Of a stretch of 64,000 bases of DNA, positions 1 through 64,000 are shown piece by piece. Within the stretch, counting starts at the first letter, position 1, and each line of letters opens with the position of its first letter. The notes beneath the pieces were generated by a model. It was not told where the DNA came from, ran no database searches, and saw nothing but the letters and a program-made list of their open reading frames with translations. The position numbers were made by a program, and so were the translations under genes. The DNA lies in contig CASFTV010000018.1 of NCBI GenBank assembly GCA_949297765.1, positions 1 to 64,000 of the forward strand. The letters run 5' to 3'. This stretch comes from an uncultured bacterium. Its GTDB lineage: Bacteria; Verrucomicrobiota; Lentisphaeria; Victivallales; UBA1829.

Positions 1-569
1 GTTCCGGAGTAGCCGCACTCGCCCAGAATGGCGGGACCGGAACGGATCGTGTGCAGATACCGCCATTCACCCCGTTCCGTTGTAACGGGAGTATTCTGCC
101 AGATCCATCCGCCGCTGCGCTCATTTGGAGGATCGGAAGAATTCCAGTAGTCGCAGCGGCCGGTCGCGGTATACGGAGTATAGAACAGCTCGCCCGGAGT
201 TGTGCCGGGAGTCCAGGTCAGGCTGTCGGTCGGAGTCCGCTGGGCGGGACAGAAAAAGATTCCGACCGGCGACCTCCAGTACCGGCTTCCGTCGGAGTGT
301 TCCACTTCCGCCTTCGGGGTGTTCAGATAGCGTTCGAGATATCCGGTGAACGCCTTGTTGTTCCGCGCCTTCGGAAGAATGCCCGTGTTGTCGTTGGCAT
401 ACATCACCAGTCCGACCCCGATCTGCTTCATATTGCTCAGGCACGACGACTTGAACGCTGCCGCCCTCGCCTTCCCCAGCGCAGGCAGAAGCATACCTGC
501 AAGAATCGCGATGATTGCAACAACAATAAGAAGTTCGATCAATGTAAATTTTTGTCCTGGATTCTTCAT
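1..569 (-). CDS. Pseudopilin (prepilin-type N-terminal methylation domain), partial at the window edge
   Basis: The protein begins [20 protein letters not shown]: a short basic leader, the prepilin peptidase site before F, E at +5 of the mature protein, and one hydrophobic helix ending in [12 protein letters not shown]. After this comes a soluble domain with Cys residues typical of type II secretion or type IV pilus-like minor subunits ([19 protein letters not shown]). The 3' end lies outside the window, so the C-terminal motif cannot be seen; the visible part ends near [10 protein letters not shown]. The start codon overlaps the stop of the upstream GntR gene by four bases (ATGA), implying coupled translation. 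By analogy with the other cassettes here, a large hydrolase gene probably follows off the left edge. Family assignment is firm; the particular role is inferred. Confidence 0.93.
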
Positions 570-1636
570 GTTCCGCTCTTTCTGTTGACAAATGTCTGAT
601 TTGCATGGATGATCGGCTGGATCTCCTTCCGGAAGATTCCGGAGTGATCCCCGCGGTAAACTCTCCTGTCCAGCCACTCGATTGCGGCATTCTGCATCGG
701 CGGGACCTCGTCGAGGCATGCCACCTTCTTTCCATGGAAGAAATACGATGCCGAAGATCTGTACGAAAGATAGGAGATCCCTTCCGGAACAGAGATTCCT
801 TTTTCCGCAAGAAACCGGGCGATGTAGGGAGCAAGATAGTTTTCCGAATAGAGGGCCGTTGGACGGAACGTTTCCAGCACCTCCTCCAGCTGGGCGATGG
901 AACGGTACAGCATGGAGGCTGCCGGATTCCGGCGAAGCAGTGTTTCCAGCAGGGCGCCGGATGTTGTCTGCGGATTTTCCGGCCAGTCTCTGTCCTCGTA
1001 CGATGCCGCATAGTTGTGCAGATAACAGATCCGGTCGTGTCCGGAATCCGCGAAGACGTTTCCGAGCATTCTTCCCCGTTCGACGCGGGAGCTTGACAAT
1101 GTGTCGAATGTCTCCTCCGCGCAGGGAGAGGTTTCCCGGTCGCCCACCACAAGAAGGGGAATCCTCTTCTCCCGCAATGCGTGCAGATGCGGCAGCACTT
1201 CGGCAACCGGACTGTCCCAGATAATCGCAACAAAGTGATTGGCAATCATTTCCAGCAGCCGGGCCGGATCATCCGAATCGGGCAGAAGAACGATTTCCGG
1301 AGTCATCCCGGACTCCAGAACCGCCATCCGGAGTGCCGGAGACGCCATGTTGTAAACATTGCGTCCCCCCTCATGAAGAAGTCCGATCAGCGGATAGCGG
1401 ATAATCACATCTCCGGAAACGGCCGTATTGACAAACGTCCCGACTCCGCGCCGCGTCGTCAGAATCCGGGATTCCACCAGACCGCGGATCGCTTCACGGA
1501 CCGTCATCCGGCTGACGCCGAACAGACGGCAGAGCTCATTCTCCGAAGGAATCTTTGCACTTTCCATCCCTCCGTGCTTCGCCACATTGTAGAGGTACGC
1601 CCTCACCCGCATGTATCCTGGTATTTCCGCCGACAT
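566..1636 (-). CDS. GntR-family transcriptional regulator with LacI-like sensor domain
   Basis: This 356-residue protein has an N-terminal GntR winged helix (residues about 5-72, with [20 protein letters not shown] as the helix-turn-helix core). A periplasmic-binding-protein-like sugar sensor of the LacI/AraR type follows. The start is placed at MSAEIPGY because GGAGGG lies just upstream; an upstream in-frame ATG would run through the promoter. The gene overlaps the pseudopilin by four bases, so it probably controls its own operon. A strong sigma-70-type promoter carrying two copies of a 19-base direct repeat precedes it. The ligand is unknown; a sugar released by the downstream hydrolase is a reasonable guess. 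Confidence 0.92.
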
Positions 1637-1650
1637 GATCCCTCCGGAAC

Positions 1651-1700
1651 TATACAACATATACAAGTTGTTTTTCTTAATTATACAACATATCCAAGTT
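1651..1700. repeat. Paired direct repeats, candidate operator of the GntR gene
   Basis: Two near-identical copies of TATACAACATATNCAAGTT occur at 1651-1669 and 1682-1700, differing at one base and starting exactly 31 bases apart, about three helical turns. One copy covers the -10 hexamer and spacer of the minus-strand promoter; the other lies between the -10 and the ribosome binding site. Position and spacing suit cooperative autorepression by the GntR protein. This is inferred from sequence only. Confidence 0.65.
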
Positions 1701-1708
1701 TTTGTCAA
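1680..1708 (-). promoter_or_regulatory. Sigma-70-type promoter of the GntR-pseudopilin operon
   Basis: On the minus strand TTGACA (1703-1708) and TATAAT (1680-1685) are separated by 17 bases, a perfect consensus match. It faces the GntR gene starting at 1636 and overlaps the direct repeats at 1651-1700. Confidence 0.85.
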
Positions 1709-1927
1709 GGGGGGATTTTGAATTTTGAGAAATTTTTTCGGTGCATTCTCTCCGCCGGAGGACGGCCGATTCCCTGAACAGCGGAAACGGAGAATCCCGG
1801 GGCGGAGAGTTTCCTTCTTCCGCAGAAATGACCGAAGGGAGAAAGAGCGGTGGATTCGAGTCGGAATGGCTCGGAGGGCTTGTCACATTAACGCCAAAGT
1901 TTCCCTGAAAAAGTCCGGCGGAGGCAA

Positions 1928-1956
1928 TTGACTTTTCTCCGCTTTTATCGTACAAT
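1928..1956 (+). promoter_or_regulatory. Promoter of the LacI-pseudopilin-glycosidase operon
   Basis: TTGACT (1928-1933), a 17-base spacer and TACAAT (1951-1956) lie 38 bases before the LacI start codon. The rest of the divergent intergenic region (1709-1927) holds no convincing gene, and I saw no clear palindromic operator in it. Confidence 0.75.
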
Positions 1957-1994
1957 TATAGGAAAGAACAGAAAACGAAGGGAAGAAACGGACG

Positions 1995-2975
1995 ATGAGG
2001 AAAATACTCTTGCGGGATGTTGCACAGAAAGCCGGAGTTTCGATCCGCACCGTCCTTCGCGTTCTGAACGGAGAAGAACATGTAAGCCCTTCCACACGTC
2101 GGCATGTTTCCGCCGTGCTCTCCCGGTACGGATACCTGCTGCGCCGGGGAAAACGCCGGGAAAAGCTGGTGATCTACGGGCGGGAAGGCAATCCCATGCT
2201 CGAACTGCTTCTGAAGGGAATTCTTCAGGAGGAATATGAAGTCCGGCGGCTTTACCTTTCCGATTCCTTTGCCGCCCGGCGCGATGCGTTTTCCGATGCG
2301 GACATCGCCGTTCTCTTTTCCAAACCCACCGAATCCGATATGAAGCAGATCCGGGAATGGAATCCGGATGTCTTCCGGATTGTCTGCGGATACGGATACG
2401 TTCACGACGCGGAGCTTCTGATCACTCCGAACAATCAGGGAATCGGAGCATCGGCGGCCGACTATCTCTGCAGAACGATGGGATACCGTTCCGTCCTCGC
2501 GATCCTGCCCGAGGAGGGGATTGATTTCGCGGAACGGATCAAGGCATTCGCCGGACAGGTCCTGATCCAGTATCCATCCGTGAAATTCCATATTTTCCGG
2601 AGCCGGAGCATCGGAGAGACATTTGAAACGTTGTTCCGCGAATCTCCGTTCCGCGGAGCCGGCGTTTTCATTCCCGGCTGCGTCCTGACGCGCGAATTCG
2701 TTCTTGCCGCGGAGAAATACGGATGCAGAATTCCGGAAGATCTCGGACTGATCGCCTGCGACAATCCGGTCCACTATCTGTCCCCCGAACGGAGAGCAGG
2801 CTGGAAAGTCCCGACCTTTATCGAATTCCACGAAGAACAGAGCGTCGAATGGGTTCTTTATTATCTGAAATACCGGCCGCGGACAATCCTGACGCCCGCG
2901 GTCACCTATCTTCCCTTTGCCCTTGTGGAAAACAATTCAACAATCAAATACCCGAAAGGAGTTGAAACGGAATGA
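1995..2975 (+). CDS. LacI-family transcriptional regulator
   Basis: This 326-residue protein opens with the LacI helix-turn-helix ([20 protein letters not shown], residues about 5-24) and the hinge-helix region ([20 protein letters not shown]). A ligand-binding domain follows, ending in the typical [10 protein letters not shown] segment near the C-terminus. It starts at ATG 1995, preceded by AAGGGAAGAAA. It overlaps the pseudopilin by four bases and heads an operon with a secreted glycosidase and a GH42 enzyme. It therefore probably senses a mono- or disaccharide product of those enzymes. Such proteins usually act as repressors relieved by sugar; the actual ligand is unknown. Confidence 0.93.
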
Positions 2976-3730
2976 AAAAAAGATCTGTCCTGCACGAAGA
3001 ATTCACTCTTATAGAACTTTTAATCGTCATTGCAATTATTGCGATCCTTGCCGGGATGCTTCTTCCGGCGCTGAACAGGGCAAGGGAAAGCGCCCGGACC
3101 GCCGCATGCACCGGACAGGTGAAGCAGCTTGTCACCGCAAACGCCATGTACATGGGCGATTTCGACGACTGGATTTATCCCTTTTTCACCGATTTCTATC
3201 AGCAGACCTGGGTCCGGGCTCTGGAGCCGTATCTTTTCTCGGGGAAAATCGAGACGGACCGCTATAGATTTTCCTCTCCGGCAACGGCAAAACTCTTTCT
3301 CTGTCCGGGAGATACGCACACCATGCAGGGAGTGAAGGACAATACCGCCTGCAGCGAAACCCGCTGCGGAGGGCTTCTGACCAACCGTCAGTCCTACGGG
3401 ATCAGTTATTATTTCCAGAAAGGCTCCTCCCCGGGCCGGATCGGCGTCCGCCTGAACAGTCTGATGCTGAAGGACGATCTCGAAAACTACACGGTCCGGG
3501 CGGGCGGATTCACGGTCTATCTTGCAGAAGCCCTCTGGAACAGTTCGGACCACTATACCACGACGGGGCTCTCCCGCATGGATCTCCGGCGGCACGGCGG
3601 ACGAAACAACATCGCCTTTCTGGACTGCAGCGTCCGCGCGTACAGCACGACATCCTGGATTCCCGTCGCAGGAACACCGGGAACCTTTTTCGACCAGAGA
3701 CGCTTTTACACCAATTTCCTGAAACGATAA
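2972..3730 (+). CDS. Pseudopilin (prepilin-type, H-X9-D class)
   Basis: This 252-residue protein has a basic leader ending before [20 protein letters not shown], then [21 protein letters not shown], the standard N-terminal helix of this large pseudopilin class. Near the C-terminus [14 protein letters not shown] matches the H-X9-DG motif except that C replaces G. The ATGA overlap with the LacI gene and the GGAG upstream indicate translational coupling. A secreted glycosidase follows after 22 bases. The N-terminus predicts an inner-membrane-anchored subunit able to enter a pseudopilus. Substrate binding or enzyme export by the C-terminal domain is inference. Confidence 0.94.
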
Positions 3731-3752
3731 TTCACGAAAGGATGTTTTCCAT

Positions 3753-6700
3753 ATGAAAAAATTCTGCATTGCGGCCGTCTGCGCGGCACTTCCCGTATTC
3801 GGCGGGAATCTGATCTTCAACTCGTCGTTCGAACTCGGAGAAAAAGGATGGAACGGATTCTGCGAAATGCAGACCGCAAAGGATTTCTCCCTGAACTATC
3901 CGGGAAAACTCTGGGGCATCGACAGTTCGACGGCGCATTCCGGGAAGAACTCCCTGAAGGTCTCTTTGAAAGGACCGGCGCGGAGAACGGCGGTTTTCTC
4001 CCACGACATTCCGGTCAAGTTCGGCAAGACATACACAGTCTCGTTCTACGCGAAAGGCGACAAGGCCGTCCGCTGTCCGGTCCGGATGCGCTCCTGCATG
4101 GTTCCGCCGAAACGCGCACAGGACGGTTCCATCATTCCGCCGACCGCATGGGGAAAAGACGTTCCCGAAGTGCAGACTCATCTTGCCAGTCCCGACGGGA
4201 CGGTCGATATGACGCTGACCCCCGAATGGAAACGCTACGCCTTCACGTTCACACCGCGCAGGGACTTCGTCGCCTACACCTTCTCGGTCGATTCGGGATA
4301 CCGGGACACCACCGTGTGGATCGACGACGTCCAGGTGGAGGAAGGTTCCTCCGCAACCGCCTACAAACCGGCGGCGCCGCTTGAAATCGCCCTTACCCTT
4401 CCGGACCGGACCGTCGGAGCCGGGAAAGCCGAAGGCAAAGCCTTTGCCATCTCCTACGATGCCGCCCGGCAGCATCCGGCGGAACTCTCCCTCTACAATC
4501 TCTATACCGATCAGGTGGAAAAACGCCAGACCCTTTCCTTCGATCTGAAACCGGGAACTGTTCAGGAAAAACCCTTTGCCTTTGACGGTCTGAAATACGG
4601 GATGTACACGGTATTTCATTCGCTCCAGCCGAGAATCACGACCCGTGATTACGAGTCCTCACCGGAAAAGCCGGCGGCACAGCGCAGCACGAAACTGAAG
4701 GACGGCGACTTCTCCTATCAGTCCGCCGCCTTCATTGCCAGCGTCCCCGTTCCGCCCGCGCCGCCGGTGCAAGGCTATCGGATGGGCCCCTGCCTGCACT
4801 TCGGAGGGAGTATCCAGAACAAGCTCTATCGCGACGGAATGGGATTCGGTGATGAATTTGCCAAAACCCTCCGCGATTCCGGCGCCACCATCACCAAAGT
4901 CTGGAATGCGTTCCCCTGGAGCTTCATTGAACAGGATCAGGGGAAATTCTGTTTCAGCCATCCCGACACCATCATCCGATCCATGAACAAATACAATCTG
5001 AGCGGGATCTACATGGTGATGGCCGCAACCTTCGGAGACCGGAAGAATCCATGGTCGCGCGCCAGCTGGGTTCTTCCTCCGTGGGTGATGGACCGCGACA
5101 CGGCCGGTCCGCAGGGAGTGAAAAATCCCTTTGTGACCAATCCCCGCTACTCCCCGTTGTGGCGTCCCCGTCAGGACGACTGGGAAAACTTCCTTTCCGC
5201 GCTCCTCCAACGCTACAAAGGACAGATCTACGCCTACGAAATCTTCAATGAACCTCAGCTGATGATGAATGCGGAAAGCTATTTTCCCTATTTGAAAACG
5301 GCATATCAGGCCATCAAGCGTCTTGATCCGGGAGCGCGCGTGGTCGGAATCTGCGCCACCAGCGATTTCGGAGCCAATGCGGACTCCTTCATTGCCCGGA
5401 TCATCCGGATGGGCGGCGGGAAATTCACCGATCTGATCTCGTATCATCCGTACCTCAAACTCGACGACTCCATACCGTCGCAGATGGAACAGTATGCGGG
5501 AATTTACAAGAACCTCCGCCGCGCCGGAGTGAACAAGCCGCTGGCAAACACGGAAAACTACTTCTTTGAAAACGGCGACGAATTCCATTTCTGGTGGAAC
5601 AAGGCGCCGGATTATGACATCTCCCGCTACATCCGGCACCATCTCATCGACATGGGCGAAGGGATTGCAATGTCCGCCACGGTGGAGTATGACAGTGCAT
5701 TCTTCTCCAGTTTCATTCATCCAGCCCAGGTCTATCACAACGGGAGCCGCCACGGGAAACCGCAGCCGAATCTGCGGTATGCCGTTCAGGCGGGAACCTC
5801 CCGGATGATCTCCGGAGCGAAACCGGTCGGGAAAATTGATCTGCCTTCCGGCGCCCTCGGCTACACCTATCGGAAAGGGAACGGACTCTTCACCGCGCTC
5901 TGGAACGCACGGGCAAAACAGAAATCGTGGATCACGCTGGAGCTTCCCTCGGGAGTCTCGTTCCTCGAATACGATATTTTCTCCAATCCCGGGAAGGAGG
6001 AAAACGGAAAAATCACTCTTCAACTGGATTCGGAGCCCCGCTATTTTGAATGGAAGAACGCCTCGCCGGAAACCGTGGCGGAGATCTTCAAAAATGCACG
6101 GGAACGGTGCGAAACTCCGATCCGGATCCGCAATGCGAATCTGCTTCGGACCGGCGAAAAAGAGGGAGAACTCCATATTCAGGTGGAAAATCTCAGCGGG
6201 AATGTGCTGAAGAATCCGGTTTTCTCCGTCAGCGGGAAAGCGCTGAAGGAACCGGTCCGGCTGACGACGAAAGAGATCGGTTATTTCCGGACGGCCGATC
6301 TGAGCGGAAGAGTCCGTCTTGCGGAGAACTGCGGAGCGGAAGAGACGATGGAAATCTCCTCAGCGGACCTCAAACCGGTCCGGATTCCGATCCCGGTCCG
6401 CAGAAGTGAAGTGATCGGGTATCGGGTGCGCTCCTTCGAAATTTCAAAGGCCGTTGTCGGGAAACCGGAATCGAAAGAAGATCTTTCCGCTGTGATGGAA
6501 CTGGCCATGAAGGACATCTCCACCCTGCGTGTAACCGTAACGGTCCGGGATGACAAACCCTCACAGAATCTTCATCACGCGGCATATCTGCGGGACAGCG
6601 TTGAACTCTTCGTGGATCAGAATCCGTTCGGCGGATCGGGAAGCGCCTACAACCGTTTCTGCAAACAGTACATCGCGCCCCGGGGCGGGAAACTCGGGAA

Positions 6701-7253
6701 TACAGGAATCAAATCCTCCTTCACAGACCGCAAAGACGGCTACACATGGATCTTTGATGTTCCGGTCGTCTACCGAAACAACTTCATCGCGCTGGATCTT
6801 GCGGTCAACGACTCCGACGGCGAACGGCACAAAACCAAGATCTCCTGGACCGGACACGCCGACAGTTTCCGCAACCGCCGCAATTTCATCATTCTGGAAC
6901 TGAACCGCGGAGACGGCGCCGTCATCAGCGCGGCCATCCGGAATCCCGCCGGACGGATCCTTCAGCTGGAAAACAACGAAAAAACCCCCTTTCTCCCCAC
7001 GGAAAACTGGGTCCGCCATGAGTTCCGGTTTGTACCGAAATTCGACGGCTCGTGCAATTTTGTTCTCCGCAGTTCGCTCGGGACCCGGCCGGCCGGAGAT
7101 CTTCTCTTCCGGAACATTTCCCTGGAAGGAGGATCCGCCACTCTTCCCGCGCCGGAGAAAGAGCTGAACCGCGCATGGATCCCGATGCAGATCCGCAAAG
7201 GGGTCCCGGTTGTCATCTCCTTCGATCTGAAGAAAAACGGAGCGGGGAAATGA
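3753..7253 (+). CDS. Large secreted multidomain glycoside hydrolase (clan GH-A type)
   Basis: This 1166-residue protein has a signal peptide (residues 1-17, AAVCAALPVFGG). A CBM4/9-like jelly-roll follows (about 19-205, starting NLIFNSSFELGEKGW and ending in a VWIDDVQVEEG strand). The TIM barrel (about 330-690) carries the acid/base candidate E500 in EIFNEPQ and the nucleophile candidate E601 in ANTENYFF, the spacing expected for clan GH-A and GH39/GH5-like enzymes. After a beta-sandwich comes a CBM9-like module (about 875-1045, with RDSVELFVDQNPFGG) and a final jelly-roll. The product of the reaction cannot be read from sequence. It probably works outside the cell and feeds the GH42 gene, whose ATG overlaps its stop. 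Confidence 0.85.
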   Translation: MKKFCIAAVCAALPVFGGNLIFNSSFELGEKGWNGFCEMQTAKDFSLNYPGKLWGIDSSTAHSGKNSLKVSLKGPARRTAVFSHDIPVKFGKTYTVSFYAKGDKAVRCPVRMRSCMVPPKRAQDGSIIPPTAWGKDVPEVQTHLASPDGTVDMTLTPEWKRYAFTFTPRRDFVAYTFSVDSGYRDTTVWIDDVQVEEGSSATAYKPAAPLEIALTLPDRTVGAGKAEGKAFAISYDAARQHPAELSLYNLYTDQVEKRQTLSFDLKPGTVQEKPFAFDGLKYGMYTVFHSLQPRITTRDYESSPEKPAAQRSTKLKDGDFSYQSAAFIASVPVPPAPPVQGYRMGPCLHFGGSIQNKLYRDGMGFGDEFAKTLRDSGATITKVWNAFPWSFIEQDQGKFCFSHPDTIIRSMNKYNLSGIYMVMAATFGDRKNPWSRASWVLPPWVMDRDTAGPQGVKNPFVTNPRYSPLWRPRQDDWENFLSALLQRYKGQIYAYEIFNEPQLMMNAESYFPYLKTAYQAIKRLDPGARVVGICATSDFGANADSFIARIIRMGGGKFTDLISYHPYLKLDDSIPSQMEQYAGIYKNLRRAGVNKPLANTENYFFENGDEFHFWWNKAPDYDISRYIRHHLIDMGEGIAMSATVEYDSAFFSSFIHPAQVYHNGSRHGKPQPNLRYAVQAGTSRMISGAKPVGKIDLPSGALGYTYRKGNGLFTALWNARAKQKSWITLELPSGVSFLEYDIFSNPGKEENGKITLQLDSEPRYFEWKNASPETVAEIFKNARERCETPIRIRNANLLRTGEKEGELHIQVENLSGNVLKNPVFSVSGKALKEPVRLTTKEIGYFRTADLSGRVRLAENCGAEETMEISSADLKPVRIPIPVRRSEVIGYRVRSFEISKAVVGKPESKEDLSAVMELAMKDISTLRVTVTVRDDKPSQNLHHAAYLRDSVELFVDQNPFGGSGSAYNRFCKQYIAPRGGKLGNTGIKSSFTDRKDGYTWIFDVPVVYRNNFIALDLAVNDSDGERHKTKISWTGHADSFRNRRNFIILELNRGDGAVISAAIRNPAGRILQLENNEKTPFLPTENWVRHEFRFVPKFDGSCNFVLRSSLGTRPAGDLLFRNISLEGGSATLPAPEKELNRAWIPMQIRKGVPVVISFDLKKNGAGK

Positions 7254-9256
7254 AATATTTCGGATGCGCTTATTATCCGGAAGCCTGGGAAAAGGAACGA
7301 TGGGAAACGGATTTCCGCCTCATGCGGGATCTCGGATTCAACATGATCCGTCTCGGAGAATTCAACTGGGGAAAATTCGAACCGGAAGAGGGAGTCTTCC
7401 ACTTTGACGACTACCGGGAAGTCCTGGATCTTGCGCACAAATACGGAATCCGCGCGATGCTGTGCACGCCGACCGCCGCCGTTCCCCGCTGGATGGCGGC
7501 GCACTATCCCGAAACGCAGAAACTCCGGGCGGACGGAACCCGTCCGGAGAATGATGCCCGGCAGAGCTATTGTCCGTCGTCCGCAAAGTTCCGGTTCTTC
7601 GCGGACCGGATTGTCTCGGAGATGGCGCGGGCCTTCCGGGATCATCCCGCGGTTGTGATGTGGCAGCTCGACAATGAACTGGGGATTGAGGCTGCCACCG
7701 GGCTCTGCGTCTGCGCCTCCTGCACAAAACGCTTTCAGGACGCCATGCGCAAAAAATATCAGACCCCTGCCGCGTTCAACCGTGCCTGGAACGGAGCCTT
7801 CTGGTCCGGCGACTTCAATTCATGGGAGGATCTGAAACCACCCTTCCGCTTCCGCCGCGGATGGAAAAACGAATATCTCCGGGTGCAGGATGAGAGTTTC
7901 CGCGAACTGATCCTCCGTCACGCGGAAATTCTGAAACGGGAAAATCCGGACTGGGTGATTACAACCAACAATCCGGGAATGACCTATTCGGAAATCCGTC
8001 TGGACCGTCTTTTTTCGCGTCTCGGCTACGCCGCCTGCGACACCTACGTCGCCAGCGACAACATCTTCCGTTTCCGAACCTTCTGGGACTTCTACCGGGG
8101 AATCACCGGAAAACAGCAGAAGTTCATGGTTGCGGAAACCGGAGCCTTCAACCAGGTCTCCACGGAAGTTGATTCCTATGACGCACTCAAACCGTGGTTC
8201 TGGGAGATGATCGCCCGGGGAGCGGAATCCGTTCTCTACTTCCGGTGGCGCCAGTCGGTGATGGGGGAAGAGACGCATCCGGCGGTTCTTCCGTGGAGCG
8301 GACGGCCGGGAACGGCGTACCGGACCATCCGGCGCATCCGGGAGGAATTCGACGCCCTCCCCGAAGATCTCCCGGAGCTTCCCCTCCCCGGAACAGAGAT
8401 CGCCATCGTGCACGACGCCGCCTCGGGTCAGTACCACGTCTCCAGAAAAAGCGATGCATTGTACGTTGCCACCAACCGGATTCACCTGACCCTGACCGCC
8501 CTCGGGAAAAATCCGGACTTTCTGATGCTGGACGAGCAGATGGCTCTCTCTCCGTACCGGATTGTTTTTCTGCCGCTCTGCGAACGGGTCTCTCCGCAGA
8601 TCATTGAAAAATGGAAGGCGTATGTCCGCAACGGCGGCTGTCTGGTTGCCATGACCCGGCTGAATCTGATGGAGGAATCCGGAATCTACTGCCGGGAGCC
8701 GTATCCCTGCGGAATGACCGATCTTTTCGGACTGGAAATCGATGAAAATCGCGAACTGCTGAATTCGCAGACCGATGCCAACATGGGAGTTTTCGACATC
8801 TCCTCCCTTCCGAAGACATCGGTCTCTCTCCATCTCTTCGGCGGAGAAGCAAAAGCGGAGCGTTATGTGGAACATCTTCTCCCGACGACCTGTTCGGTTC
8901 TTGCGCCCCTCTCCTCCACCTGTTTTGCCGGCGCGCCGCTGATGACGCGGAATGCGTATGGGAAAGGAACGGCGTTCTACATTTCCACATTCCCCGATGT
9001 CGCCGGGACCCGGAAACTTGTCCGCCGTGTTCTGGAGGAGTGCGGGATTCCTCTTCCGGCAGCGGAACTTCCGCCGGAAATTTCCAGAATCGAACGGGGA
9101 AGATATCTTTTTTACATCAATTCCTCCCCGCGCGAGATTTCTGTTCCGGAAGAGCGGAACGGGTCTGTCGTTCTCGGATCGCCGGAATACGGGGAGGGCA
9201 TCATGAAATTGAAGCCCTACGAGGTTCTGATCGTTCGGAAACAGCAGGAGGAATGA
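7250..9256 (+). CDS. Beta-galactosidase, glycoside hydrolase family 42
   Basis: This 668-residue protein is close to the usual GH42 length. It starts MKYFGCAYYPEAWEKERWET, the characteristic family opening (YYPE, then FNMIRLGEFNWGKFEPEEG). Catalytic candidates are E143 in WQLDNELGIE (acid/base) and E296 in MVAETGAF (nucleophile). A trimerisation domain and a short beta-domain complete the protein. There is no signal peptide, so it acts in the cytoplasm on imported beta-galactosides or related oligosaccharides. The ATG overlaps the previous stop (ATGA), which fixes this start over longer upstream readings. It is the last gene of the LacI operon. Some GH42-like proteins act on arabinosides, so substrate specificity is only probable. 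Confidence 0.92.
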   Translation: MKYFGCAYYPEAWEKERWETDFRLMRDLGFNMIRLGEFNWGKFEPEEGVFHFDDYREVLDLAHKYGIRAMLCTPTAAVPRWMAAHYPETQKLRADGTRPENDARQSYCPSSAKFRFFADRIVSEMARAFRDHPAVVMWQLDNELGIEAATGLCVCASCTKRFQDAMRKKYQTPAAFNRAWNGAFWSGDFNSWEDLKPPFRFRRGWKNEYLRVQDESFRELILRHAEILKRENPDWVITTNNPGMTYSEIRLDRLFSRLGYAACDTYVASDNIFRFRTFWDFYRGITGKQQKFMVAETGAFNQVSTEVDSYDALKPWFWEMIARGAESVLYFRWRQSVMGEETHPAVLPWSGRPGTAYRTIRRIREEFDALPEDLPELPLPGTEIAIVHDAASGQYHVSRKSDALYVATNRIHLTLTALGKNPDFLMLDEQMALSPYRIVFLPLCERVSPQIIEKWKAYVRNGGCLVAMTRLNLMEESGIYCREPYPCGMTDLFGLEIDENRELLNSQTDANMGVFDISSLPKTSVSLHLFGGEAKAERYVEHLLPTTCSVLAPLSSTCFAGAPLMTRNAYGKGTAFYISTFPDVAGTRKLVRRVLEECGIPLPAAELPPEISRIERGRYLFYINSSPREISVPEERNGSVVLGSPEYGEGIMKLKPYEVLIVRKQQEE

Positions 9257-9282
9257 TCCCAGTGGAACAGTCCGCCCCTCGG

Positions 9283-10038
9283 TCAGCTGCGGATGATGCG
9301 GGCAAGTTTTCTCTGGACGCCGCCGTCGATCACGAGATCGGCGCCGTTGATGAACGAGGACTCCCCGGAAGCCAGAAAAAGACAGAGGGAAGCGACATCC
9401 GCCGGTTTTCCATACCGTCCGAGCGGAATTCCCGTTTTCCCGTCCGGCTCCGGGCGGATGGTTCCGACGTCGATGCAGCCCGGCAGGATGTTGTTGACCC
9501 GGATTCCCTCCGGACCGGCTTCCAGAGCGAGCTGACCGGTCATGGAATGAATCGCCCCTTTGCTTGCGGCATACAGAGTCCGCCCCGGAACGGAAGTGTC
9601 CTGATGCACGGATCCGATATTGATGATGCTCCCGGAATGGCCCCGCATCAGGCGGATTTCATTCAGGCAGCAGAACAGAGTTCCCTTGATATTGAGATCC
9701 GTCAGCTGATAATAAAGCTCGGAATCGATCTCATCCAGCGGACGCGGCGGATGATTCCATCCGGCATTGTTGACGGCGCAGTCCAGTCCGCCGAAGACCC
9801 GTTCCACTTCAGCGAACATTCCGGAAAGCTGTTCGCCGTCGCTCAGATCGGCCTGATGCAGATGGACCTCTCCGCGGAGACCGGCCGCAACGCGTCCGGC
9901 GAGTTCCGGATCGGAGCGATAATGGAAAAAAATCCGGGCGCCCGACTCGGAAAACGCCCGTACAATTCCTTCTCCGATTCCGCGGGAAGCCCCCGTGACC
10001 AGCACCCGCTTTCCTTTCAGATCGTCATAACGAACCAT
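9283..10038 (-). CDS. SDR-family NAD(P)-dependent oxidoreductase
   Basis: This 251-residue classical short-chain dehydrogenase has the cofactor motif TGASRGIG (15-22), NNAG near residues 90-93, catalytic S143 and the YxxxK pair Y156/K160 in YAASK. The C-terminus contains the PGCIDVG and INGADLVIDGG segments usual in FabG-like enzymes. It is the last gene of the minus-strand operon that starts at 14790, and its start overlaps the shortened DHDPS-like gene by 14 bases. A sugar, sugar-acid or keto-acid substrate fits the context, but the reaction is not determined. Confidence 0.92.
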   Translation of the reverse strand: MVRYDDLKGKRVLVTGASRGIGEGIVRAFSESGARIFFHYRSDPELAGRVAAGLRGEVHLHQADLSDGEQLSGMFAEVERVFGGLDCAVNNAGWNHPPRPLDEIDSELYYQLTDLNIKGTLFCCLNEIRLMRGHSGSIINIGSVHQDTSVPGRTLYAASKGAIHSMTGQLALEAGPEGIRVNNILPGCIDVGTIRPEPDGKTGIPLGRYGKPADVASLCLFLASGESSFINGADLVIDGGVQRKLARIIRS

Positions 10039-10537
10039 GTCCAGCCTCCCGGAACTCTCTGGAAAGATCCTGATACAAATGTTCGAAGATCGAATCGTGA
10101 ACCACCTCCGTCCGCAAAGCCGGAGTCCGGCAGAAATCGCGACGGATCCAGCCGCGCCGCTTCAAAATGCGTTGTTCAGAAAAGACGATCATCTCCACAT
10201 TCCGGCGAATATGATTCAGCATGGCATTCAAAGCGGAAGGAATGCGCTGCGCCTCCGTTCCGTTTCCCGAACAGAACGCCTCCCAGATGGCGCGGTAGAC
10301 ATCCGGCATGAACGGCCCCGGCAGCCCTCCGGCCGCGCCGCGGGCAAAGCCTTCGATCCGCTGAGAACCGGCGTTCCCGACAAAAATTTTCCGTTTGCCG
10401 GACAACAGGCGGGCGAGCGCGGGAACATACGCGCCCGGCGGACGGCTCCCGATTTTGACATATTTGCGATTTTCATGCTGTTCCGTCCGTCTGTCGAAGA
10501 CCGCCGGAGCTATCGGACCAATATTCTTGATCTCCAT
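10025..10537 (-). CDS. Shortened dihydrodipicolinate synthase/KDG-aldolase-family protein, probable internal deletion
   Basis: Only 170 residues are encoded, where this aldolase family normally has about 290-310. The C-terminal half is recognisable: the YVKIGSR segment resembles the Schiff-base lysine strand, then come FVGNAGSQRIEGFARGAAG and a helical tail ending HLYQDLSREFREAG. The first 20 residues (MEIKNIGPIAPAVFD) resemble the normal N-terminus, so about 130 middle residues seem to be missing, including the Tyr strand and the GxxGE region. The frame is open and GGGGAG precedes the start, so it may still be translated. It sits between the deacylase gene (45 bases away) and the SDR (14-base overlap). 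Either a decayed aldolase or a repurposed half-barrel is possible; I favour loss of function. Confidence 0.6.
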   Translation of the reverse strand: MEIKNIGPIAPAVFDRRTEQHENRKYVKIGSRPPGAYVPALARLLSGKRKIFVGNAGSQRIEGFARGAAGGLPGPFMPDVYRAIWEAFCSGNGTEAQRIPSALNAMLNHIRRNVEMIVFSEQRILKRRGWIRRDFCRTPALRTEVVHDSIFEHLYQDLSREFREAGHGSL

Positions 10538-10582
10538 GACCGTTTTTCTCCCCGGGTTATGTTTTCCTGCGGATTGTCCGAC

Positions 10583-12139
10583 TCATTCACCCCTCCGCAG
10601 GGGGCGTCCGGCAAGGATTCCGGTTGGTTTTCCGTTTCTCACAGCGATTTTTCCGTTCACCACGACCAGTCTCATTCCCGATGCGGTCCGGCAGGGATCG
10701 GCAAACGCGGCGGCATCGGTGACTTCCTCATGACGGAATACGCAGAGATCGGCAAAGTTTTTTTCCGCAATCACCCCCCGTCCGCGAAGGCCGAACAGCG
10801 CACACGGCCGTGCGGAGGCATTCCGGGCGAAATCGGAAAGCGCCACCCCGTTCCGAAACGCCAGACGCAGAAGCCGTGCAAATGTCCCGTAACTCCGCGG
10901 ATGGGGAAAGTCATAACCGGGCAGCGTATCCGATCCGAACATGTAATACGGCTTCCGCATCAGTTCGGAAAAGTCCCGTTCCAGCTCTCCGGGAAGATCG
11001 AACGCAGCCTCCGCCTCCGGACGGAATGCCACCTGAAGTTCTTCCTCCGCAAGGAGATCCAGCAGCATTTCCGGGATCTCCTGACCGCGCATCCGGGCGA
11101 TCTGCCGATAGCTCCGGTTCCGGTATTCGGGATGCTTCGGCGCATGAAGGACAACGCTCTCCGCAAGCAGCCGTTCCGGATGGAGCTTCCAGATGTCCAG
11201 AATCCGTTTCTTCCAGACCGGGTCCCGAAGACGTTCCATGATGCACGCATATCCGCCCTCCATCGCCGGCATCGGCAGATTCACCGCCGCATATCCCGCG
11301 CCCACCGGATACGGATAAAAATCAGCGGTCACACGCAACCCTTCCGCAATCCCGCGCTCGATCGGCTCCAGAAGAGCCTCCAGGCATCCGGCGTTTTTCA
11401 GACCGGTCCGGTAATGGGAGAAATGAATTCGCGCACCGCTTCTCCGGGCGAATTCCAGCACCTCTTCCCGGGGATTGAACGAGCGGATTCCTTCGCGCAA
11501 AGCGGTCCGCTGATGCACACAGACCGGTGCATCGAATTCCGCAGCGACCCTGCAGAGAGCCGCAACCTCCTCCGTGTCGCCGAACGATGCCGGATAATAT
11601 GCCAGACCGGTGGAGAACGCACACGCCCCCTCTTCCAGCTCTCTGCGTGCAAGATCCTGCGCTCTGTTCAGCGGAAGCGGCTGATCCCGGAATCCGCAGA
11701 ACGCGCACCGCAGCGGCGAATGCGCCAGATGAACCGCCGCATTCACTCCGGTTGCGGGAAGAGAATCCAGATAGGCGGAACAGGAGGGAAACAGCTCCGG
11801 AACGGATCCGAAAATTCCCGCCATCACCCGTCCGTAATCGGAATGATTCAGCGGGAAGAGCCCGATTCCGCAGGCCCCGGCGATCTCCGTGGTGATCCCC
11901 TGACAGAGTGCTTCCGCCCGCTCCGGCTTCCGGATCAAAGCCCAGTCGGAGTGGGTGTGGACATCGACAAAACCGGGCATGACCGCCATTCCGGAAGCAT
12001 CGACTCTCTCTTCGGCTTCGCAGGCGGTCAGATTTCCGAGAGCGGCAATCCGGTCGCGCTCCACGGCGACATCCGCCCGGAGAGGCAGTCCCCCGAGTCC
12101 GTCATACACCGTTCCTCCGGTAATCAGCAGGTCGAACAT
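10583..12139 (-). CDS. N-acyl-D-amino-acid deacylase family amidohydrolase (D-aminoacylase-like)
   Basis: This 518-residue protein starts MFDLLITGGTVYDGLGG, the typical amidohydrolase N-terminal beta-domain. The metal site HTHSD (H61, H63) follows, then GITTEIAGACGIGLFPL with the family's metal-bridging Cys (C90). FSTGLAYYPASF, RIHFSHYRTG and the C-terminal GLRGRGVIAEKNFADLCVF are further family landmarks. The start is chosen because it lies four bases after the RidA stop; longer readings enter RidA. Members remove the acyl group from N-acyl-D-amino acids, and some relatives deacetylate N-acetylated amino-sugar acids. With the ammonia-lyase and RidA genes, the second role looks more likely here. 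Confidence 0.9.
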   Translation of the reverse strand: MFDLLITGGTVYDGLGGLPLRADVAVERDRIAALGNLTACEAEERVDASGMAVMPGFVDVHTHSDWALIRKPERAEALCQGITTEIAGACGIGLFPLNHSDYGRVMAGIFGSVPELFPSCSAYLDSLPATGVNAAVHLAHSPLRCAFCGFRDQPLPLNRAQDLARRELEEGACAFSTGLAYYPASFGDTEEVAALCRVAAEFDAPVCVHQRTALREGIRSFNPREEVLEFARRSGARIHFSHYRTGLKNAGCLEALLEPIERGIAEGLRVTADFYPYPVGAGYAAVNLPMPAMEGGYACIMERLRDPVWKKRILDIWKLHPERLLAESVVLHAPKHPEYRNRSYRQIARMRGQEIPEMLLDLLAEEELQVAFRPEAEAAFDLPGELERDFSELMRKPYYMFGSDTLPGYDFPHPRSYGTFARLLRLAFRNGVALSDFARNASARPCALFGLRGRGVIAEKNFADLCVFRHEEVTDAAAFADPCRTASGMRLVVVNGKIAVRNGKPTGILAGRPLRRGE

Positions 12140-12143
12140 GACC

Positions 12144-12590
12144 TCACTCCGCCAGCTCGACCACCATTTCCACTTCCACGGCGATTCCGTTGGGCAGCGA
12201 TCCCATCCCGACCGCAGAACGCGCATGGCTTCCGACCTTCTCCCCGAACGCTTCAAGAAGCAGTTCGGACACTCCGTTCAGCACATACGGATGCTCCGTG
12301 AACGTATCCGCCGCATTGACCATGCCGAACACCTTGACAAACGAGCGGACCTTGTCCAGATCGCCGCAGTGCAGTTTGACGGCCTCAAGACAGTGGATGG
12401 CAGCCTCGCGGGCGGCGGCATATCCGTCGGCCGCGCTCAGGGAAGAACCGACCTTGCCTTTGATTTTTGTTCCGTGACCGGAGACAAACAGCAGATTGCC
12501 GGTCTGCTTGCTGTGCAGAATGGGATGACTGCACGGTCCCGGAAGAACAAGCTGAATTCCCATTTCCGAAAGTTTCTCTTCGATTCTCAT
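12144..12590 (-). CDS. RidA/YjgF family enamine-imine deaminase
   Basis: This 148-residue protein has the RidA family architecture and conserved C-terminal signature HARSAVGMGSLPNG with the key arginine R124, followed by VEVEMVVELAE. It belongs to the subgroup with an extended N-terminus (FVSGHGTK). RidA proteins hydrolyse reactive enamine or imine intermediates released by PLP enzymes to keto acids plus ammonia. Its start overlaps the stop of the SelA-like PLP gene by four bases, which strongly supports work on that enzyme's product. The cytoplasm is the expected location. Confidence 0.93.
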   Translation of the reverse strand: MRIEEKLSEMGIQLVLPGPCSHPILHSKQTGNLLFVSGHGTKIKGKVGSSLSAADGYAAAREAAIHCLEAVKLHCGDLDKVRSFVKVFGMVNAADTFTEHPYVLNGVSELLLEAFGEKVGSHARSAVGMGSLPNGIAVEVEMVVELAE

Positions 12591-13738
12591 GATTTCCTTT
12601 CTCCTTTTTCCAAGATGAGATCCAGTTCAAGAAAGCGTTTTGCGATCTGCTCCATCTCCCCGTCCGCGAGGCACATCGGGTTCACATAGACCCCGGGCCG
12701 GTTCTCCGAATAGCAGATGATCGACGGACTCCCCTCCTCCAGCATCCGACGCAGTTCCGAAGGCTTCAGAGAGGTGTTTTTCAATGAGACGAATGCGCGC
12801 GGCAGAGGCTGTCCGGCCTGATTGGGCCAGGTGCGTTCGGCGGAAAAATGTACGGTCTCCCGAAGAGCGGCGATCAGTTTCCGCACCTCGTTTTCGCACC
12901 ATTGCAGACGCGCCTCCTCGTCTGCGGCCACATACTGGCGGATCGCGGCATAGAGGGCAATGATCTCCTCTCTTCCGATCTTCATGATTCTTCCGCAGCC
13001 GTATTTCGGGAATCCCAGTGAGGAGACGATCTCCAGAAACTCCCTTTTCCCCACGAGCAGCCCGCTCGCCTGCGGTCCGGCCAGATCCTTTCCTCCGGAA
13101 AAGCAGGCCATCTCGCACCCCATGTCCCGGGTGAAATGCCAAAGATTCGACTTCGGCGGGAGCTGAGCGGCTCCGTCAACCAGAACCGGAAGACCGGCCC
13201 GGTGCGTAACATCCCGGAATGTCTCAAGATTCATGCACCCCTCTCCGTAATATCCGGAGGGCGTGCGCGGCGCAAAGTAGCAGCAGACCGTGTTCTCATG
13301 GAACGCCGATTCCAGAACTCGCGGATCGAACGCGGCCTCCATGTTCGGATAACCGAGAAAGCGGAGACGGACTCCGAGCTGCTCAATGGCATGATCGTAG
13401 GGGATGTGCTGTCCCCAGAGAGCAATCACTTCGCATCGGCCGATCTCCTCGGCAGAGAGGGTTCCGAAGTCGCGCCCGTAATGTCTGGCGACGCATGCGG
13501 CAATCGCCAGATAGATCGCCGTACTGCAGGAATTGCAGAGGAACGCCGCTTCATTGCGTGTAAGATCCGCCACTTTCCGGTGGACGGCGGCCTGAAGACG
13601 TTCCATGGAGACATAGCTCCGGGCGGCTTCGCACATGGCGGCCAGAGTCTCCTCCGACATTCTTGAGGCGCCGACAACCGTGTATGTGCCGACGGCATTG
13701 ATGAGGGTCGGCACTCCCAACTCCTCATAAATGTTCAT
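12587..13738 (-). CDS. SelA-like PLP-dependent enzyme (D-glucosaminate ammonia-lyase type)
   Basis: This 383-residue fold-type I PLP protein starts MNIYEELGVPTLINAVGTYT, the opening shared by the DgaE/SelA-like family. D188 (VLVDGA) would bind the pyridine nitrogen and K217 (FSGGKDLAGPQASG) would hold PLP. It lacks the extended N-terminal domain of true selenocysteine synthase, and no selB or selC is nearby. Family relatives eliminate ammonia from D-glucosaminate or its 6-phosphate to give keto-deoxygluconate products. The ATGA overlap with the upstream oxidoreductase decides the start. The substrate is inferred to be an amino-sugar acid; a D-amino acid is the alternative. Confidence 0.88.
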   Translation of the reverse strand: MNIYEELGVPTLINAVGTYTVVGASRMSEETLAAMCEAARSYVSMERLQAAVHRKVADLTRNEAAFLCNSCSTAIYLAIAACVARHYGRDFGTLSAEEIGRCEVIALWGQHIPYDHAIEQLGVRLRFLGYPNMEAAFDPRVLESAFHENTVCCYFAPRTPSGYYGEGCMNLETFRDVTHRAGLPVLVDGAAQLPPKSNLWHFTRDMGCEMACFSGGKDLAGPQASGLLVGKREFLEIVSSLGFPKYGCGRIMKIGREEIIALYAAIRQYVAADEEARLQWCENEVRKLIAALRETVHFSAERTWPNQAGQPLPRAFVSLKNTSLKPSELRRMLEEGSPSIICYSENRPGVYVNPMCLADGEMEQIAKRFLELDLILEKGERKS

Positions 13739-14790
13739 TCCGCCTCTCCGCCGACAATTGAACGGTACCATTTTCCGGTTTCAACCAGCCGCTTTTCCAG
13801 CGCGGCCATCGGGATCATCACGCTGGAAAGGATCCGTTCCGGCCAGCGGGCTTTCCGTTCGCCGGAATCCAGATAATCCAGAAAGCTGCGGAGAGTGACA
13901 AGATCCGCGCCGTTATGTCCCCCGCCGGAAAGATTGGGCGCCGGAAGTGTTTCGGAGCGTCCGTTGGAATAGCGGACCTCGATGGAGGATCCATGAAGAT
14001 CCGCGAGGATTTCCCCCCTGCTTCCGAACGCGTGGAACTTCCGTTCATAGGAGCTTCCGCAGCTGGTGAGGGTCTGCGTGAACATGGTTCCGTTGTGGAG
14101 GACTCCGGCGATGACGGCGGTATCGTCGGTCATCGCCTCCTCCCCGTGCCTCCGCCAGAGAAAGTTCGAAGCCGATCCCCAGACCGTTTCCGCATAGGAG
14201 CCGGCCAGATGCTGAAGGAGGTCCGTATCGTGCGTGAGCTTTGCCGTGATGAAACTGCCCCGGCGGCAGGAGAATTTATTGATGAGGAAACTGCGGGCGA
14301 AGGTCTGTCCCACATCGCAGGCGCTCCGGATCAGAATCAGATCGCCGATGAGCTTTGCATCAAGAAGTTCCTTGAGTTTGAGCGAAACAGGGAAATTCGG
14401 AAGATTCAATCCGATCTGAAAACGGCACTCACGCGAGGTCACAAAGCGGTAAAGCTCCTCCGCCTGCGCCAGCGTCGGAACGATCGGTTTTTCGCAGTAA
14501 ACCGCCTTTCCTGCCTCAATCGCCTCTTTGACAATCGTGAGATGGGTATCCTCATAGGTGGAGACAATCACCGTATCAATCTCCGGCATTTTCAGGAGAT
14601 CATGGTAATCCGTGAAAAAAGGAATATCCGGACAGCGGAAGGAAAACAGCGGGGAAACCACCGGATTCTTCCGCAGATCCGCCACCGCGGCGGGACATCC
14701 GTATTCCGGAAGATGGTTGACCAGGGTTTCCGCAAGCTGCTGCCCGCGCTGTCCGAAGGCGATGAATCCGATTCGATGATACGTCTGCAT
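13735..14790 (-). CDS. Gfo/Idh/MocA family oxidoreductase
   Basis: This 351-residue protein has an N-terminal Rossmann fold with GFIAFGQRG (8-16) and the family signature YCEKP (E100, K101, P102), followed by the GFO_IDH_MocA C-terminal sheet. The THDTDLLQHLAG segment is the usual His-containing catalytic region. It is the first gene of a six-gene minus-strand operon. Such enzymes oxidise or reduce sugars, inositols and their amino derivatives with NAD(P). Here it could generate the amino-sugar acid that the deacylase and ammonia-lyase then use. The promoter faces the divergent AraC gene: TATAAT is present at 14832-14837 on the minus strand without a good -35, which suits activation by AraC. 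Confidence 0.9.
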   Translation of the reverse strand: MQTYHRIGFIAFGQRGQQLAETLVNHLPEYGCPAAVADLRKNPVVSPLFSFRCPDIPFFTDYHDLLKMPEIDTVIVSTYEDTHLTIVKEAIEAGKAVYCEKPIVPTLAQAEELYRFVTSRECRFQIGLNLPNFPVSLKLKELLDAKLIGDLILIRSACDVGQTFARSFLINKFSCRRGSFITAKLTHDTDLLQHLAGSYAETVWGSASNFLWRRHGEEAMTDDTAVIAGVLHNGTMFTQTLTSCGSSYERKFHAFGSRGEILADLHGSSIEVRYSNGRSETLPAPNLSGGGHNGADLVTLRSFLDYLDSGERKARWPERILSSVMIPMAALEKRLVETGKWYRSIVGGEAE

Positions 14791-14805
14791 TTCAGTTCCT
14801 TTCTC

Positions 14806-14834
14806 TTGACAAGCGGTTTGCTCTGCCCTATATT
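14806..14834 (+). promoter_or_regulatory. Promoter of the AraC gene, overlapping the divergent operon promoter
   Basis: TTGACA (14806-14811), 17 bases, TATATT (14829-14834). The minus-strand -10 of the catabolic operon (TATAAT, 14832-14837) overlaps this one, so transcription in the two directions probably competes or is co-regulated. Confidence 0.75.
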
Positions 14835-14859
14835 ATACTCGAAACAGGGATGAAATGGA

Positions 14860-15801
14860 ATGGCAGAAAAAGACAAAAATATGGCATTATCCCACATTCT
14901 GGCAGCGATCGGCCGGAATTCGCTCAAACCGCCAGGAACATTGTTTTCGGGAGGACTCTCCGCGGAGGCTCCGTTTTTCCCGGAAGATATTCTGGTCTGG
15001 AAGTCGTCTTCGGACCGGACCGTTTCCGATGTGTCGATTCACCAGCGGATGATCCTGAAAATCATTCTTTCCGGGAATGTGATCACCGCGGTGGACGGGG
15101 TCCGGATTCCCATGAAAGCCTCGGATATGATTCTGTTTTTCCCGTTTCAGTTTCATTCCACCCGTCTTCTCTGTGCGCCGTCCGAGTATTCGTTTCTCGC
15201 CATAACGTTTACGGAAAAGACAAGGAACTACTCGCCGCTGCTTCCGCTCAAGAATCATCTGCTGACTCCGGACGCCGACGATGCGGAAAACATTGCAGGC
15301 ATCCTCCGCGCCTATCTGCGGAGAGAGCGCTGCGCCCCGGAAACCGGCGTTCTGGCGCTGATGGATCTTCTTTTCGCGCAGCGCCGGAAAGTTCTCCGGA
15401 GAGAATCCGCGGAAAGGACGCCCTCCCCCGTCCCGCAGGAAACGGCCGACAGGATTTCGGATTATTTCCGGACCCATTTCAACCGTCAGATTTCGCTGAA
15501 AAGCGCAGCCGCCGAATTCGGGATCAGTGAAGAAACCCTCCGTCGTCTTTTTCATAAAAGCTACGGGGAAATCACTCCCGGCAGCCTGATCCGCCGTCTG
15601 CGGATGCAGTTTGCCGTCGAACTGCTGGAACATACGGAGGAACCCGTCGCCCGGATCGCGGAGAAATGCGGGTATGCGGATGCGTTTGTCTTCAGCAGAG
15701 CGTTCAAACGCCTGACCGGGACATCGCCTCTGCGGCACAGAAGCATGGTTCGCCGTCTTCCCGCCGGACGGAACAAAGATTCGGATCCCCAAGGGAACTG
15801 A
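14860..15801 (+). CDS. AraC-family transcriptional regulator
   Basis: This 313-residue protein has a cupin-like N-terminal sensing domain (about 25-150) and a C-terminal double helix-turn-helix (about 195-295, with QISLKSAAAEFGISEETLRR and EKCGYADAFVFSRAFKRLTG). The first ATG in frame (14860) is taken as the start; a nearby ATG at 14875 is possible. It is divergent from the amino-sugar-acid-type operon and shares a 69-base intergenic region with it, so it is the likely activator of that operon. The ligand is unknown. Confidence 0.92.
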   Translation: MAEKDKNMALSHILAAIGRNSLKPPGTLFSGGLSAEAPFFPEDILVWKSSSDRTVSDVSIHQRMILKIILSGNVITAVDGVRIPMKASDMILFFPFQFHSTRLLCAPSEYSFLAITFTEKTRNYSPLLPLKNHLLTPDADDAENIAGILRAYLRRERCAPETGVLALMDLLFAQRRKVLRRESAERTPSPVPQETADRISDYFRTHFNRQISLKSAAAEFGISEETLRRLFHKSYGEITPGSLIRRLRMQFAVELLEHTEEPVARIAEKCGYADAFVFSRAFKRLTGTSPLRHRSMVRRLPAGRNKDSDPQGN

Positions 15802-15814
15802 ACACCGCCTCCGC

Positions 15815-15842
15815 TTGCAAATGGAATTTTTTGCTTTATATT
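15815..15842 (+). promoter_or_regulatory. Probable promoter of the chagasin-like gene
   Basis: TTGCAA (15815-15820), a 16-base spacer and TATATT (15837-15842). AGGAAGGA then precedes the start codon at 15910. Confidence 0.55.
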
Positions 15843-15909
15843 AGCCACCTCGCCAGGAACGTTAACACATCAGCCATCCGGCTCTGCCGGATAGACAGGA
15901 AGGATTTTT

Positions 15910-16800
15910 ATGCCGTTTCAGAAACTTCTGATTGCATTCACGTTGGGAGCACTCACTCTGAGTTCCGTTTCCGCCGACGAATCTAATTTGAGAATCAACG
16001 GGGATTTTCGCGGTTCGGCACTCCATTCCGCGACGGCGCCGGGATGGACCGTGCTCCCCGGGGAAGGAGCGACAAAAATCGTGCGCGGAGAGGATTTTGA
16101 CGAATTCTCCGTTGAAATTGCCGCCTCCGCACAGGGAGCGAAATCCGTCTGTTCGGACTTTCATCCGGTTGCGGGGAACACGCTGAAGCTGGAAGTGGAG
16201 ATCAAAGGCAGCGGAACCGCGTCCGTGGGTTTTCTCGCGTTTGACGCCGCAAGGAGACCTCTTCCCGGACGCGTGCAGACCTGTCAGGCCGCGGTATACT
16301 GGACAAAAATCAAAACCTATTTTCCCATTACCGATCCCGCGATCCGGTTTGTCAAGATCATTCTGACCGCGGAAAAAGGATCCACCGTGACATTCGGTGA
16401 TGTGGAAGCGGAATTCAAACGCACCACACAGCAAACCGCAGGCACCTCGATCGCTGTTCCTCCGGCACTTCCGGCGGCGGTCCCCGCCCGGCCGCTGATC
16501 CATAAGCGTTTCTATGCTCTGAACCGCATCACCGGGGAGACTCTCTCCGCGACCGTTCCGCTCAAAGGGGAAATTGATTTCGAGCTGGAGGAAAACGCGG
16601 ACCGGGGCGAATACTGGACCATCACCTCCTATGACGCGAACATCTGCCGCATCGAAATGGAACACGACCGCGACGGAATCTGGCCGTTCCGCTATGACAA
16701 AGCGGAAATTGAACTGAAGGGCATTGCTCCCGGAACCACCACGGTGGTCTTCACCCATTCGAGCGGAAAGAGCTTCAAGGTTCTCTTCACGGTCCGCTGA
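15910..16800 (+). CDS. Secreted protein with C-terminal chagasin-like (I42 inhibitor-type) domain
   Basis: This 296-residue protein has a signal peptide (1-22, ending SSVSA). A jelly-roll-like region (about 27-180) resembles the carbohydrate-binding modules of the nearby glycosidases. The last 90 residues resemble the chagasin/I42 fold: ENADRGEYWTI corresponds to the NPTTGYxW loop, and GIAPGTTTVVFTHSSGK to the late strand and loop. The usual RPW loop is not clear. It forms its own transcription unit between a promoter and a strong terminator. The I42 match is by eye only; a generic Ig-like adhesion domain is the main alternative. Confidence 0.65.
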   Translation: MPFQKLLIAFTLGALTLSSVSADESNLRINGDFRGSALHSATAPGWTVLPGEGATKIVRGEDFDEFSVEIAASAQGAKSVCSDFHPVAGNTLKLEVEIKGSGTASVGFLAFDAARRPLPGRVQTCQAAVYWTKIKTYFPITDPAIRFVKIILTAEKGSTVTFGDVEAEFKRTTQQTAGTSIAVPPALPAAVPARPLIHKRFYALNRITGETLSATVPLKGEIDFELEENADRGEYWTITSYDANICRIEMEHDRDGIWPFRYDKAEIELKGIAPGTTTVVFTHSSGKSFKVLFTVR

Positions 16801-16814
16801 CGGAAGCCGATCCG

Positions 16815-16857
16815 TTCCGGGAAGAGAAAATTTTCTTTCTCTCCCGGAAATTTTTTT
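16815..16857 (+). terminator. Rho-independent terminator of the chagasin-like gene
   Basis: TTCCGGG and AGAGAAA (one bulged A between them) pair with TTTCTCT and CCCGGAA around the loop ATTTTC, followed by seven T residues (16851-16857). The hairpin has no T-tract on the minus side, so it serves the plus-strand gene. Confidence 0.88.
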
Positions 16858-16890
16858 CTGCGGATGAGTTCCGGTCCCGGGAAAGCGCGC

Positions 16891-19800
16891 TCACTCCTCG
16901 ATAAGGAGTTCATAGGCGAACGCGCCGCCGGAATTGTCCAGCCGGAAGGTCAGAACGCCGTCACGTTTTTCCACCGGAAGTCTGCCGGTCCGTTTTCCGG
17001 AAAGGTCAAGGACATGCAGAACCGCCTTCCCCGGCACCCGGCTTCGAAGAGAAATTTCCGCCGATCCCTTCCGGAGCAGGAGAGGGAGCCCGCCGAAGCG
17101 GTCCACAGCGCTCCGGTCTCCGGAGGTGAAGCGAAGTCCGCTGTTCAGACAGTCCGTCAGATGAAGGATCAGAATCCGGCGGCTGTCCGCAAGATCCTCC
17201 TTTCCGCAGGAAGCGGCCAGGACAGCCGAGAAGGTTTCGCCGATTCTTCCCGAAACGGTTCTCCCATGCAGAACACTTCCCGCCTGCCCGACGAATCCTT
17301 CACTGCGCGGCGTCACCACGGAAAAGGTCCGTCCGAACAGATTCATTTCGAGCTGCCCTGTGGAAGAGCGGCGGATACCGTCGGTCCCGGCCTCCCGAGC
17401 CGAGATCCGTCCGTTTTTCCGCAGGCCGGAGAGAGTCTGCGATGCGGGGACAACGGTTGTGTCTTCCGGCGCTTCGTTCAGGAAATATCCGCTCTGCGCG
17501 ATCAGCCCGAGTTCACGGAAGGAATCGGGAGTGGAGTTCTGCCGGTTCGCATCGTCCGGTGCAATGCGGTAGGCGAACCGCCTGTCCGAGGGGGCGACAT
17601 CGCCGCGCAGGAAAAACAGCGCTCCCGCCAGATCCGTCAGCCGCGCGATCGGATCATTCGCCAGTTCAAATCCGACAATATGCGCAGGCCGGATGCTCCG
17701 TACCGGATTGGAAGCATAATCGAAGCGGCAGAGCATCGCATAATTCTGAAGAGCGGCATACGCCCCGGTCAGGAATCCCCCTTCGGCGCGGAAGGAATTC
17801 GGGAACACATAATTCCATTCCGTGACAGCGAAAGGACGTCCGAACGCGCGATGCGGGAAAAGAAGGGAGATTCCTCCCAGAGCCCCCAGAGCATCCTCCG
17901 GAGAGGCGTTCCGCGGCATATTCGAAGTCGGATGCGCCCAGTAGTAATGAAGATCGACGTAATCCAGAACACTCCGGCAGAGATTGCTCTGCGGGTCCAT
18001 GATATAATTCAGATCGGTCAGCGGCACCTTCACGCCCCATTTCCGGAGACGGGAGGAATAACGGGAATAGGCCTCTGCGTGAATTCTCCGTTCGAATTCC
18101 CGACGGCCGACCGTCCGGTTTTCCGGCGACTCCGAGCGGAATTTCCGGAACGCCTCATCGTACACCTTCCGGACATGCGGAGACCGGAGATTGTTGGAAA
18201 GGGTTCCTTCATTGATGATGCTGACCGTTGCCAGAGCGGGATCGTCGGCCCAGCGCAGTTTTGTATAAGGGTTGGTGTGAGTCAGGAGATTTTCCGCAAA
18301 CCGTTCCAGATTCTGCATAACCTCTTCGTCAATCAGGGCAAGAGCCTTGAAATCCGGGCCCGAGACGGAGCGGTCCGGGAACTTCCGGATCTCCCCTTTC
18401 TTCAACTGGCGGGATGTATAAAGATCCAGCGTGATGTAGATTCCCCGGCGTTTACAGGAGGCGAAGAAATAGTCCAGCCGATCTATTTTTTCCGGATCCG
18501 CTGCTGTTGTCTCCACCGCCCCTTCCTTCTGCAGGAAATTATCGAAATGGTGGAAGCGGACCAGATTGTATCCGTTCGCGGCGAAGCGGGCCGTCATCCG
18601 GTCGATCTCCTCATTCGACATGAACTGGACTTTGTGCGTGACATTGATCCCCCAGAAACGGACCGGAATTCCCGGACGCCGTTCAAATTCAAACGTTTCG
18701 CCGGCAGCCTTCAGGAATCCGTACTTTCCCGCGGGGGCGTCCAGCAGTCCGGAGAAATCCAGAGCCGATCCGGGGATCACATCTTTTTTCAGATCAACGG
18801 CTTTCCACTCCTTTCCTTCCCGGATCACAAGCGGGCGGGCCTCGACGCGGGGCACAATCCGGTCCTGAGAGACGGAAAGCGCCAGAGGAAGAGTTTTCCC
18901 GCTTCCGTCGATCCGGACCGATTCAGCCACGTTTCCTCCGCTCCGGAAAAGCAGGCACCGCAGAGAGTCGGATTCCTTTTCCCCGATTGCCGCATCATTC
19001 AGAAGCCGGAGTTTCTCTCTGCTTCCGTCCGCAAGAGCCAGCTCCAGCGACAGCGGCTCCGTCCCCGCGCACAGAAGATACCAGTACCGGCCGCGCGCCT
19101 CCGATGCCGGCGGAAGATCCCGTTTCGTGGCGAGAGCCGTCCCGGAAACAGAGAAACGGACTCCGCCCAGACGATGAATCCCGGGAGAGAGCGATTTCTG
19201 CTCCGCTCCCCCCTCTTTGTCAAAGCTCACCGGAAAGGATGGATACGGCTTGTATTCCGCTCGAAACTCCAGACTCCACTCTCCATTTCCGGATTCGGAA
19301 GGGGAAGCGATCATCCGGAAGGACGCCGTCTTGTTATTGAATTTCCGGTTATCCTGGAACATCGCCTGAAAATTTCCGGCAAGCGTCAGGAAACCGCGCC
19401 GGAGAGGAATCTCAATCCGGTTTCCGGAGCGTTTCGGGATGTTGATCTGCCAAGGTCGCGATGGATTGTAATATTCGGCAAAACGATTCCAGCGCCCGTT
19501 GATCCGGAAACGAAGATCCTCTTCGACGGGGAACGGCAGGGAGACCGTCACAAACAGAAGCTGGAACCCGACAGTTTTTCCGGCTTCAAACTTCAGGCGG
19601 ACCTCCATTTCGTTTCCGGCCTCTTTCTTCCCCTCCTCCAGCGCAAGAGAGCCGTAAGACCCGATCTGAAAAGTTCCTCTCCGGATTTCGAAACCGTCGC
19701 GAAGCTCGGGACTTTCACCGGGGAAAGTCAGAGTTTCCGCACTCTGCGTGCTTGTTCCTCTCCATCCGGGATGCGCGGCAACAATCTTGAACGGGAGCTC

Positions 19801-19947
19801 TTCCACCTGGAACAGGGAATCCGGCGGACGGGAAATCTCTCCGCCGCCACACAAACACGCGGCAGACAGAAGAACGGAAAAGACCGGGAGAAAAGATCTG
19901 CGAACAGCAGAGCATGCGCCATTCGCCTCCATCGACATCGTACTCAT
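16891..19947 (-). CDS. Large secreted clan GH-A-like glycoside hydrolase
   Basis: This 1018-residue protein has an N-terminal signal sequence (VFSVLLSAACLCGG, about 20-36). Beta-rich modules precede the segment VIPGSALDFSGLLDAPAGKY, which leads into the TIM barrel (NGYNLVRFHHFDN). Catalytic candidates are E580 in SIINEGTLS and E710 in AVTEWNYVF. The C-terminal beta-domain ends GAFAYELLIEE. The proteins at 32383 and 45332 share this order and both landmarks, so the three are paralogues. The SRILILHLTDCLNSG segment also matches them. It is last in an operon with a GH63-like gene and a pseudopilin. The polysaccharide target is unknown. A Cys in LSAACLCGG leaves lipoprotein anchoring open. Confidence 0.85.
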   Translation of the reverse strand: MSTMSMEANGACSAVRRSFLPVFSVLLSAACLCGGGEISRPPDSLFQVEELPFKIVAAHPGWRGTSTQSAETLTFPGESPELRDGFEIRRGTFQIGSYGSLALEEGKKEAGNEMEVRLKFEAGKTVGFQLLFVTVSLPFPVEEDLRFRINGRWNRFAEYYNPSRPWQINIPKRSGNRIEIPLRRGFLTLAGNFQAMFQDNRKFNNKTASFRMIASPSESGNGEWSLEFRAEYKPYPSFPVSFDKEGGAEQKSLSPGIHRLGGVRFSVSGTALATKRDLPPASEARGRYWYLLCAGTEPLSLELALADGSREKLRLLNDAAIGEKESDSLRCLLFRSGGNVAESVRIDGSGKTLPLALSVSQDRIVPRVEARPLVIREGKEWKAVDLKKDVIPGSALDFSGLLDAPAGKYGFLKAAGETFEFERRPGIPVRFWGINVTHKVQFMSNEEIDRMTARFAANGYNLVRFHHFDNFLQKEGAVETTAADPEKIDRLDYFFASCKRRGIYITLDLYTSRQLKKGEIRKFPDRSVSGPDFKALALIDEEVMQNLERFAENLLTHTNPYTKLRWADDPALATVSIINEGTLSNNLRSPHVRKVYDEAFRKFRSESPENRTVGRREFERRIHAEAYSRYSSRLRKWGVKVPLTDLNYIMDPQSNLCRSVLDYVDLHYYWAHPTSNMPRNASPEDALGALGGISLLFPHRAFGRPFAVTEWNYVFPNSFRAEGGFLTGAYAALQNYAMLCRFDYASNPVRSIRPAHIVGFELANDPIARLTDLAGALFFLRGDVAPSDRRFAYRIAPDDANRQNSTPDSFRELGLIAQSGYFLNEAPEDTTVVPASQTLSGLRKNGRISAREAGTDGIRRSSTGQLEMNLFGRTFSVVTPRSEGFVGQAGSVLHGRTVSGRIGETFSAVLAASCGKEDLADSRRILILHLTDCLNSGLRFTSGDRSAVDRFGGLPLLLRKGSAEISLRSRVPGKAVLHVLDLSGKRTGRLPVEKRDGVLTFRLDNSGGAFAYELLIEE

Positions 19948-19971
19948 TGAAAAAATCCCTTTCTCTTCCGC

Positions 19972-20751
19972 TCAGTAGGTATGATTCTGAATCAGAGAAT
20001 ATTTATTGGCGAAGTTGCCGAGCGTAAACCAGTTGAATGTAGTTGAGGTGGTTCCCCAGACCATAGCGGTGTTGAAGGTGTGAAACCGGGCCATCACGAC
20101 ATGCCCGTCAAAGAGCAGCACCCCGGCCCGCATCTTGTTGCTGTGATGCATTCCGACGGAGCCCGGCCCCCAGAGTCCGGTCTCTCCGGTCGAAAAGTTA
20201 TATCCGACCACAGACGTGGTGTATTTTGTTGTTGCCGTGTAGTTATGTTCGGTCAGGAACATCGACTGGGAAGGCTGCTTCACCTGAGAACTTCTGACAA
20301 GAAGAGATTTTCCGCTGTTGTCCATGCAGCGTCCCCATCCCATGAGAAACGAATAGGACCGGGGCGGACGGGTCTTGTAGGACTCGTCTTCCCGGGGATA
20401 CGCCGAAGGATCACTCGGGCACCAGAATATTTTGAATCTCCTGTTGGAGATCTGCAGGGAATCCCCGCTGGTCACATAGTTCCGCGCAAACACATAATCC
20501 CAGTGATAGCTGTACATGTAGTAATTGGGAATGCCCGGTTCGTTGACGCCATAGGGAGGAGCCGCGACACCATCGTAATCGTTCAGATAAAAACCTTCAT
20601 ACGTCCCCATCGTCTTAAGCTGAGAGACACACTGAATGCTCCGGGCCTTCTCCCGTGCCGCATTCAGCGCCGGCAGAAGAAGCGCCGCAAGGATCGCGAT
20701 GATGGCAATTACGACAAGAAGCTCTATAAGGGTGAATTTTCTTCTCTTCAT
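19972..20751 (-). CDS. Pseudopilin (prepilin-type, H-X-DG class)
   Basis: This 259-residue protein starts [20 protein letters not shown], a very short leader and perfect prepilin signature, then [38 protein letters not shown] near the C-terminus is the H-X-DG motif with an 11-residue spacer. Its ATG overlaps the GH63-like stop by four bases, and the secreted glycosidase follows 24 bases later. It is therefore sandwiched between two hydrolases instead of following a regulator. The predicted location is the inner membrane or a pseudopilus. Confidence 0.94.
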
Positions 20752-22364
20752 ACAATCGTCCTTTCTCTCTTTTGCTGTAGTTGATGAATCATATCAATAT
20801 ACAATGCTGCACTCCATCCATAGTCATAAAGAGCCTGATGATAAGGACTTGAGGAAGAACATGTCCCTTTCCGCATCAGTTCAGGCGGATCGCATTCTCT
20901 GCGGTCGTCGTAAAATTCAAAGAAGGTTCCATACTTCAGATAATATTTTTCCTCTTCCCGGACCGTTTCCTCCAGCAGCTTCCGCGCCTCATCCTTCCAG
21001 GAGCTGCGATCCAGTCCGAATGCGATCAGCCAGTTGATGTTGATCCACACCGGACCTCGCCACATGTCCTTCTGGTAAAACGAGTTGCATTTTCTGCTGA
21101 TGGAGGGGACCCGGAACGGTGTTCCGAATGTTTCCGGATTGTTCAGATGGCCAAGAAGCCGTTCCGCCTGCTCCCGAGACGGAGCCCCGCAGATCAGCGG
21201 AAGGAATCCGGAGGATGCCGCAATTCCGGTCTGTTTCCCCGAATGCAGATCGAAATCCATGTAGATCCCTTCCTCCGCATTCCAGAGCCGTTCGTTCATA
21301 AGAGCGTTCAGATGATTCCGACGGGCCGTCCACTTCTCCGCATCTTCTTCCATTCCAAGTTGTTGTGCAATCTTTGACAGACTCTCGCATTCCAGAGAGA
21401 GATAGGCGTTGAAATCGACAGCATCCAGCTGTACGGCGGAATCGAAACGGGGAGAATTATCCATTCCGCTCTCCCCGCTCCGGCAGAGGGGATTGCCTTC
21501 GATCTCCCATTCGACAAGTCCGGCGCCATCTGAATCGCGATGCGCCATGATCCACTCCACATACCGTTTCAGACGGGGATAGGAGCGGCGCAGAAACGCT
21601 TCGTCCATCCGTTCTTCCGTCAGGAGGCGGATTCCGAATGCCAGAATCGGCGGCTGCGTAATCGTTGAAATTTTCCGCGGAGACATCATGTGGGGAATCA
21701 GCCCCTCGTCCTGCTGGAACTCCAGGACCGCGGCAAGAATCTCCTTTGCCAGCTTCCAGTCAAGATGGCGCAGTCCAATCGCGTGAAACACGGAATCCCA
21801 GAGCCACATGGCCCGATGCGGCCAGCGGTCCGGAGTCGTCCAGCGGTACGGGAACGTTCCATAGGGTGAATAGATCTGCCCCTTCAGCTGGGAACACGCT
21901 TTTGCCAGAGTCTTCAGCGATCCCTCCTCGGAAAGACCGAAATCCGGAAGTCCGGCAAAGAAACGGAGACGGCGCTCAAACTCCGCCGGAAAATCAAGCC
22001 CCATCCATTCCGGACGGAAATGCGCCTTCACCCCCAGAAGAGTCCGTCCCTCCTTCCGGAGGACACCGATGGATTCCGGAAGATCTTCTATAGTTACATC
22101 TCCTTCCATAAGAAGATGATACGAATCAACCAGAATCCCTTCCGCGCCATCCGTCCGGAACGCATCCGACGAAAGGAAGCAGGACTCCGGTTTCCCGGAC
22201 CCGAAAACGATTCTGCCCTGTTCCACGGGCAGTTTGATCTGCAATGCGGCCGTATCCTCCGTCCGCAGGACCAGTCCCTCTGAAAAATCTGTTTTTCCTT
22301 CCAGACCGGAAAACGCCAGCAGTTGTCCTTTTCCCCAAATATTCAGAATATCCGTTGTTCTCAT
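20748..22364 (-). CDS. GH63/trehalase-like (alpha/alpha)6 glycosidase (mannosylglycerate-hydrolase type)
   Basis: This 538-residue protein has an N-terminal beta-domain and an (alpha/alpha)6 catalytic domain. Landmarks are [29 protein letters not shown], the [14 protein letters not shown] helix and [12 protein letters not shown], as in GH63 and mannosylglycerate-hydrolase-like enzymes. No signal peptide is present, so it acts in the cytoplasm, probably on imported oligosaccharides. A consensus promoter lies 32 bases upstream. It heads an operon with a pseudopilin and a secreted glycosidase. Exact specificity (mannose, glucose or glycoside acids) cannot be read from sequence. Confidence 0.85.
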
Positions 22365-22395
22365 ATCCCTTTGAATCCTTGTTTCATTTCTATAA

Positions 22396-22424
22396 ATTAT
22401 ACTCTATTTTCCCGTTTGAGACAA
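22396..22424 (-). promoter_or_regulatory. Promoter of the GH63-pseudopilin-glycosidase operon
   Basis: Minus-strand TTGTCT (22419-22424), 17 bases, TATAAT (22396-22401), facing the start codon at 22364. Confidence 0.78.
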
Positions 22425-22445
22425 TAGCGTAAAACAGAAAAAATA

Positions 22446-22458
22446 TCAGGAATCCTGA
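22446..22458. promoter_or_regulatory. Palindrome TCAGGAATCCTGA upstream of the GH63 operon promoter
   Basis: A perfect 6-1-6 inverted repeat lies about 25 bases upstream of the -35 hexamer, where an activator could bind. It also lies just beyond the LysR stop, so it could instead be a weak terminator stem, though no T-run follows. The protein that would bind it is unknown. Confidence 0.35.
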
Positions 22459-22515
22459 CAAAGTTATGGGATATTCTGACATTGAGGAAAAGAGGGGGGA
22501 AGCGGTCCGCGAACT

Positions 22516-23418
22516 TCATGCACCGGTTTCGGGGAAGCGGTCGCGGATCCTTTCCAGAAAAATTTCGGCGGCCCTGGAAAACACCTGATATTTCTTCCAG
22601 ACGATGTCCAATCCGGATTCCAGTCCCGGCTCCAGGGGACGGAAGCAGAGCGCCGGATTTCCGAGCGTATCCACCAGTCCGTCAAGAGCAAGCGCATAGC
22701 CGATGCCGGATTCCACCATCAGCGCCGCATTGTAGATCAGATTGTATGTGGCGACAATATTGAGTTTTTCAAACTGCTTGCCGAACCATCCGGCACAGGC
22801 GTTCTTCACACTGCTCTGACGGATGCTGATCCGGGAACAGAGCAGCGGAAGCGGCAGAAGATCGGAGAGAGTCACGCTCTTTTTCTCCGCCAGCGGACTG
22901 TCTTTCCGCATGACCACGCCCCATACGTCTCGAAGCGGAAGCGGGAGAGAGTCATATTTCGAAATATCGACCGGCTGGATCAGAATTCCGAAATCCAGAA
23001 TGCCTTTGTCCAGACGCTCCATCACATCTTCGGCATTGCCGCTGTAAAGATTGTAGCGGATGTCGGGATACTCGCCGCGCAGCCCCCGGATCGTTTCTGC
23101 GATCAGCCTCATTGCCCGGGACTCTCCTCCGCCGATATGGACACTGCCGCCGACACTCTCCCCCATCAAACTGAAATCGGATTCGGTCCGGCTGACGATC
23201 TCCAAAACCTCCTCGGCCCGTTTCCGCAGAAAATGCCCTTCCGGAGTCAGAGTGATGCTCCGGTTGCTGCGGAGAAAAAGACGCTGTCCGAGTTCCTCCT
23301 CCAGATCCTGCAGCTGGCGCGACAGCGTCGGCTGGGTGACATGCAGAAACTTTGCCGCCCGCACAATGGTTCCTTCCCGGGCAACCGCAAGAAAATACCG
23401 CAGAACTCGAATTTCCAT
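22516..23418 (-). CDS. LysR-family transcriptional regulator
   Basis: This 300-residue protein has the LysR winged helix-turn-helix at the N-terminus (MEIRVLRYFLAVAREGTIVR, then HVTQPTLSRQLQDLEEELGQ) and an effector-binding domain of normal length. The start at 23418 follows GGAGGATGTGCTGAG. It is divergent from the exported redox cluster and shares a 163-base intergenic region with it, so it is the expected regulator of that cluster. The effector is unknown; relatives beside similar flavodoxin/CMD genes often respond to redox or electrophile stress, which is only an analogy. Confidence 0.95.
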   Translation of the reverse strand: MEIRVLRYFLAVAREGTIVRAAKFLHVTQPTLSRQLQDLEEELGQRLFLRSNRSITLTPEGHFLRKRAEEVLEIVSRTESDFSLMGESVGGSVHIGGGESRAMRLIAETIRGLRGEYPDIRYNLYSGNAEDVMERLDKGILDFGILIQPVDISKYDSLPLPLRDVWGVVMRKDSPLAEKKSVTLSDLLPLPLLCSRISIRQSSVKNACAGWFGKQFEKLNIVATYNLIYNAALMVESGIGYALALDGLVDTLGNPALCFRPLEPGLESGLDIVWKKYQVFSRAAEIFLERIRDRFPETGA

Positions 23419-23448
23419 CTCAGCACATCCTCCTTCGTTTCCGGATGA

Positions 23449-23477
23449 AAAATAGCATCGCATCCCATGCCTGTCAA
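23449..23477 (-). promoter_or_regulatory. Promoter of the LysR gene
   Basis: Minus-strand TTGACA (23472-23477), 17 bases, TATTTT (23449-23454), just upstream of the LysR ribosome binding site. Confidence 0.7.
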
Positions 23478-23491
23478 GCATGAAACTGTAT

Positions 23492-23532
23492 AATAAATAA
23501 GTATTTGTTATTTTAAAAAAATCCGCTATAAT
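23492..23532 (+). promoter_or_regulatory. Candidate LysR box and activator-dependent promoter of the redox cluster
   Basis: An imperfect inverted repeat AATAAATA-AG-TATTTGTT (23492-23509) overlaps the place where a -35 hexamer would be. TATAAT follows at 23527-23532. The lack of a good -35 together with the overlapping repeat fits activation by the divergently encoded LysR protein. Confidence 0.6.
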
Positions 23533-23581
23533 AAATCATGAAAAAAGAAATGATATTCAGAAATCCGAAAGGAAGGCGGAA

Positions 23582-23830
23582 ATGGATCATCAGGAAACAA
23601 TACGGCTGCGGCGCAATCTGAAGGACGCTGGATGCGGAGCGGCTCTGACAGAAAAATTCCTTGAACAAAAGAAAAACGGCGACATACGGGGACAGTTGCG
23701 AATACTGGCGGAACACCGGCGCTCTCTGCTGGAGAAACTCCATGCGGAGCAGAAAAAGATGGATTGTCTGGATTATCTCGTTTTCAATATACAACAACAG
23801 GACACCAACAAAATACGGAGGCGGCAATGA
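23582..23830 (+). CDS. Small helical protein of unknown function
   Basis: This 82-residue protein, preceded by AAAGGAAGGCGGAA, has no signal peptide. It is predicted to form two amphipathic helices, with the pattern LKDAGCGAALTEKFLEQ, then QLRILAEHRRSLLEKLHAEQ, then KKMDCLDYLVFNI. I recognise this pattern from small uncharacterised proteins encoded beside MerR/LysR regulators and flavodoxins in anaerobes, but know no function. It is the first gene of the redox cluster, and its stop overlaps the flavodoxin start (ATGA). Two cysteines invite a redox-sensing role, which is speculation. Confidence 0.82.
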   Translation: MDHQETIRLRRNLKDAGCGAALTEKFLEQKKNGDIRGQLRILAEHRRSLLEKLHAEQKKMDCLDYLVFNIQQQDTNKIRRRQ

Positions 23831-24417
23831 AAAAGAAAACAATGGCTCTGATGATGGCAGCGGCATCCTTTTTCGGGACAGGAGGCTGTTCGGCGGCGGA
23901 AACTCCGGCGGCACAGAAAGTACGACTCGAACCGGGCAAGGTGCTGATCGCCTTCTATTCGTGGAGCGGCAACACCCGTTTTGCGGCGGAACGGATTCAG
24001 AAACTCACCGGAGGAACGCTCTTTGAAATCAAACCCTTCAAACCGTATCCGGCGGATTACGGAGCCTGTGTCGACCAGGCAAAAAAGGAGTGCCGCGAAA
24101 AATTCACTCCTGATCTGGCGGCGGCCCCGGCGGATTTTGGAAAATACAATGTTGTTTTTGTCGGAACCCCGAACTGGTGGAGCACAATGGCGCCGCCGGT
24201 CCGGACCTTTCTCACACGCAATGACTTCCGGGGAAAGACCGTGATTCCCTTTGTCACGCACGGAGGCGGCGGAATGGCGGACTGTGAACGGGATATGCAG
24301 AAAGCGTGTCCGAACGCAGAGTTCCGCAAGGGAGGCGCCTTCTCCGGAAGCTCCATCCGGAGCGCGGGAAGCGCCCTGGAACAATGGATCGGGGAAGTGG
24401 CAGCAATCAGACAATGA
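23827..24417 (+). CDS. Exported flavodoxin-like lipoprotein
   Basis: This 196-residue protein has a lipoprotein signal with the lipid-attachment Cys at C21 (FFGTGGC). The flavodoxin fold starts at VLIAFYSWSGNTRFAAERIQ, the FMN phosphate loop. VVFVGTPNWWSTMAPPVRTF and VTHGGGGMADCERD are the other FMN-contact loops of the flavodoxin_4 group. Cytosolic homologues are common; here a lipobox places it in the envelope. The start is fixed by the four-base overlap with the small gene before it. It probably transfers electrons among the exported reductases downstream. Confidence 0.9.
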   Translation: MKKKTMALMMAAASFFGTGGCSAAETPAAQKVRLEPGKVLIAFYSWSGNTRFAAERIQKLTGGTLFEIKPFKPYPADYGACVDQAKKECREKFTPDLAAAPADFGKYNVVFVGTPNWWSTMAPPVRTFLTRNDFRGKTVIPFVTHGGGGMADCERDMQKACPNAEFRKGGAFSGSSIRSAGSALEQWIGEVAAIRQ

Positions 24418-24425
24418 GGTGCAGA

Positions 24426-25475
24426 ATGCGCGGGAAGCTCTTCTTCGGATGGATGGTTTTTCTTTTTTTCTGGATCAGACCAATGGAGGCAAAAGAAGAT
24501 ATGAGAAATGCTTTGAATCAAAAAGAACAGAACATCGTCGGAATCGCCATGTATGCCGCGCGCGGCGACATGCCGGAACTCAGAACCGCCCTGTCCGCCG
24601 GACTCGACGCGGGGCTGAGTGTAAATGAAATCAAGGAAATCCTTGTTCAGCTCTATGCGTACTGCGGATTCCCGCGCAGTCTGAATGCGCTCGGCAATTT
24701 CATGACACTTGTCCGGGAACGCGCGGCAAAAGGAATCAGCGATGCCGCGGGAAAACTTCCCGGTCCCCTCCCCTCCGGAAAAAGCATTGAGTTCGGAACG
24801 GCCAATCAGACCCGTCTCTGCGGAGGGCCGGTCAAAGGGGAACTCTTCGAGTTTGCTCCGGCGATCGACGAATATTTGAAAGCGCATCTCTTCGGCGATA
24901 TTTTCGGCAGAGACAATCTGGACTGGCGGACTCGGGAAATCGCAACCGTCGCCGCGCTCGGAGCAATGGACGGCGTCGAAAGCCAGCTCTCCTCCCATAT
25001 CGCCATTGCCCAACGCAACGGAGTCACCGATGCGCAGATCCGTGATATTCTGGAACTTGTCAAGCGCCATGCGCCGAGCATCTTCCCGCGCGGAGAAGAA
25101 AATACGGCGTATGCGCGGTATTTCAGCGGAAAATCCTATCTTGCTCCGCTGACAAAGGACAAACGACTCAACGTGCCGATGGCCAATGTAACTTTTGAAC
25201 CCGGATGCCGGAACAACTGGCACCGCCATACCGGAGGTCAGCTTCTGATCGCAGTCGGCGGCGTCGGCTTCTATCAGGAACGCGGAAAAGAGGCCCGGAA
25301 GCTGCTCCCCGGTGATGTGGTCGAAATTCCGCCGGATGTCGACCACTGGCACGGCGCCGCACCCGACAAGTGGTTCGCCCATCTTGCGATCGAATGCAAC
25401 CCCGGCACCAACCAGAACACCTGGCTTGAACCGGTTTCCGACGCGGAGTACAAAAACGCAACCTCCGGAAAATAA
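24426..25475 (+). CDS. Exported carboxymuconolactone decarboxylase-like and cupin fusion protein
   Basis: This 349-residue protein has an N-terminal hydrophobic segment (LFFGWMVFLFFWI) that probably acts as a signal. Two CMD/AhpD-like helical domains follow (about 30-110, YCGFPRSLNALGNF; about 140-220, REIATVAALGAMDG), then a C-terminal cupin (about 250-335) with the metal-ligand pattern NWHRHTGGQ and HWHGAAPDKW. The second CMD repeat has no CxxC pair, so AhpD-type disulfide chemistry is unlikely. The start at 24426 has GAGGTG upstream; ATG 24414, overlapping the flavodoxin stop, is the alternative. The reaction is unknown. Confidence 0.85.
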   Translation: MRGKLFFGWMVFLFFWIRPMEAKEDMRNALNQKEQNIVGIAMYAARGDMPELRTALSAGLDAGLSVNEIKEILVQLYAYCGFPRSLNALGNFMTLVRERAAKGISDAAGKLPGPLPSGKSIEFGTANQTRLCGGPVKGELFEFAPAIDEYLKAHLFGDIFGRDNLDWRTREIATVAALGAMDGVESQLSSHIAIAQRNGVTDAQIRDILELVKRHAPSIFPRGEENTAYARYFSGKSYLAPLTKDKRLNVPMANVTFEPGCRNNWHRHTGGQLLIAVGGVGFYQERGKEARKLLPGDVVEIPPDVDHWHGAAPDKWFAHLAIECNPGTNQNTWLEPVSDAEYKNATSGK

Positions 25476-25521
25476 ACAACTTGAGAACAGAAACGTCAAA
25501 CAAACAGAAACGAGGCCGAAT

Positions 25522-26070
25522 ATGCTCTTTTCCCGGATATCCGGGCGGAATCTTCCGTATCCCGAACGATCTGCGCACCGCTCCCGGAATACGGAGAAAA
25601 GAAACATTCCCGCGGAGAAAACCTTTTGCGTTTTTCCGCATGATGTCCGGGGAAAAATCCGGCTTGGATTTCTCGCGCTCTGGATGGCGGCGCTCCTTCC
25701 GTTCCCGGCAAAATCCGCAGAACGGAAGGGATCTCCTGCCCCAGAGCGGCAACTCACGCCGGAAAGCATTGTCCGGATTTCCCGGATCGAAGTTGATCCG
25801 GCGCGGCTTCCGGAGTACCTTGCGCTTGTCGCGGAGTGCGGACGCGCGTCGATGGCGGAGGAAGCGGGTGTCCGGATGATGTTTTCCATGCAGGAGAAGG
25901 CGCATCCAGAACGGATCACCATTCTGGAAATTTATGCCGATCCCGAAGCATACGGCCATCATATCCGGAGCGCACATTTCCGGAAATACAAGGAAAGAAG
26001 CCTGGAAATGGTCCGGAAACTGGAACTTCTCGATCAGATTCCGCTCGTCCCGGAAATGAAAATGAAATAA
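25522..26070 (+). CDS. Putative exported antibiotic-biosynthesis-monooxygenase (ABM) fold protein
   Basis: The C-terminal part (about 85-182) is an ABM/quinol monooxygenase ferredoxin-like fold: IVRISRIEVDPARLPEYLAL, then EEAGVRMMFSMQEK and ITILEIYADPEAYGHHIRSA. A hydrophobic stretch (LGFLALWMAALLPFPAKSAE, about 50-69) looks like a signal peptide, preceded by an unusually long 45-residue basic region. The true start could lie inside this region, and I give the longest plausible one. The protein sits between the CMD-cupin and cyclophilin-like genes. Heme or quinone oxidation is a family possibility only. Confidence 0.75.
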   Translation: MLFSRISGRNLPYPERSAHRSRNTEKRNIPAEKTFCVFPHDVRGKIRLGFLALWMAALLPFPAKSAERKGSPAPERQLTPESIVRISRIEVDPARLPEYLALVAECGRASMAEEAGVRMMFSMQEKAHPERITILEIYADPEAYGHHIRSAHFRKYKERSLEMVRKLELLDQIPLVPEMKMK

Positions 26071-26088
26071 CGGAAAGGAGTTGTCAAC

Positions 26089-26571
26089 ATGAAATGGCTC
26101 TGCTCTTCGCTGATCTCCGGCCTTCTGCTTGTTCTGAACGCATGCGGGAATGCGGAAACGTCCGCAGCATCCCCGCGGGAGGCCCCCGAAATCATGAACA
26201 GAAAACTGGAAATCCAGATCGGCAGCCGGACCGTGACAGCCGTTCTGTATGAGAGTGCGGCGGCGAAAGAGCTGCTCGCCCAGCTGCCGCTTACTCTGAC
26301 GCTGACCGATTACAACGCCACGGAGAAAATCGCCGATCTTCCGAAAAGGCTTTCGAGTTCCGGCGCACCGGACGGATTCACCCCGTCCGCAGGCGACATC
26401 GCCTACTATGCGCCGTGGGGAAATCTGGCGATTTTCTATCGACCATTCCGCTATTCAAAGCATCTGATCCGTCTCGGGAAAATCGAGAACGGCGGAATTC
26501 ATGAACTGAGCGGTCCCGGAGACCGGAAGGTCACCATCCGAGCACTCTCAGTCAAGGAGGAGACTCCATGA
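26089..26571 (+). CDS. Cyclophilin-like fold lipoprotein
   Basis: This 160-residue protein has a lipoprotein signal (LLLVLNAC, C19) after a good GGAAAGGAG site. The domain with LEIQIGSRTVTAVLYESAAA, LPLTLTLTDYN and GDIAYYAPWGNLAIFYRPF matches the cyclophilin-like small family often found beside flavodoxin and aldo/keto reductase genes. True cyclophilin catalytic residues are not expected, so isomerase activity should not be assumed. Its stop overlaps the start of the Tat flavoprotein (ATGA). Confidence 0.85.
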   Translation: MKWLCSSLISGLLLVLNACGNAETSAASPREAPEIMNRKLEIQIGSRTVTAVLYESAAAKELLAQLPLTLTLTDYNATEKIADLPKRLSSSGAPDGFTPSAGDIAYYAPWGNLAIFYRPFRYSKHLIRLGKIENGGIHELSGPGDRKVTIRALSVKEETP

Positions 26572-27224
26572 ATCGACGCGATTTTCTGAAAACCTCTCTG
26601 GCAGTCACAGCAGCCGCCGGTTCCGCCTTTTTCGGGAACCGGTTGCTGCATGCCGCAGAAACACCGGCGGGAAACAGAAAAAAAGGAGGAACCATGAAAA
26701 TTCTGGTCATCACCGGGAGTCCCCGGAAAAACGGAAATTCCAGCACGCTTGCGGAACACTTCATCCGGGGGGCAAAGGAGTCCGGTCACGCGATTGTCCG
26801 CTTCGATGCGGCGTTCCGGAACGTCCATCCCTGCATTGCCTGCAACAAATGCGACATGAACGGCGAATGTGTGTTCAAAGATGATTTTGAGTTCATCCGG
26901 AACCACATTACGGATGCGGGAATGGTGGTTTTCGCCACGCCGATGTACTATTTCGGCATCTCCGCCCAGATCAAGGCGGTGATCGACCGTTTTTATGCCA
27001 TCAACACCCTGATTCATGTTCCGAAGAAGGCCGCGCTGCTGATGACCTATGCGGACAACAACCGGCGCAAGGAAAAAGCAATCATCGACCATTATGAAGT
27101 TCTGCTGGATTACCTCGGCTGGAAGGATGCCGGACAGGTCATTGCGCCGGGGGTCTGGCCGGTGGGAGCGGTCAGTCGGACGCCGTTTCCGGAACAGGCG
27201 TACCGCCTGGGAAAGAGTGTGTGA
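26568..27224 (+). CDS. Tat-exported NADPH-dependent FMN reductase / iron-sulfur flavoprotein-like
   Basis: This 218-residue protein starts MNRRDFLKTSLAVTAAAG, a twin-arginine signal. From residue 43, MKILVITGSPRKNGNSS begins a flavodoxin-like FMN reductase domain. The compact cluster CIACNKCDMNGEC (about 85-97) resembles the cysteine motif of iron-sulfur flavoproteins, so both FMN and a cluster are plausible. FATPMYYFGISAQIKAVIDR is the usual dimer and FMN loop. Export in folded form fits cofactor loading in the cytoplasm. The M43 codon has its own near-ideal ribosome binding site, so a second, cytosolic product may be made. Confidence 0.88.
   Translation: MNRRDFLKTSLAVTAAAGSAFFGNRLLHAAETPAGNRKKGGTMKILVITGSPRKNGNSSTLAEHFIRGAKESGHAIVRFDAAFRNVHPCIACNKCDMNGECVFKDDFEFIRNHITDAGMVVFATPMYYFGISAQIKAVIDRFYAINTLIHVPKKAALLMTYADNNRRKEKAIIDHYEVLLDYLGWKDAGQVIAPGVWPVGAVSRTPFPEQAYRLGKSV
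26685..26696 (+). promoter_or_regulatory. Internal ribosome binding site within the Tat flavoprotein gene
   Basis: GGAGGA (26685-26690) stands four bases before ATG 26694, in frame, at the exact boundary between the Tat leader and the enzyme domain. It may drive a leaderless cytosolic form, or be a relic of a leader added upstream of an originally cytosolic gene. Confidence 0.55.
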
Positions 27225-27227
27225 TTC

Positions 27228-28229
27228 ATGGACCGGCGGGATTTCATCCGGACTCTCGGCGCCGCCGCGGGCGGAGCAATGCGGATCGGGGCATCGGCCG
27301 GAACTCCCGTACGGAAAAGCGCGGAAGTTTCCCAGGACGATTCGTCCGATTCTCTGCTTGCCGGGGTCTGTGACATTCATCTTCACTGTCTTCCGGACTC
27401 ACGGCCGCGCTGCATCGACGAACTGAGTCTGGCCAAACAGGCGAAGCAGGCCGGATACCGGGGGCTTATGTACAAATCGAATGACTGGAGCTGTCACGAC
27501 CGAGCCTCTCTGATCCGGCTGATTCTTCCGGATTTCGAAGTGTTCGGCAGTCTTTGCATGAACCGCGTTCATGGCGACAAGGTCAATGTGTACGCGGCGG
27601 AACAGGCGCTCAAAACCACGGGATCGCTCTGCCGCTGCATCTGGATGCCGACCCTTTCCTCTGTATGGCAGCATCAATGCGACAAGCTCCCCGGCCTCGG
27701 GATTCCGGTCCTGGACAGACAGGGCCATGTTCTTCCGGAAGTGATCCGGGTTATGGAACTCTGCGCAGAAGCAGACATCATCTTCGCAACCGGACACAGT
27801 TCCCCGCGCGAAAGCTTGATTCTGGCCCGCAAGGCAAAAGAGATCGGAATCAGGAAATTCGTTGTCACCCATGTAAATTCGCTGATCTGGAAAATGACAC
27901 GCGGTCAAATTCTTCAGGCGGTCGATCTCGGAGCGTTTGTGGAATACTGCTATCTGCCGCGGCTCTGGGGACCGGGAACAGGGAATCCGCAGTTCGAACA
28001 TCAGAGCCGGGAGGAGTTCCTGAATTATGTACAAACCGTTCCGGAGCGCAGTTTCATTTCGACGGATCTCGGACAACTGGGCAATCCGAATCCAATCGAC
28101 GGGATGCGCGCATGCATCCGGGAACTGCTCGACGCCGGAATTCCACAGAAAAACATCGACTGCATGGTGCGGCACACCCCCGCATTCCTGATCGGTCTCA
28201 ACCGGAAAGAAAGGAAAATGAAGCAATGA
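27228..28229 (+). CDS. Tat-exported amidohydrolase-like protein (DUF6282-type)
   Basis: This 333-residue protein has the Tat signal MDRRDFIRTLGAAAGG. A TIM-barrel metal-hydrolase pattern follows: CDIHLHCLPD (H51, H53), then FATGHSSPRES, VTHVNSLIWKM and STDLGQLGNP, which supply His and Asp ligands. I recall the DUF6282 family for this architecture; the catalysed reaction is unknown. It starts three bases after the flavoprotein stop and overlaps the aldo/keto reductase start by four bases, so the three are translated from one message. Confidence 0.82.
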   Translation: MDRRDFIRTLGAAAGGAMRIGASAGTPVRKSAEVSQDDSSDSLLAGVCDIHLHCLPDSRPRCIDELSLAKQAKQAGYRGLMYKSNDWSCHDRASLIRLILPDFEVFGSLCMNRVHGDKVNVYAAEQALKTTGSLCRCIWMPTLSSVWQHQCDKLPGLGIPVLDRQGHVLPEVIRVMELCAEADIIFATGHSSPRESLILARKAKEIGIRKFVVTHVNSLIWKMTRGQILQAVDLGAFVEYCYLPRLWGPGTGNPQFEHQSREEFLNYVQTVPERSFISTDLGQLGNPNPIDGMRACIRELLDAGIPQKNIDCMVRHTPAFLIGLNRKERKMKQ

Positions 28230-29512
28230 ATCGACGCGATTTTCTCAAATCCGCAACGCTGGCCGCGGCTGCCGGAGCAGTCTTCGGCAAAGGAGCTGTT
28301 CTGAAAGCGGCGGAAACACCAGGACGCAAGCTGGAGGGTCCGATTCTGAATTTCAATCCGCAAATGCAGTATCGTCCGATGGGGCGGACCGGGGTCAATG
28401 TATCCGCCCTCGGCTTCGGACTGCTGCGGCTGCCGATGCTCGCCGACGGGAAAACCGTCGACTCCGATCAGAGCGTCGCGATGATCCGCCGCGCAATCGA
28501 AGGCGGAGTCAACTACATCGACACCGGACGCGTCTATCTCGGCGGACAGAGCGAAACCGTCGCAGGAAAAGCGCTCAAGGGAGAGTGGCGCAACCGGGTC
28601 TACGTCACCTCCAAAGCCCCGTGGTGGATCATGGAAACACCGGAAGATTTCGAAAAACTCTTCGACGAATCCCGCCGGGCAATCGGAACGGATGTCATTG
28701 ACTTCTATCACATTCACATGGTGATGCACCGCGGCTGGAAGGAAAAGGTGATCCCGTTCCAGCTGATCGACAGGATCATGAAGCTCAAGGAACAGAAAAA
28801 GATCCGTTTTGCCGGATTCTCGTTTCACGACCGTCTTCAGCTGTTCAAGGAGGTGGTCGAATCCGCTCCGTGGGATTTCTGTCTGATCCAGCACAACTAT
28901 CTCGACTATGAATATGAGGCGGGCTGTCTCGGACCGAAATACGCCGCCGTCAACGGCATGGGACTGGCGGTCATGAAACCGGTGCGCACCGGATTTCTGG
29001 CGAATCTGCCGCCCTCCATGCGCGCGGCTCTCCGGTCAACCGGAATTGAGAAACCCGATACCGAATGGGCGCTGGATTATCTCTGGGACATTCCCGAAGT
29101 CAGTGTCGCGGTCAGCGGCATGGGATCCATGGCGGATGTCGAAGCCAATCTGCGGTATGCGTCGAAAGCGAAACCGGACATGCTCACCCCCGATGAACGG
29201 AAAGCTCTCGGCGCAGCGATCCGCGCCTTCCGGGAAACGCCGGGACATATCGACTGCACCGGATGTTATCAGTGCATTCCATGTCCGCAGAACGTGGCGG
29301 TCGGCTACATCTTTGCCTACGTCTACAACAACTACCTGGTGCACAGGGACAAAAAGAGAGCGCTTTTCGACTACACGGTTTCCATGTCTCCCATCCAGCG
29401 GGGCGCTCCGGCGTCGGCGTGTGTGAACTGCGGCGAATGTCTGGCGAAATGCCCGCAGAAACTCAGAATTCCGGAACTGCTCCAGCGTGTCCGGAACGAT
29501 CTCGGATTCTGA
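28226..29512 (+). CDS. Tat-exported aldo/keto reductase with ferredoxin-like C-terminus
   Basis: This 428-residue protein has the Tat signal MNRRDFLKSATLAAAAGAVF. The aldo/keto reductase barrel follows (RPMGRTGVNVSALGFGLLRL), with candidate catalytic residues D99, Y104, K130 and H162 or H164. A C-terminal extension carries two Cys clusters, CTGCYQCIPCPQNV and CVNCGECLAKCPQ, as in the 4Fe-4S aldo/keto reductase subgroup. Export of a protein needing two clusters suits the Tat route. The ATGA overlap fixes this start; longer upstream readings run inside the amidohydrolase gene. The physiological substrate is unknown. Confidence 0.92.
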   Translation: MNRRDFLKSATLAAAAGAVFGKGAVLKAAETPGRKLEGPILNFNPQMQYRPMGRTGVNVSALGFGLLRLPMLADGKTVDSDQSVAMIRRAIEGGVNYIDTGRVYLGGQSETVAGKALKGEWRNRVYVTSKAPWWIMETPEDFEKLFDESRRAIGTDVIDFYHIHMVMHRGWKEKVIPFQLIDRIMKLKEQKKIRFAGFSFHDRLQLFKEVVESAPWDFCLIQHNYLDYEYEAGCLGPKYAAVNGMGLAVMKPVRTGFLANLPPSMRAALRSTGIEKPDTEWALDYLWDIPEVSVAVSGMGSMADVEANLRYASKAKPDMLTPDERKALGAAIRAFRETPGHIDCTGCYQCIPCPQNVAVGYIFAYVYNNYLVHRDKKRALFDYTVSMSPIQRGAPASACVNCGECLAKCPQKLRIPELLQRVRNDLGF

Positions 29513-29561
29513 AAAAGGAGGACGCAAAACACGGAAAATCCGATTTTTTCCAAAAAACACC

Positions 29562-29591
29562 TTGACTTGTACCGATTCCGGGATTTACAGT
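29562..29591 (+). promoter_or_regulatory. Probable promoter for the DUF362 gene
   Basis: TTGACT (29562-29567), an 18-base spacer and TACAGT (29586-29591) lie in the 255-base gap before the DUF362 gene and would leave a leader of about 170 bases. No gene is supported in this gap. Confidence 0.5.
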
Positions 29592-29767
29592 ATCCATGAA
29601 ACAACGGAAGATCCACGAAAAATGCCAAACCAGCAAACAAAAGACAGCGATCGAATTCAAAAGCCCTCGGGGATGCGGAAAACGGACTCCATTCCGCTCC
29701 GCAGATTCCCCGGTCCGGCGGAATGCGGTCGAAGAAATCCAGCAAACACTTCGGAAGGAGAAACCGT

Positions 29768-30751
29768 ATGAACAGACGTGAATTTCTGAAAAACACACTG
29801 GCAATCGCCGCATTTCTTCCGATGGCCGAACTTCTTGCGAAGGCCGCCGGAGCCGGAAAATCCGTTCCGCCGGCAACGGTTTATTTCACGCGGGAACTCT
29901 CGCCGGAAACGGTGATCCGGATGTATCGCGCGCTGGGAATCGCCCTGCCCGGGAAGGTGGCGGTCAAAGTCCATTCCGGAGAAAAGGGAAATCAGAACTA
30001 TCTGCGTCCGGAATTTCTGCGCCCGATGGTTGAAGCCGTCAAAGGGACGGTGGTGGAATGCAACACCGCTTACGAGGGAGCGAGAAATTCCACGGAAAAA
30101 CATCGGAAGCTCATTGCCGAACACGGATGGGACAAATTCTTCCGGATCGATCTGATGGATGCCGAAGGACCGGATCTGGTTCTTCCGGTTCCCGGCGGAC
30201 GCATCCTGAAACAGAATTTCGTCGGGAAAAACATGGCGAACTACAACTCCATGCTGGTGCTTTCGCATTTCAAGGGTCATCCGGTGGCGGGATACGGCGG
30301 AGCGCTGAAACAGCTTTCCATCGGCTGTGCCTCCATCAAGGGAAAAGCGCTGATTCACTCCGGGGGCGTTTCCGGAGATCAGGTGGAATGCTGGAATCAC
30401 ATGGCAACTCCGGAGGTCTTCGGCGACGCCATGGCGGAAGCGGCGGGAACCATCATGGACTATTTCAAAGGCCGCATCGCCTTTGTCAGCATGATGTGCA
30501 ATCTTTCCGTGGACTGCGACTGCTGCGCCGCGGCCGAAAATCCGTGCATGAAAGACATCGGCATACTCTCTTCGACCGATCCCGTTGCGCTGGATCAGGC
30601 GTGCATGGACCAGATCCGTCAATCCGCCGATCCCGGCCGCGAGCATTTTCTGGAGCGGGTCCTCACCCGGAAAGGGACCCGGGTCATCGACACCGCCGCC
30701 GAAAGAGGCGTCGGAACAAAACGCTACAAACTCGTCCGGCTCGATCAATAA
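29768..30751 (+). CDS. Tat-exported DUF362-family protein
   Basis: This 327-residue protein starts MNRREFLKNTLAIAAFLPMA, with the Tat twin arginine. DUF362 landmarks follow: GKVAVKVHSGEKGNQNYLRP, HFKGHPVAGYGGALKQLSIG and SVDCDCCAAAENPCM, the last a Cys-rich loop possibly binding metal. The start at 29768 is chosen for GGAAGGAGAAACC upstream; a slightly longer frame exists. It may have its own promoter, but its Tat leader resembles those of the three preceding genes, so it likely belongs to the same system. Function is unknown beyond a redox association of the family. Confidence 0.87.
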   Translation: MNRREFLKNTLAIAAFLPMAELLAKAAGAGKSVPPATVYFTRELSPETVIRMYRALGIALPGKVAVKVHSGEKGNQNYLRPEFLRPMVEAVKGTVVECNTAYEGARNSTEKHRKLIAEHGWDKFFRIDLMDAEGPDLVLPVPGGRILKQNFVGKNMANYNSMLVLSHFKGHPVAGYGGALKQLSIGCASIKGKALIHSGGVSGDQVECWNHMATPEVFGDAMAEAAGTIMDYFKGRIAFVSMMCNLSVDCDCCAAAENPCMKDIGILSSTDPVALDQACMDQIRQSADPGREHFLERVLTRKGTRVIDTAAERGVGTKRYKLVRLDQ

Positions 30752-30842
30752 ACCATCCGGGCATCCGCCCTCTCCTCCGGGGAAGCAGGAAACGTTCCTC
30801 CGCCTGCCCCGGGAGTTTCCCGCCGGAGAAGGATCGGCCTTA

Positions 30843-31553
30843 TTACCAGCGTCCCGAAGCACCGCCTCCACCGAAACCGCCGCCACCGCCGCCGAAACCG
30901 CCTCCGCGGTGGAAGCCGCCTCCGCGGTAGAACCCGCCTCCGCTTCCGCTGCCGTTTTTTCGTCCTCCCCAGCCGAGAAGAGCAATCACGGCGAGAATGA
31001 AAATGACCAGAATGATCTTCCGGAGAGACAAGGTATTTTGGGAATCCGGCGGAGGATCTTTCCTTCCGTCGGGAGCCTTTCCCGTGACAAATTCCTGCAC
31101 TTTGTTGACCGCATAGACCGACCCGCCGGCGTAATCGCCTTTGCGGAAGAAGCTCTGAAGTCCGCGGATGATATCTCCGGCGCGGGCGTCGTTGACCGGT
31201 CCCTCCCATCCGTATCCGACCTCAAGACGCATCCGGCGATCCGCGGGAACCACAATCAGGATTGCGCCGTTGTCCTTCCCTTTATGACCGATTTTCCACG
31301 CATCGCCGAGAGCGATGCCGACCTCTTCGATCGGTGTGGTTCCGATGGAGTTCAGGAAGGCGACCGCCATCTGCCCGCCGGACGCCTGTTCCAGGGAGAG
31401 AATCGCCTGTTCGATCCGTTTGCGACCCTCTCGATTCAGAGTTCCCGTCTGATCGACGACACGTCCGGTCAGGGGCGGGACCCGGAACTCCGAAGCCGAA
31501 AGCGCCAGCGGGACCAGCAGACAGCAGAAAAACAGACCGATCCGATGCAGCAT
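30843..31553 (-). CDS. TPM-domain membrane protein (YgcG family)
   Basis: This 236-residue protein has a signal peptide (1-20), a TPM domain (about 25-155; VVDQTGTLNREGRKRIEQAI and LIVVPADRRMRLEVGYG), one transmembrane helix (IILVIFILAVIALLGW) and a glycine-rich tail ending GGGGASGRW. This is the standard architecture. The start is at 31553, with GGGGGAGGTG upstream, 16 bases after the LemA stop. LemA and TPM genes are paired in many bacteria, probably as an envelope or membrane-quality unit, but the precise role is unknown. Confidence 0.93.
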   Translation of the reverse strand: MLHRIGLFFCCLLVPLALSASEFRVPPLTGRVVDQTGTLNREGRKRIEQAILSLEQASGGQMAVAFLNSIGTTPIEEVGIALGDAWKIGHKGKDNGAILIVVPADRRMRLEVGYGWEGPVNDARAGDIIRGLQSFFRKGDYAGGSVYAVNKVQEFVTGKAPDGRKDPPPDSQNTLSLRKIILVIFILAVIALLGWGGRKNGSGSGGGFYRGGGFHRGGGFGGGGGGFGGGGASGRW

Positions 31554-31569
31554 CCGGACACCTCCCCCG

Positions 31570-32142
31570 TCAGAATCGGACTTCCGGCACTTTTTCGACG
31601 CTCTCCCGTCCCTGAGGCGCCTCGAAATATTCCCGTGTTTCGAGTCCGAGCCCACCGGCGAACAGCGATCCCGGGAACTGGCGGATCGAAGCATTGTACT
31701 TGCGGACCGCCTTGTTGAAACGTGTCCGGGCGACGGCGATCCTGTTTTCCGTCCCCGCAAGTTCATCCTGCAGCCGGGCGAAATTCGTGTTTGCCTTCAG
31801 CTCCGGATAGCGTTCAGCAATCGCGAGAAGCCGTCCGAGAGCGCTGTTGAGTTCCGCACTGGCCCCGGCTTTTGCCTGCGGCCCGGAAGCGCCGAGCAGA
31901 CGGGATCGGGCGGATGCGACCTCCGCAAAAATCTTCTCCTCATGTTGTGCATATCCCTTGACGGTCGAAACCAGATTCGGGATCAGGTCCGCGCGACGCT
32001 GAAGCTGCGTTTCAATCTGACTCCAGCTCTCCCGGACGGATTCCTCTCCGGCGATCAGTCCGTTACGGACGGAAATCCCGGCAAACAGGCAGACAACAAG
32101 CACAACGGCGACAGCCCCGACAGCAATCCAGACACTCTTCAT
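31570..32142 (-). CDS. LemA family protein
   Basis: This 190-residue protein has one N-terminal membrane helix (about 5-24) and a long helical domain with the LemA signature SWSQIETQLQRRADLIPNLV, then NRIAVARTRFNKAVRKYNAS. AAAGGAG precedes the start. It is cotranscribed with the TPM gene. LemA proteins have a four-helix periplasmic bundle of uncertain function. Confidence 0.96.
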   Translation of the reverse strand: MKSVWIAVGAVAVVLVVCLFAGISVRNGLIAGEESVRESWSQIETQLQRRADLIPNLVSTVKGYAQHEEKIFAEVASARSRLLGASGPQAKAGASAELNSALGRLLAIAERYPELKANTNFARLQDELAGTENRIAVARTRFNKAVRKYNASIRQFPGSLFAGGLGLETREYFEAPQGRESVEKVPEVRF

Positions 32143-32182
32143 GCGGGAAACTCCTTTTTTTGAAATATTTTCCAGGCGGAGT

Positions 32183-32211
32183 ACTGTATCCGCTTCCCGC
32201 GGTGATTACAA
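32183..32211 (-). promoter_or_regulatory. Promoter of the LemA-TPM operon
   Basis: Minus-strand TTGTAA (32206-32211), 17 bases, TACAGT (32183-32188), 41 bases before the LemA start. The rest of the 240-base gap up to 32382 shows only GC-rich imperfect inverted repeats. Confidence 0.6.
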
Positions 32212-32382
32212 ATGCGCTTCCGGAATTTTTTTTGTCCCCCGCATCACGTCTCTGATCCGCGGGAACACGCTCTTGATCCGGATTGCAGGCGGACGGCTCC
32301 GGACGGATTCATCTGCGGGAAGGCCCGCCGGATCCGTACATTTCCGGACGCCATCCGCCCGGAGTGAGCCGTCCCAGCGGAA

Positions 32383-35300
32383 TCACTGCTCCTTCAGCAG
32401 TTCATAGGCGAAACAGGCTCTTCCGTTCCAGTCCGTCCGTGCGGAAAAGACGATTCCCTCCGCAGACTGCCGGTATGGAACCGTTCCGATCCGTTTTCCC
32501 GAACAGTCGAGCGCGTGGAGCTTCGGGTTTTTCAGGCGGGTCTTCAGAGAAATCTTCGCCTGTGCATTCCGGAAAAGAATGGTGACCGGACGCTGTTTGT
32601 GAACGCTTTTCAGAACGGTCTGCATGGAATCGTCCGCGAACACGGTTCCCTCGTTCTGCATATCGGAGACATGGATCAGCAGAATCCGTTCCGAATCGGC
32701 TAGATTTTTTCCGTCGAGGGCGGTTGCGGCAACCGTCGCCTGCGAGTCGCTTTCGGCGGAGAGATATTTTCCGGCGATGCGTCCTTTCCGGTCGAAGAAA
32801 AACCCTTCCGTGCGGGGGGTGACAAGACGGAAGATTCCGTTTCTGAAATCCGCCCGGATCTCGCCGGTGGAGCTGACGGCAATCTCCGCTTTGTCATGCA
32901 ATGTGTAGTTTCTCTGTTTTGCGAACCGCTCCAGTGCGGCGCGGTCGTTTCCCGGAATGACCGGGAGAGAGCCGGAGGACCGATATTCCGTTGAAATGTT
33001 GATCAGTCCCGTTGTTTTCGGCGGCAGGGGATTCAAGAAGCGCGAGCCATCCGCAGCGACCGCCACACTTCCGGTTTTTGCGGAAAAGACAACCGCCCCG
33101 GTGCTGGCCGGATAAAAACGTTGAAACGGCTCGAAACTGCTGGCATCGCCCACAATGGAAGCGACGCTTTCCGGAGCAGGGGCGACATCCCGGCGCAGAA
33201 AAATCATTGCCGCGATCCGTTCCGGAATATTGCGGGCCGGATCATTGACCATGTCCCACATTTCCAGTCCGGTTTCCGGCGAGAAGATCAGATCCTCCCG
33301 GTTTGCATGACAGAAGCGGTAGAGTCCGTTCCAGTCCTGCAGCGCCGCCATGGAGGGATAGATGAGTCCGCCCTCACTCCGGTTCGGCGCCGGATAGGCG
33401 AAATTGTATTCCGAAATTTGAAACGGTTTCCCGAAAACCCGCCGGGCGCTCCCGTTCAGATAGGAAAAGCGGGTCCGCAGGGAGTTTCTTCCGCAGTAGA
33501 GATGCACGTCGACAAAATCATATTCCAGACGTTGAAACGTCAGATTGGGATATGCGAGGAAATTCTGATCCGTAATCAGAGCGTTTGTCCGGATCTCGTT
33601 CCGGAGGAAATCGACCATATCCCGATAATACTCCCGGTAGACTTTCATTCCGAACTTCCGGAACTCCAGATCGTACTCCTTCCGCCCGGGCGACCGGCCG
33701 GTGCGCTTCAGCTCCTGCTCAAACGCCCTGATATACTGCTCCTTGGCAATGGAAAGCGGATGCGACAGCGAGACCAGCATGGAATTCTCGTTCAGAATGG
33801 AAATCGAAATCAGCGCCGGATCCTGCGCAATCGACATTCCGGTATACGGATTGACCGGCAACAGGAGATTCCGGGTGAACTGCTTCAGATCCTCCCGGAC
33901 CGGTTTCAGAAGCATCGCCGCCAGATTGTAGGAGTCTTTTGCGATTCCGGAGTAGTAGGATTTGTCCGGATCCCAGGAAACCCCGGGCACCTTCCGGATG
34001 TCGAAAAACCGCGCCGTATACAGATCCAGCGAATAGTAGATTCCCGCCTCTTTCAAGCGGGAAAGCAGATAGTGGAGCGCATCCAGACGTTCCGGTCGAA
34101 TCCGGTTTGTCATATTTTTCCAGCCGCAGAGATCCACATCAAAATGGTGAAGACGGACCGCGTTGTAGCCGAACGCACGCAGATTCCGGACCAGCTGATC
34201 GGTCTTGCTTTTTTCCATCATGGATGTTGCAAAGCAGAGATTCGTTCCCCAGATATGAAAAATTTTTTCCGGGCGGCCGGCAAAGCGGAAGTTTCCATCT
34301 TTTCCGGCGATGACTCTTCCATACTTTCCGGCCGGAGCATCCTGCAGAAACGAAAGATCCAGAGCGGAACCGGGTTCCACCGTCAGACACGGCCGGTAGG
34401 GCCGCCAGAGTCTGCCGCGCCGGAGCGTGAACCCGGAAGAAGAGCTCCGCGCAAGCTGAAGATTCTGCTCCGAGAGCGAAAGACCCGCGATCATCCAGAC
34501 ACTTTTTCCATTGGAACAGAATTCCACCTTCTGAAGAGTCTTTGCCGGATCCGGATGAAACACGCTCAGGAACAAGCCGACATCACGCAGTTCTCCGAGA
34601 TTCAGGATCTTTTCCTTCCAGACGAGCTGTCCGTTCTCCCAGGACCGCTGCGGATTCCACCAGTTGCCGACATCGCGCAGGTTGGCGACCGGGAAACGGC
34701 TGCGCGATCCATCCGTGTAGAGGATCTCCAGAGAGCCGATCTCCTCCTTTCCGTTCGGCGCCCACGCGATGGCATGGAGCAGGAAAAGCGATCCGGTTTT
34801 CATTTCCGGCAGATTCAGGCTCTTCCGCATCGGAAGCCACGAAAGTCCGCCGCCTCCGAGAACCAGACAGGAATTGCCGTCGCGGTCGGAAGCAATGTCG
34901 AAGACCGCGGGGGACGTCTCCAGTCTTCCCGGCTTCATCGGGGAGAGATCCTGTTCCGGTCCCTGATCGGTCCATCCGCCGAGCCGGTCGCCCTCTTTCG
35001 GATCGGCAAACGTCCGGTTGGCGACCCCCTTCAGAGACACCGGGACCACCTGATACGGAGTGTATTTGAGGCGCACGGCGATCCGGCTTTTCCCCTGCTC
35101 CGTCTTCATCGGAATCCGGCAGGAGTAGTTCTGATTCCAGGTTCCGAAGAAGCGGCTGTCGTTCAGCATCACCTGCGGCCGGCCGTCCGGAAACGAAAGG
35201 GTCAGAAAACCTTTTGCAAGAGGAAGGGTCAGTTCCGGAACATTCTGCAAGTCCCCGAAGCAGAATCCCCGTTTCCGATTGAGTTCAGCGGGAAAGGGAT

Positions 35301-35721
35301 ATTTTTTCCCGTTGTATTCCACCGTTTTTCCCTCCATTTTCCGGATGGGGAGCGCCAGTTCCAAGGCGGCGAAGTTCAGCTGGAACTTCTCTGGATATTC
35401 GAGCAGATACTCCGCCTCCCACTCCGTGGGGGAGATCCGGCGGTAGACGATGCGGGAATCCGGAAGACCGCTTTTTTTCATCCGGGCCGTCGCGGTGAAG
35501 GAGGAATCCTTTTTTTCGATTTCCGGAGCATAGCGGTAGTAGGGGTTCTGAGAATAGGCGGCAAAACGGCTTTTCTCAGATTTATAGTTGATGTTGAAAC
35601 TCAGTGTGCAGTCCTGTTCGATCCGGAGAACGGTGTTTTTATCGACGGAGAAAATCTCCTCCGCCCGGCTCAAGGGAATCAGTGCAATCAGGCTCAGAAG
35701 TGGAAAGGCGAATCGTTTCAT
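32383..35721 (-). CDS. Large secreted clan GH-A-like glycoside hydrolase
   Basis: This 1112-residue protein has a signal peptide (MKRFAFPLLSLIALIPLSRA). N-terminal beta-modules, including GGWTDQGPEQDLSPMKPGRL, precede VEPGSALDLSFLQDAPAGKY. The TIM barrel carries E645 (SILNENSML) and E771 (ISEYNFAYP) as catalytic candidates. The C-terminal beta-domain ends RACFAYELLKEQ. It is a paralogue of the proteins at 16891 and 45332. The start is at 35721, after GAGAGGATCAGC; an upstream ATG at 35754 would overlap the pseudopilin. It is the third gene of a GntR-pseudopilin-hydrolase triad. Substrate unknown. Confidence 0.86.
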   Translation of the reverse strand: MKRFAFPLLSLIALIPLSRAEEIFSVDKNTVLRIEQDCTLSFNINYKSEKSRFAAYSQNPYYRYAPEIEKKDSSFTATARMKKSGLPDSRIVYRRISPTEWEAEYLLEYPEKFQLNFAALELALPIRKMEGKTVEYNGKKYPFPAELNRKRGFCFGDLQNVPELTLPLAKGFLTLSFPDGRPQVMLNDSRFFGTWNQNYSCRIPMKTEQGKSRIAVRLKYTPYQVVPVSLKGVANRTFADPKEGDRLGGWTDQGPEQDLSPMKPGRLETSPAVFDIASDRDGNSCLVLGGGGLSWLPMRKSLNLPEMKTGSLFLLHAIAWAPNGKEEIGSLEILYTDGSRSRFPVANLRDVGNWWNPQRSWENGQLVWKEKILNLGELRDVGLFLSVFHPDPAKTLQKVEFCSNGKSVWMIAGLSLSEQNLQLARSSSSGFTLRRGRLWRPYRPCLTVEPGSALDLSFLQDAPAGKYGRVIAGKDGNFRFAGRPEKIFHIWGTNLCFATSMMEKSKTDQLVRNLRAFGYNAVRLHHFDVDLCGWKNMTNRIRPERLDALHYLLSRLKEAGIYYSLDLYTARFFDIRKVPGVSWDPDKSYYSGIAKDSYNLAAMLLKPVREDLKQFTRNLLLPVNPYTGMSIAQDPALISISILNENSMLVSLSHPLSIAKEQYIRAFEQELKRTGRSPGRKEYDLEFRKFGMKVYREYYRDMVDFLRNEIRTNALITDQNFLAYPNLTFQRLEYDFVDVHLYCGRNSLRTRFSYLNGSARRVFGKPFQISEYNFAYPAPNRSEGGLIYPSMAALQDWNGLYRFCHANREDLIFSPETGLEMWDMVNDPARNIPERIAAMIFLRRDVAPAPESVASIVGDASSFEPFQRFYPASTGAVVFSAKTGSVAVAADGSRFLNPLPPKTTGLINISTEYRSSGSLPVIPGNDRAALERFAKQRNYTLHDKAEIAVSSTGEIRADFRNGIFRLVTPRTEGFFFDRKGRIAGKYLSAESDSQATVAATALDGKNLADSERILLIHVSDMQNEGTVFADDSMQTVLKSVHKQRPVTILFRNAQAKISLKTRLKNPKLHALDCSGKRIGTVPYRQSAEGIVFSARTDWNGRACFAYELLKEQ

Positions 35722-35741
35722 GCTGATCCTCTCAAATTTTT

Positions 35742-36422
35742 TCAATAGGTCCATCTTTTTCCCCAGAAATAGGTATTTTCATTGTCATATACACCGGTAT
35801 TGCTGCAACTCCATTTGGAAAGGAACTCGATTTCGGAGCGCCGCTTCTGTCCGACATGTCCGTCGCCATACAGGAGATTCGGCGAATTGCCGCTGTTATG
35901 CCGGTAAGAAAAAATATTCTTGCTGAGGATATAGCCATCTGAACGTTCACATGTCCGGTCCGCCGCGATGAACCGTTCGGAAGGCGATTTCAGTTTGGAA
36001 ATATCTCCTTTCAGCGGATAGGAATCATAAACCATGTACTGATTCAGTCCGTAGTGATCTTTTTCCCCCGTCATGTCGCCCGCCCGGGAACCGTCGGGAC
36101 AGGCATAGATCCCTTTCGGGGTCCGATCGTTCGCCGAAGTCCAGTAATATCCCTGTTTGATCGTCTTATGCCCCTCCGCCATGATGCAGAGCAGATCCTG
36201 CCAGCGGGTATAGGTAGGCGCATCAAAGCCGGCGGGAATCCGTTTGCAGTTGTCCGCATAGAGGAAAATCAGCTGTCCGATGCTGCGCAGATTGCTGCTG
36301 CACCGGATTTCGTGCGCCTTCCTTTTTGCCGAATTCAGCGCCGGCAGCAGAAGACCGGCCAGAATCGCGATCACGGCAATTACGACCAGAAGCTCTATCA
36401 AGGTAAATTTTCTGCGGCTCAT
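35742..36422 (-). CDS. Pseudopilin (prepilin-type, H-X-DG class)
   Basis: This 226-residue protein starts [20 protein letters not shown], then [18 protein letters not shown]. The C-terminal motif [17 protein letters not shown] has an 11-residue spacer. The start overlaps the stop of the GntR-type regulator by four bases. The giant glycosidase follows 20 bases downstream. It is one of the middle genes that define the repeated triads of this window. Confidence 0.94.
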
Positions 36423-37552
36423 AATATGATTTCCTCCATGATTGGTTTGTGTTTCGGTTTCCGGACGGTATTGCCTTCGATGAGCTGTCCCATGATCTCG
36501 CAGTGGACCGGAGGCTCGTCGTTTCCTTCCAGACGGCTCAGGAGCCGTTCCGCGGCAATGCGGGTCCGCAGATGGTACATATTGTTGAACGCCGTAATGG
36601 CATAGCCGGGAACAGGGGAACTCAGATTGCTGTCTCCGGTCTCCGCGGACAGCAGCGAGATCTCTTCTGGGACACGGATCCCGGCGCTCAGAAGAGCCCG
36701 CAGGATCCCGAACGCAATCGAGGAATGCGCCGCGATGATCAGATCCGGACGCGGGAGTCCTTCCCGGATCAGCGTCAGCGTGAACTCAAAGGCGCCACGC
36801 TCCGGATCGCGCGTCGGGCCGAAGGAATAACTGTCCGGATACATCCGGATATTTTCCGGACCGAACGGAATTCCGCTGCGGTGCAGGACCTGGGCAATTC
36901 CCCGGAGCGTTTCCTGTTCCTCCCGGGCGATCCTGGTCCCCTGGGAAAGATAGAGAATTCTGCGGAAATCCCTCGCCGCGATGTAATCGCCGAGAAAGAC
37001 CCCCTCGCCGAACGGAGAAGCGGAAATGCTGTCCGCCTTCAGCTCCGGGACGGGAAGCCCCCAGATCACGGTCTTCGTCCCCGGGACCGGCAGGAGATCC
37101 GGAGTGAAATGGAAAAACTTCGGAGAAAGCGGCAGAAGGAGAAGTCCCGCCGGCGGCTTCTTCCGGCACTCTTTCAGAAATGTCGTATACCACGAGAGAT
37201 TGGCGCAGGCGCAGTAGGTTTCGACCTTCCACTCCGTCTCCATGAACACCTCGTTGACCGCCCGGGAGAGCGTCAGATTGACCGTCTCATTCAGCGGATT
37301 GATGAGCATGACGCGCCGGTTGTCCGCTCCGACCTCCGGCGGACGGGGGGCGGCAACGACGGTTCCGCATCCCCGGCGGCAGACCAGAACGCCTTCCGCT
37401 TTCAAACGGTTGATCGCCCGGGTCACGGTTGCAATCGCAACGGAGAACCTCCGGCTGAGTTCCCGGTGCGGCGGGAGCTTCATTCCCGGGCGAAGTTCTC
37501 CCGCCTCGATCTGCTCCCGGACAAATCTGCAAATGGTTTCCTGCGGCGACAT
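36419..37552 (-). CDS. GntR-family regulator with LacI-like sensor domain
   Basis: This 377-residue protein has a GntR winged helix (about 3-70, with [20 protein letters not shown]) and a LacI-like effector domain ([14 protein letters not shown] onward; [14 protein letters not shown] near the end), the AraR-like architecture. It is first in the operon with a pseudopilin and the 1112-residue hydrolase, and likely autoregulates it. A divergent second triad begins 370 bases away, so the two regulators share an intergenic region. Confidence 0.92.
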
Positions 37553-37589
37553 TCCGTCACATCCTCATCAAATTCCTGTTCCGGAGGAT

Positions 37590-37618
37590 ATTATAAAACA
37601 AACCCTTCCGGCCCGCAA
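37590..37618 (-). promoter_or_regulatory. Promoter of the left-facing triad
   Basis: Minus-strand TTGCGG (37613-37618), 17 bases, TATAAT (37590-37595). Confidence 0.65.
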
Positions 37619-37647
37619 GATGATTTTTCCGGAAAATAGCAGAAAAA

Positions 37648-37687
37648 ACTACTTTTTGCAGTACAAGCGCCTCTTTGTACTACTTTT
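37648..37687. repeat. Repeat cluster between divergent regulators, candidate operator
   Basis: A perfect inverted repeat AGTACAA-N8-TTGTACT (37660-37666 and 37675-37681) is flanked by two direct copies of ACTACTTTT at 37648 and 37679, 31 bases apart. It lies upstream of the -35 of the left-facing triad and between both promoters. Binding by one of the two GntR-type proteins is inferred from position. Confidence 0.55.
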
Positions 37688-37847
37688 CTCCGGAAACTCC
37701 CCTCGCGCACCCCGTCGGGAAGCGGGACTCTCCTCCCGATTCTCCCCGTTCGAGCCGGCATTTTCCTCCGCCGTTCCGGAAAGAGCGCTCTTCTCCGGGA
37801 AATCTCCCCGCCACCGGAAAAATTCAAAAAAATTCGCCTTTCCCCTA

Positions 37848-37876
37848 TTGACATTTCCGGAAGGATGTTGTATAAT
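37848..37876 (+). promoter_or_regulatory. Promoter of the right-facing triad
   Basis: TTGACA (37848-37853), 17 bases, TATAAT (37871-37876), a perfect consensus. Two GATAAG copies (37883-37888 and 37902-37907) sit between it and the ribosome binding site and could be part of an operator. Confidence 0.85.
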
Positions 37877-37922
37877 TAAAGCGATAAGTTAAGTGAAAAG
37901 TGATAAGAAAGGACACGATTCC

Positions 37923-38996
37923 ATGCGCTGGAGTGCGGAAATGGATTTCATGAAAATCCGTTCGTACATCATCAATCAGATCGCCTCTCACGGAGGGGTT
38001 CCTGTGAAGTTTCCCTCGTCGCGCAAACTGGCGCAGAAGTTCGGGACCTCCCAGCCGACGGCGCTGCGCACGATCCGGGATCTGATCGCGGACGGCTATC
38101 TGGTTCCGTGCAGGAACGGAGGGACCATCTCCTGTCCGCAGAGCAGTTCCGGGAGGCAGGAATACTCTCTGTTCGGGACTGTGACGGTTCTCGGGAAACA
38201 GGCGTTCATCAACAACTATTTCATGCGGTATGAATCGGTTGTCGGGCTGGATCTTCTGAATCGCGACGAAACCTATTCCATTGTTCCGCTGAAACTCGAA
38301 TCCCCTTCCCTTCTGGAACAGACCGTGAAGGACAACAATCTGAAAGGGCTGATTCTCTACGATGCGGCGCCGATCATTCTCAAGCAGGCGGAAGAGCTTC
38401 ATGCCAAAGGACTTCCGGTAGTTTCCGTAATCCGGAGGAGCGAGCATCTCTCATCTGCCTACACGCAGGACGATGTCTTTTTCCGCGACGTCATTGTGCG
38501 CCTCCGCAGCGAAGGGCGCCGAACGATTCTTCTGACGGTGCATACGAATCCGGTCCGCTCCGCACTTCTCCACAAAGCGGTTGCGGACGCATGCCGGGAA
38601 TGCGGGATCCGCGAGTCCGATCTGACCCTTGTCAGTGAATCGGAGCCGCCGGAGACCTTCGCCGCGCTTCTGAAGCGGACAACATTCGATGCCGTCATTT
38701 TCTATCCGTTCAGCCGGCGTCTTTACGACATGCTCGCCGACTCGACAGATTTGAAGGAACAGTGCAGAATCGTCATTCAGAGCGAATCCAACCACAAGGA
38801 GCTGAATTTCTGCGGACTTGTGATCACCAACCATCTGGAAACGGCGATCTCGCAATTGAACGACAACCTTCTCCGTCAATGCAGGGATCCCGGCACTCCG
38901 GTCGAGCAAATCAAAATTCCCTATTCCTTCGCTGAATTCGAAAACGGACAAAAAATTTCAACAGAGACAGAAGAGAAAAGAAAGGAACAAAAATGA
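37923..38996 (+). CDS. GntR-family-like regulator with LacI-like sensor domain
   Basis: This 357-residue protein has an N-terminal winged helix (about 10-75; [20 protein letters not shown]) and a LacI/periplasmic-binding-like domain ([20 protein letters not shown] and others). It closely resembles the regulator at 56937 in order and helix sequence. The start at 37923 follows AAAGGACACG at good distance; an upstream GTG at 37893 lies too near the -10 to be likely. It overlaps the pseudopilin by four bases (ATGA) and heads the third complete triad of the window. Confidence 0.9.
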
Positions 38997-39706
38997 AACG
39001 GAAAAAAAGACCCGTGAAACATTTTCTCAATCTGAAAAATTTTACTTTAATTGAACTTCTGGTTGTAATTGCGATCATTGCGATTCTTGTTGCCCTTCTT
39101 CTTCCGGCCCTGGCGAAGGCGCGGGAGACGGCGGAGCAGATCACCTGTATCAGCAACCAGAAACAGCTGGGGCTGGTCATGGTTCAGTATACCGACTCCA
39201 GCGACGGATTTCTGCCTCAGCCGGAGGGAGTCCCCGAGGACGGATACATGAAATGGCAGGCGTTTTTCTACACCATGACTCACGGGGTTCCCCTCCATCA
39301 GGCGAACTGGTGTTACAACACCAAGGCCGATCTGGACAGTCCCCGGGTCGGATACCTCAACTGTCCCTCTCAGACAAAGCGTTCCTCCTATCAGGATGCG
39401 TTCGGGCATTTTGCGATGAACAGCAACATGTCGCCCGTCGAAAAGAGAACGGAAAGCCTGAAGTACCGGAATATGAAAAACTGGAAAAACGTCAGCAAAT
39501 TCATCGTCTTCATGGAAAAGGAGAAGCAGACCTTTGACGACCGTCCTCCCGGCTGCATCATCCCCTGGAGAAGCTCAAATGCAGACTACTGGGGCGAACG
39601 CCACAAGAACTTCTCCAACAACATCCTCTTCGGAGACGGCCATGTGCAGAACGTCCAGAGAGCCAAGTACATGACAAAAATACTCTTTACCTTTGATCTG
39701 AATTGA
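38993..39706 (+). CDS. Pseudopilin (prepilin-type, H-X-DG class)
   Basis: This 237-residue protein has an unusually long basic leader ([16 protein letters not shown]) before [20 protein letters not shown], then [14 protein letters not shown]. The C-terminal motif [15 protein letters not shown] has a 10-residue spacer. It is translationally coupled to the regulator and followed after 11 bases by a secreted glycosidase. Confidence 0.94.
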
Positions 39707-39717
39707 AAGACCTCTGA

Positions 39718-42429
39718 ATGAAACAGCTGCTTCTTCTCTTTCTTGCGTGCGCGGGCATTTCCGCGCTCTCCGCCGAACTTCTGTTCTGCGATTTTTCCAC
39801 CGCACAGGGCAAGGAAATCTCCGTCCGGGGAAAAGGCTTTTTCCGGGGAAATCTTCCGAAAGACGTTTATGAAAATTTCGTCCACTGGAAACTTTCCGAG
39901 TGCCGGGCCACTCTCCGGCGGGAGGCTGGCGGAGTCGGGTACACCCGTTTTTTGTGCAGGAAAGACAGCACGCAGTTTTTTCTTCAGCTCAAACAATTTC
40001 CGGCCGGCTCCTTCTGCCGTCTGACGGCGGTCATCCGGAACAATCTTGACGGGCCGGCGTCATTTTCGTTCCGCCAGATCAATGCGCCGTATCAGACGCT
40101 CGGACAAGGAGCGCTGAATGTCCGTCAGAACGAGCCGTATGCCTACGACTGGGACACCGTCAGCGCGGTCTTCCGTTTTCCGGAAACCGCCGTCCGGGAC
40201 GCGGGACTTTTCTTCTATTTCAACGGCTGCGGCGAACTGGATCTCCGTTCCCTGAAACTGGAAACCATCTCTCCGGCGGAATATGAGAAATTCAAAGACA
40301 GCGATAAACCGAAACTGACCGCACTGCGCCCCTCCCCCGATGCCGTCAACTATCTGCGCAACTCGCGCCTTCCCTCGGGACTGCAGACCGGATGGGCGCA
40401 GGTCTTTTCCCATCTTTCCGACAACGGGATTGTTGAATCCGCGACCGCCGTTCCGGGTCCCTCCGGCTCCCCCTCGCTCCGGATCCGGAAAACGCGGAAC
40501 GACTGGTACAGCGTCATGGTCTCCTCGGAAATGTTCAGCGTTCCGGAACCGGGGAAGAACTACACCTTCAGTTTTTCCCGCAAGGGAAAAGGAAATGCGA
40601 AAATCACGCTGGTCTTTTTCCCGGAGTCGGCTCCGGTTGTCCGGACTCTGGCACCGTCCGCCGAATGGCGGCGGGAAGCCGTGGATTTCAAGGTGCCGGA
40701 GAACTGCGTAGCCATTCAGGCCACATGGGAAGTTCTCTCCCCGGGCGGGGAACTTTTTCTGGATGCCTTCCGGGCGGCCCCGCTCGGAGAGAGCGGATAC
40801 AAGCCGGCAAATGAGTGTGAAATTTCGTTTTCTCTTCCGGAGTCCGACGCATCGGTCGCACGGATTCAGTTTGCCGACGAACCCTCCAGACTCCTCTGGC
40901 GTGTGACGGGAAATGCGGAAGGTGCGGAAATCCGCTGGAGCATCACGGACATTTACGGGAACAGGAAACATCTTCCCGCGGAAACAATCGGACGGAATGG
41001 TTCGAGCGGGAGTCTGAATTATGCCGTCTTTCCGGAAACTCCGCTTGGCCAGTTCCGCGTCGAAGCCCGGCTTTTCCGCAGCGGAAGAGCGATCTCACCG
41101 GTGAATGAATTCATCGTGACCCGGATTCACCGTCCGCGCTTCTGGGGGAAGGATGCACCCGAATCGCCGTTCGGAATCCATGTCCAGCCGCAGGAAAACA
41201 TGGTTGCCGCGGTGAAGGCTGCCGGAATCAATCATGTCCGTCTGCACGATGCGGACACCCAGAGAATCGTGAACTGGTTCTATCTGGAAGAGGAGAAGGG
41301 AAAATGGCGTTTCCGCGACGATCTGGTGGAACTCTACCGCAAATGGCATCTTTCTCTTTACGGGCAGTTTGCGGGCGCGCCGGTCTGGGCGAGCCGGCAG
41401 AAGTTTGAAAAGGAACGGTGCGGCAACTTTTACTTTCAGGCCTATCAGTCGCCGATCTCCCTGAAGGACTGGGAAACCTATGTTGCGACTCTTTCCCGCC
41501 GTTATGCGGGAAGCATCGGCAAATGGTTTGTCTGGAACGAGCCGTGGCTGTACACCTTTTTCCACCGGAGCTGGCAGAACGGCAAACCCGTCCCGTTCGA
41601 CAATCCGGCGGAAGAGTACATGAAACTGCAGAAATCCGCCTACAGGATCGTCAAACAGCAGAATCCGAAGCTCACCGTGACGGGATTCAATTCCAACAGC
41701 AATTCCGAATGGACGGAGCAGGTCTACCGCCTCGGCGCATACGAATCCTGCGACGAAATGGACTTTCATTTCTACTCCCGTCTGCTGCGCGGCTTCCCCG
41801 GCGACACCGTCAAAGAGATGGTTTCGGACGTTTTCGGCATCGTCTTCCGGAACGAAAAAGGAAAGCGGAAGCCGATCTATATGACGGAAGGCACCGCCGG
41901 CAACGCGAGCGTTTCAAAAGTCACCCCGTTCACCGGAATCCGAAAAGAGTCGCTGACCTATGTCAGCACAGAGAACTTCCATTCTCCGGCGGACGGCACC
42001 ATGCGTTATGTGATGTCTCTTCTGGCCGGCGGAGTTTCCCGGGTCTTCCTTTACACGACCGCGCTTTCCGCCTATGCGCCGCTGAACTGCCACAATCTGC
42101 TCCAGCTCACGGGCGCGGACGGATATCCGCATCCGTCGCTGGCGGCCTGTTCGGCGTTCACCCGGCGCGTGGAAGGGAAAACTTTCCGATTTTACCGGCA
42201 GCTTGCGCCGGACGTGTTTGCGGCACTCTTCAGCGACGGAACCGCCTCAACCGCAATTGTCACAGGACGACGGAAAACCGCACGCATCCGCTGTACCCTT
42301 CCCGATGTGAAAGCGGCCGACCTCTACGGCAATCCCCGCTCCTTCCCGCTGAACTACACCGGGTATCTGATGTATGCGGACTGGCAGGGCGATCCGGAAA
42401 CACTCGCCCGGGCTCTTTCCGCCGACTGA
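39718..42429 (+). CDS. Large secreted glycoside hydrolase (GH39/clan GH-A-like)
   Basis: This 903-residue protein has a signal peptide (1-19, LLLLFLACAGISALSAE), two jelly-roll modules (about 20-185 and 200-365) and an Ig-like linker. The TIM barrel (about 480-760) carries E608 in WNEPWLY and E724 in YMTEGTAGN as acid/base and nucleophile candidates. A short C-terminal sandwich follows. It is closer in plan to the protein at 3753 than to the PGSALD group. It is the last gene of the right-facing triad. The substrate is unknown. Confidence 0.85.
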   Translation: MKQLLLLFLACAGISALSAELLFCDFSTAQGKEISVRGKGFFRGNLPKDVYENFVHWKLSECRATLRREAGGVGYTRFLCRKDSTQFFLQLKQFPAGSFCRLTAVIRNNLDGPASFSFRQINAPYQTLGQGALNVRQNEPYAYDWDTVSAVFRFPETAVRDAGLFFYFNGCGELDLRSLKLETISPAEYEKFKDSDKPKLTALRPSPDAVNYLRNSRLPSGLQTGWAQVFSHLSDNGIVESATAVPGPSGSPSLRIRKTRNDWYSVMVSSEMFSVPEPGKNYTFSFSRKGKGNAKITLVFFPESAPVVRTLAPSAEWRREAVDFKVPENCVAIQATWEVLSPGGELFLDAFRAAPLGESGYKPANECEISFSLPESDASVARIQFADEPSRLLWRVTGNAEGAEIRWSITDIYGNRKHLPAETIGRNGSSGSLNYAVFPETPLGQFRVEARLFRSGRAISPVNEFIVTRIHRPRFWGKDAPESPFGIHVQPQENMVAAVKAAGINHVRLHDADTQRIVNWFYLEEEKGKWRFRDDLVELYRKWHLSLYGQFAGAPVWASRQKFEKERCGNFYFQAYQSPISLKDWETYVATLSRRYAGSIGKWFVWNEPWLYTFFHRSWQNGKPVPFDNPAEEYMKLQKSAYRIVKQQNPKLTVTGFNSNSNSEWTEQVYRLGAYESCDEMDFHFYSRLLRGFPGDTVKEMVSDVFGIVFRNEKGKRKPIYMTEGTAGNASVSKVTPFTGIRKESLTYVSTENFHSPADGTMRYVMSLLAGGVSRVFLYTTALSAYAPLNCHNLLQLTGADGYPHPSLAACSAFTRRVEGKTFRFYRQLAPDVFAALFSDGTASTAIVTGRRKTARIRCTLPDVKAADLYGNPRSFPLNYTGYLMYADWQGDPETLARALSAD

Positions 42430-43246
42430 CAGATCCTCCGCTCCGCATCCGGATGGGGCGGAATGGAAGCATCACAGCTCCCGCAAACAAACAGATCCGC
42501 GGAAACCGGAATCCTCCAGACCGGAACACGCCGGATCCGGCCACATCCGCACCAGCGGTCTGTACGAAGGAAAAGATGGAACCGACCGGGCCGTTCATTC
42601 CGAAAAGGAAATGCGGTCAAACAAAAGGATCGACGGTCCGTCCACGACCGGGCCGGAGGCCCGCGAACCGGGAGAAAAACAGAAATCCGATGGAGGCAAC
42701 AACTTTTTGCATCAGATTTTTCCGGAAGGAGAAATCATTTCATTGCCGGTTGGTCCCCGTTTCGATCGTCAGACAGGATAATGTCCTGCCATGTTCGAGG
42801 ATATCTTCCGGCAGCGGCATTGGATGCAATGTTTTCGAGAAAAAGTCCGCGTCTTTTCCGGGAAAGAGATCTGGATTTGATGAACGGCTCTCCCTTTCAC
42901 ACAAGGATTGGCAAATGAATCCGATCCGACCCGCCGAACGCATGCTCCAGCTCTTCTCCTCCGATGCGTGGAACAGCGGAATGCAGTTCCATGACAGGAA
43001 TATGTGACGCAGTATCTGACCGGGGATCCCCCTCCTCTGCTGCGGAACGGCAGTTTCCGAGTGGCGGCACATCCTGTTCATGCCAAACGTCTGGTGCTTC
43101 ATCCGCCGGATCTTTCCGGACGCCGGATTGCAAAGCGGAAACCGGAGCAGATTGTCGGAGAAAAGGCGGTATTCTCCATGGATACCGCAAAAGACGGGGC
43201 TGCCATCTTCTACGAAATCCCTATCGTCCATATCCTCAAATGCTTC
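42430..43246. other. Gene-free stretch with possible decayed coding sequence
   Basis: No intact, supported gene was found in these 817 bases between a plus-strand glycosidase and a minus-strand pseudopilin. Two plus-strand pieces look protein-like: about 42915-43007 (MNPIRPAERMLQLFSSDAWN) and, in another frame, about 43004-43240 (RLVLHPPDLSGRR, then KAVFSMDTAKDGAAIFYEI). A stop and a frame change separate them. This suggests the tail of a decayed secreted protein, but I cannot name a family. Confidence 0.3.
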
Positions 43247-43966
43247 TTACTGGTAGGGACGGAATTTCTTTTCGTTCCCGAGATTGGCGGAAACGGTGGT
43301 GTAGTGCGCATTTTCCAGATGCCCGTCAAGGAATGAGACATTGATGCGCGCCAGACCGCCGTGGCGATAGGCGAAATAACCGACGTCCGCGGTGGACTGG
43401 CTGTTGTTTTCCAGCGAATGCCACTTCTCAAAATACCAGGAACCGTATTCGTCGTAAAGACCGCCGCTGACGATTTCCGCAAACATGATTTTCGTACTCG
43501 GCTGACGGACCTTTGTCAGTTTCACATAATAACGGAGCGTACTGTCGTAATCGTCGAGATCATGCTGATCCGTTCTTCCCTTGTTCAGCGCATAGCTCTT
43601 GCCGCCTTCAAAGGCGGAGTGGGTACCGAATTTCATGTTCACTGCCGGAGCCATCGGACAGGCGTGCTTCGTGCTCCAGTATTCCGGATAATTGGAACTC
43701 GGAAGGGTGATTCTGCAGTACAGTTCCGTAAATTCCCGCCGGGCGAACCAGCGGCGTCCGCCATAGACGTTTCCCGGGACCGTGGCGTCGCTGTTGTCAT
43801 TTGCATAGCTCAGATTGCCCACGGTCAGCTGCTTGATGTTGTTCTGGCACTGAACGGATCTTGCCTTGTCCCGCGCCTTTGACAGCGACGGCAGGAGCAG
43901 GGCGGCCAGAATCGCGATGATCGCAATCGTTACGAGAAGTTCTATCAGGGTGAATTTCCTTGTCAT
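43247..43966 (-). CDS. Pseudopilin (prepilin-type, H-X-DG class)
   Basis: This 239-residue protein starts [20 protein letters not shown], then [18 protein letters not shown], and ends with [17 protein letters not shown], an 11-residue spacer. The start at 43966 follows GGAAGGAGAGC; a longer upstream frame overlaps GH13 and is rejected. Unlike the other cassettes, the pseudopilin is the last gene here, after the large glycosidase and GH13. Confidence 0.94.
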
Positions 43967-43985
43967 GATGCTCTCCTTCCCTCTG

Positions 43986-45311
43986 TTATGCAGATTCCTG
44001 TTTATGGATCCGGACGATCGCGAATCCGTATCCATCCAGCGAAAGCGTTTTTCCGCGGATCCGGGCGTTCTGCTCCAGAAGCGGACGATCCGGAGTGCCC
44101 GGCAGTTCCAGCTCCACGGAACTCTTCCCGGGATTGACGGCAATCATACAGTCGTTCCGCCGGATCAGAACGAGAGATTCATGATCCAGAATCTCCACAT
44201 CCGCGTCGGTGAAAAACGCCGGAACCGCATGGCGAAGCTCCGTCAGTCTGCGAAGAAAGGCGAGACGCTCCCTGCCGTTTTCCGTCAGAGAGTTCTGCCA
44301 GTCGATCGTGAAATTCCCGGTACAGAAGCGGTTGGCGAAAATGCTGTGACGATGCGTATCGGCGACCTCCTCGCCGTTGTACAGCATCGGAACTCCGGGA
44401 AATGAAAAAATCGCGACGAGGAATGCCCGTTTCGCATCGGCTCCGTATAGGGTCTCAAACCGTTTTTCTCCGGCATCCGAGACGATGTCATGATTCTCTG
44501 CGAAATTCAGCAGGCGGATTCCTTTCGGGAAATTGGTCCGGAGCCAGTCGCGCACTTCCGACATGGCGGCGGTCGTCTCCTTTCCGGAAAAGATCCCCAT
44601 CAGCCGCACGCCGTACGGAGAATAGCCGGCGTCGAACGCTTCCAGCTGGTCGTCCGGGCAGTTCGACTCGCTGATCATCAGGATGTCCGGCCGGATGGAT
44701 TCCAGAACCTTCCGGGCTTCCACAAAGAAGTCCAGCGGTATTTTGGTTGTGCCGACGTCGATGCGGCAGCCGTCGATCCCGAACGCCTCGACGAAATGCC
44801 GCATGTTGTCAATCAGGTAGCGGCGCAGAGACGGATTGTCAAAATTCAGCGCGGGGAAACACCACGGACCATTCACCACTTCTCCGTTCGGACCCAGTTT
44901 GACATAATCCGGATGCTCCCGGATCAGATTGCATGTCGGTCCGCAATGGAAGTAGACAAAATCCATGAGAATGCGCATCCCGAGCGCATGAATCTGCCGG
45001 ATGAACTCGCGGAACTCCTCTTCGCTTCCATATTCCGCGTCGATGGTCTCATAGTTGGCGATCCGGTAGGGATTCTTCGGGTTGTGGAGTCCCGACTGAA
45101 TCTGCCGCGGACTCCAGAACTTCGGATCCGGATCCCCGTCCGCCTCGTTGACGGAGCAGAGGTAGATGATGTCCACCCCCAGCTCCTTCAGATGCGGCAG
45201 CAGTCGGCCGGCGGCAGCAAAGGTTCCTTCCGGCGTGAACGGCCGGAGGAAGAGCTGGTAAACCACTGCCCGATTCAGAAAATCCGGAGATTTCCTTGCC
45301 TGTTTTTCCAT
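43986..45311 (-). CDS. Alpha-amylase family glycoside hydrolase (GH13)
   Basis: This 441-residue protein has the GH13 regions: [14 protein letters not shown] (region I), GCRIDVG with the Asp nucleophile, LMISESN with the Glu acid/base, and FAENHDI (final Asp). A short C-terminal beta-domain follows. No signal peptide is present, so it is cytoplasmic and likely acts on imported alpha-glucans or sucrose-like sugars. It starts 20 bases after the stop of the giant glycosidase, in the same operon. Confidence 0.93.
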
Positions 45312-45331
45312 TTCAGCAAAACTCCTTGCTC

Positions 45332-48300
45332 TTATCGTGCGCAGAGTTCAAAGAAGAAGGGGACTCCCTCTTTGATCTTGACGGTGTCGATGGTTCCGGA
45401 GAGGGTGCCCGCACTCTTCTTCAGCGGAATCTCCTCGATGCGGGAGCCGTCGAACCGAAGGGCGTAAAGACGGAGTTTTTCCGCATTTTTGTTCTTGAGC
45501 GTGAACGAGATGCGTCCGGTTTTGAGCAGCGGCGGCCAATGGCCGAGCTTCAGGCGGATCGCATGATTCTTCGACGCAAATTCCATATCGGAGTTCAGGG
45601 CGTTGGTGGCATACACCAGAACCAGACGCTCCGAATCGCGGATGGAGGTCTTCCCGTCCACGGACAGGACGGTGACCGTTCCGCGCTCGCTGATGGAATC
45701 CAGGGAGAAATCATCCGTCTTTGCCGTTGTCCCCGCGAGCGCGCAGAAGCCCTGGAGGCGCGGCGTGTTCACCGAGAGAAATTTACGGTCCGTATCCATG
45801 AAAATTTCCCCCGTGGAACTTTCGAAGATCCCCTTGGAGATATTGGTCCGGTTTGTCTTTGCGAGCAGTCCTTTCTTCTTCAGCTCGGCGACGACTCCGT
45901 CCGCCTTGTACGACGCAGGATCGGCGTCCTCCGTGTTCTGGAACATCCCTCCCTGATGGAGCACCACACGGGAGCCGCCGACCGCGGGAATGGAGATCTC
46001 ATTCTTCCGCACCGGCCTGTTCTGCTCCACATCGGCGGCGATCCGGGTGACAAACGCCAGTTTCTGCTGTTCGGAGTTGATGCCGTCCTGATCCACATTT
46101 TTGGCGGAGATCATGGAGTCGTCCACGCGGAGGCGGACAAGCGGATCCGCCGTCCGGACATCGCCGCGGACGAATGCACATGCCGTGATGAATTCGGTCG
46201 CTTTGGCAACCGGATCCTTGTGAAGAGCGAATGTCCGCATCGGTTTCTCGTTCCCGACGCGGGAGACCGGTCCCGAAAACGCGGTCAGCGCCGAGAAATC
46301 CTGCAGCGCGGCATACGCCCCCACCAGAAGCCCCTGCTCGTAGCGGTATCCGTTCCAGAACGGCATCGCGTGTTCGGTGTTGAGGATCGGCTTCCCGTAG
46401 AGATGGAGCGAGGCAAAGCCGCGCATGTGCCGTCCGCTGCGTTCAATGGCGCTCGAGGGATCGTTCTGTCCGCTTCCGGCAAGCAGAAACTCTCCGCTCG
46501 GGTGCGAGTGGTAGCCGTTGATGGTGACCGCGTCGTATTTGGAGCGCAGAAGAATATAGCGGAAATCCAGTCCCATGTTCGCACTGCTGATCAGACATTT
46601 GACGCCGTTTTTCCGGAGAGTCCGGATATAGTAATCGCGGGTTTCACGCTCCGCCTGAATCGAGAAGCGGACAAAATCCCGGCTCCGCGGCGTGGAATAA
46701 CTGACCATGTCCGATCCGGTGAAGACCGGGAGATCCTCGAAGGAACGGATGTTGTCCGGAAGATCGCCCCAGGTTTTCCGGAGCTTGGCAAAGTCGCCGT
46801 TGTAGGCCTTCTTCAGATACTGGATCCAGGCGGGACGCGCGAATTCCAGATGCTTCCCCCCCTGCCCTTTGAACAGAGAGGATTCCTGTTCATTGAAGCA
46901 GATGCAGAGCGCCAGAACCGGATCGTCGATCAGACGGGTTTTCGTATAGGGATTCACATGTGTAATCAGATTCATGAATCCCTTTTCCCAGTGTTTCCGC
47001 GCCTCGTCGGAAAAGTAGATCGTAAACGCATAGTTCCGGATTGCCGGCTTCGGCTTGCCGTCCCACGGAGTTCCGGGATGCCAGCCCCAGCTGCTCATGC
47101 AGCCGAGATTCAGATAGATCCCGTATTTCTTCATGCAGTAAATCAGATAGTCGAGCCGGTCAAGATTTTTCCGGTCCAGTTCAAAATCCTTTTGGATCAT
47201 GGAATGCCCGCCCAGATGGGTCAGGAAGACATCCGGGGAGGCGATCCGGATCATATTATACCCCTGACGGCGCAGTTCCAGACAGTGAGCTTCTATCTCC
47301 TGCGGGGTCCTCATCGCATTCGAATCGCTCCATGCGTCGCGGGCCGGCACGTCGGAGGCGGTAAGGAAATGAACCGGTTTCCCGGGCTCCTTTTCGAATT
47401 CAAGCTGTCCTTTGGCGTTGACGACCACGCGCCCGGTCTGATCGACGCTCTTCCACGGAAGCTGTCCGGAGAGATCCAGCGCACTGCCGGGGATCACTCC
47501 CGGCTCCTTCCGTCCCGGCATCGGACGCCAGTCCTTCCCTTCCCGGATGACGATATGCCCATCCGCCGGGTATTCATAGGTGTTCGGACTCAGAGTCGCC
47601 GCCAGCAGAAGCCACGTTGCTCCGGTCCCGTTGCTGCGGAAGCGCACTTTCGCCACCTCGCCGAAATCCTTGGCCAGTTCAAACAGCGAAACATAGACTC
47701 CCACATGGCTGCACGCTTTATTCCCCCATGTGACCAGCGGAACCGCATTGGTCTTGCGGAGCGGAAGCCACCAGCCGCTGACGTCCTGATTGAAGCGGAC
47801 GGGAAACGAACGGGTGACGCCGTTTTTGCCGATCACCTCCACCACACCGATCGTCGTAAGATCCTTGTCGCCCCAGGAGGCCGTGTGGAGAAGATAGAGG
47901 TACGGGCCGACCGCGTGTCCTTTGCTCAGATCCACCTCAAACTCGCGGACCCCGTACGGATTGCGCGTGCTCTTGAAAAGAACAATCGACTTGCCCCCGT
48001 TGCGCGACGGATGGATCACATGGAATGGGAATCCCTTGTAGTTCTGACGGATCGGAAGACCGCGGGCGTCGTTGTCCGGACCCTGATCGGACCAGCCGCC
48101 TTTGCCGTCGTTTTCCTTCTCGTCGACGAATCCCATGTTCATCGCGTGACGGAAGTCCACAGCGGTCTCCTCCGCGGTGAACTTCAGATTCCGGTAGACG
48201 AATTTCCCCTTCGCGTTTTCCGCGCCGAGTTCAATGTTGATGGATTTCAGATCCGCCGGAAGCATGTGCTCCATCCGGATTTTTGTCCAGTCGAATTTTC

Positions 48301-48643
48301 CTTTCGGGAGAGAAACCCCGGGATAGAATTTCTTTCCTTTGGAATCCTCATAAATCAGTCCGAATCTTCCTCCGGAGGAGCGTTTGCCGAGCGGTTCGAT
48401 CTCCCCCTTGACCTCCACCTCCATGACAACCCGCTTGGAGCTGAGCTGATCCACCGGAAGGTACCGCCGGACCAGCACCACCTTTTCCGACGTCACTTCC
48501 AGTCCCTCTTTCGTCAGGACCGCCCCTTTGCTGCATTTCCAGTCCTTCAGGGAATCCTGTTTCAGGAACGTATTGTTTTCCTGAAACGCCGACAAGTGGC
48601 AGAAAAGCAGCACCATCCAAAGACAAAACAGCTTCCGTTTCAT
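45332..48643 (-). CDS. Large secreted clan GH-A-like glycoside hydrolase
   Basis: This 1103-residue protein has a signal peptide (LFCLWMVLLFCHLSAFQ). Several beta-modules (WSDQGPDNDARG, as in the paralogue at 32383) lead to VIPGSALDLSGQLP and the TIM barrel. Catalytic candidates are E585 (ICFNEQESS) and E757 (LNTEHAMPF), spaced wider (172 residues) than in its paralogues because an insert carries FTGSDMVSYSTPRSRDFVRF. The C-terminal domain (SERLVLVYATNALNSD) matches them. It is the first enzyme gene of the operon with GH13 and a pseudopilin. Its promoter is consensus. Confidence 0.86.
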   Translation of the reverse strand: MKRKLFCLWMVLLFCHLSAFQENNTFLKQDSLKDWKCSKGAVLTKEGLEVTSEKVVLVRRYLPVDQLSSKRVVMEVEVKGEIEPLGKRSSGGRFGLIYEDSKGKKFYPGVSLPKGKFDWTKIRMEHMLPADLKSINIELGAENAKGKFVYRNLKFTAEETAVDFRHAMNMGFVDEKENDGKGGWSDQGPDNDARGLPIRQNYKGFPFHVIHPSRNGGKSIVLFKSTRNPYGVREFEVDLSKGHAVGPYLYLLHTASWGDKDLTTIGVVEVIGKNGVTRSFPVRFNQDVSGWWLPLRKTNAVPLVTWGNKACSHVGVYVSLFELAKDFGEVAKVRFRSNGTGATWLLLAATLSPNTYEYPADGHIVIREGKDWRPMPGRKEPGVIPGSALDLSGQLPWKSVDQTGRVVVNAKGQLEFEKEPGKPVHFLTASDVPARDAWSDSNAMRTPQEIEAHCLELRRQGYNMIRIASPDVFLTHLGGHSMIQKDFELDRKNLDRLDYLIYCMKKYGIYLNLGCMSSWGWHPGTPWDGKPKPAIRNYAFTIYFSDEARKHWEKGFMNLITHVNPYTKTRLIDDPVLALCICFNEQESSLFKGQGGKHLEFARPAWIQYLKKAYNGDFAKLRKTWGDLPDNIRSFEDLPVFTGSDMVSYSTPRSRDFVRFSIQAERETRDYYIRTLRKNGVKCLISSANMGLDFRYILLRSKYDAVTINGYHSHPSGEFLLAGSGQNDPSSAIERSGRHMRGFASLHLYGKPILNTEHAMPFWNGYRYEQGLLVGAYAALQDFSALTAFSGPVSRVGNEKPMRTFALHKDPVAKATEFITACAFVRGDVRTADPLVRLRVDDSMISAKNVDQDGINSEQQKLAFVTRIAADVEQNRPVRKNEISIPAVGGSRVVLHQGGMFQNTEDADPASYKADGVVAELKKKGLLAKTNRTNISKGIFESSTGEIFMDTDRKFLSVNTPRLQGFCALAGTTAKTDDFSLDSISERGTVTVLSVDGKTSIRDSERLVLVYATNALNSDMEFASKNHAIRLKLGHWPPLLKTGRISFTLKNKNAEKLRLYALRFDGSRIEEIPLKKSAGTLSGTIDTVKIKEGVPFFFELCAR

Positions 48644-48731
48644 AAAGTTTTATTTCTCCCAGCTCTTTTGTTTTTCAACCTTCCAGACCCTCTCTCCCGA
48701 GCGAGTGTCTGCGCATGAAAACGCCAACATA

Positions 48732-48751
48732 TATTAGCATTTATTAGCATT
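48732..48751. repeat. Tandem decamer repeat, candidate operator
   Basis: TATTAGCATT occurs twice in immediate tandem (48732-48741 and 48742-48751), one helical turn apart, just downstream of the -10 of the glycosidase operon. This position suits a repressor or a transcript-leader element. Confidence 0.5.
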
Positions 48752-48760
48752 ATAGTTTTA

Positions 48761-48789
48761 ATTATAGCACAAACCGCGGAAAATGTCAA
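48761..48789 (-). promoter_or_regulatory. Promoter of the glycosidase-GH13-pseudopilin operon
   Basis: Minus-strand TTGACA (48784-48789), 17 bases, TATAAT (48761-48766), a perfect consensus. It lies between the AraC stop and the glycosidase start. Confidence 0.85.
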
Positions 48790-48883
48790 TCCCCTGTTTT
48801 GGGAAAAGCGCTGGACTTTTTGATATATTGTCTGGACAAATTCCGCCATCGCGCCGGACGGCAGATTGCCGGACGGGCAGACG

Positions 48884-49711
48884 TTATCCGTTCCGGCAGT
48901 TCCGGCGTCTGTATTCCGTGGGAGAAATTCCGTTCATTTTTCGGAAGATGCGGGAGAAATAGCAGGAATCCGGATAGCCCAGCATTCCGGCAATCTCCTG
49001 AATGGAGAGCGAGAGATCCCCCAGAAGGTCGCAGGCATCCCGGTTGCGCAGGGTCATCACAAGCCGATGCGGCGGAAGAGCAGACCTCTTCTGCCATATT
49101 TTGCGGAAGGTCTGAATTCCGACTCCGTATTCCATCGCCATCGCCTCCCAGCTGATGGGTTCCCGGTAATGGAGATAAATGTAATTCCGGAAACCGGCCA
49201 TCAGTTTTTCCTCTCTGGAGATTTGGGTCCGGGGCTGCCGGAACGCCGCCATCAGCAGAGCCGAAGCAAGCAGATCCAGCTGAGACACCACCGCAGCCGT
49301 CAGCTCCAGATTCGACAGAATTTCAAACGAATCCCGCAACTGAAAGAAAAGCGGAAGATCTTTCGCCAGAATACTCCGGCCGAAATCCGCAGGCTTCTCC
49401 GGAAGTCCCGGGAGAAGCTGGGGAAGAAAAGAGCTCTCGTAGACCAGAAAAAGTTCTTCAAACGGAGAAAGCGGAATCATCTTCCGGTTGTCTCCGGGCA
49501 GAGCTATGACGCAGACAGGTTCCGAGAACTCCTCGCTGCCGTACTGGTTTTCCAGACGGACCTTCATCTTCTCTCCCCAGATCAGCGAAAGCGCAATATG
49601 ATCGAATCTCCGGTGAATCGTGTGCTGTTTCTTATATTCCCTTCCGAACCGGGTCAGAGGTACGCAGGGGAAAAACAGAGGACGGCGGATTTCAGAGAGC
49701 ACCCAGTTCAT
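48884..49711 (-). CDS. AraC-family transcriptional regulator
   Basis: This 275-residue protein has an N-terminal sensing region and a C-terminal double helix-turn-helix (about 175-270; ISWEAMAMEYGVGIQTFRKI and AGMLGYPDSCYFSRIFRKMN). GAGAGGGGGGAAT precedes the start. It is on the same strand as, and directly upstream of, the glycosidase-GH13-pseudopilin operon. It is therefore the probable regulator of that operon, taking the place of the GntR/LacI gene in the other cassettes. Confidence 0.92.
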   Translation of the reverse strand: MNWVLSEIRRPLFFPCVPLTRFGREYKKQHTIHRRFDHIALSLIWGEKMKVRLENQYGSEEFSEPVCVIALPGDNRKMIPLSPFEELFLVYESSFLPQLLPGLPEKPADFGRSILAKDLPLFFQLRDSFEILSNLELTAAVVSQLDLLASALLMAAFRQPRTQISREEKLMAGFRNYIYLHYREPISWEAMAMEYGVGIQTFRKIWQKRSALPPHRLVMTLRNRDACDLLGDLSLSIQEIAGMLGYPDSCYFSRIFRKMNGISPTEYRRRNCRNG

Positions 49712-50372
49712 ATTCCCCCCTCTCCGTCAAAGAGCTGCGCTTGGGAATCCATCGGACAGGAGCGCGGAAAAATCCCATCCGCCTTTCCCGCGACAAAGCC
49801 ATGGTTTGTCCGGGAACTGTCAGACCGGGAGATTTTCCTCCCGGAGAAATTCCAGATCTCGGCCTGAAATTTCCGCGGCATCATGAAGATCAGATTTTCC
49901 TTGCCCGGCATTGTCCGCACCTCTTGTTTCAGAAACCTTTTTATTCTACAGCGAAAATCGAATTCTTCAAGGGAAAAACAGCAAAATCTGCCGGCTCCCG
50001 CTTCCATATTTTTCAGAAAAACATCGTTTCCCCTTATACAATACTTCCCGGAAAGGACAATAGAAAAAGAGGGGACTTTTTATGTATTCTTTGACACGGA
50101 ATGTGTCTTTTCCCTGAAAAAAGCAGATTCCTGCCATGCGAAGAATCCATGCCGGTACCCCGCCCATCCGGAATAATTTTTCCTTCTGAAGTCCGTTTCC
50201 CGCACCCTTTTCCATCATGAAGAAAAATGAACCGCGGGAAAAAGAAACCTTCCCCCGGAGAGAACACTCTTCACAAAAGGCCGGTCAGAGAAAAACAACC
50301 GGACAGAAAACAGAAAAATGCGGATCAGAAAACTGGAGACTGTCGATGGAAGAACAAAATTTGTCCGCCCGC
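49712..50372. other. Intergenic region with weak promoter-like elements
   Basis: No gene is supported in these 661 bases. For the AraC gene on the minus strand, two promoter-like pairs are visible: TTGAAG/TAGAAT with 16 bases between (49943-49970), and a TTGTCC/TATAAG pair further upstream near 50040-50065. No RNA gene or repeat was recognised. Confidence 0.4.
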
Positions 50373-51119
50373 TTATTCCTTCACGGCTCTGGTCGCCCAG
50401 AACGTCGGAATATGATGTTCATGAAGATTTCCGCGTCCATTGGTGTCTTCGTAAACATCTGTAAGCCGGAATCCGGCGGCGAGCTGTCCGCCGATCAGAT
50501 CCTCTATCGTATGGGAAAACTGAATTCCGCCATCCTCCCCCAGACTTTTCCGGTGTTCTTCGCAGACAAGCGGATTGAACGGAAGAACATGTTTGACCGT
50601 TGTTTCCGAATCGTCAAAAATGAAATTGACTCCATTATCCATCCCGGTCAGAAGGCATCCTCCCTTCTTCAAGACGCGGAAACACTCCTGCCAGATCGGA
50701 CGCACATTTTCCACATAACAGTTGGCGACCGGATGAAAAATCAGATCGAAGCTGTCAGACTCGAACGGCAGCGGCTTTGTCATATCGGCGTGAACGATAT
50801 TGATCCGGTAGCCCTCTCTTTCCGCCACCATGCGCTCCGCATCCAGCTGACGCTGAGAATAATCCAGCACGGTGCACTCCGCCCCCAGCGCCGAAAAAAC
50901 CGGCATCTGCTGTCCGCCGCCGCAAGCCAGCCCCAGCACGGTTTTCCCTTCCAGCGTTCCGAACCACGCATGAGGAACCGGCCGCACCGGAGTCAGAAGA
51001 ACCTCCCACTCCCCGTTTTTCGCCCTTTCATAAACGTCGTGGGAGACCGGTGTTCCCCATTCCCATCCATTCTCAACCCAGAGATCTATGGTCCGGGCAT
51101 TGATGTCCTGATAGCCCAT
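50373..51119 (-). CDS. Class I SAM-dependent methyltransferase
   Basis: This 248-residue protein has the SAM-binding motif I in VLGLACGGGQQMPVFSALGA, motif II (YRINIVHADMTKPLPFESDS), then FDLIFHPVANCYVENV and LKKGGCLLTGMDNG, the standard order. The C-terminal part is specific to a small uncharacterised group; the target is unknown. It is a single-gene unit with TTGCAT-N16-TATAGT upstream on the minus strand. Confidence 0.92.
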   Translation of the reverse strand: MGYQDINARTIDLWVENGWEWGTPVSHDVYERAKNGEWEVLLTPVRPVPHAWFGTLEGKTVLGLACGGGQQMPVFSALGAECTVLDYSQRQLDAERMVAEREGYRINIVHADMTKPLPFESDSFDLIFHPVANCYVENVRPIWQECFRVLKKGGCLLTGMDNGVNFIFDDSETTVKHVLPFNPLVCEEHRKSLGEDGGIQFSHTIEDLIGGQLAAGFRLTDVYEDTNGRGNLHEHHIPTFWATRAVKE

Positions 51120-51328
51120 ATCCGCGCTTCCTTCCGTGCCTTTTCCGCGTACTATACCATACGAAAAAAAGAATGCAATCCCATACGGCGGAAGCCTTCC
51201 GTTCTTTCCAATGCCGCGGGACTCCGGAATCGGCAGACGGAAACGATGGAATTCTCCTGACAGGCATCCGGCGGGAACAGAAAAACCAGCAGATTGGCCA
51301 TTCCGGAGTGAAAACAGGGAATAGGAAC

Positions 51329-51350
51329 GGCCCGTCCGGAAAGACGGGCC
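51329..51350 (-). terminator. Terminator hairpin after the 1573-residue gene
   Basis: GGCCCGTC pairs with GACGGGCC around a six-base loop, starting seven bases past the stop at 51357. The tail lacks a strong T-run, so it may be Rho-assisted. Confidence 0.6.
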
Positions 51351-51356
51351 GGGGAA

Positions 51357-54300
51357 TTATTTTCCCGCGTAGATTTTGATATCCTTGAAAAAGACGGATC
51401 CGGCGGCTTCCGGATTTCCGGAATCCTTCTGACTGGTCAGATTCAGGATGAAGAGATCTTTGTCCGCCGGCAGATTCTTTCCGGAACATTCAAAGCGGAA
51501 CTCCTGCCAGACTCCGTTTTTCTCTCTCGGCGGGCGGAAGAAAACCGGGACTCCGCCCTTTGCGCCTTTCTTCTCGAACCAGAAAAACAGCATCGGGACA
51601 TTGCCGGAATAGTCGGCGGACCGCAGGACCCGTCCGGTCACGACCAGTTTTTTTGTTCCTGCGGGAATCTGTCTGGCCCCCGTCCCAAAACCGCTGAAGT
51701 TGTCCTTCGAAGCAAAGACTTCCAGAGCCTGGGCGGGTTTTTCTCCGCGCGGATAGGCTCCCGTGATTCCGCCGCGGACGGGATTCACCTTTCCGCTGCT
51801 CCAGTCATGGAAGCCGAACCCTGTGCTCCTCTTCCCCGGTTCGCCGGAGAAGGAGGCGCGATAGATCAGCGTTCCCGGCGCATTCGTCGTCCGGACACTC
51901 TTCCGTTTTTCCGGAGATGGGGCACGGCGATACTCCAGCGACTCCTCTTCGGTTACGACGGAAGGATGCGCGGCCTTCGGTTCCGGCAGAGGATACGGCG
52001 TGAAACGGTCCGGATCAATTTGATCAAACACGATTTCCAGACGAGTCTCTTTCCCCGAAGGCAGAGTCATCTGGAGCTTGTTCGTTTCGGGATCGTAAGA
52101 CCAGACGCACTCCGTTCCGTTCGCCTTCACCGAAACGGGTTTCCGGGAGGAGAGCGCGCCCAGGCGGTATCCCTTCGGAACGGAAGCGAATGTCAGAACC
52201 GCCTTTTTCGCCGAGGGAATGAACGCAAAATCCGGAAGAGGAAGAGGCGCCCACTCCGTCAGCAGCAGCGGACAGCCGCCGGTCAGAAGAAGCGGAAGGA
52301 TATTCTTTTCCAGACCATTCCGGATATAGAAAATCGTCTTTGCATTCATGTTGTCGTAGATTTTGCGGAGTTTTGCGAGGCTTTCGCCGTCGAAGATCCG
52401 GAACAGGAGCGCGGATTCCTGGGGCGCGTTCAGGTAGAACGAATCGGAATTGCTGTTCGGGAAATATTCCGCGGCAAGATCCCGGAAGCGTCTCAGGTCG
52501 TTCCAGATGTATTTCGCATAGGGCGGGAAGATGTCGAGTCCGTCATCCCGTCCGGCGTAGGCAAAGAGCGACGCATAGGAAGCCACATAGAGATCCCGTT
52601 CATTGGTCACATGCATGTTCTGGTTGCTGAAGGAATTCGGGGTGATGAACTCCCGGAATCCGACGTTCACATGATCCACGCCGACCACACCGATCTCCCG
52701 TCCATAGTCCAGGAATGCCGCCCGCGCAATCAGCGGGAGCTGGCTCTTCGCCAGATGGTAGGCACCTTTGGCGATTTCCCGTTCATTTCCAATCCGTTTT
52801 GCCATCCGGAAATAGGCACTGTGGCCGGCAAACGGAGCCTGGGAGCAATCGACCACGGGACCGTTGTCGCCGGAGTCGTTGCTGCCGTCGTCCATCCATG
52901 CCCAGTCATGGACGTTTTTCACATAGCCGAGGAGTTTGTCCACGGTCAGGGATTTTCCATCGCGGACGGCATCGGGCGTCGCCAGAGGGGCGTTGTCGCG
53001 CCAGAGGGCTTTCAGACGGTCGTTGTCACCGGTCAGGGCATTCCAGAGTTCCAGCTGGAGCAGATGGAGTCCGACACCGTATCCGCGGTCGCCGAACACC
53101 CCCACGTCACCCGGATAGTCCGCTCCGATGGAGAACGAATAGAAATACTTCTTTCCGGAATACGGCTCCGTCAGAGAACGCCACAGGCGGTTGGTCCGAT
53201 AGCCGGAGGAGATGTCCATCAGATAGCGGAAGAATCCCTGCAGATACGCCCGGTATTCCGCCGGATAATACTGCCAGACCTTCGTCACCTCCCCGCCGGG
53301 AAAGTTCACCGACTGCCAGGAACGGGAGAGCCGCTCATCGAACAGACGGAACTTCGCTCCTTCCACATTTTCCATTCCGCGACGGGTCATGCGGGCGACA
53401 TCCGCGGCATTGCCCTCGGCATTCCGCGCGATGCTGTACTGCGGCACATCCGGAACCGGAAGAGTATAGGAGATCTCCGAACCTTCCACCCCGTAGAGCG
53501 GTCCGTAAATCGTCGGATAATTCAGATTCCGCAAATTCTCCGGAAGCACAGCGTCGAATCCGCGGTCGGCCATCAGCGAAAGCACCGGCGGGAGAACGGC
53601 GATCTTCTTCGGAGTCAGATTCCAGTCATTGTCCTTGAATTCGCGGAAGCGGCAGCGGTTGACGATTTCAACCGAGTTCTTTCCGGCGTTGTAGCGATGG
53701 AATTCCCGGCATTCCACCGGCTGGGCCAGAGCGGCCCGGCCCGCGAAATCGGCGGCGGCCGCCGCGGAGTACGGAAGATTTCCGCGCCAGTTCCCGGTTG
53801 CCTGAAGCGGCGCGCCGTAAAGCGTGTTGAGCCAGAGAGCTCCGCCGCGGTCGAAGGTGATCCGCACCTCGTTGTCCTTCCGGACGATCGTGCGGGGACG
53901 ATGCTGGAAGATCACCTGAAGAGGAATGGATCCGCGATGGCCGGTCAGATCCTGTTCGGAGTTTCCGGCATCCCAGAGAACGATCCAGTTCGATGCGAGC
54001 TGCCCGTCCCGGTCGCGGTCATAGAGGACGCCGTCGCTCACGGGAGAGGAGACAATTTCCCGGTCGCCGGAACGCCACGCGATGTTCGTGAAGGAACCGG
54101 TCGGAGAATCGTACAGAACAAATTCCCGGTGTGCGCTCTCCAGCAGAAGCGAAGGCGAAAGCAGATTCATATCCGCCGTGAACGCATCCGCAAAAGTGAA
54201 CTGTTTCCGGGTCCAGCTGATCGCATTCACCTTCACCGCTTCGGGGGTGGAGCCGGAATAGAACTGATTCGGATCATAGCCGAATTCAACGGAGGTGTTC

Positions 54301-56078
54301 GGTCCTGTCACGGGAAGCGCTTTCAGACGTTTCTCCACCGCCGCATCCCGTTCCCCTTCAAAGCGGAAGCGGATCTGCCAGTAGAGTTTCGGATTCGACG
54401 GAGAGAAGACATACTGCCGCGCGATCGCGCCGTCGGAAAGAACCTGATTGGCAAGCAGACCGTCGCCGCTGGTATAGTCGCTCAGCGTGGAGCTGGTCAC
54501 CCATCCGAAGCGGCCGAACGAGCCGCCTTTTGTAACCCCTTCCGCAAAGCCGTTCATCTGTTTGCGGGCGGTATCCAGAAGATTCTGCGCCTTCCGGGCG
54601 GAAGAGTCGATCGGCTTTCCGGCAAGGAGCAGCTGCTTCAGTTCCGATGCGGCGTTCTCCAGCGCGGAGAGATCCGATCCGGCAGGCAGGAACGCCCGCA
54701 GCTCCCCGATCGAATCCCGGAGTTCCAGATACCGGTAGGCATCGTAAATCCGGCCGTAGGCGCGGTCGAGGAAAGGATCATACTTGCGGATTCCCGCAGC
54801 GCTGAGATCCGTGGGAACCGAAGTGCGAAGCGCGGAAATCTCCCGTTCCAGATCCGGAAAGGCGATTCCGTGCCGTTTCAGATTCCCCAGGTCGTCGCAC
54901 AGACGCTCAAGATTCCACACCAGAACATCCGATCCATAGGTATGTTTCAGAAGAGATCTGCGGCGAAGCTCTTCCTTTGTCGGTTTCTCGAACGCGAAAT
55001 TCCAGCCGACGGATCCGGTTTTGACCGTCAGCTCCAGCGTATACGCTCCTTTCTTCAGAGGGAGCGCGACGAGTTGTCCGCCTTTTCCGTTCCCTTTTTT
55101 CATGAAATCGGCCGCGACGTTTCCGTTGCAGACCAGTTTCCAGAACCAGTCGGCATTTCCCTTGAGCAGATATTCTCCGGACTCCGGCACCGATCCGGAC
55201 GCCTTCAGCGTCACGATTTTTTCACCGGGACGCCCGGCGAACAGCCTGGCAAAATCGACTTTCCTTCCCGGACGGAAACGCACTTCACGTCCGTCGTCGG
55301 TTTTCCAAACTTCCGGAACCGCAAGGAGTTCCATCGGCTTCCTGTTCGGAGCGGAATTGAAATTATCCGCCTTGAAATAGGAAAGTTTTCCGGTCATGCG
55401 GTAATTGCGGAAACCGGGATACGCGGTCTGAAAAACATTCCTGAACTCCGGACTCCGGAGAGTTTTTTTCCAGACAAGCTCCCCCTTCCCCGTCCGAACC
55501 GTGCCGACCGCAGAATCGCCTTTCAGGACAAGCTCCAGAATATATTCCTGTCCGTCATTCCAGGAGCCGTTTTTCGCCAGATCCGTTTTCAGCGGAATCG
55601 CGGGTTTTCCGACATAATCCAGCTCAAAGCTCCGTTTTCCCTCCCGGGTCTTCTTCAAATAGAGACTTAAACAGGGCTGATCCGCCGGAAACGCCTTTTT
55701 CCGTTCAAATGCGCGACTCTGAATCAGCAGTCCCGCTCTCTGTTCCGATCCTTTTCCCGGTTCAAACACCTTGTAGGGATGCGGCATTGCGGTAAAGCGC
55801 CCTGTCACGGACACCGCATTCCCCGCGGGGAAATCGCGAAGAAGCATCTGCGCATCCTCCGGATTGACATCCCAGTATTCGGAGCTTTTCTGATTCACTC
55901 CGGTAAAGAGATATGCTCCGCCGATCACCTCGCCGGCTACTCCGCGGTACATCCATTTTTCCAGTGCGGGAGAAAAATCGGGATCGCTCTGAAAACGTTC
56001 CTCGACCACCGCCGCGCTCAGCGCCGCGCTTCCCATCGAAAACAGAAGAAAAAGACCTGTCCATCTGCTTGAAATCAT
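51357..56078 (-). CDS. Very large secreted protein of unknown function, possible polysaccharide lyase or hydrolase
   Basis: This 1573-residue protein has a signal peptide (WTGLFLLFSMGSAALSAAVV). The first 450 residues are beta-rich modules. A helical region with DLSALENAASELKQLLLAGK follows, then a long central part with beta-sandwich features. A helical, probably alpha/alpha-toroid segment (SLTEPYSGKKYFYSFSIG, VHDWAWMDDGSNDSGDNGP, KGAYHLAKSQLPLIARAAF) recalls enzymes such as lyases and GH families with that fold. The last 150 residues look like a jelly-roll binding module. No catalytic signature could be named. The start at 56078 has AAGGAG a little far upstream; 56105 is the alternative. 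It is third in a triad with pseudopilin and regulator. Confidence 0.82.
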   Translation of the reverse strand: MISSRWTGLFLLFSMGSAALSAAVVEERFQSDPDFSPALEKWMYRGVAGEVIGGAYLFTGVNQKSSEYWDVNPEDAQMLLRDFPAGNAVSVTGRFTAMPHPYKVFEPGKGSEQRAGLLIQSRAFERKKAFPADQPCLSLYLKKTREGKRSFELDYVGKPAIPLKTDLAKNGSWNDGQEYILELVLKGDSAVGTVRTGKGELVWKKTLRSPEFRNVFQTAYPGFRNYRMTGKLSYFKADNFNSAPNRKPMELLAVPEVWKTDDGREVRFRPGRKVDFARLFAGRPGEKIVTLKASGSVPESGEYLLKGNADWFWKLVCNGNVAADFMKKGNGKGGQLVALPLKKGAYTLELTVKTGSVGWNFAFEKPTKEELRRRSLLKHTYGSDVLVWNLERLCDDLGNLKRHGIAFPDLEREISALRTSVPTDLSAAGIRKYDPFLDRAYGRIYDAYRYLELRDSIGELRAFLPAGSDLSALENAASELKQLLLAGKPIDSSARKAQNLLDTARKQMNGFAEGVTKGGSFGRFGWVTSSTLSDYTSGDGLLANQVLSDGAIARQYVFSPSNPKLYWQIRFRFEGERDAAVEKRLKALPVTGPNTSVEFGYDPNQFYSGSTPEAVKVNAISWTRKQFTFADAFTADMNLLSPSLLLESAHREFVLYDSPTGSFTNIAWRSGDREIVSSPVSDGVLYDRDRDGQLASNWIVLWDAGNSEQDLTGHRGSIPLQVIFQHRPRTIVRKDNEVRITFDRGGALWLNTLYGAPLQATGNWRGNLPYSAAAAADFAGRAALAQPVECREFHRYNAGKNSVEIVNRCRFREFKDNDWNLTPKKIAVLPPVLSLMADRGFDAVLPENLRNLNYPTIYGPLYGVEGSEISYTLPVPDVPQYSIARNAEGNAADVARMTRRGMENVEGAKFRLFDERLSRSWQSVNFPGGEVTKVWQYYPAEYRAYLQGFFRYLMDISSGYRTNRLWRSLTEPYSGKKYFYSFSIGADYPGDVGVFGDRGYGVGLHLLQLELWNALTGDNDRLKALWRDNAPLATPDAVRDGKSLTVDKLLGYVKNVHDWAWMDDGSNDSGDNGPVVDCSQAPFAGHSAYFRMAKRIGNEREIAKGAYHLAKSQLPLIARAAFLDYGREIGVVGVDHVNVGFREFITPNSFSNQNMHVTNERDLYVASYASLFAYAGRDDGLDIFPPYAKYIWNDLRRFRDLAAEYFPNSNSDSFYLNAPQESALLFRIFDGESLAKLRKIYDNMNAKTIFYIRNGLEKNILPLLLTGGCPLLLTEWAPLPLPDFAFIPSAKKAVLTFASVPKGYRLGALSSRKPVSVKANGTECVWSYDPETNKLQMTLPSGKETRLEIVFDQIDPDRFTPYPLPEPKAAHPSVVTEEESLEYRRAPSPEKRKSVRTTNAPGTLIYRASFSGEPGKRSTGFGFHDWSSGKVNPVRGGITGAYPRGEKPAQALEVFASKDNFSGFGTGARQIPAGTKKLVVTGRVLRSADYSGNVPMLFFWFEKKGAKGGVPVFFRPPREKNGVWQEFRFECSGKNLPADKDLFILNLTSQKDSGNPEAAGSVFFKDIKIYAGK

Positions 56079-56149
56079 ACGCAAAAAAGCTCCTTGACTG
56101 TTCATCATTCGTCTTACATTCATTCTCGTCCGGAAGGAAAAAAAGGATC

Positions 56150-56917
56150 TTACCAGGGGTATCCGCCTGCACAGATGTGTTCCATAGATCCCCGTTCCGC
56201 CCACAGGTAGGGATAGGCGGCGAGCGGATTAATCTGATCTCTCGGCATTACCCATCCCGCATGACCGTCCACATACAGCGTGCCGACCTGCCGGGAGTGC
56301 CGGGGAGCCGGAATACCATAATTGTTGCCCACACTAGTCGTAAAGCGCCAGAACCCGCGTTCCCGGTCCACATCCTCTATCGCGGAACTGGTGCAGCAGT
56401 AAGTGTCCACGACCATGAATTTCAGCGAAGGATTGGGAATTTTTGAACTTTTCCCAGTTTCATGCAGAGTCTCATTTGTCGTCAGATTTTTGCTGTATTT
56501 GATCAGGCATTCATTAACACCGTACTGAGGGAAATAAATCAGGTCCGTCACTGGAGGCATGCTGGGACAGTGCAGAACCGACGCCGTAATATACCCCCCG
56601 GCTTCCGCTTTGCTCGTCCCGTCTTTCAGTTTCAGGAGAACATGATGCCAGTAGGGGGTTGATCCGCTTTCCGGACCTCCGAAAATCGGAGGAAAATAAT
56701 CGTCGCTGTCCGTCAGATAGGTGGCCATTCCAAGCCCCATCTGCTTCAGATTCGACAGACACTGAGTCGCCTGCGCCTTCTCCCGTGCCTTGTTCAGCGC
56801 CGGAAGAAGCATCCCGGCAAGAATCGCGATAATCGCAATTACAACGAGGAGTTCAATCAGAGTAAATTTGCTTGTCCTGCGGGAACCCGCATCCATCCGG
56901 AAATGCCGCTTGTTCAT
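56150..56917 (-). CDS. Pseudopilin (prepilin-type, H-X9-DG class)
   Basis: This 255-residue protein has a 16-residue basic leader ([16 protein letters not shown]) before [20 protein letters not shown], then [14 protein letters not shown]. The motif [17 protein letters not shown] has the exact nine-residue spacer. It begins 19 bases after the regulator stop and is followed after 71 bases by the 1573-residue gene, so this junction is not overlapping as in the other triads. Confidence 0.94.
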
Positions 56918-56936
56918 TTTTTTCCTTCCCTGTCGG

Positions 56937-58016
56937 TTATTGATTCAGGACGGGACGCCCGTCCTCATAAAGTACGAACTCGATTCCGATATCCACAACC
57001 GTCATGGGAAGATTCGCGGGGGACTCCATCTGACGGAAGAAGTTGTCGGCAAGGATTTTCGCCGGCTCCTCCAGTTTGCGAACGACCGCATAACCGGTGA
57101 AATTCATATCGGAAAACAGAACCAGATCTCCGCCGAAGACCCGGCATTGGCTGTCCACATCGAAATGCTCCTTCAGAAAATTCCAGAAGCAGTAACAGTT
57201 TCCCGTCATCAGGATGGCATCGAATGTCAAGCCGTAGTTCAGAAGCTGCCTGATCTGCCGCATGGCGGAATCGGGATCATCGTTCACCAGAATGCACTGC
57301 TCCACCGGGAAGCCGTGTTCCTCGCAGGACCGGCGAAGCCCGGCCAGGATCTCGGAATACAGTTCCTGCGAACAGTTGGTACTCAGGATCAGCGGATGTT
57401 TCCGCCCTTCGTCGAGAATCCGGTTCATGATCTGATAATGGTCTTCGACGAAATTCCAGCGGGCGGAGCTTGCATTCCCCGTCACAAATCCGACCTCGAT
57501 GATCGGAAGCCCCGATTCCCGCAGAATCCGGATCGTCTCTCCGTATTTCGGATCCGGAGAAAACCAGACCAGTCCATCCAGATTGTAATTGCGGATGATG
57601 TCCACCGCGTTCTCCGGAGTCCCCTGGAGATAGATGTTCTGGGCCGAAATACTGCCGGAACGCCGGAGAATCTCCTGCAGAAACGGCGAGGAGACCGCAA
57701 TGTGCTGACGGGAAAACAGCACATTGCAGCCATCTCCGGTCACAATGCCGATGATCTTCATTTCTCCCCAGTTGCCGAAACGGTCCGGAACAGTAAGATA
57801 TCCGCTTGTTCCGCAAGCAACAAGATGACCGTTCTCCGCAAGACTCTGGAGAGCCTTCAACGCCGTCGGATGCGACACGCCGAACATCTGCGCAAGTTTC
57901 CGCGCGGACGGAACCTTCTGCGGCTCGCTCCCCCCGCGGACAATCAGTTCCACCACATACTGACGGATCTTCATGAACTCGGTATTTGGATTTTCCAGAC
58001 GAACTGTCTTCACCAT
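56937..58016 (-). CDS. GntR-family-like regulator with LacI-like sensor domain
   Basis: This 359-residue protein has a winged helix (about 15-75; [20 protein letters not shown]) and a LacI-like effector domain ([34 protein letters not shown]). It is paralogous to the regulator at 37923. The ATG at 58016 is chosen because AGGTGG lies just upstream; GTG 58025 is the alternative. It heads the fifth regulator-pseudopilin cassette. The phased GTGGTA copies around its promoter and ribosome site suggest autoregulation. Confidence 0.9.
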
Positions 58017-58017
58017 A

Positions 58018-58056
58018 GTTACCACCTGTTACCACCGTTTTCCATAATTATACCAC
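58018..58056. repeat. Helically phased GTGGTA repeats, candidate operator
   Basis: The plus-strand core TACCAC occurs at 58020-58025, 58030-58035 and 58051-58056, so the copies are 10 and 21 bases apart, one and two turns. The first two form tandem GTTACCACC copies overlapping the ribosome binding site; the third lies next to the -10. This suits cooperative binding of the encoded regulator. Confidence 0.55.
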
Positions 58057-58075
58057 AAACCTCTGTTTCTGTCAA
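58047..58075 (-). promoter_or_regulatory. Promoter of the regulator-pseudopilin-1573-residue triad
   Basis: Minus-strand TTGACA (58070-58075), 17 bases, TATAAT (58047-58052), a perfect consensus. Confidence 0.85.
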
Positions 58076-58204
58076 GCCCCCTTCCGGAAAAATTTGCAGA
58101 AATATTTTTTTCAGACGGATTCCGGATACGGATCGAAACCGGCGATGTGCTCTTTCCCTCCCCTCCTCACCCGGAAAAATTAATCAGGAAAGAGCGCAGA
58201 AAAC

Positions 58205-58233
58205 TTGCAATTCCTCCAACGGGAGCATATTGT
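58205..58233 (+). promoter_or_regulatory. Probable promoter of the LVIVD-repeat gene
   Basis: TTGCAA (58205-58210), 17 bases, TATTGT (58228-58233), upstream of the ATG at 58314. The rest of the divergent gap 58076-58204 holds nothing recognised. Confidence 0.5.
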
Positions 58234-58313
58234 ATGCAAATACATTTTCCGCAGAATCCGTCCGCCGGACGGAGCGGAAAACATCAAAGATCTTCAAAAA
58301 GGATCCCCAGAAA

Positions 58314-60272
58314 ATGAAAGACGCCCGTATTCCCCTCCGGCATGTTCCGGATTCCCCCGGATGTATCGCCCTGCTCCAGCATGGGAACTATCTTTATGCG
58401 GCGGGAAATGATGTCTTCTCCGTTTACGACATCCGCAAAGCGGACTCTCCCGTGCTGATCCGGAAACGCCGCGGATTCGGCCTCTGCCGTCAGTTTGCCG
58501 TTTCCGGAAACAGACTCTATCTGACCGCACGGGAATACGGAATGTGGATTTTCGATATTTCCGATCCGGGCGCCCCCCGTCGGATTCACCGCTATGACAC
58601 GGTGGAGCTGGCGACCGGAATCGCGGCGGCCGGCGATCTGGTTTTCATTCTCCAGCGGATATTCGGCGTGGAGATTCTGGACTGTTCCGATCCGCGCTGC
58701 CCGCGCCATCTTTCGCTGACCCGGACCCAGGAGGCGCAGTCGGCGGCCTATGCAGATGGAAAACTCTACATCGGCAACTGGGCGGGAGCGAATGTCCAGG
58801 TGATGGATGTCCGGGATCCGTACCATCCGAAAACCGTCGCAGCCGGAGAGCTCGGAGGATTCGGCGACGGCGTGGCGGTCGCGGACGGATACTGTTACGC
58901 CGCAACCGGACTCAATGCAAAAGGCTCCCGGGACAACTGTCTGATCGGCAACGGACACGGACTGGATATTTTCCGGATCGACGGAGATCATCTCCACCAT
59001 CTTTCGCGCGTCTCCTTTCCGCTGCTGAAGGTCAAAAGCAACGATTTCTGGACGGTCCGGATCTCCGGGAAAACGGCGTTCGTCGCGGACACCCACAACG
59101 GAGTCTTTGTCATCGACGTTTCGGATCCGGCGCACCCGCTCCAGACCGGACACATCGTTCTTCCCGAAGTGACCCGGATCGACGCCCGTCCGGAAGGACA
59201 GGTCACCCTCCGCATTCCGGACTGTGCCGGAAGCATCGCCGTCGGCCGCGGCGTTCTCTACATCGCGGGAGAGAAAACCGGACTGCATGTGGCAAAAATC
59301 AGAGGAGCGCGGGCGGAAAACATTCCGGAAACGGTTCTTCATGCCCCGGCAAAACCGTCGGTTCCGGAAGCGGAGATTCCGGGATTCCGGCAGTACGATC
59401 CCGGCGGACAGGTCCGCCGCGTCTGGATCGAAGGAAAGACGCTCTATACCGCCTGTTCGCATGCGGGAATCCGGATTTTCCGTCTGAACGGGGAAACGCT
59501 CCGGGAGACGAAAACGCTTCCGGTCCGATGCTCCTACGATGTCGTCGTCCGGGATGGACTTCTCTATTCGGCAGAAGGAATGGACGGACTTGCCGTCTAC
59601 GCGATCCGCGACGGCTTCCGCGAGCTCGGACGATGGAAACGCTCCGGCATCATTCTTCAGCTGATCCATCTTTCCGACAACGGCCGGTTCGCCGCCTGCG
59701 GAAGCCGCGGCGGAATTCTGCGGATTTTCGACGTCTCGAATCCGGCCGAGATCCGTCTTTCGCTCCGCCATCTGCACGGCGGTCAGATGTACGGCGACAC
59801 CTTCCCCGAACACGACTGGAATGACCGCATGCCGATGATCTGGCCGTACTGCGGACTCTCCTGGTATGATTTTTCCGGTCCGAAGGCGCGCCGGATCCGC
59901 GACGACCGAGCTCATGGAACCGGTCAGACACAGGGAATCACCCGTCTTCACAACCGTTTTCTGATGAACACGATGGAAAACAGCTTTCTGTTTCCGGATC
60001 CCTCCGACTGGGGAGAAACCGTCACCGGAATTCCCGGGAAGGGATGCGACGGCGTTCCGAGCGCCGATGGAGATCTGGTCGCCTTTTCCTGCCGCCGGGA
60101 CGGAACCGTCTCCCTGTTCCGGTTCCGCGGAAATTCCGCCGGAGAGATTCCGGAACGTGCGCTTTCCGGCCTGCGCGGCACTCCGGACCGCATCCGCTTC
60201 CTCGACGGACGGATGGTGATTCCCTGCGGACATCAGGGGCTTCTGATCGAAACAGAGGCGAAGTTCCGCTGA
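58314..60272 (+). CDS. LVIVD-repeat beta-propeller protein
   Basis: This 652-residue protein has many repeats of the LVIVD type: MWIFDISDPGAPRRIHRY, VEILDCSDPRCPRHLSLT, VQVMDVRDPYHPKTVAAG, VFVIDVSDPAHPLQTGHI and LRIFDVSNPAEIRLSLRH are successive copies. The start at 58314 is the first ATG in frame after the promoter; AAGGA is 12-15 bases upstream. No signal peptide is visible, unusual for this propeller family. It forms a single-gene unit diverging from the triad at 58016. It probably serves as a binding scaffold; an enzymatic role is not indicated. Confidence 0.85.
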   Translation: MKDARIPLRHVPDSPGCIALLQHGNYLYAAGNDVFSVYDIRKADSPVLIRKRRGFGLCRQFAVSGNRLYLTAREYGMWIFDISDPGAPRRIHRYDTVELATGIAAAGDLVFILQRIFGVEILDCSDPRCPRHLSLTRTQEAQSAAYADGKLYIGNWAGANVQVMDVRDPYHPKTVAAGELGGFGDGVAVADGYCYAATGLNAKGSRDNCLIGNGHGLDIFRIDGDHLHHLSRVSFPLLKVKSNDFWTVRISGKTAFVADTHNGVFVIDVSDPAHPLQTGHIVLPEVTRIDARPEGQVTLRIPDCAGSIAVGRGVLYIAGEKTGLHVAKIRGARAENIPETVLHAPAKPSVPEAEIPGFRQYDPGGQVRRVWIEGKTLYTACSHAGIRIFRLNGETLRETKTLPVRCSYDVVVRDGLLYSAEGMDGLAVYAIRDGFRELGRWKRSGIILQLIHLSDNGRFAACGSRGGILRIFDVSNPAEIRLSLRHLHGGQMYGDTFPEHDWNDRMPMIWPYCGLSWYDFSGPKARRIRDDRAHGTGQTQGITRLHNRFLMNTMENSFLFPDPSDWGETVTGIPGKGCDGVPSADGDLVAFSCRRDGTVSLFRFRGNSAGEIPERALSGLRGTPDRIRFLDGRMVIPCGHQGLLIETEAKFR

Positions 60273-60275
60273 TTT

Positions 60276-60302
60276 CCGTTTCTCCCGGTCCGGAGGAAAC
60301 GG
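60276..60302. terminator. Bidirectional hairpin between convergent genes
   Basis: CCGTTTCTCC pairs with GGAGGAAACGG (one bulge) around a short GC loop, between the LVIVD gene and the minus-strand SDR. T-runs are weak on both sides. Confidence 0.45.
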
Positions 60303-60308
60303 AACCGG

Positions 60309-61040
60309 TCAGAGATCGGCAAAGCGCGGACCGAGAATACGTCCGCCGTCGATCGTGTAATCCACGCCGGTGATGTATCCGGCATCGTCGGACGAGAGGA
60401 AGAGCAGCAGATCGGCGACCTCTCCGCCGCACCCGCATCGGCCGAGCCATGTTGCATTGGTCGGCTTTGGCGAATCGGCGATCATTCCGGGAGAGACACA
60501 GTTCACGGTGATGTTCTTTTTCGCCAGCTCCATCGCCAGCACTTTGGTCATCATGATGACACCGGCCTTGGAAACGGAATATCCGCAGTACCGGGGCAGT
60601 CCCGTTTCGCCGGCAATCGAACCGAGATTGAGGATCCGTCCATAGCCGTTCCGGAGCATCGAAGGAAGAAACGCCTTCGTGACGCGGAATGTTCCGTTCA
60701 GATTCAGATCAATCATCCGCGTCCACTGTTCCTCCGTCGTTTCGGAAAAGAGAGAAGGTGTCCAGACCCCGGCGTTGTTGACCAGAATATCCACGCGGGA
60801 AAAATCGGCAAGAATCCGCCCGGCGGCATCCTGAACACTTTCCGCATCCATGACATCCATCCGGTAGGCCCGGCAGACACCGCCTTTTTTCCGCAGGGAC
60901 TCCGCCGTCTCCTCCGCCTTCTCCCCGGAGAGATCCGCAAGCGCCACCGCGACCCCTTCTCCGCAGAACCGTTCCGCAAGAGCCTTTCCGATCCGTCCCG
61001 CCCCGCCGGTCACCACCGCCACTCTGTGATCGAATTTCAT
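60309..61040 (-). CDS. SDR-family oxidoreductase (FabG-like)
   Basis: This 243-residue classical SDR has TGGAGRIG (11-18), NNAG (88-91), S141 and Y154/K158 (YSVSK). MKFDHRVAVV is taken as the start; a longer frame extends upstream without a ribosome site. The C-terminus (GYITGVDYTIDGGRIL) is standard. An AraC gene lies directly upstream on the same strand, so regulation by it is likely. The substrate is unknown, probably a sugar or polyol. Confidence 0.92.
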   Translation of the reverse strand: MKFDHRVAVVTGGAGRIGKALAERFCGEGVAVALADLSGEKAEETAESLRKKGGVCRAYRMDVMDAESVQDAAGRILADFSRVDILVNNAGVWTPSLFSETTEEQWTRMIDLNLNGTFRVTKAFLPSMLRNGYGRILNLGSIAGETGLPRYCGYSVSKAGVIMMTKVLAMELAKKNITVNCVSPGMIADSPKPTNATWLGRCGCGGEVADLLLFLSSDDAGYITGVDYTIDGGRILGPRFADL

Positions 61041-61155
61041 TTGCACATTTCCTCTTTTTTGTTTCGGGTTTTCTCCTTCAATATAACACGAAACAGAAAA
61101 AACAGGAATTGCAGAAAAACTCTGTTTTATTGCATTTTTCCTTCGGAAGAAGAGA

Positions 61156-61986
61156 TCACTTCCGGCGGGGACGAAACGGTGTCGCACGGAATTCTCCGGG
61201 AGTCATTCCCGTGTTCCGGCGGAATATTCGGCAGAAATACTGAACGGAGGAGAAGCCGGCCAAGCGTGCCGCCTCTTCCACCGCCGCGCCGTTCACCAGC
61301 AGACTTTGAGCTCGTCCCAGCCGGATGGAATTCAGGCAGTGCATCGGAGAATCTCCGGTCTCCGCCTTGAAATTCGCCGCAAAACGGCTTTCCGAAAGGC
61401 CGGCAAACGACGCAAGATCCGCTACTCCGAGCGGTTCGGCAAAATGCTCCTCCATATACTCCAGAGTCCGCAGCAGAACCGGAGAAATCCGCCGGACCGG
61501 TCCCTCCTCCTCCCCCAGCGATTCCAGCGCCCGGATGGAGAATTCCAGTCCGAGAGCAACCCGCCAACCTTTTCCGCAGGGGGTCGAATCCCCGGCTTTT
61601 GTCAGGAAATCCCGCAGAATTCTCTTCAGATCGCAGAGTTCCATTCCGCCGTGCCGCACCACGCCACGCCGCAGATTGAACCGCTCCGCAAACTCCGGCA
61701 GAAGATCCGGCGGAAAGCGGCGGAAAAAAATCTGGAGCGCCCGTGAACGGGAACTATCGCTTCCCGCATCGTGCAGGACACCGGGCGCCATCAGCACCCA
61801 CTCCCCGGGACGCAGACAGACAATCCCATCCTCCGTGCGGAAACGGAATTCCCCGAACACCGACGCCGTCAGCTGCCACGCCGAGTGACGGTGCATCTCC
61901 GCCTGATACCTCGACGTGTACAGAAGGGTCTCGAACCAGAGCCACGGCTCCGGCATCGACAAATGACTGCCCGAACAGTTCAACAT
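61156..61986 (-). CDS. AraC-family transcriptional regulator
   Basis: This 276-residue protein has a cupin sensor with HRHSAWQLTASVFGEFRF and LRPGEWVLMAPGVLHDAG. The C-terminal double helix-turn-helix (about 175-270) includes VADLASFAGLSESRFAANFK and AARLAGFSSVQYFCRIFRRN. It is followed on the same strand by the SDR gene, its probable target. Only about 90 bases separate it from carB, and a strong terminator insulates the two. Confidence 0.92.
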   Translation of the reverse strand: MLNCSGSHLSMPEPWLWFETLLYTSRYQAEMHRHSAWQLTASVFGEFRFRTEDGIVCLRPGEWVLMAPGVLHDAGSDSSRSRALQIFFRRFPPDLLPEFAERFNLRRGVVRHGGMELCDLKRILRDFLTKAGDSTPCGKGWRVALGLEFSIRALESLGEEEGPVRRISPVLLRTLEYMEEHFAEPLGVADLASFAGLSESRFAANFKAETGDSPMHCLNSIRLGRAQSLLVNGAAVEEAARLAGFSSVQYFCRIFRRNTGMTPGEFRATPFRPRRK

Positions 61987-62018
61987 TCCGCTCCGATCTC
62001 CTCTTATGGCGGAAGGAT

Positions 62019-62054
62019 AAAAAAGCCGTGAATGAGACCCCCATTCACGGCTTT
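62019..62054 (-). terminator. Rho-independent terminator of carB
   Basis: A 13-base perfect stem (62022-62034 with 62042-62054) around a seven-base loop is followed by a T-run on the minus strand. It lies 22 bases past the carB stop. Confidence 0.92.
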
Positions 62055-62076
62055 CCGGAAAAACTCTGAATTCCGC

Positions 62077-64000
62077 TTACTTTCCCGCCTGATACTCCTG
62101 CAGGGATTTCGGCAGAATGGCATTGCTGCGCGCAGCGGCAATTCCGGCAACCGTCGCATTGGCGGCGGCGATCGTGGTCATGTAGGCGATCTTCTGCTGG
62201 ATTGCCATCATGCGGATGTAGCTGTCATCCAGCTTCTCGCTGCGGTCTTTCGGCGTATTGATAATCAGCTGGAGGGCATGATTCTTAATCATGTCGCTGA
62301 TATCGGGACGCCCTTCGCCGAGCTTGTTGACCACCGTGTTCGGAATCGAATGCTCGTCCAGATATTTCGCCGTTCCGTCGGTCGCATAGAGCTTGAAGCC
62401 GAGCTCATTCAGCTTCTGCACAATCGGGAGAAGATATTCCCGTTCGCGCCGGTTGACCGAAATCAGCGCGGCTCCCTCCAGAGGCAGCGGAGCATTCGCC
62501 GCCTTCTGGCTCTTGAAGTAGGCCAGCTCGAAGCTGTCGGCAATGCCGAGAACCTCTCCGGTGGCGCGCATCTCCGGTCCCAGAATCGGATCGACTTCCG
62601 GGAACATGTTGAACGGGAAAACCGCCTCCTTCACGCCGTAGTAGTTCTTGCATTTGCGTTCCAGGTACGGAGCGAAATCGGTCAGCTTCTTTCCGAGCAT
62701 GAGACCGGTGGCGATCCGCGCAAGCGGAACACCCGTGATTTTCGCAACCAGAGGAACGGTCCGCGATGCACGCGGATTCGCTTCGATGATATACACCTTG
62801 TCGTGACAGACGGCGAACTGGACATTGAGAATGCCGTCCACCTTGAAGTCCTTCGCGATCAGCGCCGCATAATGTTCGATGGTGTCAAGATGCTTCTTCG
62901 GGATTGTGACCGGAGGCAGCACACACGCGGAATCGCCGGAGTGGATGCCGGCAAGTTCCACATGCTCCATCACGGTGGCCACGAACGTATCGGTTCCGTC
63001 GGAAAGCGCGTCGACCTCCGTTTCGGTTGCGTTGTCGAGGAAGCGGTCGACCAGCATCGGATACTCGGGACTGACCTGAATGGCTTCCACCGCGTACCGT
63101 TTCAGCGTTTCCTCGTCGTGAATGACCGCCATTCCGCGGCCGCCGAGCACGAACGACGGACGCACCATCACCGGATATCCGATCTTCCGGCCCAGAGCGA
63201 CAGCCTCCTCCAGCGAATGGGAGATTCCGCTTTCCGGCTGCGGAATTCCGAGCGCGATCATCCGTTCGCGGAAGTATTCGCGGTCCTCGGCGAGACGGAT
63301 TCCTTCCGGCTGCGTCCCGAGGATGTTCACTCCGGCATCCTTCAGCTGCTGAGCGATGTTCAGCGGAGTCTGTCCGCCGAACTGAACGATCACGCCCTCC
63401 GGCTTCTCCTTCTCGTAGACGGCCAGCACATCCTCCACCGTAAGCGGTTCAAAATAGAGCTTGTTGCTGGTATCGTAGTCGGTGGAAACCGTTTCCGGAT
63501 TGCAGTTGATCATGATGGATTCATAACCGGCATCCCGGAGTGCGAACGCCGCATGAACGCAGGTATAATCGAATTCGATACCCTGGCCGATCCGGTTCGG
63601 GCCGCCGCCAAGGATCATGATCTTCTTGTGTGCGGAAACCGGGACTTCGTCCCTGGCATCCTTTGCATAAGTGGAATAATAGTAGGCGGCGTTGTCCACT
63701 CCGGAGACCGGAACCGCGCAGAAGCTCGCCTTTACGCCGAGCGCAAGACGGCGTTCGCGAACGTCCTTTTCTGCCACTTTGAACAGATTGGCGAGATATT
63801 TGTCGGAGAATCCGTCGCGTTTCGCCTGCACCAGCAGATCATCGGGCAGCGATTCAAAATCGTGTTTTGCCAGATCCAGCTCCAGCGCGGCAAGTTCCGC
63901 CATCTGTTCGATGAAGTAGCGGGTGATCTTTGTCAGGCGGACGATGTCGTCCACGGAGACACCTTTCTTCAACGCCTCGTAAATCTGGAAGTAGCGTTCG
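62077..64000 (-). CDS. carB: Carbamoyl-phosphate synthase large subunit, C-terminal part (5' end outside the window)
   Basis: About 640 residues are visible. In order they are the tail of the first half and oligomerisation domain, the second synthetase half starting at KKIMILGGGPNRIGQGIEFD, the ATP-grasp loop (MVRPSFVLGGRGMAV) with ESGISHSLEEAV before it, IIEANPRASRTVP, and the C-terminal MGS-like allosteric domain (LNELGFKLYATDGTAKYLDE). The frame stays open to the window end (upstream residues ERYFQIYEALKKG), so the start lies beyond 64000. CarB makes carbamoyl phosphate for pyrimidine and arginine synthesis in the cytoplasm. It is the only clear core gene here and marks the right boundary of the accessory region. 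Confidence 0.97.
   Translation of the reverse strand, partial: ERYFQIYEALKKGVSVDDIVRLTKITRYFIEQMAELAALELDLAKHDFESLPDDLLVQAKRDGFSDKYLANLFKVAEKDVRERRLALGVKASFCAVPVSGVDNAAYYYSTYAKDARDEVPVSAHKKIMILGGGPNRIGQGIEFDYTCVHAAFALRDAGYESIMINCNPETVSTDYDTSNKLYFEPLTVEDVLAVYEKEKPEGVIVQFGGQTPLNIAQQLKDAGVNILGTQPEGIRLAEDREYFRERMIALGIPQPESGISHSLEEAVALGRKIGYPVMVRPSFVLGGRGMAVIHDEETLKRYAVEAIQVSPEYPMLVDRFLDNATETEVDALSDGTDTFVATVMEHVELAGIHSGDSACVLPPVTIPKKHLDTIEHYAALIAKDFKVDGILNVQFAVCHDKVYIIEANPRASRTVPLVAKITGVPLARIATGLMLGKKLTDFAPYLERKCKNYYGVKEAVFPFNMFPEVDPILGPEMRATGEVLGIADSFELAYFKSQKAANAPLPLEGAALISVNRREREYLLPIVQKLNELGFKLYATDGTAKYLDEHSIPNTVVNKLGEGRPDISDMIKNHALQLIINTPKDRSEKLDDSYIRMMAIQQKIAYMTTIAAANATVAGIAAARSNAILPKSLQEYQAGK

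Follow-up and report, generated by a model that had tools for sequence, protein, structure and literature searches.

The 64,000-nt window of DNA analysed here carries a stress-type redox operon that we found in many bacterial phyla. It is quite likely to be a LysR-linked reductive detoxification operon that, by means of two translation starts, supplies enzymes on either side of the inner membrane. According to this model, the genes for the CMD-cupin protein and the FMN reductase, and probably also the gene for the cyclophilin-like protein, would have two starts on one mRNA: The first start would give an exported form, with a leader of the Sec, Tat or lipoprotein type, and a second ATG with its own Shine-Dalgarno (SD) sequence, located at the junction of leader and enzyme, would give the same enzyme without the leader for the cytosol. 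The aldo/keto reductase with its 4Fe-4S motifs, the DUF6282 and DUF362 proteins and, in this clade, the flavodoxin would be made as exported forms only, and electrons for the exported part would come from the quinone pool, probably via a NapH-like membrane Fe-S protein. We infer that both starts are used and that the products reach these compartments and draw on this donor; the substrates may be reactive electrophiles, quinones or plant phenolics. That several enzymes of the pathway carry a second start at the signal-peptide junction, as an operon-wide strategy to serve two compartments, seems reasonably probable.

The gene set and most of the export leaders are shared by relatives, Victivallis vadensis DSM 14823 among them. 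All coordinates given here refer to the plus strand, with the exception of the gene for the LysR-type regulator (22516..23481, minus strand; PF00126 and PF03466), which is divergent from the operon. In terms of Pfam families, it is followed by an ORF of 82 amino acids, Flavodoxin_4, a fusion of CMD and Cupin_2, ABM, Cyclophil_like2, FMN_red, DUF6282, Aldo_ket_red with 4Fe-4S domains, and DUF362. The family matches bear out the gene set of the original prediction, in which the DUF6282 protein had been labelled 'amidohydrolase-like', with each gene in the place assigned to it. The exported set that the prediction had suggested looking for in other Lentisphaerota and Verrucomicrobiota does recur in relatives, with conserved leaders and a divergent LysR gene; the latter occupies the identical divergent position in the loci L022, L025, L038, L039, L040 and L043. 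This divergent layout is the one basis on which we propose that LysR may control the operon. Literature searches on the gene cluster returned no paper describing it; a review on hypochlorite mentions the induction of CMD in Burkholderia, in general terms only.

The long form of the CMD-cupin protein (24426..25475; PF02627 and PF07883) begins with a Sec leader of 25 codons that is preceded by the SD GAGGT (24416..24420). At the end of the leader there is a second SD, GGAGG (24485..24489; -9.3 kcal/mol), which is conserved across phyla, followed by an internal ATG at position 24501 from which a leaderless, predicted cytosolic short form (24501..25475) would be made. In ten relatives, an SD-like sequence precedes the leader ATG and the leader has exactly 25 codons; the internal methionine is invariant (alignment A1). 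In ten relatives, the pN/pS of the leader is 0.57 in frame as compared to 0.89 and 1.26 out of frame, a pattern indicating that the leader is evolving under coding constraint, and over the internal SD pS drops from 0.70 to 0.41. The spacing between SD and ATG is about 11 nt in the genes of the Victivallales, and thus above the ideal. If the leaders had been mis-called, the upstream frame would be untranslated, the internal start alone would be used and the enzymes would be cytosolic. Many relatives of the FMN reductase are indeed leaderless, as are the CMD-cupin proteins of Citrobacter (L116) and of L104, one of the LSJC7 copies; however, the start codon of the leader, its SD, its length of 25 codons, its hydrophobic profile and its coding constraint are all conserved, as is the motif MNRR[DE]FLK in the aldo/keto reductase and the FMN reductase, and we regard mis-called leaders as extremely unlikely. 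With respect to known folds, the cupin half of the protein matches 4bif/8oz8/4uxa and TM1010 (2f4p), and the CMD half matches 4g9q. We take 4bif, 4uxa and 8oz8 to be cupin hydroxynitrile lyases. In contrast to all of these proteins, the CMD-cupin protein fuses both halves and adds a leader. It scores below the curated NCBIfam cut-offs for (R)-mandelonitrile lyase (NF049940; 127.2 bits, cut-off 140) and for the 4-carboxymuconolactone decarboxylase PcaC (TIGR02425; 71.4 bits, cut-off 155.7).

With leaders called by motif and hydropathy, 68 out of 71 non-redundant CMD-cupin genes with leaders retain the junction ATG. A strong SD precedes this ATG in 53 of the 71 genes but only 18 out of 332 other in-frame ATGs of the same genes (p about 1e-36, uncorrected for relatedness; such p-values overstate independence since homologues are related). 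Strong internal SD/ATG pairs were similarly rare among the other signal-peptide genes of the same loci (15/352); six of these 15 are the ABM genes of operons of this type. In 400 kb of the own genome, 3 out of 64 signal-peptide genes have a strong internal start, one of them being the cyclophilin-like gene itself. The pattern was again found in held-out homologues, both for the CMD-cupin genes (16/18, controls 2/64) and for the FMN reductase genes (16/20, controls 3/73). These comparisons rule out a chance origin of the internal SD; at the level of sequence, they establish the leaders, their conservation, and a conservation of the second SD and ATG beyond chance. Moreover, when codons of the CMD-cupin genes were shuffled with the residues fixed, 20.6 strong SDs were expected as compared to the 53 seen. 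A bias for certain amino acids (GG, KGGK) is thus ruled out as the complete cause of the SD in the CMD-cupin genes, but not for the FMN reductase alone (8 seen, 4 expected; p 0.21, not significant). The GGAG core lies in reading phases that vary by clade, among flanking residues that vary as well (LEA, GGN, QGA, FGG), and the RNA around the junction ATG has little structure, which is unusual even after GC fitting. By these comparisons, the second start of the CMD-cupin gene is conserved beyond amino acid constraint, and its architecture appears to be retained in bacteria of about ten phyla or candidate phyla. It is very unlikely that, instead of serving as a start, the internal SD makes the ribosome pause or helps to target the nascent chain for export: While some of the resemblance to an SD (20.6 of 53) comes from glycine pairs near the ends of signal peptides, such a role leaves unexplained both the low structure around the ATG and the near-invariant methionine downstream at initiation spacing, which is present even where SDs are rare. 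In the Bacteroidota and Akkermansia, whose genes rarely have SDs, the methionine is retained without an SD. In some clades, the internal methionine directly follows the AxA cleavage site, and cleavage and internal initiation would therefore give virtually identical polypeptides on either side of the membrane. In the Kiritimatiellae-type loci L090, L096, L097 and L099, the scored ATG lies within the hydrophobic core, off the junction.

A similar design is found in the gene for the FMN reductase or iron-sulfur flavoprotein-like protein (26568..27224; PF03358 and PF10518). Its long form starts with the Tat leader MNRRDFLK, and an internal SD, AAGGAGG (26683..26689; energy -11.2 to -11.8), precedes the ATG at position 26694, from which the leaderless short form (26694..27224) would be made. 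In the held-out set, the energy of the internal SD was <= -7 in 16 of the 20 genes and <= -5.5 in all 20. Proteins of the Isf family have the motif CysX2CysX2CysX5Cys. The reductase has the corresponding motif C89-x2-C-x2-C-x5-C101, in which C89, C92, C95 and C101 are invariant (alignment A2); by the FMN_red fold and this compact motif, both shared with the Isf/NADPH-dependent FMN reductase family, it is predicted to be Isf-like. In contrast to this normally cytosolic family, it carries a Tat leader and has retained the internal start. The cyclophilin-like protein (26089..26571; PF18050, E 2.9e-35) is a predicted lipoprotein with an internal SD, GGGAGG (26177..26182; energy -10.3), ahead of an ATG at position 26194. 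For this gene, the case for an internal start is weaker than for the CMD-cupin and FMN reductase genes: In the homologues with leaders, the energy of the internal SD is <= -7 in 6 of 13.

Three proteins appear to be export-only, and a search for strong internal starts in their genes found none: (i) The aldo/keto reductase (28226..29512; PF00248, PF13187 and PF10518) has a Tat leader and a pair of 4Fe-4S motifs, and its orthologues are 87-91% identical and carry MNRR[DE]FLK; its catalytic tetrad is likely D99, Y104, K130 and H164, as placed by motif. (ii) The DUF6282 protein, which is metal-dependent hydrolase-like (27228..28229; PF19799, E 8e-55), has a Tat-like leader with a motif that is conserved in relatives (MDRRDF/MNRRNF/TRRDFLK). 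(iii) The DUF362 protein (29768..30751; PF04015, E 1e-45) has the Tat-like leader MNRREFLK. It is common to only some relatives and was not found in L024, L025 and L043; copies that are about 80% identical in L044 and L045 speak against its being an outsider to the module. It is conceivable, though unlikely, that the whole operon serves export, with all leaders working and the internal SD/ATG pairs being unused relics of cytosolic ancestors that were given leaders. The lack of strong internal starts in these three genes agrees with this idea, as does the fact that cytosolic FMN reductase homologues without a leader begin exactly at the equivalent of the methionine at 26694, so that the internal methionine is the ancestral start. 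A relic SD, however, would be expected to decay as the leader linker diverges; instead, the SD is retained in several phyla, in differing phases and with reduced synonymous change, in better agreement with two starts in use.

Four Tat leaders and two lipoproteins had been claimed originally. A Tat substrate is expected to have a motif of the type (S/T)RRxFLK and a hydrophobic stretch at its N-terminus. The FMN reductase and the aldo/keto reductase pass the cut-off of the TAT_signal family (PF10518), and the Tat motif is conserved among their relatives; in contrast, the DUF6282 protein remains below it (16.5 bits, cut-off 22.7), and the DUF362 protein has no TAT_signal match in the Pfam scan in spite of its motif. 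TatC is encoded in the own genome, outside the window (G000:C12, E 1.3e-49). With a lipobox defined as [LVI][ASTVI][GAS]C, the LNAC of the cyclophilin-like protein is acceptable, whereas the TGGC in the N-terminal leader of the flavodoxin (23827..24417; PF12682, E 2.6e-29; FGTGGC) is atypical and borderline. GC-S/A is kept in close relatives of the flavodoxin and its leader in the orthologues; it is a probable lipoprotein, and no internal start was found for it in this clade. The claim that nearly all of the proteins carry export signals holds for most of them, including the CMD-cupin protein with its Sec leader, but a leader of the quinol monooxygenase-like ABM-fold protein (25522..26070; PF03992) is doubtful: Roughly 45 codons separate the hydrophobic, signal-like stretch from its likely start further upstream, at 25522, and the frame has no ATG near that stretch. 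The leaders are conserved in relatives, whereas the original prediction had named leaders absent or mispredicted in relatives as the outcome contrary to it. The proposed pathway outside the inner membrane agrees with the exported set, but the conserved internal SD/ATG starts, which the prediction had missed, would give cytosolic copies as well.

As originally stated, the window does not encode a donor across the membrane: A gene for a NapH-type Fer4_5 protein is absent from the 64,000 nt, and a protein of this type in the own genome is encoded on another contig. In six related loci (L048, L049, L051, L068, L072 and L080), by contrast, a gene for such a membrane Fe-S protein is located near the same gene set, on the fragment with the CMD-cupin gene, which makes this protein a candidate electron donor for the exported enzymes.

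Genes with two in-frame starts have been described before. Ribo-RET identified pairs of N-terminal proteoforms in Salmonella and E. coli, including short forms of PagC and OmpX without the signal peptide (PMC11005335). There too, one gene has two in-frame starts and the downstream product lacks the Sec signal peptide; however, those are isolated enterobacterial genes, whereas here the design recurs in at least two genes of a single operon, and the junction methionine of the CMD-cupin gene is retained in about ten phyla or candidate phyla. For the redox-related HBP35 of Porphyromonas gingivalis (PMC2907840), too, alternative initiation of translation and more than one location in the cell are discussed; this thioredoxin-like, haem-binding protein is a single-gene case and belongs to another family. 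Because gene callers pick one start, enzymes encoded in this way are annotated either as cytosolic or as exported; if the dual-start model is true, both labels are half wrong. The operon would then be a widely conserved case of one gene serving both sides of the inner membrane through translation alone, with a searchable signature, an SD and ATG at the end of the signal peptide, and this would account for export leaders on enzymes that normally depend on cytosolic cofactors while the cytosol is still supplied. The model is testable in cultured hosts such as V. vadensis DSM 14823. Finally, the 82-amino-acid protein (23582..23830), whose stop overlaps the flavodoxin start, gave no match in Pfam and NCBIfam scans; it has orthologues in L021, L022, L030 and L032 (35-60%), and a weak profile match to residues 49-111 of MerR 3gp4 (E 0.13) suggests a weak resemblance to the C-terminal part of MerR, with the DNA-binding part absent.

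All ten genes that the original prediction names or implies were found: a divergent LysR gene (22516-23481, reverse strand) and, at 23582-30751 on the forward strand, genes for an 82-aa protein, a flavodoxin, CMD-cupin, ABM, Cyclophil_like2, FMN_red, DUF6282, an aldo/keto reductase (AKR) with two 4Fe-4S motifs, and DUF362. Several of them overlap or abut (for example at 23827 and 28226), suggesting a single transcript. The idea that nearly all the products are exported holds to different degrees, as judged by motif and hydropathy: the Tat signals of FMN-red and AKR are strong, the lipoprotein signal of the cyclophilin-like protein and the Sec leader of CMD-cupin are good, those of DUF6282, DUF362 and the flavodoxin (lipobox) are weaker, and that of ABM is doubtful. 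TatC is encoded in the same genome. The conserved 82-aa protein (23582-23830), whose gene adjoins lysR, shows a weak likeness to the C-terminal half of MerR regulators, with no DNA-binding part, and possibly acts as a small sensor or anti-regulator. Downstream, at 30843-32142 on the reverse strand, lie convergent genes unrelated to the operon, by eye for a TPM/YgcG-domain protein and a LemA protein.

Orthologous operons with identical gene order are present in relatives at genus, family and order level (loci L021, L022, L024 and L025), and a scan of GTDB species genomes added Victivallis vadensis DSM 14823 and other Victivallales (L038-L045). Absence of the leaders from relatives, which would have spoken against export, did not occur: the close relatives keep them. 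More loosely organised CMD-cupin clusters are found in Akkermansia, Alphaproteobacteria, Melainabacteria, Veillonella, Planctomycetes, Desulfovibrio and Bacteroidota, with a variable complement of flavodoxin, FMN_red, Cyclophil_like2, AKR and a dienelactone-hydrolase-like protein; many loci are from metagenome-assembled genomes, with taxonomy as labelled. Within the class, just 18 of 198 genomes have Cyclophil_like2, and the module is thus patchy. In L021:2983-14456 and L041, two LysR genes and two copies of the 82-aa ORF flank the operon, and a second Tat-AKR is inserted; in L022:8936-14201, AKR follows the cyclophilin-like gene with neither FMN-red nor DUF6282 in between, and FMN-red is located on another contig of that genome (G117:C231).

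In CMD-cupin, the Sec leader (from 24426) ends with GGAGG followed by an in-frame ATG (24501). This junction Met was invariant in the first alignment while the surrounding residues vary. Of 86 non-redundant genes, 71 encode a leader. The junction ATG is present in 68 of the 71 and a strong Shine-Dalgarno sequence (SD; -7 kcal/mol or better) in 53, although homologues are not independent and the Kiritimatiellae-type L090, L096, L097 and L099 should be left aside, their scored ATG being inside the hydrophobic core. A strong SD precedes only 18/332 other in-frame ATGs of the same genes and 15/352 of the remaining signal-peptide genes on those fragments. Six of these 15 are ABM genes of CMD-cupin clusters with the leader end LGGNA|MA or variants, and are therefore operon members rather than background. 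Of 64 signal-peptide genes in 464 kb of the genome itself, only three reach this threshold, the cyclophilin-like gene among them. CMD-cupin genes retrieved afterwards as a held-out set scored 16/18 at the junction versus 2/64 body ATGs, and reshuffling codons with residues fixed predicted 20.6 strong SDs versus the 53 seen. ABM-fold genes of gut Alphaproteobacteria in CMD-cupin clusters combine leader and internal SD (LGGNA|MA, IGGQA|MA; L063:8544-8933, L069:4974-5360, L072:8545-8934, L074:8551-8937, L080:4421-4810, L088:6652-7134).

FMN-red has a Tat leader followed by AAAGGAGGaaccATG, and leaderless relatives begin at exactly the Met of this sequence (ATG at 26694). In its held-out set, which includes some leaderless homologues, 16/20 score at the junction versus 3/73 body ATGs. 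For FMN-red alone, codon reshuffling gave a non-significant excess (8 strong SDs versus 4.0 expected), because the lysine/glycine linker is purine-rich anyway. The cyclophilin-like gene has the same layout of SD and ATG after its leader. Elsewhere in the genome, the leader-bearing, by eye SGNH-hydrolase-like gene L133:13705-15270 (contig C14) carries AAGGAGG..ATG directly after the signal peptide and is possibly a further dual-start gene.

The CMD-cupin leader itself seems to be translated, since in ten Victivallales it has exactly 25 codons, an SD-like sequence 5' of its ATG, and a pN/pS of 0.57 in frame versus 0.89 and 1.26 for the two alternative frames. Over the internal SD, synonymous differences drop to 0.41, compared with 0.70 in the initial section of the leader. 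The GGAG core differs between clades in reading phase and distance (LEANxxM, LGGNA|MA, LQGAFA|M, FGGDK|M), which points to selection on RNA rather than residues. Moreover, the mRNA is less structured at the junction ATG than at other ATGs and, after GC correction, than at the equivalent place in other signal-peptide genes. Bacteroidota and Akkermansia, in which SDs are rare, keep the junction Met without one. In part of the Alphaproteobacteria and in rumen Victivallales, the internal Met directly follows a possible signal-peptidase site.

Read most simply, these sequences would yield both an exported and a cytosolic form of CMD-cupin, of FMN-red and probably of the cyclophilin-like protein, but only the leader form of AKR, DUF6282, DUF362 and the flavodoxin of this clade. 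Cofactors of Tat substrates are inserted before export, and the Isf-like Cys4 motif of FMN-red as well as the 4Fe-4S motifs and catalytic tetrad of AKR (by motif D99, Y104, K130, H164) fit this route. Judging from family names only, the pathway might detoxify electrophiles, quinones or plant phenolics. Salmonella is known to make N-terminal proteoform pairs, some with one form lacking the signal peptide (PMC11005335). In the open-licence literature, whose silence is weak evidence, we found no account of an operon whose several enzymes share a dual-start design, or of such a design kept over many phyla.

With NAD(P)H confined to the cytosol, the exported reductases must receive their electrons from a different donor. 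A NapH-type membrane Fe-S protein is encoded near the cluster in six relatives. In the genome studied here, a NapH-like membrane polyferredoxin, whose sequence includes an internal Tat-like motif (SRRAFLK), is encoded away from the operon (L140:7055-8365, contig C10), and this protein is a candidate quinol-to-Fe-S donor for the exported redox enzymes.
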